DNA of 64,000 bases, from assembly GCF_040802235.1 (NCBI RefSeq), contig NC_133158.1, forward strand, positions 163,405,401-163,469,400, given 5' to 3'. Under the pieces are notes generated by a model. That model saw only the letters and a list, made by a program, of their open reading frames with translations. It had not been told where the DNA came from and searched no databases. A program made the position numbers and the translations under genes. The stretch comes from Manis javanica (lineage: Eukaryota > Chordata > Mammalia > Pholidota > Manidae). Below, piece after piece: positions 1 through 64,000 of the stretch; position 1 is the stretch's first letter; every line of letters begins with the position of its first letter.

Positions 1-90
1 TAATTTTGTTTTTGGTGCCATATGCAAAAAAATCATGTAATGATCTCTCTCTTCACAGGTGACATGAACTGTTACATATACATATATATC

Positions 91-98
91 TGTGTGTC

Positions 99-130
<32 letters not shown>
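91..130. repeat. Perfect 40-bp TG/TA/CA palindrome
   Basis: A simple-sequence block in which positions 91-110 are the exact reverse complement of 111-130 (TGTGTGTC followed by TA repeats, then TA repeats followed by GACACACACA). There is no spacer between the arms. It is a dinucleotide microsatellite that can form a cruciform. No gene function is implied. Confidence 0.9.
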
Positions 131-699
131 CACAAACACACATATAGTCCTTTAAAATCAACAACAAAAAAAGACGAGGTAACAATGAGTTCATCAAAGT
201 TGCCGGATACAAGACCCATGCAGAAAAATCAGTTATATTTCTGTACACTTGTTAGTTTGAAAACTCCTTGGGAGCTTCCAACATGTAATCTGAAACTGGG
301 CCCTCTTATTTGGAGGAGAGGGAGAGACTGAAGAAAGAGACAGGCTCCTCCAGGTTGGCAGGTGGCAGGTTAAATAAGCAAGGGAACCTACTCTGAGGCT
401 TATCTTAGGCAGCCACAACATGAGAAGATCTTTGCACTCACTCCAGCACATGTTAAAAATTTATATAGAGGCCTTAACTAGGGTTCAGTCATGTATACCA
501 TCCAGACAATCTTAATACCACATCACTATCTCAAGGCTCTGTCCTTGGGGCAACTTCTGGGAGCAGAACAGGCAAGCAGACTACACATTCCTAGACGAGG
601 GGAGGGTGTGAGGAGCCTCCAGTTGCCCAGGTCCAGCTCACAAGTCAACCAGTGGTTATGTCTTCCCAATGACCTCCCCCAACATCACTAACTATGAGC
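131..699. other. Upstream intergenic sequence, nothing recognised
   Basis: No coding signal, RNA gene or repeat family was recognised here. The short open frames on either strand have no composition or similarity that I can support. Confidence 0.5.
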
Positions 700-2340
700 A
701 ATCTAAAACTAAAATTCAGAAGACAATTCCATCTAAGGTAGTATGAAAAGAATAATATACTTAGGAATAAATTTAACCATAGAAGTATAAGACTTACACA
801 CTGAAAACTAAAAAATGTTGTTGACAGATATTGAAGAAGGTGTAAATAAACAGAAGGACATCTTATGTTCATGGATTGGAAAACTTAATATACTTAGGAT
901 GACAATGCTCCCCAAATTTATCTACAGATTAATTGCAATCCCTATCAAGATTCTAATGGACTTTTGTGCAAACTAGAAGAGCTGATCCTAAAATGTATAT
1001 GAAATACAAGAGACTCATAATATCCAAGACAATCTCTAAAAGAACAAAAGTGAGGCACTCACCATTACCAAGTTCAAAACTTACTACAAAGCTGCAGTAA
1101 TCGGAGCAGTGTGACTGGCATAAGAATAGACATATAGATCAAAAGAACAGAGCCCAGTAATAAACTACACATGTATGGTCAATTGATTGTCTCACATCAA
1201 ATGCAAAAACTAATTCAAAATGGATGAAAGACTTAACTGTAAGAGCACAAATTATAAAACTATTAGGAGAGAATATAGGTATAAATATCCATGATTTTGG
1301 ATCAGGCAAAAAGGACAAGCAGCAACAACAAAAATATAGTTAAATTAGACTTCATCAAAATTAAAACTTTTGTGCTTCAAAAGACACAATCAAAAAAGTG
1401 AAAAGACAAGCCATAGAATGGAAAAAATATTTACAAATCATGTGTCTGATATGGGTGTATTGTCTATTTTGTACAAAGAATTCTTACAACTCAGCAATAA
1501 ATAAAAACTCACTTTTTAAATGGTCAAAGGATCTGAATAGACATTTCTCTAAAGAAGATACTATAAGCACATGAAAAGGTCCTCAACACCATTAACCACC
1601 AGGGAAATGCAAATCTAAACCACAATGAGATCCCACTTCATACCCACTATGAAGGCTATACTAATCATAATTTTAAAAGAACAAGTTTTGGTGGGGATGT
1701 AGAGAAATGTAAAAATGTAAAATGGTGCAGCCATTTTGGAAACAGTTTGGCATTTCCTCAAAAAAATATAGAGTTACTGTATGACCCAGAAATTCCACTC
1801 TCTAGGTACATACCCAAGAAAATTGGAAACACGTTCATACAAAAACTTGCACACAAATGTTCACAGCAACATTACTCACAATAGCCAAAAGGTGGAAAAA
1901 ACCCAAATGGCCAACAATAGGTAATGATAAACAAAATGTGTTATATCCATACAACATTATGCAGCCATAAAAAAATGAAATATTGACACATGGCTAAAAC
2001 ATGGATGAACCTTGAAAACATTACATAAGTGAAAGAAGTTGGATACAAAAGACCAAATACTACAATTCTGTTTATATGAAAAGTCCAGAATAGGCAAATT
2101 GATAGATACAGAAAGTAATTAATGGTTACCAGAGCCACAGAGAGAGGGCATAGCCAGTGACAGCTAATGGGTACAGGGTGTCTTTCTGGGATGATGAAAA
2201 TGTACTAGAATTAGGTAGTGGTAATAGTGGCATGATCTTGTGAATATACTAAAACCCACTGACTTTTTCATTTCTTAAATGGTGAACTTAATGGTAAGTG
2301 AATTATATCTCAATTTAAAAAATTAAATTAAATTTTTAAA
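700..2340 (+). mobile_element. Old L1 fragment (3' part of ORF2 and 3' UTR)
   Basis: The + strand reads as a decayed L1 ORF2 3' half. Recognisable L1 phrases include the aggaataaatttaacc segment near 771, the region encoding the WxGR-like motif near 875, the tggtcaaaggatctgaatag segment near 1520, the multi-A kata segment near 1760 and the accatggatggaacc-type segment near 1995. It ends in an A/T-rich tail near 2340. Many stops and indels mark it as an ancient L1M-type copy with no function expected. Confidence 0.85.
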
Positions 2341-2439
2341 GAAACAAGAGGGAGCCTTGCACAGACCAATGATGAAAATGTACTATAAACTCAGGAGTTT
2401 AACTCAAACCTCTGTACCTGGAGGATAGAAAGGAATACT

Positions 2440-2620
2440 GGTAAAATTGAGTGTGGGAAATCATATAGGGAGAAAGTGCCTCTCATACATTGTTGGTGTC
2501 AGTATAAACTGGCATGTTCTTTAGGTAAGCCATTTAGTTGTATCTATAAAATATAATAATAATAAAGCACATATTCTATGATCCAGGATTTTCATTTGTA
2601 GGAGCTAAAGTCAATGTGTG
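2440..2620 (+). mobile_element. Probable ancient L1 fragment
   Basis: The order 'cattgttggtgtcagtataaactgg' then 'ctatgatccaggattttcatttgtagg' resembles the L1 ORF2 terminal segment that precedes the 3' UTR, but with strong divergence. The family assignment is by eye and uncertain. Confidence 0.4.
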
Positions 2621-2659
2621 GTGGGTACAGTTAGCACACAGTGAATGTTCTTGCCTATA

Positions 2660-4340
<1,681 letters not shown>

Positions 4341-4411
4341 GCAGCAAAACAGTCCTAGCTGCTGCAGCTTAGGCAATTTGCCCACGGACCCTCGCCCCGT
4401 GCCGTCACACC

Positions 4412-4505
4412 AAAGAGGAAATAAGCCTTTGAGAGGTTAAGCTGCAGAGGACCACACAGCTAGTAAGATGCAGTCAGAATCTGAACCCAGACTCTGCGTT
4501 TTTAA
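4412..4505 (-). repeat. MIR SINE fragment
   Basis: The segment with 'gagaggttaagctgcagagg', 'cacacagctagtaag' and 'gaacccagactctgc' is the conserved MIR core read on the opposite strand. It is an ancient copy in TRIM42 intron 1. Confidence 0.75.
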
Positions 4506-5270
4506 CTGTTGCAAAATGGAGGGCATAATGCCTGCTGTGGTGAAGTGGGTATGCAGATGAATGCCTGTGCTTTGCAATCTGTTATGAGCTACAATGTAAA
4601 TTCTCTTCCTCCTCTTCCTCTAAGCTCTTGATATCTGTAGCACTTACTGGAAAAATTCATAACTTCCACAAGCCACTTTCGTCCCATATGGTCCATGTAA
4701 GTTCCCCAGATGGCCATGAACTCTTGCCAACCTTCTCTTTGTTCCTATCCAGAAGCTGTGGGACATGGGGTCCCAGTCATGCCCCTGGACCTTTAACCCT
4801 CTGTGTCAGGCGCTGTGTATCCTCTTCCCACTCTGACCAAGGCAGACTTTGTACGTCACACCTGAGGGAAGTCTGGAGTAGCAGGGGCAGACTTCTTAGA
4901 GTAAGAAGGATCAAAGCTTCAAACTATAAGATGACAGCATTTGGAGGGGCAGTTTCATAGCCTTTCAAGGCTGCAAAAACAGTTCTATGAGCAAAGGTTC
5001 AGTGGATTCAGGGGAAGAGTATGATCCACCCTGCAGTTCAGCACTTGATAGATGCTTAATAAGTGTTCGTCTCCACTCGTGGACCCCTCCCAGAGGGTGC
5101 ATGAGTGGAGGACTCAGGGATCTGGATGGCAAGCCAGAAGCTCTAAGCTGCGGAACGTAGCATCCACACTGCTCTCTCCTCTCAAAGGCCCCATTTTCTG
5201 CACATCAGCCATGGAGAGTCCCTGAGCCCTTTTCTGCAGGGAAAGAATGACACTGGCGCCTTGGGAAGAT
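4506..5270. other. Intron 1 sequence without recognised features
   Basis: No exon, RNA gene or clear repeat was identified. Short open frames have no supporting features. Confidence 0.5.
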
Positions 5271-5274
5271 ACGT

Positions 5275-5460
5275 TAGGCCAGCAGCTCCCAACCTTTGCC
5301 TGGCATTACCATCACCCAGGGATCTTTAAAAACTGCTGATGCCTGGCCTCTACCCCCAGACACTCTGATTACATTGGTCTGGAGTATGACCTGGGCATCG
5401 GAATTGTAAAAGCCCCCACACACACACTGAGTGATTCTAAAGTGCAGAATGGTCTGGAGG
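5275..5460 (+). repeat. MER5A-type hAT DNA transposon remnant
   Basis: The phrases 'ttaccatcacccagggatctttaaaaa', 'ctgatgcctggcctctacccccaga', 'ctgattacattggtctggagt' and 'gtgattctaaagtgcagaa' follow the MER5A consensus order, including near-complementary ends. It is a non-autonomous hAT-Charlie remnant. Confidence 0.8.
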
Positions 5461-6640
5461 TAACAAGGAGAAGCCAGTAAATTTGCCAAGTTAAGAGCCC
5501 AGGTACAAGGAACCAGGCCTAAATGGATGAGGAGTGGGGGGCACTGTGCTGAGGAGCAAAAGCCAGATGTCTCAGCCTGAAGGCAAGGCTGCTGGTGACC
5601 ATTTTGGCAGGGAACCGTGGCTATTGAGTGCTGGGGCCCCAGCCTGAGGCTCTTGGGGGATGAGCACAGGCGCTCTTGCCAGCGTCAGAGCTCTGCCATG
5701 GGTGCAGCCCAGGCTCCCTCCCATCCAACCTCCCTCCGGTTGCTGGCCCACTGCCTCCCCTGCTGCTCGTCGCTACACCCTGCTCAGCATCTGGACAGAG
5801 CTGCCTTCCCCTAGCTTTGTTCATCCATCTCCACCTTCTTCATCCCTTCTTCTCACCTCCTGTCTCACCTCCACCCCAGCTCCTGGGCCATTGGCCCCTA
5901 TCTCTCAGCCCTCCCTCCTCCTTCCTGATTTCTCAAGTTGCAATATCTCCCTTTACATTACACTCTGATTCCCAGAGTCCCGCCCTATCATACCAGAGAA
6001 GTCCATCCAGCCACTGTGTGTCCACCTGGTCCGCAGCTCCAGGCGACCCCCTGAGGGTTCAGGCAGGAAGCTGGGAAAGCAGAGAGGGAACCGGGCTGAG
6101 AACACGGAGGCCCGCAGGCCTGGAGCCCAGCATTCAAATCCCAAGGGAGGAGCTTCCCAGTGGCTGAATGTCTACAAGGGGCACTCTCTGCCACCACAGG
6201 GTCACTGATTCCAGCACGCTTAGGCAGCACCTTTGACGGTCTGGCCTGAGACATAGGTCCCTGGCTAAGGGAGTGAGGAAGGAGACAAGAGCACAGAGGG
6301 ACTGCAAGAAGCCAGGAACAGAAGAGACCAATGCCCAAACAACACTATGTGAACAGAGGAGAAGAAATAGGAAGTCACAAATTGTGTATACGTTTACACC
6401 TCTATTGGCACAGCTAACTATTTTTACGGTGATTGTGGCTTCTTAGAACATGCACTTGAATTTTATAAGTATCCTTTTGCTTCATCCTTAGTTCCTACAA
6501 TTAAATGTATTAAATCAGCCTCAGATAGTAAACAAAGAATCAGCACACACACAACGGTAGAAGCACACATTTTCATGGACTTGTCTTCTTCTACTGTGGA
6601 CATTAGCTGGCTAGTAGCAGAGGGGAATAGTTACAATGGC
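5461..6640. other. Intron 1 sequence, CT-rich in part
   Basis: A pyrimidine-rich tract (about 5815-5960) accounts for several long open frames on the + strand. I found no domain or splice context supporting a gene. Confidence 0.5.
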
Positions 6641-6785
6641 CACATTTACTGAATGTTTACTAGGTACTAGCAGTCAGTCACTCATCGCGAATTATCTATC
6701 AGGTATGGAGGTGAAGTCCCTGTGAAGGAAGTAGTAGCGTGAGCTTTGATTTACAGATGAGAAAACTGAGAATGAAAAACATCTC
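6640..6785 (-). repeat. MIR SINE fragment
   Basis: The order 'tttactgaatgtttactaggtactagca' followed by 'ttacagatgagaaaactgagaatg' is the MIR pattern in reverse orientation, diverged. Confidence 0.65.
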
Positions 6786-8394
<1,609 letters not shown>

Positions 8395-8484
8395 TGAGGC
8401 AATCCAAGCACAGGGGAAAGCGGAGCTAGGCTGCAACTTACTGCCCTGAGGTTCACCCCCAGCAACAACCACCAGCCGCCTAGC

Positions 8485-8645
8485 CTCCTTGTGCCTTAGT
8501 TTCCTCCCCTGTAAAATGGGGGTAATCGTAGTACTGCCCTCCGTGGGTGGCTCTGAGGATTAAATGAGTTACTCTCCACGAGTGTGCAGAAAACTACATG
8601 GCACATAGTAAGTGCATAAGGATTGTATAATCTTGGTTGTAATCT
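8485..8645 (+). repeat. MIR SINE
   Basis: It reads 'gtgccttagtttcctcccctgtaaaatggg', 'gaggattaaatgagtta' and 'ggcacatagtaagtgc', which is the MIR core in forward orientation. Confidence 0.85.
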
Positions 8646-8649
8646 TCAT

Positions 8650-9010
8650 GACCCTGGGCCTCATTTTCTCCTTCGGAAGATGGAAGCTTTGATCCTGTAG
8701 TGTCCTGAAGTTCTGTGAGCCTCTCTTAGGTGTTTTGTCAGTAAAGTTGGATTTCTTCAGTATTTTCCTGATCTGTAGGGGAAAGAATGAAGTCAGTGTT
8801 AGAATTATCTCATTATCTCAATTTTAAATTTTACTGACAGATTCTTCCCAAAAGTTGCGAACAACAAAGTAAGTGAACTGGTAGCAAACACATAATAAGA
8901 AGAAAACTCAGAAATAGCCAAAAATGGTCTGGTCAACAGCTTGTTTTTCCTCTGCATGCCTGCTCGTGGTTATTTTATACTAGATACATAGAATATAGTA
9001 TATATAGTAT
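8650..9010. other. Intron 2 sequence without recognised features
   Basis: No exon, RNA or repeat family could be assigned. Confidence 0.5.
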
Positions 9011-9054
9011 GTGTGTGTATATAGATATATATACATATATCTATATACACACAC
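9011..9054. repeat. TG/TA/CA inverted repeat with 20-nt arms
   Basis: Positions 9011-9030 are the exact reverse complement of 9035-9054, with a 4-nt spacer, inside a longer TA/CA-rich microsatellite (about 8985-9080). It is the same architecture as the palindrome at 91-130. Confidence 0.88.
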
Positions 9055-9080
9055 ATACACATGCATATACATATATGTAT

Positions 9081-9895
9081 ACAGATGAGACTGACTCTCA
9101 TTTCCACAATGGAACTCAGTACAGCAGTATTTTACAGAGCTCCACAAAGAACCCCATAATTTCTGGGTGTTTGTCCACCTGATTAGACATGAGGATATCA
9201 GGGATTCTTTCAGGGCTTTTTGCCTCTAGTAATAACTTCCTTGAATAGAGGCCTACTTAACCCAGGATTGTGTCTAAACACAGGAGAGGCAAATTTTCTC
9301 TGAGCTACACAGAAATGTCCTATTGGACAGAGAGGTGTGTCCGACATGGACTTTGCTAATTCTGTCACCCAGGGCCTCTCACCAGCATGAATATTTCAGG
9401 AATACCTTGTTTCTCAATTGGCCCATACCTGGTAGCATTGTCAAACAATGTTTATTCAGGTTTGGAACCACTACCAGGGAAGCCTCTACATTAAAGAAAC
9501 CCGCCAGGGGCCATGTCGCCAGCAGTGAGAGTCCCATAGGTTCACAGAGGGTTTTCTGAAGGTGGACCCCCTGCCTGGGGTTGGCTAGGTTCTCTGGGGT
9601 CTCAGCAGGGGGAAGGGGCTGCTGCCTGAAGCCTGCTGTAGACCCCATGCAGTCATAGCAAGAGTGGGTCTTTAACACAGGAGAAATCTAGGAGAGTTTT
9701 CTCCAGTCTAGGGCACCTAAAAGTCAGACAGTGAGGTTTAATTCAGGGTAAGAGGGACACCAGTACAAATTCCAGAGGTAGGGAGAGAGCAGGGACCACT
9801 TTCATGACATATCCATTCAGATACAGGTAAAGGATTTAGCCTATCCTTGCTAAAGGAGCTCCCCCCCCACCAAATTTTTTTAACCAGTGTTTAAC
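9081..9895. other. Intron 2 sequence without recognised features
   Basis: Several short open frames occur but none has a domain, splice context or repeat identity that I can support. Confidence 0.5.
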
Positions 9896-9934
9896 CTTGC
9901 TTTTATGGACTCACTTCACTTTCAGGAGCAGGGG

Positions 9935-10015
9935 GTGCCATAAATCTTCATTTTAAACAGATCTCCAGGTAATTCAAAAACAGGTGATCTGAGAACATAC
10001 TTTGGGAAATTCTGG
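9935..10015 (+). repeat. Possible MER5-type fragment
   Basis: The stretch 'cagatctccaggtaattcaaaaacaggtgatctgagaac' resembles the distal part of a MER5A element. It is short and diverged. Confidence 0.4.
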
Positions 10016-10089
10016 GCCCTAAAGAAATGCATGCCCCTGTCATAGCATCCTCTGCACTGTAGCGTCATTGAACTTAGGAGTCCCTTAAG

Positions 10090-10195
10090 CACTGGTGCCC
10101 TCTCATATTCATATCTGTATCCCTTGTGCCTAGAAAGCCATGTGACATGTAACAGGCATCCCGTATATGTTTGCTAAATGACTGAATCAACTTAA
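10090..10195 (+). repeat. L2 3'-end fragment
   Basis: 'tgtatcccttgtgcctagaa', 'acaggcatcccgtatatgtttgctaaatgactgaatc' follows the L2 3' terminal pattern (last-cited-frequency phrases and tgaatgaa-like end). Confidence 0.55.
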
Positions 10196-10249
10196 AATAC
10201 AAATACCTTGTGAGAGGACACAAGATGAATTGGGTTCTCCTAGAAATGT

Positions 10250-10267
10250 AACAGTGGACTCATTCTT
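10250..10267. repeat. Target-site duplication, copy 1 of 4
   Basis: AACAGTGGACTCATTCTT, followed directly by a T-run. The same 16-18 nt recurs at 10421, 10571 and 18478. The last copy is followed by AAAAG, so the original site reads ...CATTCTT/AAAAGG, a canonical L1 endonuclease TT/AAAA nick. Confidence 0.88.
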
Positions 10268-10420
10268 TTTTTTTTCGTATCATTAATATACAATTAATTG
10301 AACAACATTATGGTTACTAGACTCCCCCTATTATCAAGTTCCCCCCACATATCCCATTACAATCACTGTCCATCAGCATAGTAAGATGCTATACAATCAT
10401 TACTTGTCTTCTCTGTGTAT
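10268..10420 (-). mobile_element. 5'-truncated L1 3' end, insertion 1 at the shared target
   Basis: It begins on the + strand with a T-run (poly(A) on the - strand) followed by the reversed L1 3' UTR ('gtatcattaatatacaatta...', 'tcactgtccatcagcatagtaagatgc', 'acttgtcttctctgtg'). It is about 153 bp and bounded by target duplication copies 1 and 2, so it is one independent L1 insertion. Confidence 0.85.
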
Positions 10421-10438
10421 AACAGCGGACTCATTCTT
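10421..10438. repeat. Target-site duplication, copy 2 of 4
   Basis: AACAGCGGACTCATTCTT. It differs from copy 1 by a single T-to-C change and is again followed by a T-run. Confidence 0.88.
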
Positions 10439-10570
10439 TTTTTTTTTCAACACACACACTTTTTTTATTAGGGTATCATTAACATACACTCTTATGAAGA
10501 ATTCACATGAAAAACAATGTGCTCACTACATTCAGCCATATTATCGAGACCCCCCCATACCCCATTGCAG
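10439..10570 (-). mobile_element. 5'-truncated L1 3' end, insertion 2 at the shared target
   Basis: T-run, then 'tttattagggtatcattaacatacactcttatgaagaattcacatgaaaaacaatgtg', the 3' UTR type also seen at 33305 and 49080. It is about 132 bp and ends at the third duplication copy. It belongs to a different L1 3'-end type from insertion 1, so the two are independent events. Confidence 0.85.
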
Positions 10571-10588
10571 AACAGCGGACTCATTCTT
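10571..10588. repeat. Target-site duplication, copy 3 of 4
   Basis: AACAGCGGACTCATTCTT, with the same C variant as copy 2. It precedes the long T-run of the third and largest insertion, which ends at copy 4 (18478-18493). Confidence 0.88.
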
Positions 10589-10821
10589 TTTTTTTTTTTT
10601 TTAGATAAGTATTTTTTATTGAAGGGTAGTTGACACACAGTATTACATTAGTTTCAGGTGTACAACACAGTGATTCAACATTTATATACATGATAATTCT
10701 AGGTACCAGCTACCACCATACCAAGTTGTTACAATATTTTGACTATATTCCTTATACTATACATTACATCCCGGTTACTTATTTATTTTACAATTGGAAG
10801 TGTGTACTTTTTTTTTTTTTT
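10589..10821 (-). mobile_element. L1 3'-end fragment at the tail of the composite insertion
   Basis: After a T-run, 'gataagtattttttattgaagggtagttgacacacagtattacattagtttcaggtgtac' is the reversed 3' UTR of an older L1 type common in laurasiatherians. It ends at 10807 directly against the poly(T) (10808-10821) of the env-LTR module. No target duplication lies between them, so it looks like downstream sequence carried along in the same event (a 3' transduction). Confidence 0.7.
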
Positions 10822-11141
10822 GTGAGGGCATCTCTCATATTTATTGATCAAATGGTTGTTAACCACAATAAAATTCTGTATATGGGGGTCAATGCTCAAT
10901 GCACAATCATTAATCCACCCCAAGCCTAATTGTCATCAGTCTCCAGTCTTCTGAAGCATAATGAACAAGTTCTTACATGGAGAACAAATTCTTACATAGT
11001 GAATAAGTTACATGGTGAACATTACAAGGGCAGTCATCACAGAAGCTTTTGGTTTTGATCATGCATTATAAACTATAAACAGTCAGTTCAAATATGAATA
11101 TTCATTTGATTTTTATACTTGATTTATATGTGGATACCACA
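10822..11141 (-). repeat. ERV LTR-like segment of module A, ends in poly(A)
   Basis: On the - strand it starts TGTGG right after a purine-rich tract (AAAGAGAGAAA), as an LTR does after its polypurine tract. It ends with an AATAAA signal about 18 nt before the poly(A). The LTR stops at the polyadenylation site, so U5 is missing, as expected for a reverse-transcribed mRNA and not for a provirus. It aligns along its length with 30677-30999. Confidence 0.75.
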
Positions 11142-11734
11142 TTTCTCTCTTTATTATTATTATTTTTAATAAAATGCTGAAGTGGTAGGTAGATACAAGA
11201 TAAAGGTAGAAAACATAGTGTAGTGTTGTAAGAGAGCAAATGTAGATGATCAGGTATGTGCCTGTAGACTATGTGTTAATCCAAGCTAGACAAGAGCAAT
11301 AAAACATCCACGTATGCAGAAGGTTTCTCTCAGAATGGGGGGGGGGGGAGTTCTAAGCCTCACCTCTGTTGATCCCCATTTTCTCACCTGATGGCCCCCC
11401 TGTGACTGTACCTGTCTTAGGTTGTTCCTCCCTTGAGGAATCTTACCCGTCTCTGGCTAACCAGTCATCTTCCGGGGCCATACAGGGAAATGTTAAGTTG
11501 GTAAGTGAGAGAGAAGCCTTATTGTTTGAAAAGGTTAGCTTTTTACTTCTTTGCATATTTTATGCCCTGTGGCTTCTATGCCCAGCATTTGTCTTGAGGT
11601 GTCTTTACCACTTGGAAGAATTATGATACTCGGTAAATTCGATATGAGGCACGAATTCTACTTAAGGGTTATAATTAGGAAGGAAGAAGAAAAGCTATAG
11701 AAGTAGCAGGCAGAAGAAAACCTGGGAAGATTGA

Positions 11735-12184
11735 TTATTTCTTTGACATATCCTCTTGTAGAGTAACTTCAGTATGTATAGGTTTTAAACTACTGATTAA
11801 ATTGTACACACACATTAACATAATAGGAGTACAGTTACATAACCAAAGCATACCTGTAATTACCAGCCATCTCCAGTGAAACCAAGAAAACCAGTTAGGC
11901 ACCTTAGGCATTTGTGAAAACTTATCTATAATATGGTGGATATTGTCCAACTGAACTTGAACAGTCTGAGAGAAATCAGACAAATTAAAACAACCCATTC
12001 CTGGGGACTGTTCACATCCCATATGTTCTTTTAACAGTAAATAGTCTGTAGTTGTAAGATTTTGGAGCACTACAAGTTGCACTTCTCCTAATTCTTGGTT
12101 GAGTTCCAACAGTTTAGATCCAGTCAAATTTGTTGTTTTGCTGTATGCACAGGCCAGCTTAGATATCTCCTTCTTCATTCCCAT
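11735..12184 (-). pseudogene. Fossil retroviral env transmembrane-subunit fragment (module A)
   Basis: An open frame of 149 codons resembles the C-terminal half of a retroviral transmembrane envelope subunit: a heptad-like helical stretch, an LLLKEHMGC segment followed by a loop with Cys spaced as in the CX6CC motif but with Gly at the first Cys of the pair, a second helix, a Trp-rich membrane-proximal stretch, a hydrophobic membrane span (around residues 105-130) and a short tail. The surface subunit, cleavage site and fusion peptide are absent, so no working envelope is possible. The frame is still open here but is frameshifted in copy B. Family: gammaretrovirus-like ERV by motif. I infer no host function. 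Confidence 0.7.
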
Positions 12185-12807
12185 GGCAAGTCCAGGAACT
12201 GGTGGGATGAATGCGTCTACACCTGTAGCAGTGCATGGATCTTTGTTAGGGTTTTTTGATGGTCATCTTCTGGCATGAGTCTTCCCGAGAGTGCTGATGT
12301 TGGAAGTTCTTTTTCATATCGTATCTTAGTTCATTTTCGGGGTAGCCAAATTAGGCTTTGATCCTCTGTATAAACACAAACAGACCCTTTGCCTACACTT
12401 TTATATGCCCTTTATATCATTGTGTAGAACTCATTGGAGGTCACCACACAGGAACTGCTTTTTCTTTTTTTTTTCTTTTTATTATTAATCTACACTTACA
12501 TTATGAATATTTTGTTTACTAGGCTCTCCCCTATACCAGGTCCCCCCTATATACCCCTTTACAGTCACTGTCCATCAGCGTAGCAAAATGTTGTAGAGTC
12601 ACTACTTGTCTTCTCTGTGTTGTACAGCCCTCCCCTTTCTCCCACCCTCCCATGCATGCTAATCTTAATACCCCCCTTTTTCTCCCCCTCCTTTATCTCT
12701 CCCTACCCACCCATCCTCCCCAGTCCCTTTCCCTTTGGTACCGGTTAGTCCATTCTTGAGTTCTGTGATTCTGCTGCTATTTTGTTCCTTCAGTTTTTCC
12801 TTTGTTC

Positions 12808-15800
12808 TTATACTCCACAGATGAGTGAAATTATCTGGTATTTCTCTTTCTCCGCTTGGCTTGTTTCACTGAGCATAATACTCTCCAGCTCCATCCATGT
12901 TGCTGCAAATTGTAGGATTTTCCCTTTTCTTATGGCTGAGTAGTATTCCATTGTGTATATGTACCACATCTTCTTTATCCATTCACCTATCAATGGACAT
13001 TTAGGTTGCTTCCAATTCTTGGCTATTATAAATAGTGCTGCGATAAACATAGGGGTGCATTGGTCTTTCTCATACTTGATTGCTGCATTCTTAGGGTAAA
13101 TTCCTAGGAGTGCAATTCCTGGGTCAAATGGTAAGTCTATTTTGAGCATTTTGATGTACCTCCATACTGCTTTCCACAATGGTTGAACTAATTTACATTC
13201 CCACCAGCAGTGTAGGAGGGTTCCCCTTTCTCCACAGCCTCGCCAACATTTGTTGTTGTTTGTCTTTTGGATGGCAGCCATCCTTACTGGTGTGAGGTGA
13301 TACCTCATTGTAGTTTTAATTTGCATTTCTCTGATAATTAGCGATGTGGAGCATCTTTTCATGTGTCTGTTGGCCATCTGTATTTCTTTTTTGGAGAACC
13401 GTCTGTCTGTTCAGTTCCTATGCCCATTTTTTAATTGGGTTATTTGTTTTTTGTTTGTTGAGGCATGTGAGCTCTTTATATATTCTGGACGTCAAGCCTT
13501 TATTGGATGTGTCATTTTCAAATATATTCTCCCATACTGTAGGGTTCCTTTTTGTTCTATTGATGGTGTCTTTTGCTGTACAGAAGCTTTTCAGCTTAAT
13601 ATAGTCCCACTTGTTCATTTTTGCTGTTGTTTTCCTTGCCCGGGGAGATATGTTCAAGAAGAGGTCACTCATGTTTATGTCTAAGAGGTTTTTGCCTATG
13701 TTTTTTCCAAGAGTTTAATGGTTTCATGACTTACATTCAGGTCTTTGATCCATTTTGAGTTTACTTTTGTATATGGGGTTAGACAATGGTCCAGTTTCAT
13801 TCTCCCACATGTAGCTGTCCAGTTTTGCCAGCACCATCTGTTGAAGAGACTGTCATTTCGCCATTGTATGTCCATGGCTCCTTTATCAAATATTAATTGC
13901 CCATATATGTTTGGGTTAATGTCTGGATTCTCTAGTCTGTTCCATTGGTCTGTGGCTCTGTTCTTGTGCCAGTACCAAATTGTCTTGATTACTATGGCTT
14001 TATAATAGAGCTTGAAGTTGGGGAGTGAGATCCCCCCTACTTTATTCTTCTTTCTCAGGATTGCTTTGGCTATTCGGGGTCTTTGGTGGTTCCATATGAA
14101 TTTTTGAATTATTTGTTCCAGTTCATTGAAGAATGTTGCTGGTAGTTTCACAGGGATTGCATCAAATCTGTATATTGCTTTGGGCAGGATGGCCATTTTG
14201 ATGATATTAATTCTTCCTAGCCATGAGTATGGGATGCGTTTCCATCTGTTAGTGTCCCCTTTAATTTCTCTTAAGAGTGACTTGTAGTTTTCAGAGTATA
14301 AGTCTTTCACTTCTTTGGTTAGGTTTATTCCTAGGTATTTTATTTTTTTTTGATGCAATTGTGAATGGAGTTGTTTTCCTGATTTCTCTTTCTGTTGGTT
14401 CATTGTTAGTGTATAGGAAAGCCACAGATTTCTGTGTGTTGATTTTGTATCCTGCAACTTTGCTGTATTCCGATATCAGTTCTAGTAGTTTTGGGGTGGA
14501 GTCTTTAGGGTTTTTCATGTATAGTATCATGTCATCTGCAAATAGTGACAGTTTAACTTCTTCTTTACCAATCTGGATTCTTTGTATTTTTTTGTTTTGT
14601 CTGATTGCCGTGGCTAGGACCTCCAGTACTATGTTAAATAACAGTGGGGAGAGTGGGCATCCCTGTCTAGTTCTCAATCTCAGAGGAAAAGCTTTCAGCT
14701 TCTCGCTGTTCAATATAATGTTGGCTGTGGGTTTTTCATAGATGGCCTTTATTATGTTGAGGTACTTGCCCTCTATTCCCATTTTGCTGAGAGTTTTTAT
14801 CATGAATGGATGTTGAACTTTGTCAAATGCTTTTTCAGCATCTATGGAGATGATCATGTGGTTTTTGTCTTTCTTTTTGTTGATGTGGTGGATGATGTTG
14901 ATGGACTTTCGAATGTTGTGCCATCCTTGCATCCCTGAGATGAATCCCACTTGGTCATGGTGTTCAATCCTTTTGATGTATTTTTGAATTCGGTTTGCTA
15001 ATATTTTGTTGAGTATTTTTGCATCTACGTTCATCAGGGATATTAGTATGTAGTTTTCTTTTTTGGTGGGGTCTTTGCCTGGTTTTGGTATTAGGGTGAT
15101 GTTAGCTTCATAGAATGAGTTTGGGAGTATCCCCTCCTCTTCTATTTTTTGGAAAACTTTAAGGAGAATGGGTATTATGTCTTCCCTGTACGTCTGATAA
15201 AATTCTGAGGTAAATCCATCTGGCCCAGGGGTTTTGTTCTTTGGTAGTTTTTTGATTACCGATTCAATTTCGTTGCTGGTAATTGGTCTGTTTAGATTTT
15301 CTGTTTCTTTCTGGGTCAGTCTTGGAAGGTTGTATTTTTCTAGGAAGTTGTCCATTTCTCCTAGGTTTCCCAGCTTGTTAGCATATAGGTTTTCATAGTA
15401 TTCTCTAATAATTCTTTGTATTTCTTTGGGGTCTGTCATGATTTTTCCTTTCTCATTTCTGATACTGTTGATTTGTGTTGACTCTCTTTTCCTCTTAATA
15501 AGTCTGGCTAGAGGCTTGTCTATTTTGTTTATTTTCTCAAAGAACCAGCTCTTGTTTCATTGATTTTTACTATTGTTTTATTCTTCTCAATTTTATTCAT
15601 TTCTTCTCTGATCTTTATTATGTCCCTCCTTCTGCTGACCTTATGCCTCATTTGTTCTTCTTTTTCCAATTTCGATAACTGTGACATTAGACCTTTCATT
15701 TGGGATTGTTCTTCCTTTTTTAAATATGCTTGGATTGCTATATACTTTCCTCTTAAGACTGCTTTTGCTGTGTCCCACAGAAGTTGGGGCTTAGTGTTGT

Positions 15801-16662
15801 TGTTGTCGTTTGTTTCCATATATTGCTGGATCTCCATTTTGATTTGGTCATTGATCCATTGATTATTTAAGAGCGTGTTGATAAGCCTCCATGTGTTTGT
15901 GAGCCTTTTTGCTTTGTTTGTACAGTTTATTTCTAGTTTTATGCCTTTGTGGTCTGAAAAGTTGGTTGGTAGGATTTCAATCTTTTGGAATTTACTGAGG
16001 CTCTTTTTGTGGCCTAGTATGTGGTCTATTCTGGAGAATGTTCCATGTGCACTTGAGAAGAATGTGTATCCTGTTGCTTTTGGATGTAGAGTTCTGTAGA
16101 TGTCTATTAGGTCCATCTGTTGTAGTGTGTTGTTCAGTGCCTCTGTGTTCTTACTTATTTTCTGTCTGGTGGATCTGTCCTTTGGAGTGAGTGGTATGTT
16201 AAAGTCTCCCAAAATGAATGCATTGCATTTTATTTCCTCCTTTAATTCTGTTAGTGTTTGTTTCACATATATTGGTGCTCCTGTATTGGGTGCATATATG
16301 TTTATAATGGTTATATCCTCTTGTTGCACTGAGCCCTTTATCCTTATGTAATGTCCTTCTTTGTCTTTTGTTACTTTCTTTATTTTGAAGTCTGTTTTGT
16401 CTGATACCAGAATTGCAACACCTGCTTTCTTCTCTTTGTTGTTTGCCTGAAATGTCTTTTTCCATCCCTTGACTTTAAGTCTGTGCATGTCTTTGGGTTT
16501 GAGGTGGGTCTCTTGTAAGCAGCATATGGATGGATCTTGCTTTTTTATCCATTCTATAACTCTGTGTCTTTTGATTGGTGCATTCAGTCCATTTACATTT
16601 AGGGTGATTATTGAAAGGTATGAACTTATTGCCATTGCAGGCTTTGGATTTGTGGTTACCAA
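12808..16662 (-). pseudogene. L1-A ORF2 remnant (endonuclease/reverse transcriptase)
   Basis: Pieces in order on the - strand: 16662-15529 is the apurinic-type endonuclease with TLNVNGL, QETHL, GDFN and SDHKG motifs. Next, 15439-14291 is the reverse transcriptase with a normal SIDAEKAFD motif A and FADD motif. Then 14457-13696 and 13377-12808 carry the C-terminal part with the Cys-rich CWRGC...HCWWEC motif. At least three frame breaks (near 15500, 14300-14450 and 13400-13700) separate them, so this copy cannot make ORF2p. Confidence 0.92.
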
Positions 16663-16826
16663 AGGTTAAGGGTTCGCTTCTTTACTATCTCATTGTCTAA
16701 CTTAACTCACTTGTTGAGTTATTATAAACACAGTCTGATGATTATTTCTCTCCCTTCTTATTCCTCCTCCTCCCTTCTTCATATGTTGGGTGTTTTGTTC
16801 TGTGCTCTTTTTAGGAGTGCTCCCAT

Positions 16827-17687
16827 CTAGAGCAGTCCCTGTAAGATGCCCTGAAGAGGTGGTTTGTGGGAGGCAAATTCCCTCAACTTTTGCCTTTCTG
16901 GGAATTGTTTAATCCCTCCTTCATATTTAAATGATATTCGTGCTGGATACAGTAGTCTTGGTTCGAGGCCCTTCTGTTTCATTGCATTAAGTATATCATG
17001 CCATTCTCTTCTGGCCTGTAGGGTTTCTGTTGAGATGTCTGATGATAGCCTGATGGGTTTTCCTTTGTAGGTGACCTTTTTTTTCTCTCTGGCTGCCTTT
17101 AATACTTTGTCCTTGTCTTTGATCTTTGCCATTTTAATTATTATGTGTCTTGGTGTTGCCCTCCTTGAATCCCTTGTCATGGGAGTTCTGTGTACCTCTG
17201 TGGTCTAAGAGGCCATTTCTTCCCCTAGTTTGGGGAAGTTTTCGGCAATTATTTCTTCAAAGACACTTTCTATCCCTTTTTCTCTCTCTTCTTCTTCTGG
17301 TATTCCTATAATGCGTATATTGTTCCTTTTCGATTGGTCACTCAGCTCTCTTAGAATTCTTTCATTCCTGGAGATCCTTTTATCTCTCTCTGCATCAGCT
17401 TCTCTGCGTTCCTGTTCTCTGTTTTCTAGACCATTAATGGTTTCTTGCATCTCGTCCATTCTGTTTTGAAGCCCTTCCAGATCTTGTTTTATTTCTGTAT
17501 TCTCCTTCCTTAGTTCTTGCATATTTCTCTGCAAGTCCATCAGCATGGTTATGACTTTTGTTTTGAATTCTTTTTCAGGAAGACTGGCTAAATCTATCTC
17601 CCCAGGTTCCTTCTCAGGGGAAGATGTGGCAGATGCCGAAGCTGTCTGGGTTAGTCTTGTCTGGATCATATTTTTTTGCCTTTTCAT
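16827..17687 (-). pseudogene. L1-A ORF1 with a single nonsense codon
   Basis: It encodes the L1 RNA-binding chaperone: an N-terminal segment, a coiled coil with LEGLQNRMDEM, an RRM-like core (NNIRIIGIPEEEE) and a C-terminal domain ending PPLQGILQGLL. One stop (TAG, complement of 17205-17207) replaces a Gln that is CAG in L1-B. The frame is otherwise open from 17687 to 16827, so one C-to-T change appears to be the only lesion. Confidence 0.88.
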
Positions 17688-18477
17688 GTTGACAGGTGCT
17701 ATTGACTGTCAGCTGGGAGGACCAAACTTTTCACTTGCTACTGGCCTTTCTTTACTGGGACAACTGCAACCCCTAGTGGCCTGTGTTGGGTAATCACGTG
17801 TAGGCTGGGTCTTTGTGTCTTGCCCAGCCAAAGTATAGGAATTTTCCTTTCTGCCTTTCTGTGGGCGTGTTTTGCCTTAGGCTGTTTCTCTGCTTTCGCA
17901 GCGCCGGGAGGGGTAATGGATGGAGGGGGGGGGCTGTTTGGCTGTTTACCTCCATGAGGGATCTCAGAGCTGTTGCCCAGGGGGTTAATGCACCTGGTTT
18001 TCCCTGTAATTTCCAGCCACTGAGCTGTGACCTGTGTTGTTTCCATCTAGCTGTTAAATCCCTGTCCCTTTAAGACTTTCAAAGAGCACTGGCTTTTCTT
18101 TGTCACAGGGGCATCAGCTTCAAAACCCGCTCAGAGGTCTTGCTGCCCTATTTCCCTAGTTTCCAGCCCTCCACGCATGCACTGTGTCTGCGCTCTGGTG
18201 CGGGTGGCTGGGGCTGGGTGTTTAGCAGTCCTGGGCTCCCTCTCCCTCCTGCCAAGAGCTGGGGGAAGGTGTGCTGGGGTCCCACTGGCCGGGGCTTTTA
18301 TCTTACCCCTTTCACCAGGTGCTGGGCTCTCACACATGTCGATGTAGTCAGGCTGTTGTCCTGTGTCTTCTGGTCTCTCTTTTAGGATTAGTTGTATTTG
18401 TTGTATTTTCAAAAATATATGTGTTTTTGGGAAGAGATTCCCACTGTCCTACTCATGCCGCCATGTTGGCTCCGCCT

Positions 18478-18493
18478 CAGTGGACTCATTCTT
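18478..18493. repeat. Target-site duplication, copy 4 of 4
   Basis: CAGTGGACTCATTCTT followed by AAAAGG. This right-hand copy keeps the intact TT/AAAA endonuclease site, so it could be reused after each insertion. Confidence 0.88.
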
Positions 18494-21680
<3,187 letters not shown>

Positions 21681-21689
21681 TCTTAAGAA

Positions 21690-22085
21690 AATGATTCAAA
21701 ATTCAGATGAAGATTCCTGCCCAAAGTGTTCATTGCACCATTATTTATGAGTGCAAAATTAGAAACAACCTAAGTTTTCAACTACAGAAGAATTAAATAA
21801 TTTATGGGGCAGTTATTAAAATGGTGCTTTACTGAATTTTTAATGATAATAGGCAATATGTAAAATATAGTAAGTGAAAGAAAACAGGAATCAAAGCAGT
21901 ATAAACCAAATTATACATATTTGTGTGTTTGTGTGTATTCCAAAACTGGAAAGAATAATGAATAATTAACCAAATTGTGGGATTATAAGTGATACTTACT
22001 TTCTTCCCTTACACCTTTCCTGTATTTCCCGAGTTTTACAATGAGTGTTTGTTTTACTAATCACAAAAAAGTAAGTTAATTTCTA
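21690..22085 (+). mobile_element. Ancient L1 3'-end fragment
   Basis: The segment 'gttcattgcaccattatttatgagtgcaaaattagaaacaacc', then 'gtgggattataagtgatacttactttcttcccttac' and 'cctgtatttcccgagttttacaatgagtgtt' is the L1M-type 3' terminal order. Confidence 0.7.
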
Positions 22086-22280
22086 TTAATAAGTTATATA
22101 AATATATCAAAAGTTTTATAAGTATAAATATGTAAAAATAACTAAATTAAACAAATTCATAAAATTTAAAAGTTTATATGCTAATAAGAGTAATTATAAA
22201 TTAATTTTATAAATAAAATGAAAGTTCAGTTTATTAAAATTAAATGAAGCATGCAAGATCTGTTAAAAATATAATTATAA
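22086..22280. repeat. AT-rich low-complexity stretch
   Basis: About 180 bp almost entirely A and T, ending at the 5' boundary of L1-B. No target duplication for L1-B could be identified in it. Confidence 0.7.
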
Positions 22281-23925
22281 GGGCGGAGCCAGGATGGCGG
22301 CGTGAGTAGAGCAGTGGAAATCTCCTCCCCAAAACACATAGAGCTATGAAAATATAACAAAGAAAAATCTTCCTAAAATAGAGACCACAGGACACAGGAC
22401 AACATCCAGACCACATCCACACCTGCAAGAACCCAGCGCCTTGTGAAGGGGGTAAGATACAAGCCCCAGCCTGGCGGGACCCGAGCGCCCCTCCCCCCGG
22501 CTCCCGGCGGGTGGAGAGAAACCGGAGCGGTTTTTTTTTTTTTTTTTTTTGGCGAGCGCTTTTTGGAAGCCTTAGAGGGACGGGCCCCCGTTGCTGGGGA
22601 GGCAGGGTGGCGGGACCGGTGAGGAGGTGCCTGGGAACGGCGCCGGAGAACAAAGAATATCCCGCGTTTCTCCCTGCGAGACCGGGGGGCGGGTGCCTGA
22701 GACCGGTGCCTGAGGACGGAGGAGGTCGCGCGTTTTTCCCCTTTTTTTTTTTTTTTTCTTCTCTTTTTGGCGAGCGCTTTTTGGAAGCCTTGAAGGGACG
22801 GGGACCCCAGTGCTAGGGAGGCACGGTGGCGGGACTGGTGAGCGGGTGGCTGGGACCGGCGCCTGAGGACAAAGAATATCCCCCGTTTTTCCCTGCGGGA
22901 CCGGTGGGCGGGTGCCTGAGACCGGCACTTGAGGACAGAGGAAATCGCGCGTTTTTCCCCTTTTTTTTTTTTCTCTTTTCTGCGAGTGCTTTTTGGAAGC
23001 CTAAAAGGGACAGGGACCCCGGTGCTAGGGAGGCAGGGCGGCGGGACTGGTGAGCGGGTGCCTGGGACCGGCACCTGAGGACAAAGAATATCCCGCATTT
23101 TTCCCTGTGGGACCGGTGGGTGGGTGCCTGAGACCAGCACCTGAGGACGGAAGAAATCGCGCGTTTTTCCCCTTTTTTTTCTCTCTTTTTGCCGAGTGCT
23201 TTTTGGAAGCCTTGAAGGGACAGGGACCCCGGTGCTAGGGAGGCAGGGCAGCGGGACTGGTGAGCGGGTGCGTGGGACCAGTGCCTGAGGACAAAGAATA
23301 TTGAGCGTTCCTTCCCTGCGGGACCGGTGGGTGGGTGCTTTTTGGAAGCCTTGAAAGGACAGGGACCCTGGTGCTAGGGAGACAGGGCAGCAGGACCAGT
23401 GAGCGGGTGCCTGGGACCGGCACCTGAGGACAAAAAAAAAAAAAAAAAAAAAAAATCGCTTGTTTTTTCCTTTTTTTTCCTTTTTTTTTTTTCTCTTTCT
23501 TTCTGTTCCCTCTCTCATTGTTGCTGTTGTTGTTTTGGTTTGGAGAGTGCTTTTTGGAAATCTTAAAGGGGCAGGACAGGTCACTTAGACCAGAGGCAGG
23601 GAATCTGGGGATCTCTGGGCACTCTAACCCCCTGGGCAGCAGGGAGCACAGAGGCCCCTTACAGAGATAAATAGTCTCCTGGCTGCTCCCCCTCCAACGG
23701 GGCTCCACCATTTTGGAGGAACAGCCCCAGCCAGGCCAAGCCCACAGCAACAGCGGAGATAAACCCCAAAGCAACTGGGCAGGAAGCAGAAGCCCTGTCT
23801 GCGCACAGCTGCCCAGCACAAGCCACTAGAGGTCGCTATTCTCCCAGGAAAAGGCTACAAACCAACAAGAAGGGAAGCTCTTCCAGCGGTCACTTGTACC
23901 AGCTCTGCAAACTATCTCTATCACC
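22281..23925 (+). promoter_or_regulatory. L1-B 5' UTR promoter region built from tandem monomers
   Basis: Units begin with a GGCGAGYGCTTTTTGGAAGC-like phrase at 22551, 22769, about 22981, 23191, about 23330 (shortened) and about 23541. Spacing is about 210-218 bp except for one 139-bp unit. Each unit has a T-rich run, a GGACCCCGGTGCTAGGGAGG block, a TGAGCGGGTGCCTGGGACCGG block and a CAAAGAATATCCC block. This is similar in principle to rodent L1 monomer promoters. L1-A and L1-C lack these units. Confidence 0.85.
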
Positions 23926-24816
23926 ATGAAAAGGCAAAACTACAGGCAGACAAAGATCACAGAGACAACACCTGAGAAGGAGACAGACCTAACTAGTCTT
24001 CCTGAAAAAGAATTCAAAATAAAAATCATGAACATGCTGACAGAGATGCAGAAAAAAATGCAAGAGCAATGGGATGAGATGCAGAGAAAAATGCAAGAGC
24101 AGTGGGATGAAGTCCGGAAGGAGATCACAGATGTCAGGAAAGAGATCACAGAAGTGAAACAATCCCTGGAAGGATTTATAAGCAGAATGGATAAGATGCA
24201 AGAGGCCATTGAAGGAATAGAAGCCAGAGAACAGGAACGTATAGAAGCTGACATAGAGAGAGATAAAAGGATCTCCAGGAATGAAACAACACTAAGAGAA
24301 ATATGTGACCAATACAAAAGGAAAAACATTCGTATTATAGGGATACCAGAAGAGGAAGAAAGAGGAAAAGGGATAGAAAGTGTCTTTGAAGAAATAATTG
24401 CTGAAAACTTCCCCAAACTGGGGGAGGAAATAATCGAACAGACCATGGAATTATACAGAACCCCCAACAGAAAGGATCCAAGGAGGACAACACCAAGACA
24501 CATAATAATTAAAATGGCAAGGATCAAGGACAAGGAAAGAGTTTTAAAGGCAGCTAGAGAGAAAAAGGTCACCTATAAAGGAAAACCAATCAGGCTAACA
24601 TCAGACTTCTCAACAGAAACCCTACAGGCCAGAAGAGAATGGCATGATATACTTAATGCAATGAAACAGAAGGGCCTTGAACCAAGGATACTGTATCCAG
24701 CACGACTATCATTTAAATATGATGGTGGGATCAAACAATTCCCAGACAAGCAAAAGCTGAGGGAATTTGCTTCCCACAAACCACCTCTACAGGGCATCCT
24801 ACAGGGACTGCTCTAG
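23926..24816 (+). CDS. L1-B ORF1p, RNA-binding chaperone
   Basis: 296 codons, complete. ORF1p trimerises through a coiled coil and packages L1 RNA. Here the coiled coil spans roughly residues 35-115, the RRM-like core begins near residue 132 (KNIRIIGIPEEEE) and the C-terminal domain runs from about 225 to the end (PPLQGILQGLL). The ATG at 23926 follows an 'atcacc' context and gives an N-terminus like the other L1 ORF1s in the window. The coiled coil contains two in-frame micro-duplications: 33 bp (24046-24078 and 24079-24111) and 21 bp (24112-24132 and 24133-24153), adding 11 and 7 residues, which keep the coiled-coil register. L1-A and L1-C lack them. Confidence 0.95.
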   Translation: MKRQNYRQTKITETTPEKETDLTSLPEKEFKIKIMNMLTEMQKKMQEQWDEMQRKMQEQWDEVRKEITDVRKEITEVKQSLEGFISRMDKMQEAIEGIEAREQERIEADIERDKRISRNETTLREICDQYKRKNIRIIGIPEEEERGKGIESVFEEIIAENFPKLGEEIIEQTMELYRTPNRKDPRRTTPRHIIIKMARIKDKERVLKAAREKKVTYKGKPIRLTSDFSTETLQARREWHDILNAMKQKGLEPRILYPARLSFKYDGGIKQFPDKQKLREFASHKPPLQGILQGLL

Positions 24817-24984
24817 ATGGGAGCACCCCTAAAAAGAGCACAGAACAAAACACACAACATATGAAGAATGGAGGAGGAGGAATAAGAAGGGAGAGAAGAA
24901 AAGAATCTCCAGACAGTGTATATAACAGCTCAATAAGCGAGCTAAGTTAGGCAGTAAGATACTAAAGAAGCTAACCTTGAACCT

Positions 24985-27900
24985 TTGGTAACCATGAATC
25001 TAAAGCCTGCAATGGCAATAAGTACATATCTTTCAATAGTCACCCTAAATGTAAATGGACTTAATGCACCAATCAAAAGACATAGAGTAATAGAATGGAT
25101 AAAAAAGCAAGACCTATCTATATGCTGCTTACAAGAAACTCACCTTAAACCCAAAGATAAGCATAGACTAAAAGTCAAGGGATGGAAAAACATATTTCAG
25201 GCAAACAACAGTGAGAAGAAAGCAGGGGTTGCAGTACTAATATCAGACAAAATAGACTTCAAAACAAAGAAAGTAACAAGAGATAAAAAAGGCCACTACA
25301 TAATGATAAAGGGCTCAGTCCAACAAGAGGATATAACCATTCTAAATATATATGCACCCAATACAGGAGCACCAGCATATGTGAAGCAAATACTAACAGA
25401 ACTAAAGAGGGAAATAGACTGCAATGCATTCATTGTAGGAGACTTCAACACACCACTCACCCCAAAGGATAGATCCACCAGGCAGAAAATAAGTAAAGAC
25501 ACACAGGCACTGAACAACACACTAGAACAGATGGACCTAATAGACATCTATAGAACTTTACATCCAAAAGCAACAGGATATACATTCTTCTCAAGTGCAC
25601 ATGGAACATTCTCCAGAATAGACCACATACTAGCTCACAAAAAGAGCCTCAGTAAATTCCACAATATTGAAATTCTACCAACCAATTTTTCAGACCACAA
25701 AGGTATGAAAGTAGAAATAAATTCTACAAAGAAAACAAAAAGGCTCACAAACACATGGAGGCTTAACAACATGCTACTAAATAATCAATGGATCAATGAA
25801 CAAATCAAAATAGAGATCAAGGAATATATAGAAACAAATGACAACAACAACACTAAGCCCCAACTTCTGTGGGATGCAGCGAAAGCAGTCTTAAGAGGAA
25901 AGTATATAGCAATCCAGGCACACTTGAAGAAGGAAGAACAATCCCAAATGAATAGTCTAACATCACAATTATTAAAACTGGAAAAAGAAGAACAAATGAG
26001 GCCTAAAGTCAGCAGAAGGAGGGACATAATAAAGATCAGAGAAGAAATAAACAAAATTGAGAAGAATAAAACAATAGCAAAAATCAACGAAACCAAGAGC
26101 TGGTTCTTTGAGAAAATAAACAAAATAGATAAGCCTCTAGCCCAACTTATTAAGAGAAAAAGAGAGTCAACACAAATCAACATAATCAGAAATGAGAATG
26201 GAAAAATCACGACAGACTCCACAGAAATACAAAGAATTATTAAAGACTACTATGAAAACCTATATGCCAACAAGCTGGAAAACCTAGAAGAAATGGACAA
26301 CTTCCTAGAAAAATACAACCTCCCAAGACTGACCAAGGAAGAAACACAAAAGTTAAACAAACCAATTACAAGCAAAGAAATTGAAACAGTAATCAAAAAA
26401 CTACCCAAGAACAAAACCCCGGGGCCGGACGGATTTACCTCGGAATTTTATCAGACACACAGAGAAGACATAATACCCATTCTCCTTAAAGTGTTCCACA
26501 AAATAGAAGAAGAGGGAATACTCCCAAACTCATTCTATGAAGCCAACATCACCCTAATACCAAAACCAGGAAAAGACCCCACCAAAAAAGAAAATTACAG
26601 ACCAATATCCCTGATGAATGTAGATGCAAAAATACTCAATAAAATATTAGCAAACAGAATTCAACAGTATATCAAAAGGATCATACACCATGACCAAGTG
26701 GGGTTCATCCCAGGGATGCAAGGATGGTACAACATTCGAAAGTCCATCAACATCATCCACCACATCAACAAAAAGAAAGACAAAAACCACATGATCATCT
26801 CCAAAGATGCTGAAAAAGCATTTGACAAAATTCAACATCCATTCATGATAAAAACTCTCAGCAAAATGGGAATAGAGGGCAAGTACCTCAACATAATAAA
26901 GGCCATATATGATAAACCCACAGCCAGCATTATACTGAACAGCGAGAAGCTGAAAGCATTTCCACTGAGATCGGGAACGAGACAGGGATGCCCACTCTCC
27001 CCACTGTTATTTAACATAGTACTGGAGGTCCTAGCCACGGCAATCAGACAAAACAAAGAAATACAAGGAATCCAGATTGGTAAAGAAGAAGTTAAACTGT
27101 CACTATTTGCAGATGATATGATACTGTACATAAAAAACCCTAAAGGCTCCACTCCAAAACTACTAGAACTGATATCGGAATACAGCAAAGTTGCAGGATA
27201 CAAAATCAACACACAGAAATCTGTAGCTTTCCTATACACTAACAACGAATCAATAGAAAGAGAAATCAGGAAAACAATTCCATTCACCATTGCATCAAAA
27301 AGAATAAAATACCTAGGAATAAACCTAACCAAGGAAGTGAAAGACTTATACTCTGAAAACTACAAGTCACTCTTAAGAGAAATTAAAGGGGACACTAATA
27401 AGTGGAAACTCATCCCATGCTCATGGCTAGGAAGAATTAATATCGTCAAAATGGCCATCCTGCCGAAAGCAATATACAAATTTGATGCAATCCCTCTCAA
27501 ATTACCAGCAACATTCTTCAATGAATTGGAACAAATAATTCAAAAATTCATATGGAAACACCAAAGACCCCGAATAGCCAAAGCAATCCTGAAAAAGAAG
27601 AATAAAGTAGGGGGGATCTCACTCCCCAACTTCAAGCTCTACTACAAAGCCATAGTAATCAAGACAATTTGGTACTGGCACAAGAACAGAGCCACAGACC
27701 AGTGGAACAGATTAGAGACCCCAGAAATTAACCCAAACATATATGGTCAATTAATATTTGATAAAGGAGCCATGGACATACAATGGCAAAATGACAGTCT
27801 CTTCAACAGATGGTGCTGGCAAAACTGGACAGCTACATGTAGGAGAATGAAACTGGACCATTGTCTAACCCCATATACAAAGGTAAACTCAAAATGGATC

Positions 27901-28827
27901 AAAGACCTGAATGTAAGTCACGAAACCATTAAACTCTTGGAAAAAAACATAGGCAAAAACCTCTTAGACATTAACATGAGTGATCTCTTCTTGAACATAT
28001 CTCCCCGGGCAAGGAAAACAACAGCAAAAATGAGCAAGTGGGAGTACATTAAGATGAAAAGCTTCTGTACAGCGAAAGACACCATCAATAGAACAAAAAG
28101 GAACCCTACAGTATGGGAGAATATATTTGAAAATGACAGATCTGATAAAGGCTTGACGTCCAGAATATATAAAGAGCTCACACGCCTCAACAAACAAAAA
28201 ACAAATAACCCAATTAAAAAATGGGCAGAGGAACTGAACAGACAGTTCTCCAAAAAAGAAATACAGATGGCCAAGAGACACATGAAAAGATGCTCCACAT
28301 CGCTAATTATCAGAGAAATGCAAATTAAAACTACAATGAGGTATCACCTCACACCAGTAAGGATGGCTGCCATCCAAAAGACAAACAACAACAAATGTTG
28401 GCGAGGCTGTGGAGAAAGGGGAACCCTCCTACACTGCTGGTGGGAATGTAAATTAGTTCAACCATTGTGGAAAGCAGTATGGAGGTGCATCAAAATGCTC
28501 AAAACAGACCTACCATTTGACCCAGGAATTCCACTCCTAGGAATTTACCCTAAGAACGCAGCAATCAAGTTTGAGAAAGACAGATGCACTCCTATGTTTA
28601 TCGCAGCACTATTTACAATAGCCAAGAATTGGAAGCAACCTAAATGTCCATCTGTAGATGAATGGATAAAGAAGATGTGGTACATATACACAATGGAATA
28701 CTACTCAGCCATAAGAAGTGGAAAAATCCAACCATTTGCAGCAACATGGATGGAGCTGGAGAGTATTATGCTCAGTGAAATAAGCCAAGAGGAGAAAGAG
28801 AAATACCAAATGATTTCACTCATCTGA
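24985..28827 (+). CDS. L1-B ORF2p, endonuclease and reverse transcriptase
   Basis: 1280 codons, complete, separated from ORF1 by a 168-bp spacer. The protein nicks DNA and primes reverse transcription of L1 RNA. The endonuclease motifs are all present: TLNVNGL, QETHL, GDFN, RIDHI and SDHKG. The reverse transcriptase has [12 protein letters not shown] and FADD (residues 708-711). The C-terminal Cys motif is intact (C1138, C1142, H1150, C1155). Oddity: motif A reads SKDAEKAFD, with Lys607 before the catalytic Asp608, where L1-A has Ile. This could impair activity. An alternative start is the ATG at 25012, ten codons in, which places the endonuclease nearer the N-terminus as in human ORF2. Confidence 0.95.
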
Positions 28828-29200
28828 GGAGTATAGGAACAAAGGAAAAACTGAAGGAACAAAACAGCAGCAGAATTACAGAACCCAAAAATGGACTAAC
28901 AGGTACCAAAGGGAAAGGAACTGGGGAGGATGGGTGGGCAGGGAGGGATAAGGGGGGGAAGAAGAAGGGGGGTATTAAGATTAGCATGCATGGGGGGGAG
29001 GGAGAAAGGGGAGGGTGGGCTGCACAACACAGAGAGGACAAGTAGTGACTCTACCACATTTTGCTAAGCTGATGGACAGTAACCGTAATGTGGTTGTTAG
29101 GGGGGACCTGATATAGGGGAGAGCATAGTAAACATAGTATTCTTCAGGTAAGTGTAGATTAAAAATTAAAAAAAAAAAAAAGAAAGAAAGAAAGAAAAGG

Positions 29201-29359
29201 GGGATTACTCCTTAACAGGATAAAACTATTGGTAAATCAAAGATCAACGCATGCTTTAAATATCCTTAATGTTGATCACTTAAAGGGTGTCAGATGATCA
29301 GCTATGGAAGTACTCTTTTCTGATAATATTCCTTTCTCTTAATTAAAAAAAAAAAAAAA
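29201..29359. other. Spacer between L1-B tail and env-LTR module B
   Basis: About 140 bp of unidentified sequence, then an A-run (29343-29359) that leads straight into the module. It is absent between L1-A and module A. It may be a transduced unique sequence or part of the original ERV neighbourhood. Confidence 0.5.
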
Positions 29360-29597
29360 GCAGTTACTGTGTGCTGACCTCCAATGAGTTCTGCACAGTG
29401 GTATAGAGGGCATGTCAAAGTGTGGGCAAAGGGTCTGTTTGTTTCTACGCAGAAGATCAAGGCCTAGCTTGGATACCCAGAAAATGAACTAAGATACGAT
29501 ATGAGGAGGAGCTTCCGGCATGAGCACTCTCTGGAGGACTCGTGCCGGGGGATGATCATCAAAAAGCCTCCACAGGGATCCGGACGATGCTGCGGTT

Positions 29598-30069
29598 GTG
29601 GCTGCATCCAGCCCACCGTCTCCTGGACTTGCCATAAGAAGGAGGAGGGAGATGTCTAGGCTGGCATGTGCATACAGTGAGACAACGAATTTGACTGGAT
29701 CTGTACTGTTGGAACTCAACCAGGAGTTGGGAGGGGTGCAAGTTGTAGCACCCCAAAATCTCATGACTATAGACTATCTATGGTTAAAAGAACATATGGG
29801 ATGTGAACAGATCCCAGAAATGGGCTGCTTTAATTTGTCTGATGGTTCAAGTACAGTTGGAAAATATCCATCATATCATAGATAAATTTTCACAAATGCC
29901 TAGGGTGCCTAAATGGTTTTCTTGGCTTCACTGGAGATGGCTGGTAATTATAGATTTGCTTTGTTTATGTCACCGTATTCCTATTATGTTAATATGTGTG
30001 TGCAAATTAGTTAGTAGTTTAAAACCTATACATACTTAAGGTACTATACAAGAAGATATGTCAAAGAAA
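29598..30069 (+). pseudogene. Fossil env transmembrane-subunit fragment (module B), frameshifted
   Basis: It is the same region of the retroviral transmembrane subunit as in module A, but the frame changes near 29840-29860 (the first open piece ends at 29885 and the second runs 29803-30039), so it cannot be read through. The Gly in place of the first Cys of the CX6CC-like pair is shared with copy A, implying a common ancestor that already had it. It lacks the surface subunit and fusion peptide, and no protein function is expected. Confidence 0.7.
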
Positions 30070-30676
30070 TAATCAATCCTCCCAAGTTTCCTTCATATGC
30101 TACATCTATAGCTTTTCTTCTTCCTTCCTAATTACAAACCTTAAATAGAATTCGTGCCTCATATCGAATTTACCGAGTATCATAATTCCTCCAGGTGGTA
30201 AAGATACCTCGAGACAAATGCTGGGCATAGAAGCCACAGGGCATAAATCTGCAAAGAAGTAAAAAGCTAACCTTTGCAAACAATATGGCTTCTCTCTCAC
30301 TTACCAACTTTACATTTCCCTGTATGGCCCCGGAAGATGACTGGTTAGCCAGAGACGGGTAAGATTCCTCAAGGGAGGAACAACCTAAGACAGGCACAGT
30401 CGCAGGGGGGCCATCAGGTGAGAATTTGGGGATCAACAGAGGTGAGGCTCAGAACCTCACCCCCCCTGCTTTGAGAGAAATCTTCTGCATCCGTGGATGT
30501 CTTGCTGCCCTTGTCTAGCCTGGATTAATACTTAGTCCATAGGCACACACCTGATCATCTGATCATCTACATTTGCCTTCTTACAGCACTAAACTATGTT
30601 TTCTACCTTTATCTTGCATCTACCTACCACTTCAGCATTTTATTAAAAATAAAAATAATAATAATAATAGGAGAAA

Positions 30677-30999
30677 TGTGGGATCAACATATAAATCAAG
30701 TACAAAAATCAAATGAATATTCATATTTGACCTGATTGTTTATAGGTCAAAATGCATGATCAAAACCGAAAGTTTCTGTGATGAATGCCCTTGTACTGTT
30801 CACCATGTAAGAATTTATTCACTCTGTAAGAATTCGTTCACCATGTAAGAACTTGTTCGTTATGCTTCAGAAGATTGGAGACTGACGAGAATTAGGCTTG
30901 AGATGGATTAATGATTGTACATTGAGCATTGACCCCCCTATACTGAATTTTATTGTTGTTAACAACCATTTGATCAATAAATATGAGAGATGCCCTCTC
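30677..30999 (+). repeat. ERV LTR-like segment of module B with AATAAA
   Basis: It starts TGTGGGATC after an A/G-rich tract and ends at a poly(A) beginning at 31000. AATAAA lies at 30976-30981, 18 nt upstream of the poly(A). Three TTGTTC/GTAAGAA-rich internal repeats (about 30800-30860) are also present in copy A. U5 is missing. Confidence 0.75.
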
Positions 31000-31014
31000 A
31001 AAAAAAAAAAAAAA

Positions 31015-31974
31015 GACACCTTGAAACACAGAAGTGACAACCAAGTTAAAGCCCTTGAGATGGGCCTGAATACTGATTATGAGACAGTAAGTTTTCTTTT
31101 TACTCAAGCTTATTCAAGTTGGTTTTCCATCTCTTCCAATGAAAAGAATTTGATTGATTCAAATGCAATAAAGCAAATGCAATAAGTGATGGAGTATATC
31201 ACGAAGAAGTATACTTTTATAAGACATCCCAAGAGGCTATGAACTGTATCTCCTATAGCTCAGAAAAAGCATCTTCCCGATATCACCCAACAAATATAAT
31301 TACAGGGTACTATTTTTAAAAAACAGCAATTAATCTTTTTGATCAACAATTACTAGCACAATGTTCTTTCATTTCTTTCATGTAACTTATTTATCCAATA
31401 ATTTTTCCCCATTCTCTAGGGCTTCCTAGTTAGTGAAATATGACACTTGTAGTCATAGTCTGTTTATGACTGATGTGTTTATCTTCAAAGCTCAAGCCAA
31501 AGCTGATTTTTCTTAAATTTGTCTCACAAATACAAATTCATAAAGGAAAATAAATTACTTTAGTTTTGTTTTGATTTTAATGAAAAGGCTAGTTTCAATA
31601 CAGTTATCCCAGCTGTTTACCGAGCAGTGATCTCTAAAGTGGGATATGTGCACTAAAGTGTTTGGAAGATAAGCCAAGTATTGAAATAAACTAAATTTAG
31701 AAACAGACCTCTGAATAAGTGTATCACAAAATACTGAACCACGATTTTAAAGAGTAATTAAGCATTACTTTGTTTTCTATATATTAATAAAAAATTAAAA
31801 TGAGAAAAAAATATATATATATAATTATAAAATATATGCCAGGCACAATCTGTTAATTGACACTTGTTAATATATTTCTTCTCAAGAGTTGATATTTTAT
31901 GCTTTGCATGTGAGCATATATCCTCCATTACTCGGGTAAGTTGTTTCACCTCTCCGAGCTCTACTTCTTCATAT
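31015..31974. other. Intron 3, second part, nothing recognised
   Basis: AT-rich sequence with a short TA tract near 31810-31830. No repeat family or gene could be assigned. Confidence 0.45.
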
Positions 31975-33294
31975 CTAAGGATAGGAAGAATTAATATTGT
32001 CAAAATGGCCATACTGCCCAAAGCAATTTATAAGATTCAGTGCAACCCCTATTAAAATACCAATGGCATTTTTCAATGAACTAGAGCAAATAATCCTAAA
32101 ATTTATATGGTTCTGAAAAAGACCCTGAATAGAAATCCTGAGAAAGAAGAACAAAGCTGTGGGAGTATTACTCTCCCTGACTTCAAGCTGTAATACAAAA
32201 CTACCAAAACCAAAACAGTACAAAACACAAGAACAAACACACAGATCAATAGAACAGAATGGAGAGCCCAGAAATAAACCAACACATATATGTTCAAATA
32301 ATCTATCATTAAGGAGCCAAGAATATACAGTGGGGAAAAGCCTAGTCTTCTCAATGAATGGTGTTGGGAAAAGTGAACAGCTACATGCAAGAGAATGAAA
32401 CTGGATTATTGTCTAACCCCATACACAAAAGTAAACTCGAAATGGATTAAGAACCTGAATGTAAGACATGAAACTATAAAAATCTTAGAAGAAGACATAG
32501 GCAAAAATCTCTTAAACATAAGCATGAGCAATTTTTTTCCAGACACATCTCCCTGGGGCAGGGGAAACAAAAGCAAAGATGAACAAGTAGGACTACATCA
32601 TGCTAAAAAGCTTCTGTACAGCAAAGGACACCATCAGCAGAACAAAAAGGCAACCTACAGTATGGGAGAACATATTTATAAACACTTTATCTGATAAGGA
32701 GTTAACATCCAAAATAGATGAAGAACTCATACACTTCAACACCAAAAAAAAATAAGTAAATCAATTAAAAATAAGGGGAGGGTCTGAACAGATATTTCTA
32801 CAAAGAAGAAATAAAGATGGTCAATAGGCACTTGAAAAGATGCTCCCCATCACTAATTACCAGTGAAATGAAAATCAAAAGCACAATGAGATATCACCCC
32901 ACACTGGTTAAAACAGCCACTATACAAAAGACAACAAATAACAAGTGTTGGTGAGGATGTGGAGAAAAGAGAACCCTCCTACACTATTGGTGGGAATGTA
33001 AATTGGTGAAGCCACTATGGGAAGAAGTATGGAGGTTCCCTAAAAAAACTAAAAACGGAAATACCATATAACCCAGTAACTCCACTTCCAGGAATTCATC
33101 CAAAGAAAATGAAATCTCTGATTCAAAAAAATATATGCACCTCTATGTATATGCATTATTTACAATAGCCAAGATATGGAAGTAATGAAAGTGCTGATCA
33201 GCCACAAAAAAAGAAAGAAATCCTGCCATTTAGGACAACATGGATGGACCTAAAGGGTATTAAGCTAAGTGAAATAAGCCAGGTGGAGGAAGAC

Positions 33295-33304
33295 AAACAC
33301 CTTA
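33295..33304. repeat. Target-site duplication, left copy of nested L1
   Basis: AAACACCTTA. The right copy at 35164-35173 reads AAATACCTTA, one mismatch. Confidence 0.65.
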
Positions 33305-35163
33305 TTTTTTTTATAAAGGTATGATTGATATACACTCTTATGAAGGTTTCACATGAAAAAACAATGTGGTTACTACATTTACCCATATTATCAAGTCCCC
33401 ACCCATACCCCAATGCACTCACTGTCCATCAGTGGAGAAAGATGCCATAGATCCACTATGTGCCTTCTCTGTGCTACACTGTTTTCCCCTGATCCCCCAC
33501 ACCATGTGTACTAAACATAATACCCCTCCATCCCCTTCTCCCTCCCTCCCCACATGTCCTCCCACAACCCTCCCATTTGGTAACCATTACTTCATTCTTG
33601 GAGTCTCTGAGTCTCTGCTATTTTGTTCCTTCAGTTTTGCTTCATTGTTATACTCCACAAATGAGGGAAGTCATTTGGCATTTGTCTTTCTCCATCTGGC
33701 TTATTTCACTGAGCATAATATCCTCCAGCTCCATCCATGTTGTTGCAAATTATAGGATTGTTTCTTTCTTATGTCTGAATAGTATTCCATTGTGTATATG
33801 TACCACATCTTCTTTATCCATTCATCTACTGATGGACACTTAGGTTGCTTCCATTTCTTGGCTATTGTAAAAAGTGCTGCGATAAACATAGGGGTGCATA
33901 TGTCTTTTTGAATCTGAGAAGTTGTATTCTTTGGGTAAATATTCCAAGGAGTGGGATTCTCGGGTCAAAAGATATTTCTATTTTTAATTTTTTTTGAGGA
34001 ACCTCCATATTGCTTTCCACAATGGTTGAACTAGCTTACTAGTCTCACCAGCAGTGTAGGAGGGTTCCCCTTTCTCCACATCCTCGCCAGCATTTGTTGT
34101 TCTTAGTTTTTTTTTTTTCTTTACAATGCTGGCCATCCTTACTGGTGTGAGGTGATATCTCATTGTGGTTTTAATTTGCATTTCCCTGATGATTAGTGAT
34201 GTGGAACATCTTTTCATGTGTCTGTTGGCCATCTGAATTTCTTCTTTGGAGAATTGTCTCTTCATATCTTCTGCCCATTTGTTAATCAGGTTATTTGCTT
34301 TTTGGGTATTGAGGCATGTGAGTTCTTTATATATTTTGGATGTTAACCCCTTGTCAGATATGTCATTTACAAATATATTCTCCCATACTGTAGGATGCCT
34401 TTCTGTTCTGTTGATGGTGTCCTTTGCTGTACAGAAACTTTTTAGTTTGATGTTGTCCCATGAGTTCATTTTTGCTTCTGTTTCCCTTGCTTGAGGAGAC
34501 GCTTTCAGGAAGAAGTTGCTCATGCTTATATTCAGGAGATTTTTGCCTATGTTATCTTCTAAGAGTTCAATGGTTTCATGACTTACATTCAGGTCTTTGA
34601 TCCATTTCAAGTTTACTTTTGTGTATGGGGTTAAATGATAATCCAGTTTCATTCTCTTGCATGGAGCTGTCCAGTTTTGCCAACACCAGCTGTTGAAGAG
34701 GCTGTCATTTCCCCATTGTATATCCATGGCTCCTTTATCATATATATTGACCATATATTGTTGTGTTTATATCAGGGCTCTCTAGTCTGTTCCATTGGTC
34801 TATGGGTCTGTTCTTGTGTCAGTACCAAATTGTCTTGACTACTGTGGCTTTGTAGTAGAGCTTGAAGTTGGGGAGTGTAATGCCCTCAGCTTTATTCTTC
34901 CTTCTCAGAATTGCTTTGGCTATTCGAGGTCTTTTGTGGTTCAATATGGATTTTAGAATGATTTTCTCTAGTTCTTGAAGAATGCTGTTGGTATTTTGAT
35001 AGGAATTGCATTGAATCTGTAGATTGCTTTAGGCAGGATGGCCATTTTGATGGCCAATATTAATTCTTCCTATCCATGAGCATGGGATAAGTTTCTTTAT
35101 ATTGCTATCTTCTTTAATTTCTCTTAGGAGTGTCTTGTAGTTTTCAGGGTATAGGCCTTTCAT
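33305..35163 (-). mobile_element. Younger antisense L1 fragment nested in the older L1
   Basis: The + strand starts with a T-run and the reversed 3' UTR ('ataaaggtatgattgatatacactcttatgaagg'), then the reversed ORF2 C-terminal region. It is 5'-truncated at about 35163. It is a 1.86-kb insertion dated after the L1 it disrupts. Confidence 0.88.
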
Positions 35164-35173
35164 AAATACCTTA
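35164..35173. repeat. Target-site duplication, right copy of nested L1
   Basis: AAATACCTTA, followed by the rest of the older L1 3' UTR. Confidence 0.65.
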
Positions 35174-35659
35174 CGATTTCACTTATATGTTGAATCTAAA
35201 AACAAAACAAAACAAAACAAAATGAATAAAAGAGCAGTAGACTCATAGACCCTGAGAAGTGATTGGTGGTTACCATGGGGGAGGGGGAGGGGTGTGAGGG
35301 TGAAGGGGATAAGGAGGCACAAAATCTCAGGCATTATATAAGTTAGTCACAGGATGGAAGTGCAGCATGGAGAACAGTCCATGGTTCTGCAATATCTTCC
35401 TATTTTGACAGTAACTGCACTAGTTGCGGTGAGGATTTAATAATGTGCATAACTGTTGAATCACTATTGTATAGTTGAAGAAACATATTATATATAAATT
35501 ATACTTCAATTTTAAATAAATAAATAAATAAGTGAATGAATGAATAAATAAATAATAAAACATAGGGTTGGAATAGATACACTTTTTTATTTTCTAGTAC
35601 TCTGTGGTTCCATTGGAATTTGCTAAATGTAGTATTTCTAAGCCTCAACTTTAACATGG

Positions 35660-35765
35660 CATAATAAAATCTCCCTTCCAGGGAGTATGAGGACTAAATG
35701 AGCTGGGCAATATCAGACACAAAATCTGATGCATAATAGGTATTCAATAAATGGTAGCTACTTTG
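35660..35765 (+). repeat. MIR SINE 3' fragment
   Basis: 'gaggactaaatgagctgggcaa', then 'gcataataggtattcaataaatggtagctac' matches the MIR 3' half. About 270 bp of unassigned intron follow it, up to exon 4. Confidence 0.7.
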
Positions 35766-35965
35766 GGTAGCATTTTCAGAAAGACAACTGTCACCTCCCT
35801 GTTGACTGACGGTAACAAGGCGCGTTCTTCAATTCTTGAAAGGCATTACAAGTATCATGGCAGGCTTCATCACACAGCTTTCAAAACTATTGTACACAGT
35901 TGAATTCAGTCTTCAGCAGCTAGAAGGGATGGCGTTAGCTTAAACATCCCACGGATAGTTAGTGA

Positions 35966-37990
<2,025 letters not shown>

Positions 37991-38199
37991 TATCTTTCTT
38001 TCTCCACAGTGCTTACCACAGCTTTGTGCATATAGCTGGCTCTTAATGGTTGTTGAATGAATACATGAGTGAAAATGTGACCAAACAAATGAACAGATGA
38101 ATGAATGTCTAAGGAGTGAAGAAATAAATTGATAAATAAAATTAATAATTAAAAAGTGCCATAAGATGTCTGAAAGCTGTTAACTGTGTTACATAGTCA

Positions 38200-38780
38200 G
38201 TCAAGACATATTTCCACCTGAAATTGTGTTTACATGATTAATTTGTACTTCCTAAAAAGGAAACTCATTCCAGTTTCTTTGCTTTTTTCACACAATTTCT
38301 AAATGAGCAGAGCACTAATTAATGAGGTTTTCTAGAAGCTTCATTTTTATCTGACTTGCAGGGCTGCAATATAGATTTTTCCTTCAGAAGTAATTCTTCC
38401 TCCCTCTTTGTGATTGTATTAGCATTCCAGGAGAAACACAGGTTTCCTTAACATTTGTCATGATTTGCATAAGTAAAGGCTTCAGTGGCAAATGAAAAAA
38501 AGATGGTGTGTTTGAATGACATTTATAAAGCTTCATAAAAGTAATGACTTCAGCTCTTTCCTATAAAATCGAAATATTTTTCCATTGGCATCAGTTCTCT
38601 GCAGATATTCCTGAAAGGTTTCATTTAAAATGCTGTAATGAGGCAGCAGAATCATTTCTTATCCAAAATACAATATTTCCCTCATATGTACTTTTGTAAA
38701 GGAAGTGAAATAACACCTTTTATATTTGATTTTCATAGTCTGTGGCTTGCTGATTATTTAAAGGATTTTATTTGAACTAT
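38200..38780. other. Repeat-free AT-rich stretch, possible conserved noncoding element
   Basis: No repeat family and no coding frame was recognised. The sequence is AT-rich with TAATTAATGAG- and ATTTGCATAAG-like blocks of the kind seen in conserved regulatory elements. The assignment is only a suggestion, since conservation cannot be seen from a single sequence. Confidence 0.3.
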
Positions 38781-38829
38781 ATAATACACAAAGCATGAAA
38801 ACTAACTTCAAAGCTTTTTAAAGGTACGA

Positions 38830-38990
38830 TTTATTAAAGGCCAACTTGGTGTCAGCAACTGTATATTCATTACCACACTCATCCCAATTGCTTGGAAGGC
38901 AGGAAGTTATTGCCTCTGTTTTACAGATGAGGAAACTGAGGCTCAGAGAGAGAAAATGGCCTTCTAGAATTTGAAGAAGGTGCTGAGGGG
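38830..38990 (-). repeat. MIR SINE fragment
   Basis: 'gtattcattaccacactcatccc' then 'ttacagatgaggaaactgaggctcagagagag' is MIR in reverse orientation. Confidence 0.8.
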
Positions 38991-39189
38991 GAACCTAGGT
39001 CTCATCCAATATGGGAGCTGTGTCCCCCTGCACTGTAATCAGACACAGCTAAGTCTGGGCAGGTGGGCTGAGCCATGGGGACCTGCCACCTCACTCTGGC
39101 AGGATGTTGCTAAAGCAACAGCAGTGACAGTAGAACTATTTTTTTTTTGAGAGAAGATCATGCATTGAAAAGAGCACTGGACTTGGGCT

Positions 39190-39545
39190 GGTGTACGTGA
39201 GTCCAAGGCCCGGTTCCACTAGTCTGTATGCTCTGTGAGAACAGGTACCATGTTGGCCTTATTCATCTCTTTTGGGCCATGGACCCTAGTTGAGAGCCTT
39301 TAACACCCAAGAGCCTAATTGATATTTTTGAAGGGATGGAGAAATGTGTTTTTAGCAGGTCATGTACCCTTTGGCCTCAAAAGTCATGTACCTTTTTCTC
39401 CTCCTGCTCTTCCTCTAGTCCTTGGTGTACCTGCTGACCACCATCCCTGTTTCTGAAAATAGTCTCCTTGCTTTGATTGGTTCTGTCTGACTTCAAATCT
39501 CAGCTAGCTTCCAGGAAATCTTCCCATGTCTAATCTAACTTTCCC
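39190..39545 (+). repeat. L2-type fragments
   Basis: 'ctgtatgctctgtgagaacaggtaccatg' (about 39222) and 'cttccaggaaatcttcccatgtc' (about 39510) resemble L2 3' segments. They are diverged and the boundaries are uncertain. Confidence 0.45.
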
Positions 39546-39555
39546 TCTGTGCATT

Positions 39556-40015
39556 GTTTCCAGTTGCTACTGTAATAAATTAGTCATTTAAACAATACAT
39601 ACTTATTATCTTACAATACTGTAGATCAAAAGTCCAAAATTGGTGTCACTGGGCAAAGGCATGGTGTGAGCAGAGCTGTGTTCCTTCTGGAGGCTCTATG
39701 GGAAAATCCATTTCCTTGCTTTTTCCAGCTTATAACAGCCACCATCCTTCCTTGGCTCATGGCACCTTCACTTTCAAAGCCAGCAGCATTAGGCTGAGTC
39801 CCTCCTAAGTCCTTCTTCTGCCTCCCTCTTCCGCTTTGACAGACTCTTGTGATTACATTGGACTGACATGGTGATTCAGGATAACCTCCCTATCTTAAAG
39901 CCAGCTGATTAGCAACCTTAATTACCCGTTGCCATGTAACATAACATAATCATAAATTCAGTGATTAGGACACGGATGGGGGAGGGGTGCATTATTCTTC
40001 CTACCTCAATCTGTA
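39556..40015 (-). mobile_element. Probable MaLR (MLT1-type) LTR
   Basis: 'agttgctactgtaataaattag', 'cttattatcttacaatactg', 'ccttctggaggctctatggg' and 'cagcttataacagccaccatccttccttggctcatgg' follow the reversed MLT1-like order, ending near 'gattaggacacgg'. It is diverged and the subfamily is not determined. Confidence 0.55.
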
Positions 40016-41134
40016 AACCAGATGCCCCAGATTACATCAGATTTGGAGATAAAAATTTAGGCTCCACATAGTCACACACTGATTCTGTTCTTGGTCTTTC
40101 CCCATGGGGAAATGCTCTTTAGGAAATGCACAACCCCTGCCCCCACCCATCTTCTCAAATCCCTTCTCAGTCTGTACTGCAGATCCCCATGTGTCTCACG
40201 TATGCTCGGGAAGTAGCTCTGCCAGCTACCCTAAGTCCTGTGAAGGGTGCATCAGGCTTGAACTCTAGCACACAGGAGGAATGCCTGGCCATGCTGGTGA
40301 ACTTAGCTTGGTTTCATGAAATCCCCCTTCTGGTTTTTCCCCTGTTCCTACTGCAGACCCTCTCCTAGGCAGAGATGCACGTCTCAGGGTTTGGAGTTGG
40401 AAAGCAATCTGAGTGACCGATCTTGTTTCACACTCAGAATGCCCCAAACCTACCCCCTACCTACCCACATCTCACAGTGCCTCCAGGCCCTGAAATGAAA
40501 TCAAATTGTTTGCACTTTGTCTCCTCAGGATTCATTCTTTTCCAAAGAGCAACTTGATCCTTCATGTAAATAAAGCCTTATTGATCCCTCCACCCTTACC
40601 CCGTAGAGGCTTGACACTCAGAGCAAGGATAATTTAGGTTCCAGCTGGACCTATTGTTTTTAGCCTCATAACAGAGGGTTGAATTAACTATACACCTCAG
40701 TTCATGGTCCCTTATCAACACTTGTCTATACAAGGTCCTTTTCTTGTTTACATACGCATTCCCTTTAGTGACCATTTCTCCCTAGATGTCCATTCTGATG
40801 TGTTTTCTGTGTATCTTTTTGCTGTAAGTGCTCCTACAAGTGTGTTTTGTTTTGAATGTGTTGTTAATGTGCACAAGTAGTATTGCGTTACCTGTCTTAC
40901 ATTGCTTTTTACCTTTTCCTCCCAAATACTGTTTCTATGGTCCACCCAGTTGTTATGCACACTTACTCCCTTACTCCTAAAGCCTATTCCTTCACAGTAC
41001 ACATTTGTTCACCACACTTTATCTGTCTACTCAGCCAGGATGGATGCCCAGGTTACCTTCAATAATGCTGCAGTGAATTGCCTCATTCATGACTCTTAGT
41101 GGGTGGGACAAGGGTGCGAGCATTTCTGTGGGAA
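40016..41134. other. Intron 4 sequence, part decayed L1
   Basis: The stretch 40760-41100 ('catttgttcaccacactttatctgtctactcagcc', 'aataatgctgcagtgaattgcc') looks like a decayed antisense L1. Nothing was recognised in 40016-40750. Confidence 0.45.
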
Positions 41135-41136
41135 AT

Positions 41137-41545
41137 CATATTAGTTTCCTAGGGCTGCTATATCAAAATGCTACAGATGGGGTGGCTTAAACAGCAGAAA
41201 TTGATTGTCTCACAGTTCTGGAATCCAGAAGTCCAAAATCAAGGTTCCAGCAAACCTGGTTTCTCCTGAGGCCTCTCTCTCTTTGGCCTGCAGACATCTG
41301 CCTCTCCCTGTGTCCTCACATGACCTTTGCTCTGTGTGAGTGCCCCTCTGGTGTGTCTCTGTGTCCAAATTTCCTCCTCTTATAACGACACCAGTCAGAT
41401 TGGATGAGATCCCACTCTAATGACCTCATTTTAACTTCATCACCTCTTCTAAGGTTCTATTTCCAAATGCAGTTACATTCTGAAGTAGTTGGGCGGTAGG
41501 ACTTCAACAGAGGAATTTTGAGAGGACACAGTGCAACCCAACAGA
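41137..41545 (-). mobile_element. MLT1-type MaLR LTR
   Basis: 'ttagtttcctagggctgctatatcaaaatgctac', 'gtggcttaaacagcagaaattgattgtctcacagttctgg', 'tgtccaaatttcctcctcttataacgacaccagtcag' and 'ggacttcaacagaggaattttgagaggacac' are the reversed MLT1 LTR in order. Confidence 0.85.
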
Positions 41546-41559
41546 TGTATACTGGGAGT

Positions 41560-43420
41560 GAAATTGCTCGGCCTGGAAGAATGTGAATACTTGATTTGAC
41601 TGCCTACACATATACTTCATAAGAAATGAATGAGGGCCTTCAAATCCTAAGCCCTCCCTACATTTAGCATGATCCAGTTTTCTAGTATTTTGCTAGCTCG
41701 ATAGGTATAAACTACTATCTCCTTATTGTTTTAAATTTCATTTCATATGCTTGTTAGTTTTCAGGATTTTTTCTTCTGTCAATAGCCTGCTAAATAATCT
41801 TTGCCCTTTTTTCTATTGCATTTTTCTTTTTTAGAGATTTGCAGTATGTCCTTATGAATTCTAGATAATGGCTTTAGGCATTGCTAATATGTTCTCCATT
41901 CTGACATTTGTCTATTAACTTTGTTCATAGTGTACTTCATGAAACAGCAGAAATCTTCAATTTTGATGTGATCAATGTCACCAATTATTTTTCCTTATGG
42001 TTTGACCTTTTGAAGTTTTCTTTAAAAAGTCCTCCTGTATACTTAGATCACAGAAATAATCTCCCACATATTCTTCTATTAACTTTAGATTCACCTTTCA
42101 AATTTAGGACTTTACTCTGTCTCGAATCCACCTTTGTATGCAGAGCTAGGTAGGGATATACTTTTTGGCCATCTAGGGAGCCATTTTTCCCAAGTAGATA
42201 GTAAAGGTGCTACTTTGATCTTATATTAAATTGCCGAATATCTAGGGATGTGTCTCCAAGCTCTCCAGTATATCCTGTTGGTCTATTTGTCTATTCTTAT
42301 GTCAATACCACACGAGTCTTATTGTTGTTTAACCTCAGTTTTATGCTATCTTGATGAACTGCTACAGTAAGTCTTCCCATTACCCTTCTTTCTTTTTTTA
42401 AGGTTTGTCTCACTAGACATTTATATTCCTTCATATAAATTTTGGAGTAAATAAATTAAATTCCTAAAATAAAAATCCAGGTGGAATTTGATTAGGAAGG
42501 TCTTGAGTCTCCATAATCAATTAGTATTTTTGTAATATATCTGACATTTATGCAGTTCATCTTCCACATGCTTAATTAGGGCTTTTAAGTCCTGCTCATA
42601 AAGATACTACATGTTCCTTTTTAAATCAGATAATTTATAGTCTCTATTGATATTATCAATGTTATTTTACATTTGATTACATTTTCTAATATATTGCTTG
42701 CTTAGAATAAAGTCTATTGGTTGTTTGTAGGTTAATCTTGAGTCCAGCTATCTCATAAACTCTCTTATTATTAAGAGAATCTATCTATTGATCCAGTTTG
42801 TTTTTCCATGTATATAATCTTATCATCCATAAATAACGATAGTTATATCTCTTTCTTTATGATCCTTAAACCTCTATTCCTTTTTCTTTCCTTATAACTT
42901 TGGCCAGGGCCATGAGTCATACAGAGAATGGCAGCCATAATAGTTGTTACCCTTGTCTCATTCCTGAACTTAATGTTTCTCCACTAAGCTATGAGGAGTA
43001 TTGATTTAGCTTTTGTGGTGTATAATCCTTACTAAGTTAAGGAAATTTCCTTCCCTTTCTAAATTTCCGAGAGCTTGTGCGATCTTATGGGGTTTTTTTG
43101 TATTGAAACAATCATATGATTTTACTCTTTTAGGCATTAATGAAATGAATTACATTGATTTTCTGATGTTAATCTCTACTTGCATTTATGCACTAAATCC
43201 TATGTGATCATGATGTATTACTTTTTAACATACTTGATTTTAGTTAACTCATATTTTATTTTGAATTGTTGCATCTATGATCATAAGTGACTGGACCTAA
43301 AATGTTTTGCTGATATTATTTTTATCTGGTCCTGGAATCATTATTTTACTAGCTTGAGAAAATGAGGTACAAAACTCTAGTTCTTTTCCTATTTTCCAGA
43401 ACAACTCTTTCTTAAATTTT
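41560..43420 (-). mobile_element. Ancient antisense L1 remnant (ORF2 region)
   Basis: It carries phrases of a reversed L1 ORF2: 'cttatgaattctagataatggctttaggcattgctaatatgttctcc', 'ctattggtccagtt'-like segments, 'tgttggtctatttgtctattcttatgtcaataccacac', and 'gagaatggcagccataatag'. Heavy decay; no reading frame is retained. Confidence 0.75.
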
Positions 43421-44507
43421 GGGAAAATCCACTTGGAAAACTATCCAAGAACTTTGGGTGGGGAAGGGGATGTCAACTATCATTTCAATTTCTTTGGTAC
43501 CTCAATTTCTGTTCTCTGTTTCTTCTGTCACATTTCATCTGGTTCCCTTGTTCATAGACTCACCTCAGTCCCCACCGCACCATTCACATGTCACACACAG
43601 TCTTTATCTCTGGAGTATATCTCCTGATTATACTTTAAGGCAGAACTCAAATCTCCTATTTTTTAAAAGCCAATTCCATGTCTGTCACAACACTACTATC
43701 CTTTCTTCATTGACCCCTGATAGCTCTGTGTGTATATCTTACACTGTTTATATTACTTTTGTCAGCATTATCTTTATGTGCTATCTCCACTAATGTCATA
43801 TGTAATAATCCAGCAGTGGGTAATCTAATGTCATATATAATGTATATAAAAAGATCTTTACCTTGCATGAAGCCCTGTTTTCTCTAAAACTGAAAATAAA
43901 TTTTATAAAACTAGAGAACATAATGGTAATGAGTGTCTACTTCTTTTTGCCCTTTCCCTTTGAAAATGAACATAAAAAGTTAAAATCTTTGCATGTAGAC
44001 ACTTTGTGCTTTGTACAAGCATTGCCCTTCACCATCCAATCCTCACCCCCTCCCCATCTGCCCTGTGAGTCTTGATTTATCTAGACAGAGCCCATTGATT
44101 CAGTGGGCTGTCTCTCATCCCTGGATCTCAACCACACTCCCTAAATGCCTCTTAGTAAATATGTATTGGAAGGAACAGGAATGCTACCAAACCAGAGAAA
44201 TGGAGAACCCCACCACCTTCAAGGTAAGGCATGGAGAGCCACACATAAGCTGAGTTGGTGAGACTTCCAGGAGGGTCCCACTACCCAGTGCAATCTACCT
44301 TTTGTAGGTAGCACTGACCATTTACTGTGATCAAAGGTAGTATGAAGCATCAAAGGAAAGTAACTGGCAGATTTACAAATTATGGTTCTATTCACCTTTC
44401 ATCCGCTTGTCTAAGAATCTTCTCTTTACTATAACCAATGTTGGGATTACAGAGAGGAAAGACTGTCATTGCCCACACCCCAATCAACATGCTCACAGTC
44501 TGGTAAT
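43421..44507. other. Intron 4 sequence without recognised features
   Basis: No exon, RNA gene or repeat family could be assigned. Open frames in the CT-rich part near 43500-43790 are unsupported. Confidence 0.45.
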
Positions 44508-44518
44508 AAAGTCAAACA
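44508..44518. repeat. Target-site duplication of L1-C, left copy
   Basis: AAAGTCAAACA, repeated exactly at 51648-51658, immediately beyond the L1-C 3' end. Confidence 0.88.
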
Positions 44519-45529
44519 GGGGTCTGTCAAAGATGGTGGTGTGAGTAGGGTGGTGGAAATCTCCTCCCAAAACCATATATATTTTTGAAAATACAACAAA
44601 TACAACTACTCCTAAAAGAGAAACCAGAATATACAACAACCAGGCTACATCTACATCTGCAAGAACTCAGCATCTCATGAAGAGGGTAAGATACAAAGCT
44701 GTGACCCGGCAGGACTCAAGCACTCCCCCCACCCCAGCTCACTGGTAGGAGGAAAAGAATCAGAGTGGGGAGGAGTGGAAGCACAGGACTGCTAAATAAC
44801 CAGCCCTAGTAATCTGCACCAGGAGCACAGACACACATTGCATGGTGTACTGGCTATTAGAAAAATGGAAAAGTAAAATTTGTGAGTGGGTCTCCACAGC
44901 CAGCAACCCTGGGACAAAAGAAAAGCAGGTGTTTTTAAAAGTCTTAAAGGGACAAAGGCTTAATGGCTGGACAAAATCATCCTGGCACACTCAGCCTAGC
45001 AGGCTAGGAATCTTAAGGAACCTCAGGGGTCCCAACCACCTGGGGAGTAGTAACATATCCCCAAAGCCCCTCACAGTGATAAGCAGCCTGCCATTCATTC
45101 CCCCCCACCAGTGCTGCAAGCAAACTGGCTGACCCACCACAGCTGCGGATCAGCTGGAAAACAGCTCTGCCCACAGCAACCACACAGAGTCTCCTCCCAG
45201 CACACAGTTAACTGGCACAGACCCAGAGGCTGCTGCTGGCATGTAGCTGTAGCACAGACAGAGGAAGCTGGAGCAAGATCCAGAGGGCATGAGGGGGTGC
45301 TGTTCTCGCAGGAAAACACACCCAATGTGCCAGCGACCCCCCACGGAGCTCTAGGCTAGCCTGAGGGTGGCCCCGCCCACGGCAGCTCAGGGGATTATCC
45401 CAGGGACTGCTCCCAGTGTGCAGGTAACCAACACAGCTGCAGAGAAGGGCAAGGTGACCAGCAAGCAGGAAAGGACATTGTTCTCCCAACTGATACATAT
45501 GCTACCTGCCTACGACCACTTCTATATCC

Positions 45530-46381
45530 ATGAAAATGCAGAAGAATCTGGTCCAGTCAAAAATCATTCATACAGCCCCAGAGAGAGAGCCTGGTGAGAC
45601 AGATATAACCAATCTTCCTGAAAAAGAATTCAAAATAAAGGTCATAACCATGCTGATGGACCTGCAGAGAAATATGCAAGAGCTAAGGGATGAAGTAAGG
45701 AGAAAGATAAGAGAAATGAAACAATCTATAGAAGGACTTAAGAGAAGACTGGATGAGGTGCAAGAGACTGTTAATGGAATAGAAATCAGAAAAGAGGAAT
45801 ACAGAGAAGCTGAGGCAGAGAGTGATAAAAGGATCTCTAGGAATGAAAGAATATTAAGAGAACTGCGTGACAAATCCAAACGGAACAATATTCACATTAT
45901 AGGAATACCAGAAGAAGAAGAGAGAGAAAAAGAGATAGAAAGTGTCTTTGAAGAAATAATTGCTAAAAACTTCCCCAAGCTGGGGGAGGAAACAGACTCT
46001 CAGACCATGGAAGCCCACAGATCTCCGAACAGAAGGGACCCAAGGAGGACAACACCAAGACATATAACAATTAAAATGGCAAAGATCAAACACAAGGACA
46101 GAGGATTAAAGGCAGCCAGAGAGAGAAAAAAGATCACCTACAAAGGAAAACCCATCAGGCTATCATCAGACTTCTCAACAGAAACCTTACAGGCCAGAAG
46201 AGAATGGCATTATCTATTTAATGCAATGAAACAGAAGCACCTTGAACCAAGAATACTGTATCCAGCAGGACTATTATTTAAATTTGAAGGAGGGATTAAA
46301 CAATTCCCAGACAAGCAAAAGTTGAGGGAATTTGCCTCATACAAACCACCTCTACAGTGTATTATAAAGGGACTACTCTAG
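45530..46381 (+). CDS. L1-C ORF1p, intact
   Basis: 283 codons, complete. Coiled coil from about residue 40 to 115 (MLMDLQRNMQELRDEVRRKI...), RRM core near residue 120 (NNIHIIGIPEEEE), C-terminal domain ending IIKGLL. It lacks the 11- and 7-residue coiled-coil duplications of L1-B, hence the shorter length. The ORF is open although ORF2 is dead, so any protein could act only in trans. Confidence 0.92.
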   Translation: MKMQKNLVQSKIIHTAPEREPGETDITNLPEKEFKIKVITMLMDLQRNMQELRDEVRRKIREMKQSIEGLKRRLDEVQETVNGIEIRKEEYREAEAESDKRISRNERILRELRDKSKRNNIHIIGIPEEEEREKEIESVFEEIIAKNFPKLGEETDSQTMEAHRSPNRRDPRRTTPRHITIKMAKIKHKDRGLKAARERKKITYKGKPIRLSSDFSTETLQARREWHYLFNAMKQKHLEPRILYPAGLLFKFEGGIKQFPDKQKLREFASYKPPLQCIIKGLL

Positions 46382-46667
46382 AAGAAAGCACTCCTAAGGC
46401 TAAATAGATGGCACTGGAGGGAAAAAAAATCACAGAAAAAAAAGCAGACCAACCAAATACTGACTAAAGGCAAAAAATAAAATCAACTATCCACAAAAGC
46501 AGTCAAGGGAAACACAAAAGAGTACAGAATAAAACACCTAACATATAAGAATGGAGGAGGAAGAATAAGAAGGGAGAGAAATAAAGAATCACCAGACAGT
46601 GTTTATAATAGCTCAATAAGCGAGTTAAGTTAGACAGTAAGATAGTAAAGAAGCTAACCTTGAACCT

Positions 46668-49600
46668 TTGGTAACCACAAATCCAAAGCCTGCAATGGCA
46701 ACAAGTATATATCTTTCTATAATCACCCTAAATGTAAATGGACTGAATGCACCAATCAAAAGACACAGAGTAATAGAATGGATAAAAAGCAAGACCCATC
46801 GATATACTGCTTACAAGAGACTCTCCTCAAACCCAAAGACATACACACACTAAAAGTGAAGGGATGGAAAAACATATTTCATGCAAACAATAGGGAGAAA
46901 AAAGCAGGTGTTGCAGTACTACTATCAGACAAAATGGACTTCAAAACAAAGAAAGTCACAAGAGATAAAGAAAGAGATTATATAATGATAAAGGGCAAAA
47001 ACATATTTCATGCAAACAATAGGGAGAAAAAAGCAGGTGTTGCAGTACTACTATCAGACAAAATAGACTTCAAAACAAAGAAAGTCACAAGAGATAAAGA
47101 AAGAGATTACATAATGATAAAGGGCTCAGTCCAACAAGAGGATATAACCATTATAAATATCTGTGTACCCAACACAGGAGCACCGACTTGTGAAACAAAT
47201 ACTAACAGAATTAAAGGAGGAAATAGAATGCAATGCATACATTCTCAGAGACTACAACACAACACTCACTCCAAAGGACAGATCAACCAGACAGAAAATA
47301 AGTAAGGACACAGAGGCACTGAACAACACACTACAACAGATGGACCTAACAGACATCTACAGAACTCTACACCCAAAAGCAGCATGATACACAGTCTTCT
47401 CAAGTGCACATGGAACATTTTCCAGAATAGACCACATACTAGGCCACAAAAAGAGCCTCAGTAAATTTTAAAAGATTTAAATTCTATCAACCAACTTCTC
47501 AGATCACAAAGTTATAAAACCAGAAATAAATTGTACAAAGAAAACAAAAAGACTCACAAACACATGGAGGCTTAACAACATACTCCTAAATAATCAATGC
47601 ATCAATGACCAAATTAAAACAGAGATCAAGCAATATCTGGAGACAAATGACAACAACAGACCAAAGTCCCAACTTCTGTGGAACGCAGTGAAGGCAGTTA
47701 TAAGAGGAAAGTATATAGCAACCCAGGCCTATTTAAAGAAGGGAGAAGAATCCCAAATGAATAGTCTAAAGTCACAATCATTGAAACTGGAAAAAGAAGA
47801 ACAAATGAGGCCCAAAGTCAGCAGAAGGAGGGACATAATAAAGATCAAAGAAGAAATTTTAAAAATTGAGAAAAATAAAACAATAGAAAAAAATCAATGA
47901 AACCAAGAGCTGGTTCTTTGAGAAAATAAACAAAATAGATAAACTGATAAACCCCTACCCAGACTTATTAAAAGAAAAAGAGAATCTACACACATAAACA
48001 GATTCAGAAATGAGAAAGGAAAAATCAAAACAGAGCCCACAGACATACAAAGAGTTATTAGAGAATGCTATGAGAATCTATATGCTAACAAACTACATAA
48101 CCAAGAAGAAATGGACAACTCCCTAGAAAAATACAATCTTGCAAGACTGACCCAGGAAGAAACAGAAAACCTAAAAAGACCAATTACCAGCGAAATTGAA
48201 GCGGTAATCAAAAAACTACCCAAGAACAAAACACCCAGTCCAGATGGATTCACCGCCGAATTTAATCAGACATATAGAGAATACATAATACCCATTCTCC
48301 GTAAAGTTTTCCAAAAAATAGAAGAGGAGGGAATACTTCCAAATTTATTCTATGAAGCCAGCATCACTCTAATACCAAAACCAGGCAAAAACCCCACAAA
48401 AAAAAGAAAATTATAGACCAATATCCCTGATGAACATAGATGCAAAAATACTCAACAAAATATGAGCAAACTGAATTGAAAAATACAACCTGGGAATCCC
48501 ACTCCTTGGAATTTACCCAAAGAATACAACTTCTCAGATTCAAAAAGACAGATGCACCCCTATGTTTATTGCAGCACTTCTTACAATAGCCAAGAAATGG
48601 AAGCAACCTAAGTGTCCATCAGTAGATGAATGGATAAAGAAGATGTGGTACATATACACAATGGAATACTATTCAGCCATAAGAAAGAAACAAACCTAAA
48701 ATTTGCAACAAAATGGATGGAGCTGGAGGACAGTATGCTCAGTGAAATAAGCCAGGTGGAGAAAGACAAATGCCAAATGACTTCCCTCATTTGTGGAGTA
48801 TAACAATGAAGCAAAACTGAAGGAACAAAATAGCAGCAGACTCAGAGACTCCAAGAATGAACTAGTGGTTACCAAAAGAGACTAGGGTGTGGGAGGGCAT
48901 GTGGGGAGGGAGGGAGAAGGGGATAGAGGGGTATTATGTTTAGTATATATGGTGTGGGGGTTACAGGGAGAACAGTGTAGCACAGAGAAGCACACAGTGG
49001 ATCTATGGCATCTTGCTGCACTGATGGACAGTCACTGCATTGGGGTACAGGTGGGGACTTGATCATATGGGTAAATGTAGTAACCACATTGTTTTTTCAT
49101 GTAAAACCTTCATAAGAGTATATATCAACCATAAGTTAATAAAAAAAATTTTTTTAATTAATCAAGAGGATCATACACCATGATAAAGTGTGACTCATCT
49201 CAGGGATGCAAGGATGCTACAATATTAGAAAATCCATCAACATCATCCACCACATCAACAAAAAGAAGGACAAAAACCATGATCATCTCCATAGGTGCTG
49301 AAAAAGCATTCAACAAAATTCAACATCCATTCATGATAAAAACTCCCAACAAAATGGGTGTAGAGGGCAAGTACCTCAACATAATAAAGGCCATATATGG
49401 CAAACCCACAGCCAACATTATACTAAAAAGAGAGAAGGTGAAAGCATTTCACCTAAGATCAGGAACAGAACAGCAATGCCCACTCTCCCCACTGTTATTC
49501 AAGATAGTACTGGAGGTCCTAGCCATGGAATCAGACAAAACAAACAAATACAAGGCATCCAAATTGGTAAGGAAGAAGTCAAATTGTCACTATGTGCATA

Positions 49601-51312
49601 TGACATGATATTGTACATAAAAAACCCTAAAGACTCCACTCCAAAACTATTAGAACTGATATCTGAATTCAGCAAAGTTGCAGGATACAAAATTAATACA
49701 CAGAAATCTGTTGCTTTCCTATACACTAACAATAAACTAGCAGAAGGAGAAATCAGGAAAAAATTCCATTCACAATTGCATCAAAAAGAATAAATTACCT
49801 AGGAATAAACCTAACTAAGGAAGTGAAAGACCTATACCCTGAAAACTATAAGACACTCTTTTAAGAGAAATTAAAGAGGACACTAACAAATGGAAACTCA
49901 TCCCATGCTCTTGGCTAGGAAGAATTAATGTTGTCAAAATGCCCATCCTGCCTAAAGCAATCCCTATCAAAATATCAACAGCATTCTTCAATAAACTGGA
50001 ACAAATAGTTCTAAAATTCATATGGAACCACAAAAGACCCTGAATAACCAAAGCAAACCTGAGAAGGAACAATAAAGCAGTGGGGATCTTGCTTCCCAAC
50101 TTAAAGCTCTACTACAAAGCCACAGTAATCAAGACAATTTGGTACTGGCACAAGAACAGATCCACAGTCCAGTGGAACAGAATAGAGAGTCCAGATATTA
50201 ACCCAAACATATATGGTGAATTACTATATGATAAAGGAGCCATGGATATACAATGGGGAAATGACAGCCTCTTCAACAGCTGGTGTTGGCAAAATTGGAC
50301 AGCTGCATACAAGAGAATGAAACTGGATCATTGTCTCACCCCAAACACAAAAGTAAATTCAAAATGGATCAAAGACCTGAATGTAAGTCATGAAACCATA
50401 AAACTCTTAGAAAAAAACATAGGCAAAAATCTCTTGGACATAAACATGAGCAACTTCTTCAAGAACGTATCTCCCCTGGCAAGGGAAACAAAAGCAAAAA
50501 TGAACAAGTGGGACTATATCAAGCTGGAAAGCTTCTGTACAGCAAAGGACACCATCATTAGAATAAAAAGACATCCTACAGTATGGGAGAATATATTCAT
50601 AAATGACATATCTGATAAAGGGTTGACTTCCAAAATATATAAAAAGCTCATGCACCTCAACAAACAAAAAGCAAATAATCCAATTAAAAAATGGGCAGAG
50701 GATCTGAACAGACAGTTCTCCAAAGAAGAAATTCAGATAGCCAACAGGCACATGAAAAGATGCTCCACATCACTAATCATCAGAGAAATGCAAATTAAGA
50801 CCACGATGAGATATCACCTCATACCAGTAATGATGGCCACCATTCAAAAGACAAACAACAACAAATGTTGGCGAGGATGCGGAGAAAGGGGAACCCTTCT
50901 ACACTGCTGGTGGGAATGTAAATTAGTTCAACCATTTTGGAAAGCAGTACGGAGGTTCCTCAAAAAACTAAAAATTGAAATACCATTTGACCCACTCCTA
51001 GGAATTCCATTCCTAGAAATTTACCCTAAGAATGCAGCTGCCCAGTTTGAAAAAGACAGATGCACCCCTATGTTTATCGCAGCACTATTTACAGTAGCCA
51101 AGAAATGGAAGCAACCTAAGTGTCCATCAGTAGATGAATGGATAACGAAGATGTGGTACATATACACAATGGAATACTATTCAGACATAAGAAGAAAACA
51201 AATCCTACCATTTGTAACAACATGGATGGAGCTAGAGGGTATTATGCTCAGTGAAATAAGCCAGGTGGAAAAAGACAAGTACCAAATGATTTCACTCATC
51301 TGTGAAGTATAA
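46668..51312 (+). pseudogene. L1-C ORF2 remnant, broken and duplicated
   Basis: The pieces in order are: endonuclease 46668-47387 (frame change near 46780-46850 and stops), a middle part 47688-48416, then the nested L1, then 49180-49793 and 50080-51312 with the C-terminal [18 protein letters not shown] motif. A 129-bp in-frame tandem duplication (46868-46996, 46997-47125) sits in the endonuclease part. At 49294-49296 the motif A Asp codon is GGT (Gly), so the reverse transcriptase would be dead even if joined. Not repairable by a single change. Confidence 0.92.
48487..49162 (+). mobile_element. 5'-truncated L1 fragment nested in L1-C
   Basis: Starting 'ctgggaatcccactccttggaatttaccc', it contains the ORF2 end and a 3' UTR of the type with 'cataagagtatatatcaaccataagttaataaaa'. 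L1-C resumes with 'atcaagaggatcatacaccatg'. The exact junctions are approximate because no target duplication was clear. Confidence 0.8.
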
Positions 51313-51647
51313 GAACAAAGAAAAAAACTGAAGGAACAAAATAGCAGCAGAATCATAGAACCCAAGAATGGACTAACAGTTACCAAAGGGAATGGGACTG
51401 GGGAAGGTGGGTGGGAAGGGAAGAATACGGGTGAAAAAGGGGGCACTACGATTAGCAGATATAATGTAGGGGGGGCACAGGGAGGGCTGTACAGAGAAGA
51501 CAAGTAGTGTTTCTATAGCATCTTACTACGCTGATGGACAGTGACTGTACCTGGGTATGTGGGGGGGACTTGATGATGAGGGGAGTCTAGTAAACATACT
51601 GTTACTCATGCAATTGCAAATTAATGATACCAAAATAAATTTTTTTT

Positions 51648-51658
51648 AAAGTCAAACA
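51648..51658. repeat. Target-site duplication of L1-C, right copy
   Basis: AAAGTCAAACA, identical to 44508-44518. Confidence 0.88.
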
Positions 51659-51849
51659 TATTTGCTGAAATTCACAAATGATAAGAGATGTGACAGAAGC
51701 AATTGCCAAGGGCCAACGAGGGACCCAGGGGACTTCTCTACGGCAAACCCCACCTGGGCTCACAGCCTGAACATAGTCAGTCACGTGATGAGTCAAGGGA
51801 AGTGGAGCCTGGTCTGTGAAATCCCAATCCCTCCACATATTAGCTGTGG

Positions 51850-51970
51850 GGCTTTAGAGAAGTTACCCAGTCTTTCTGAGCCTCAGTTTCTTCATCTATA
51901 AAATAGGGTCAATAGCAACTGAGGAGCTCATGAGAGAACAATTGTAGGGTCTGGCACACAGCAGGGCACA
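51850..51970 (+). repeat. MIR SINE fragment
   Basis: 'gagaagttacccagtctttctgagcctcagtttcttcatctataaaataggg' and 'agggtctggcacacagcagg' follow the MIR core, just before exon 5. Confidence 0.8.
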
Positions 51971-52026
51971 GGCTTCTGGGAGCTGCTCTTTCTCTTGTGA
52001 CTGGTGCCATTGTTCTCTGCTTCTGA

Positions 52027-52152
<126 letters not shown>

Positions 52153-52265
52153 AATAGAGATATATATACACAAGTATATATATTTTCTCAGCACATTCTT
52201 CAATGAAGTTGTAGACCATGTTCCCAAGACGTCTGAACTAATTCATCAACAGTCTTCTAAGCACT

Positions 52266-52271
52266 AATAAA
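52266..52271 (+). terminator. TRIM42: Possible TRIM42 poly(A) signal
   Basis: AATAAA, 114 nt beyond the exon 5 stop, is the first canonical signal downstream. Confidence 0.5.
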
Positions 52272-52829
52272 AGGAAATGCCTGGTGTCATGGCTTTCTGT
52301 TTGCTCATTATGAAACTATTATACAAAACAGGCAGCAAGTCTTTCTGTCTCCATTAGCTCAGGCCTAAGCCTGGGGCTCAGAATCCTGCGGTGTTCTGTA
52401 TATCCAGCCACCAGGCCTCTGGGTGGCAAAAAGGGCCCTCTCTGTGCAACTAGGGCGCCTGGGTATGCATTCTGACTCTGCTATAACTAGCCTTCTGTGT
52501 TTACACAAGTCATTGATTGATGGGGAGCCCATTACCTCACCAGGCAGTCTATTTCAATATTAAGTAGCCAACATTGCTAGAATGCTCTTCCTAACCGTTG
52601 AGCCTGAACTTGCCTCCTCGTAGCTTTGACTCATGATCTGAAGTCTGTTTCTGAGCCATGAGGAGTGGAGCACCCTCTCCTCTCATGCCTTCTGGTCCCC
52701 ACAGCAGAGGAGGAGCAGTAGGATGCCTGGCCAGAGCCTGCTCCTCTCCAGTCCTTTGAAGCAAGGCAGGAAAGAATGACAGAGTCATGCATCAGCTCCA
52801 GCCTCACTGAACTTGGCCTGGCCCTTCAG
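52272..52829. other. Downstream flank, nothing recognised
   Basis: No gene or repeat family was assigned. Confidence 0.45.
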
Positions 52830-53180
52830 ATACTATGAAACCCCCAGGTTTCCTTGCCTGACAAAGGCCCCATCTGCCTGGAACAAGGCTCTCCTGAACA
52901 CCAACCCCATTTCTGTGTGGAAAGCACCATCAGTCTTTCAGGACCCAGTTCAACCACTTCTTCCAGGAAGCCTTTGCTGATTCTCCAGGTGGGGATGATA
53001 CCTCCCTCCTCCCCTGGGTTCTCACTGAACACAAAGCCCTCTTCTCTAACCCCCTCAGAGATATCTGTTGTGGTGTCAGGAGCCCGTGATGCTCTGGGAC
53101 TCTCATTTGTCCCTAGCCTTTAGGGCAGAGATGCTATCTCATTTATTCTGTCCCAGTGCCTGGCTCAGCAAAGCTCAAAT
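52830..53180 (+). repeat. L2 fragment
   Basis: 'cttcttccaggaagcctttgctgattctcc', 'agggcagagatgctatctcatttattctgtcccagtgcctggc' is the L2 3' region in forward orientation. Confidence 0.75.
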
Positions 53181-54059
53181 GGTAATTCTACCAGGATAGC
53201 AGCTGCCTTCCAGTGGTCTGCTGAAGGCAGGCACAGAGAATGACCCTCCTCTGATCTGCCACCACGTGTCAGCATGCATGATAAGGGTCTACATTCAGAA
53301 GTGGGAGGGCATGGAAAGGGAGCCGCAGTTGCTGGCTCCACCTCCTCTTTCCCGTCCCTTCCAGGAGCCACCCCACGGACAGGTGTGGCCAGCCCATCCA
53401 GCTTCACCCGTAAGACGACTGCTTTCCCACCCTTTATTTTGCCCTGAGGCTCAGCAAGAGACACAAAAGACCCTTTCCCATGAGAGGTCCCTAGTGAGGC
53501 TCTTCTAACAAGGTGAGATGAAGCCCAATGGATTCCTGCCCTGCCCCACGGCCATCAGTATTACAGGAAGGAACACCCCAGGGAGCTTCCCTGTGATCCT
53601 ATTACCGTAAATGATGGCTTGAATCCACCATCAGATTTGGTATTACCATATAATCATTTCTGTAAAAGCCTTCAGAATCATCATTAGCACAGAGAGCAAA
53701 TTATATGACACGCCAGCAGGGATTTTACTACTGATAAAGTGAAATTAAACTAAAAAAGTGAAATGGTATGAATATTGCATAACAATGATCAAAGCTACTC
53801 AGAGTCAACAAAGACAGCTGGAGTCAGGGAGGCCAGCCCCTCTAGAGGACATGCAAACCTGCATTCAGTGACCAAGACAGTCAGGTGGACTCTGGACACT
53901 GGCTAAGAGGCCCACTGAGCCAGTGGCTAAGCCAGTCTGCCAGATGCAAGGTGGGATTTCTTAATGGTACTGAAACCCCTGCCCATTATTTGGTCCCTGA
54001 TTCACACATGACTCACCCAGAGTCCCCCTCCCAGGACTCTTCCCAAGATACAAAAAGGG
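53181..54059. other. Intergenic sequence with a possible conserved element
   Basis: The part 53590-53800 is AT-rich, repeat-free and similar in style to the 38.2-kb stretch ('cataatcatttctgtaaaagcc', 'gcataacaatgatcaaag'). No coding signal. The conserved-element idea needs a cross-species alignment. Confidence 0.35.
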
Positions 54060-54290
54060 AAGCAAGGATCTGGTTTTTACACCAGCTCTTCACTAACTTG
54101 TGTGCCCTTGATCAAGTCCCTTTCTCACACTGGATGTCAGCTTCTTCATCTATACAGTGATGTGATTAAATCAGATATTTTACAGATGACTTAATAATAT
54201 GAGAATAATGCCCCTTTCTTTCCCTGACTCTTAGGATTGTTGTCAGATTCAACTGAGTAAGATGGGTGAGAGTACGTCACAAAATGAAAA
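54060..54290 (+). repeat. Diverged MIR fragment
   Basis: 'gtgcccttgatcaagtccctttctcacactggatgtcagcttcttcatct' resembles the MIR core, with low identity. Confidence 0.55.
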
Positions 54291-54619
54291 GTACTGTTAA
54301 AGAGAACAAAGTTTTATAAGGTACAAGTGTGTCTGTACATTGTAGTATATATGTGAATGTATGCGTGCCAAATGTAACCAAGAGATTCACAAATCTATAC
54401 CACTGTGTTGATCCATGATCTCTCTGTACATCTACATATTTCAATATCCCTATCAGTCTTTCTTTAGAGAAGAGTCTATGGCTGCAGGAACAGATAATTA
54501 GTGGCAATTATTATAGTGCTTCTGGAAAGAAGCCTGCAGTGTGGTACAGTTGCTGGCTAACTAAACGGTACTTTTTTTGTACCTCTCCTCTTTTTCTTTT
54601 TTTTTTTTCTTTTTGATAT

Positions 54620-54815
54620 CCACTCTAGATTCATTCATTCATTTCACCCATCTGTGAAAAGACTTGAACTCAGTGATGAATTAAGCAGACATGGTCCCTG
54701 CCTCACATACTTAAAGTCTGATGAGGGAGACAGATAAATATATAAACATGTAGATGACTGGAAATGATTAAAAGTGCTAGGAAGAAAAGGGGCATGGAGC
54801 TTGGAAGCATCAACT
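54620..54815 (-). repeat. Ancient interspersed repeat, family unsure
   Basis: 'attcattcatttcaccc' ... 'acatggtccctgcctcacatacttaaagtctgatgaggg' has the shape of a common ancient mammalian repeat. I cannot name the family with confidence. Confidence 0.4.
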
Positions 54816-54821
54816 CTAAAG

Positions 54822-55112
54822 AATGTTCTGTCCCCCAAAATCCAGCTGTTAAAACCATAATCTCATGTGTGATGGTATTAGGAGGTAGATGCCATTTTTT
54901 AAGAAGAGGCCGAGAGCTAGCTCACTCTCTTTTCACCGTGTGAGAACACAATGAGAAGTCAACAGTTCAAGACCCAGAAGAGGGTCCTCACAGAACCTGA
55001 CAATGCTTCTCTCAGACTTCTAGCCCCCAAAATAGTAAGAAATAAGCTCCTGTTATTTGAAAGACACCCAGTATATGGTACTTTGTTATAGCAGCCCAAA
55101 CTGACTAAGACA
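54822..55112 (+). mobile_element. MLT1-type MaLR LTR
   Basis: 'gaatgttctgtcccccaaaat', 'catgtgtgatggtattaggaggtagatgcc', 'agagggtcctcacagaacctgacaatgc' and 'gtactttgttatagcagcccaaactgactaagaca' are the MLT1 LTR in forward order, including its 3' end. Confidence 0.85.
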
Positions 55113-56470
55113 AATGGTATCAGTGAAGGGTTTCCCAAGAGGTGAAGTTAAAATGATTTCCTTAAGGAGGGAAGGAGCCAACCATGTGACAAGCAAAGGA
55201 GGAAAGCCTTCCAGACAGAGAGCAGCAGGTGCCAAGGCCCTGAGGCTTGGCATGTTCAAGAAAGAGGCTGGAGTGCAGGAAGCAAGGAGAGACAGACTGG
55301 CGGCGGCCTTGACAAGAGCCATCACAGTCAGTGTGCCCACAGGAAGCTGTTGAAAGATGTGAAGCCACACAATGTCACACCCCTATTTATATTTTAGTAG
55401 TGTTACTTTTGGTTCTGGGTGTGAAATGAGTCATGGGGGGCAAAGAGAAAAGGAAGGGGAACTGTTAGCACAAGCATGGTTACCTTGGCTTAGGAGGAAG
55501 GTTCAAGGTGGACTCCATAGCCCTTTCTGACTAATGTGGGGTATGTGGGTGAGCAAGAGAGAGGAGTCAAGGATGAGGGCCCAGATTCTGGTTAAGCACA
55601 AGGTGGGTGACAGATCCAGACACAGGCGAATGCCCAAGTTTCAGGGAAATACTGGAATTGTGTATTGGATGAGTGAGGATGTTTCGGGGTCAGTGAGTGG
55701 AATCAAAGAGCAGCAGCTGGTCATTTTATCAGTTCATTCTATGTGGATAACAGAGGCCACAGCAGTCCTTTCAACAGAGAGAACAGAATATGAGCGTTGA
55801 TGAAACGGTGGAGGACTGCAGACTGTGCGATGGCACAGGAGGCAACTGCAGGGAGCCACCATCTCCCCTAGGACTGGGAAGGGAAGGGAAGAGGGGGAGC
55901 TTTTCGGAACCAGAGGCTCCACGGAGGGGCCATGCTGAGCAGGGACTCAGATCTCTGAGCAGAGATCACCAGGCTGGTGCTGGCAGGTCTGAGGGAGTCC
56001 CAGGAGGCCAGTCCCAGGAGAATGGGAAACAAACTGGAAACTGACAGCTGTAAGACAGAAAGAAGCACTTTCCTTCCCCCCCTTTTAGGTTCTTATTTTC
56101 TGCTGGTGGCCATTAGCAGCAGAGCCATCTGGCAGAGGAAAGGGGCTGTCACCAAAGCCCCAGCACCAGCACCAGAGTACAAGTCCAGAGAGGCAGGTTT
56201 GTGGCTGAGAGGTAGCAGCTTGAATATGTAAGGCTAGAATTCAAAGGATAGGCCAGGGCTGGAAACACAAACTCAGGAGTCATCAGTGGATGTAACTCTG
56301 ATTTCCTAGCGTACTAATGACGTCAATTGTCCCAAACTCAGCATGTCTCTGCAGGGTAGACTAGATAGAAATGACACTGGTTCCTGTCTTCAGGTGGCTT
56401 CCTAAGCACAAGATGACCACAGGGCCAACCAGAAAGCAACTGGATGTCTGATTATGTCACCTTGCCTCTG
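55113..56470. other. Intergenic sequence, one old repeat
   Basis: The 55170-55330 part ('ccttccagacagagagcagcaggtgccaaggccctgagg') belongs to a common old repeat that I cannot name. The rest has no recognised feature. Confidence 0.4.
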
Positions 56471-56479
56471 GAGCTGTGT

Positions 56480-56605
56480 CCCAGCCCCAGGTGAGCATTG
56501 AAATCACCTATGAAACTTCCAAAAAATGTCGATGCTCAGGTCCCACCCCAGACCCACCGATCGGATTATGCAGTACAGTGGCCTAGACACTGTATTTTCT
56601 AAAAG
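56480..56605 (+). repeat. MER5A-type remnant
   Basis: 'gagcattgaaatcacctatgaaacttccaaaaaatgtcgatgctcaggtcccaccccagacc' matches the MER5A 5' half. Confidence 0.7.
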
Positions 56606-58124
56606 CCTCCAGACCAGCAAGCACTTGGTACCCTCTGGATGGTGCCCGAGTTGTTGGAAGACGGTTCCTGGTGGTAGTAGACCCAGAGTGAGCTTTTGAA
56701 GAATGGGCAGGAATTGGGTAAGACACAGGACAGAGAAAGGCTACCATGAGGATGGCTTGCAAAGCAGCAGAGAGGCAGGAATGGATGGAGAACAGGACAC
56801 AATAGGTACTCGTAAAATGCTCATTGTTTGAGTTGCTAAACTCTGAGTTTACCGTGTGCTATATCTCCCTCTTTTTGTTTTGAGAGAGAATGAAAAAGAG
56901 GCTATGTGGGGAAATGGTGAGATCATTTAAATTGCTGCTATCCTTTCAACAGTTGCCCTACTCCAAACTAAATAAGGAAACAAAGGGCTAACGGGAATTC
57001 CAAAGCAATAGGAGCACCCCTACCCTCAACCATCCCTACTGCCCACTGCCAAGCCACGTGCCTCAGACGTGCATGCGCGCACACTCTGCAGTCACGCTCA
57101 GCACCGCGTCATCCTTCCAGGGTCAGTGAACACCTCCGGGACCGGACCGGGGCAGTTGCCTTGAGGCTGGAAGGACTAGATCCAAGAAGCCTGATTCTGA
57201 GGCAGCACTTCCGCATCCGTGCCAGTGCGGGGAGGAAGGGAAGGGCGGACATGACATGCGGAAGTGGGGGAGCTCAGGCGTTTCCTTGTCACTCTTACCC
57301 AAATGAGCTGTGAGGACATTTTGGTTTGAAATCAGAGTTTCTTTGCCAGCAAACGACCAGGAGAATCAGGTTTTGCAGAAGTTCTCAGAAAAGCTAATAC
57401 ATTCCAAGGCAAATAATTGACTGAATCTAGGAAAAAATGCCATTTGGGGAGAAGCACAAGGGACACATTACTGTAAAGCTGAACTGGGCCCAGAAGCTTG
57501 AATTTTTTTTATACCAAGTAGTAGAAGTTAGCAAAATAGGGTCTAAAACAGAGTTCTTCAGATGCTGTGAATTTATGCATGGCTTCATTTCCATTCCTTT
57601 AATTCCACCAGGAGCTACAATTTCTAAATTTTCCTTCAGGAAAAAAATCATTTAGCTCTGAAATAATGCTTTCTATATAAAACTGTAGCTGTTTCAGGGT
57701 TTATTCATTTGATTTTATTTCCTTCTAAGAAAATCAGAATAAAGGAGTCTTTCATCTTAATAAAGCCATATATGAGAAGTTTCTCTCTGAGCAGCAAAAC
57801 AGACAACAAATTCACTCAATAAAAACTAGCCAAGCACTGCACCCACTTGGCCTGGGCATGTGGAGCAAATAGTGCAGGCTCTGCCCTCCATAGGTTTCCA
57901 TACATGAAACAGTGGGAGAAAATCAAGTCCTACATCTCTGTGAGCTTTGGTATCTGGGGCAGGTTTCACGGAAGGAGTGGCAATCCCTGGAGTCTTGAAA
58001 ATTGCAAAGAATTCAAGGAGCAGAGACAGCAAAGGAGGCATAGTGGGAGGGGAACGGCATCAATAAAGTCATGGAGGCTGGACTGGGATGTCAGACGCAG
58101 AGTGCCAGACTTTAAGAAAAGTGG
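56606..58124. other. Intergenic sequence with a small CpG cluster
   Basis: 57040-57265 is locally CpG-rich (GCATGCGCGCACACTC, CACCGCGTC, CCGGACCGGACCGG). 57290-57800 is repeat-free. Neither has a recognised gene, so they are at most candidate regulatory sequence. Confidence 0.35.
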
Positions 58125-59040
58125 ATATTAGTCTCTGCTCCCAGTTCCTAACACAAAGTTCCTAAAACCCTGGCAAATAGGAGGAGGCTAGGAGAATCTC
58201 CTGTTCTAACATTGAGTCTCTGACCCCAGTTCCTGATGCAGAGTTCCCAAAACTCATAAATTCCTAAGTGGCCAGAGCTCTAAAAGCATCTTTTGTTCTA
58301 ATATTTGGGCTTTGACTCTACTTCCCGGCACAGGGCTACTAAATCCCTGGGAATTTCCTGGGTGACAGGAGTGTCTTTGTTCTAATGAGGCAACTCTGGG
58401 TGGGCTTGTGGATGGCCCCTGGATGGGGGCCAGTCACCGCAGAGACCAAGCTTACAGCTTCAGTCCCACCCTCCATTCTCCGGAGAGGGGAGAGGGGCTG
58501 GGAATGGAGTTAATAATTGATCATGCCTGTGTGAGGAAGCCTCCATAAAAATCCCAGTAGCAGGGGGCTTGGAGGAGCTTCTGAGTTGGTGAACACATCC
58601 ACATGCTCGGAGGGTGATGCACCCCAACTCCCTGGGAACAGAAGCTCCTGCACTCAGGACCCTCCCAGACCTCTCCCTGTGCATCTCTTCATCTGAATGT
58701 TCATCTGTGTCCTTCATCATATCCTTTATTATATAATAAACTGGAAACATTAGCAAATGCTTTCCTGAGTTCTGTGAGCTTTTCTTGCAAATGACTGAAC
58801 CCAAGGAGAGGTTGTAGGAACCCTGATTTACAGTCAGTAGGTCAGAAATACAGATGACAATGTGGGGCTTGTGACTGGGATGTGAAGTGGGGCAGCCCTG
58901 TGGACTAAGCCCTACCTGCGGAATCTGATGCTAAGTCCAGGTACATGTGTCAGAATTGAATTCAATCAAGCTGGTGCCGTGGAGAATATCCTGGTGTGGG
59001 AAAAAACACACATATTTGGTGATCAGAGGTGTCAGAAGTG
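58125..59040 (+). mobile_element. Probable solo ERV LTR
   Basis: Contains 'gaggaagcctccataaaaatccc' (58532, TATA-like), 'gttggtgaacacatccacatgctcggagg', an AATAAA at about 58735 (TATAATAAACTGG) and 'ggtgatcagaggtgtcagaagtgaag' at the end, the last resembling the LTR-primer site junction. It has the structure of a mammalian ERV LTR, with no internal genes. The family is not named. Confidence 0.65.
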
Positions 59041-59221
59041 AAGTGTGGCAATAGTGTGAGAGTAAAGGAAAGATACACAAGAGTGTGTTTCTCCTCGGTG
59101 AGTGAAAGGCCTGGATGGGGATTTGTGGCCAGATCACTGGAATCAATGGAAAACAGATTTTGAGTTTATTCTTTGCCTAATGAGTAGCATATATATGTTG
59201 TTCAGCTGGAAATGAGTAACA

Positions 59222-59440
59222 GCAGTAATTATAATAATAATAGCTAACATAAAGATATTATGGGCTTTAAACCAACCATTTTACATGTATTGGCTATTTA
59301 ATTCTCACAAAAAATACCTATGACATAGGCACTACTATTACCTCCATTTTACTGGTGAGTAAAGTGAGGCACAGAGAAGTTAAGTACCACACAGCTGGTA
59401 AGTGGCACAGAGAGGTTGAGTTAGAATGCAGCCCTTGCCC
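59222..59440 (-). repeat. MIR SINE
   Basis: 'ataataatagctaacat', 'ttacatgtattggctatttaattctcacaa', 'ttttactggtgagtaaagtgaggcacagagaagttaag' and 'cacacagctggtaagtggcacag' is nearly a complete MIR in reverse. Confidence 0.88.
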
Positions 59441-60224
59441 TGGCAGCTGTGCCAGGCAAAGGTTCTGCCCTGCCTTGCCTCTGTGCCTGACTCATGGAGA
59501 GCGAGTCTGAGAACGAAGCTGAAGGGCAAGAGAGGCTGAGGTGAGGGTAGGGGGCCTCTGGCAATGATTCTGGGTCTGGATCAGGATCCGCCCCCGCCCT
59601 TTCATATCCTCCTTTGGGGCCTAAGCTAATTGGAGTAGGGGTTCCACCACTGGCACTATGCTTCCCCTTCACCCTGTATTTAATCAGATTGGTGCTCTTC
59701 CTCAGCTGGAAAACTGCCTTCTCAGCAGGACTTTAATAAGTACTTCCTGAGTGCCAGGCACTATGCCCATGCTGGAGACCCTGAGATGAGGGAGACACTG
59801 TCTGCCCTCAGGGGCAAAACCCTGTGAAAAGGGCCACAGCATGTAGGGCAGGGCCGCTCATGGTGGGATGGGGAGGGCGGGAGGTGCTCAGGGGAGTTAA
59901 GCACAGCTCCCAGGGTAGGCAGCACCCAAGTGGCAGGGTGGAGCGTGAGTGGAGTTTGCCGGGCAGCGTGGGGGACAGACACGTTGGAAGAGGGACCATG
60001 GTTCTCACCTAGGCTCAGAGACACCCACGAGGATCCTGGGACAAGGTCCAGGCAGAGCCTTCCGCTGTGCTGTTTCCTCAGGTCAGTAGAGGCTTTTGGT
60101 GCCCATCCCCCTACGGGAACAGAATCACAAGGGCTGCTGACATCCAAGTGTCAGGCATTCAGTGTCCCCAGCTAAAGTGGCTGTTCCCCAGTTCAAAAGA
60201 AGCTGCAGGTCTTGTATGGGCAAA
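59441..60224. other. GC-richer intergenic sequence
   Basis: 59730-59825 ('gtacttcctgagtgccaggcactatgccc') is an old SINE/LINE-like piece. Several open frames on both strands are composition effects and no gene is supported. Confidence 0.4.
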
Positions 60225-60540
60225 GTGAGGGCTATGGACACTGAGAGGTGACTGGTGGTTACCATGCGGGAGGCGGTGTGGGTGCATGAAATAGGTGATG
60301 GGGATAAACAGGCACAAAATCTCAATCATAATACAAATTAGTCATGGGGATGAAAGTAAAGCATGGGGAATACAGTCAATGATTCTGTAACATCTTTCTA
60401 TGTTGACAGATAGTAACTACACTAGTTGGGGTGAGCATTTAATAATGTAGATAACTGTGGAATCACTATGTTGTATGCTTGAAACCAATATAATATTGTT
60501 TATAATCTATACTTTAATAAAAATAAATTTCTTTAAAAAG
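60225..60540 (+). mobile_element. 5'-truncated L1 3' end
   Basis: 'gactggtggttaccatgcgggagg', 'aatctcaatcataatacaaattagtcatgg' and 'gaatcactatgttgtatgcttgaaaccaatataatattg', ending in 'ctttaataaaaataaa', is an L1 3' UTR like that at 35230-35530. Confidence 0.85.
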
Positions 60541-60799
60541 TGAATGGTTATGGTTTAGACAAGTCAAAGAGTCCCTCTGTCTGTGGAGACTTGATTTTCT
60601 CAATGGATTGGCCCCAACTACAGAAATGAGGTCTTCCCTCCCAGCTCTCCAGGAACAAGCAGGTTGGGAAGGTGAAGTCCTGCTGCCCTTGCAGGACTTC
60701 CCAAAGGACACCTCCTTGAGCAGTTCTCACTTCGCAGTAGGATGCCCCAGGACAGCACCAGCATCAAGGCCCCCAGACCTGCCCGTGTCCTGTGCAGCC
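60541..60799. other. Short unassigned stretch
   Basis: No recognised feature. Confidence 0.4.
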
Positions 60800-60970
60800 A
60801 CTCTGTCCAGGTATTTACACTCTCTTGGCCTCAGGACTTAACTCTGTAAAAAGGGGTAACACCCACTGGGAAGGATAGGCATGAAGATTACAAGGGTATA
60901 AAATGAGAATATGTCCCTACAGTTTCAAGCTCAGTGCCTGGCCTGGGGCAGATGCTCAGCAATTGAGCTT
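60800..60970 (+). repeat. Diverged MIR fragment
   Basis: 'ctcttggcctcaggacttaactctgtaaaaaggggtaac' with 'gctcagtgcctggcctggggcagatgctcagcaa' follows the MIR order. Confidence 0.6.
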
Positions 60971-63120
60971 TGTTGCCAGAATTGCAATGTCCATCCACAC
61001 AACCAGCCTCATTCTACTCAGCCATGTCTCCATACAGCCTGCCTCTGTTAAGGCAGAGCAGTTCTGAACTTTTTCCAAGTTATTAGACTCTCACTGAGAA
61101 TCTGGAAAAACAACAGGCCCTGGCAGAGAGCACATACATGTGAGATTTTGCGTAGGATATCAATGGAGTCGAGAAGCCCTAGTCCCACCTCTGAGCCACA
61201 TCCTGGGGAGTCCAGGGGCTCCCAGTTCAGAGGTCCTGCATTCAGGAGAGCTTGCCTATCTCTGACCTCAGTTATTCTGCATGGAGATGAGAGTGAGGAG
61301 GCCACTTTACCCTTTCCAGGGAAGTCTTGGGACACCTGTCAACATGCCACCACGAAGAGCTGGCTGACAGATCTGGCCCAGAGAGGCCCGGCATTGGGTC
61401 ACAGAACCACCAATGAGCTCCAGGAATCAGTGGGCACACCAAGCACTGTGTACAGCCTGAGAAAACAGCAGCACCTACCCCATGCACGAGGTGCAGTTTT
61501 CAAACAAAGCAAGCTGCTGTGACAAGGAACAAATAGAAAATACAAAGAATTACTAAAAGCACAAGCACCAACCTGTGAAGGTACCAGAAATATTTTGACA
61601 TTTAGGGCCAGCCTCAAACTTGACAAGGTCAGAAATCCCTGCTGTGGTCCAGCCGCCCTTTCTGGCTCCCAGTCCAGTGCAGGCATCATGACAGAGGGTT
61701 GCCTAGGAGATGCCTGAGCAGTTGGCCTCCAGTGGCAACTAATATAATTAAAGTGGAAACCTTCTGGAGCACAATTTAAACAGGAGAGAATCAAGCCACA
61801 TCCAAGGGCACCTTTATTTAGCTCCTGTAAATAAATCCCATTTCCAGGGCCCCACGGTCACAGCCTGCCCTTAGAGCCACATTGCCAGTTCTCCATACCT
61901 AGCCTCTCACACACACAAAGGCTTTGGTTGGGTTTGTTTGTCTTTGTTTCTTTTGTCTTTTGTCTTGCTCTCTTAAAGTCACAGAAACTAAAGCTAGATA
62001 AAAAGATAAATTGTTTTTCCTGATTTTCAAATTTGGAGAACTTATGTTTCAATTTGCTCCCAACCTCTAGTCAATTAAAAGAGCAGACTTAAGCTTCCTT
62101 CAACCTACTATACTTTAGCCAATGAAAATATGAAGAAATCTAACAATAGTAACAAGCAGAGATGCCCTACAGCAAGAGAGTTGAGTATGTGAAACTTTTT
62201 TTCAAAGCCCTCTGCACCACCTCTGTGTTCCTCCTTTGATTTCAACCCTGTGCTTCTTTCATCCCCTACCCTCCCCTAATTTAATCTTCCAAAGGTATTT
62301 GTCTTGAAATAAAGGTGACAAATCTATCACTCCCTTTTCTCCATTTCTTCCTGCATTACCTGCAATTCAAGAATCTTCCACCAGGGGGTGGTACTTCATT
62401 ACTACAAACTCAGCAATCACTGTGTAAGCCAAAACACCAGGATTTGTTTTATGAGACTCTAGGTGGTAGGATTATAAGGTAAATATTTTTCTGCATCTGT
62501 ACACTTTCAAAAGAGAATATGTTTCTTTGATATTCAGAAAATATTTTTGATAATCAAAATATTTTTAAATTATTACAATATAATTATATTATTCAAATAC
62601 AAAGACAACAAAATGGATGCTGGGATATTACATTTTATTACCACAAATAAAAGAGTGTATACATGATGAATTCAGGGACTCTGGATGCAATCATGATCTA
62701 TCCCTTATCCATCCTATTAAGTGACTATTTACTATTTGAACAGTGGTCATCTTTGTCACCCTACACTCAGTGTGTTAGTTTGGCTCAGAAGAAAGACACC
62801 ATGTGCAGCTGCTGCAAAGAATATGAATCCCAGGGACTCCAGTGACTGGTCTCTCCTTTGGCCTTAAGACATCCTTTCAATCTGTCACTGTTGGTCAGTG
62901 TGTGTACAACAAAATGTAGAGAAAGGAAAGAGGACAACTGGCATGTTTTTCTTGACTTTATCTTTTTCTTCTCTCAGACTGACAATTGGGACTTTCCATT
63001 TTCACACTAGAACTGCCAGTCTACAAAATTTTTAAAGAGTGAGAATGTCTCCTGCAACTGTGATTACAAAAAACATGGTATGAATATTAGTATTAGGTTT
63101 TAATTTCTCCATGAAAATAC
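60971..63120. other. Intergenic sequence without recognised genes
   Basis: No coding gene, RNA or clear repeat family was recognised; 62500-62600 is AT-rich. Short open frames are unsupported. Confidence 0.4.
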
Positions 63121-63179
63121 TAAGATGGGGAGGTGATATATTGCTAATCCAGCAATCCATTTTTTATAATATATGTTGT

Positions 63180-63410
63180 GGAAATAAAACGAGTATACAT
63201 ATTAGGAATCCTTGTTACAAAGATGATCCAAACAACAAAAATACAAAATCTAAATGGCAACCATTTAAGGACTTGGTTATTTAAATAATGATATCTCCAT
63301 ACTCTGAAACACTAAAAGGTCATTAAAAGGAATGAGAGAAATGTTTATGTGCCGGCATGGAAAGATGTCCACTGATTGGTGCTAAAGGGGAAAAAGAAAA
63401 GCAGCTAATA
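63180..63410 (+). mobile_element. Probable ancient L1 3' fragment
   Basis: 'ccatttaaggacttggttatttaaataatgatatctccatactctgaaacactaaaaggtcattaaaagg' resembles the L1M-type 3' segment with the 'taatggaatactatgcagcc' analog. Low identity. Confidence 0.45.
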
Positions 63411-64000
63411 TGAGAGGAGTCACACAAAGCATATTCCTGTGGAAGGAGGCTAGTTAATTAGACTTTTTCTCTGGTTGACTGAAGCTTCAAAGCTAAGAAC
63501 AAAAGGTGATACATATACACCCACTCTAAAGAGAATGTCAGACACACTCACGCAGGACTTGCTAAAAGGCAGCAAAACCAGTCCAGCAAGCATTATGCCA
63601 TACTGATTATAATGAGAAGATGAGTCACCGAAACAGAGTTCACTGAACATCAAGTAGGAATAGAGAACTGGTCTCCACTCTTACTCTTTATTGGAGGGGA
63701 AAGGTTGCCCCCATCAAGGCAGGAAGAGGAGAACTGCTTGGAGAGATTGGGGATGCTTGCAAGGAGGGGCACAGCTTGCTCACCAACTAAAAGTTGAGTT
63801 GCAGAAACTAAGTCCCATCTCAGTGATTGTGGTAAACTAGATTTCTATTGAGCAAATATTTCCTCCAATTAACCACCTCCACGGGGGTGTTCTTTCCCAC
63901 CCTGTTAATATTGGCCTTGGTCTTGTGACTTGCTTTGGCCCCATGATGAACAGGATATGCTTACATCCTCACCGCTGGACTTTACTGTCTCAGGACTTGC
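63411..64000. other. Window end, nothing recognised
   Basis: No gene or repeat family was assigned to the last 590 bases. Confidence 0.4.

Follow-up and report, generated by a model that had tools for sequence, protein, structure and literature searches.

Among the L1 3′-transduction families of humans, the one called the largest to date has 14 members, according to the part of the literature at hand (PMC6425141). SVA elements carry the retrovirus-derived SINE-R, and LAVA elements carry L1 fragments, as set out in the excerpts available of two accounts (PMC7353768; PMC4432496). Retroviral sequence in composites moved by L1 is best known from apes, in SVA; in the pangolin Manis javanica, such sequence appears to have been joined by another route, 3′ transduction. 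The window analysed here, a stretch of 64,000 nt from contig NC_133158.1, contains a full-length L1 (L1-A) followed by a 1,637-nt env/LTR block (E) and by a piece of an older L1, its 3′ end (L1x). Very probably, L1–E–L1x is the unit that moves, an L1 lineage in which a 3′ transduction has become fixed and which has been mobilized whole by L1 target-primed reverse transcription, because the truncation points of the L1 vary and, in 11 of 14 loci tested, the target duplications lie around the composite in its entirety. No published account of such an element was found in the open-licence literature searched, and an L1 family bearing a 3′ module of retroviral origin would, to our knowledge, be the first.

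Results

One L1-type insertion, framed by a single target duplication, spans positions 10573–18493 of the window and reads, in its sense orientation (minus strand), duplication, L1-A, A-rich tract, E, tract of 14 A, L1x, tail and duplication. The duplication (CAGYGGACTCATTCTT) is found at both 18478–18493 and 10573–10588, in copies that differ by one C/T: the 5′ copy (18478–18493, minus strand) is CAGTGGACTCATTCTT, its matching part, AAGAATGAGTCC, being recovered by script, and the 3′ copy (10573–10588, minus strand), which is preceded by the tail of L1x, is CAGCGGACTCATTCTT. L1-A (12481–18477, minus strand) has a 5′ UTR, broken ORF1 and ORF2, and a 3′ UTR, and over its entire length it can be aligned with the L1 portions of two other loci of the genome, L033 and L035. 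Its 3′ tail immediately precedes E, the border between the two being an internal A-rich tract (12459–12480, minus strand) that is found at the same place in 40/40 scored matches of the genome-wide search described below. E itself (copy 1) occupies 10822–12458 of the minus strand and is separated by its 14 A (10808–10821, minus strand) from L1x (10603–10807, minus strand), an older L1 3′ end of ~205 nt that carries the last poly(A) signal and sits between the poly(A) of E and the 3′ target duplication; a relative of L1x, older and 68% identical, is located at 60323–60539. Altogether, the transduced part, E plus the older L1 end, amounts to ~1.86 kb. An earlier, sequence-only reading had placed the tail of the L1 and E inside one target duplication; this holds, but that reading had missed L1x between the poly(A) and the duplication.

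The target duplication is seen four times in the window, at 18478, 10573, 10423 and 10252; the repeats at 10423 and 10252 belong to two further short, old L1 3′ ends inserted at the nick of the composite, which brings the L1-type insertions to three altogether. Within the window, no Rfam family was found at gathering score and no tRNA; no tandem array adjoins E, and one short array lies within it.

E is composed of an env C-terminal remnant, a 3′ noncoding part and the U3-R of an LTR without U5, with a poly(A) end, as the sequence-only reading had described. The env transmembrane remnant (11735–12184, minus strand), an open frame of 149 aa, matches the fusion TM of ASLV (4.8e-9) and a GP2 ectodomain (6.2e-6) in the PDB and none of the Pfam families; it has 42 related clusters in a protein collection and is therefore multi-copy. 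The LTR part (U3-R; 10822–11141, minus strand), the boundary of which is a putative one, was recognized from a purine tract, a TG start and a poly(A) signal in the sequence. The 3′ end is U3-R-like, without U5, and its AATAAA (10840–10845, minus strand) stands ~18 nt ahead of the A-tract. The 5′ end, on the other side, falls inside env and not in R: similarity between the 5′ 400 nt and the 3′ 800 nt was not above that of shuffles, no R-U5 is present at the 5′ end, and no leader was recognized at the start.

E alone, with no L1, served as the query against the window's own genome (2.56 Gb, 63 contigs), and a loose first pass yielded 7450 first-look candidates, of which the best 40, including the window (L001), were scored. 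Being the best matches to copy 1 and non-random, these 40 speak for copy 1's branch of E, not for all E. In all 40 the match to E stops no more than 3 nt short of either end, at 95–97% in the 39 other than the window, and one extra partial row adjoins L026. Flanks were examined over 1.5 kb per side in 30 loci and over 0.5 kb in the other 10. An L1 3′ UTR with its A-tract lies directly 5′ of E in 40/40 scored matches, with the same junction, and L1x follows the A-tract of E in 39/40. The variants of L1x are few: it is without its first 21 nt in L027 and its first 7 in L010, is interrupted in L026, and follows an 80-nt A-rich tract in L044. The exception is L014, which ends at E's own poly(A) and has a 9-nt duplication. 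An insertion hot spot inside L1x was also considered as a general account and is opposed by the junctions common to 40/40 scored matches.

The L1 part is cut short within the 1.5-kb flank in 10 of the 30 loci, at 144–1152 nt, whereas a full-length L1 is attached in the window, L033 and L035; L034 is cut within the L1, and L033 is inserted in another L1 with a 14-nt duplication. The L1 bodies are broken in all four composites examined at length (the full-length window, L033 and L035, and the partial L034), with no active composite among them. Two loci, L024 and L025, lie 5.8 kb apart, differ by 0.12% in E and represent a local duplication, counted as two among the 40. The sequence-only reading had offered ordinary proviruses, or no copies beyond two, as outcomes that would speak against its proposal; neither appeared among the 40 scored matches, which include no provirus with two LTRs and gag-pol (0/40) and in which the 5′ neighbour is an L1 in 40/40 and the 3′ neighbour L1x in 39/40. 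The count of copies adjoining an L1 against solo copies, which it had likewise proposed, came to 40 versus 0 in the best 40 of the 7450 candidates, a set of best matches biased toward copy 1's branch. No hexamer, Alu-like or VNTR domain was seen in the scored matches, the 5′ neighbour being the L1 3′ UTR in all 40.

Several loci display peculiarities of their own. L005 and L007 keep ~145 nt of L1 and end within 1 nt of each other at different target duplications, which reflects either chance or a short derived form. In L026 (3130–3870 of the sense strand), L1x is interrupted by a 3′ fragment of E, followed by apparently inverted L1 sequence, and in the 3′ flank of L038 inverted E sequence directly follows the composite. 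The A-tract after E starts as (AC)n in 5/40 loci (L030, L021, L016, L004 and L043).

Duplications of 9–18 nt surround the entire composite in 11 of the 14 loci tested, compared with 5/182 mismatched cross pairs in the control, the longest of which was 11; at L008, L017 and L034, of these 14 loci, no duplication of at least 9 nt was found. In the loci that have a duplication, the final tail was read after L1x or E. The fused L1 plus env/LTR retroposon proposed by the sequence-only reading does exist, in multiple copies with poly(A) ends, a common junction (40/40) and L1-type duplications (11/14 loci).

These data bear on two accounts in which the association of L1 and E would be an accident of insertion. 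In one, an independent retroposon, E, landed by chance in the poly(A) tail of L1-A. L1 targets include poly(A) tails, copy 2 of E stands alone and is preceded by an A-run, and E plus L1x is flanked on either side by a short AAAAAG; yet the same L1–E junction recurs in 40/40 scored matches, L1x follows E in 39/40 and the duplications enclose the composite in 11/14 loci, so that a local nested insertion is extremely unlikely to explain the structure, although an event akin to it may have made the founder. In the other, the reverse transcriptase jumped from E RNA to L1 RNA during insertion and thereby produced a chimera. Chimeric L1 retrogenes that arose by template switching are known, and the window taken alone is compatible with such an origin, but identical breakpoints at the scored loci need common descent rather than repeated switching; we regard template switching as very improbable for these copies, and it could apply to the founder only.

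Joint mobility of the parts can also be viewed through their divergence. The mean pairwise divergence is similar for E, at 3.2% (30 copies), and for the L1 3′ part, at 4.0% (19 copies), a likeness in keeping with joint descent; that of L1x is higher, at 5.9% (28 copies), a rough value in that the slices include the tail. The E and L1 distances correlate (Mantel r 0.44, reached by 33/2000 permutations, N=18 after 12 of the 30 loci were left out), which would fit, to a modest degree, joint descent of the two sequences. At 2.2e-9 substitutions per site per year, an average mammal rate used for pangolin in the consulted part of its source (PMC4643047), the 3.2% divergence of E translates into ~7 million years, a figure that is only indicative.

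The distribution of poly(A) signals differs along the composite. Within the 75 nt that precede E, counted with the A-tract, AATAAA was found in 5/40 loci, including the window; 5 others have ATTAAA alone, and 30 have neither. By contrast, AATAAA is present at the end of E in 35/40 loci and at the end of L1x in 33 of the 38 loci in which that end was recognized. Since the L1's own 3′ end is mostly without AATAAA, transcripts probably read through it, and the scarcity of AATAAA and ATTAAA before E, set against the frequency of AATAAA at the ends of E and L1x, is most simply read as read-through with tailing at L1x; as a counterpoint, one or the other of these signals is present close to the end of the L1 in 10/40 loci, window included.

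The second copy of E in the window (29360–30999, plus strand) has an A-run before it and a poly(A) at 31000–31014. It is 86.6% identical to copy 1 (BLAST), 191 of 1623 aligned columns differing (12% divergence), and both ends are common to the two copies, as the sequence-only reading had noted: the start, (G)CAGTT, comes after an A-run, and the poly(A) begins ~18 nt past AATAAA. The fused retroposon of that reading does not extend to copy 2, which has no L1 directly before it, the tail of L1-B ending ~145 nt upstream; what is copied here is E by itself and not the fused unit.

Copy 2 is peculiar in its substitutions. Across 29360–29773, compared with 12458–12045, the branch of copy 2 shows a strong cluster of substitutions in one direction, from A to G: the first 414 columns contain (copy 1/copy 2) 43 A/G, 5 G/A, 6 C/T and 9 T/C, and the remaining columns 12, 12, 19 and 25 in the same order (Fisher p 3e-9). 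When the first 700 columns are taken together, a changed A is rarely preceded by G (3/42) and is preferentially followed by one (17/44), neighbours that resemble those of ADAR editing. Several of the sites at which the copies differ could be polarized with relatives (31 of the 42 proteins were used), A being the old state, and copy 2's residues at some A/G sites are common to the metagenome relatives P0009, P0024 and P0038 and, in part, P0012. An A-to-G-edited RNA may thus have founded an E subfamily, with editing before reverse transcription and subsequent amplification of the edited copy.

The L1 upstream of copy 2, L1-B (22282–29199), is without E and looks young, with both ORFs open and ORF1 and ORF2 domains in Pfam; its 5′ region contains about four 212-nt tandem units (22531–23338). 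No target duplication of L1-B was found beside copy 2 or its own tail, and the 12-nt matches at 31819 and 62577 were taken as chance. Its two open ORFs suggest that L1 has recently been active in this genome.

Protein relatives from metagenomes provide a further view of the ends of E. A protein query over the 3′ end of E found five relatives, in each of which residues derived from poly(A) occupy the corresponding position, although in P0048 the tract is A-rich and not pure A. Past this junction, two of the five (P0044 and P0048) continue into L1x, and three (P0045–P0047), known from their 3′ junctions, have other flanks. In P0025, P0038 and P0041, unrelated sequence comes first and E is then entered at different points, as would be the case in 5′-truncated copies. 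The protein query over the 5′ junction (L1/E) gave no candidate, and the viral and genome contig collections scanned, from which records of the window's own genome were possibly excluded, contained no relative.

Could E, then, form a non-autonomous family of the SVA kind that has a promoter and a 5′ end of its own, and of which the composite is a side branch? Copy 2, though it has no L1, begins at the base at which copy 1 begins, relatives truncated inside E occur among the metagenome proteins (P0025, P0038 and P0041) and three of the five metagenome 3′ junctions (P0045–P0047) have 3′ flanks other than L1x. Against this, the 40 scored matches include no solo copy, biased to copy 1's branch as they are, E starts inside env where no leader was recognized, and solo copies that start exactly at the L1/E border can come from truncation in the A-tract of the composite. 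On balance, we consider an independent E family unlikely, if considerably less so than the two accidents of insertion discussed above.

Discussion

According to the reading favoured here, in which L1–E–L1x is itself the mobile unit, L1 RNA runs from the 5′ UTR through its own A-tract into E; cleavage and tailing usually take place where L1x ends, but at the LTR end of E in one scored locus out of 40 (L014). Reverse transcription from this tail then generates full-length copies (the window, L033 and L035) and copies truncated within the L1, most of them with a duplication around the whole. The founder was presumably an L1 in front of L1x, and its tail/L1x border would have received a 5′-truncated, polyadenylated retroviral env–LTR transcript, E, inserted by L1; its descendants would have carried E and L1x, and the 3′ transduction would have become the 3′ end of the lineage. 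We infer both the formation of the founder and the order of joining. More tentatively, the L1 lineage might have swapped its working 3′ end for a retroviral LTR, acquired by capture, and the end of an older L1, the poly(A) signals of both doing the work of a poor end of its own, with possibly thousands of copies and with solo E shed by truncation at the internal A-tract; we view this wider scenario as possible rather than probable. The composite offers a natural test of how L1s acquire new 3′ ends, of whether a borrowed LTR poly(A) signal aids a weak-ended L1, and of the spread of retroviral LTR sequence without retroviral integration.

Among the known systems, the human L1 3′-transduction families, as portrayed in the available portion of their description, resemble the pangolin composite in the read-through to a downstream poly(A) signal, the internal poly(A) tract, the duplications around the whole and a lineage traceable by its transduced sequence (PMC6425141). 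Indeed, the composite displays an L1 body, an internal A-tract, non-L1 sequence and a poly(A) end, with E common to 40/40 and L1x to 39/40 scored matches. It is unlike the human families, as far as that same portion goes, in that 1.64 kb of retroviral env/LTR sequence and an older L1 end are transduced, and in that the L1–E junction is found in 40 loci examined, of 7450 first-look E candidates (PMC6425141).

The likeness to SVA, which the sequence-only reading had suggested, is only partial: L1 does move retroviral env/LTR sequence here, but that sequence belongs to the 3′ end of a lineage of L1 and does not form a separate SVA-like element. A retrovirus-derived part (env TM and U3-R) ending in poly(A) is present, yet L1x comes after the A-tract of E in 39/40 scored loci. 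On the question of mobilization in trans, as in a non-autonomous element, a full-length L1 is attached in the window, L033 and L035, with ORFs that are broken. SVA and LAVA, in the excerpts consulted, are similarly composite, L1-moved and poly(A)-ended, but each is a non-autonomous element in its own right, built with hexamer, Alu-like and VNTR parts (PMC7353768; PMC4432496). No such part was seen here, where E is attached to an L1.

With regard to its retroviral part, E parallels the HERV-W processed pseudogenes, which, in the sections of the report to hand, are L1-copied retroviral RNAs with a U3-R 3′ end, poly(A), no U5 and an L1-type duplication; the HERV-W copies, however, start with R-U5 and are separate insertions, whereas E has its start within env and moves together with an L1 (PMC5537654). 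The env retrocopy ARTenvV of Hippotraginae, from another mammal order, likewise appears, in the available part of its account, as L1-copied ERV env RNA with a duplication and A's; unlike E, it is there described as one copy, with no family and not joined to an L1 (PMC9604959).
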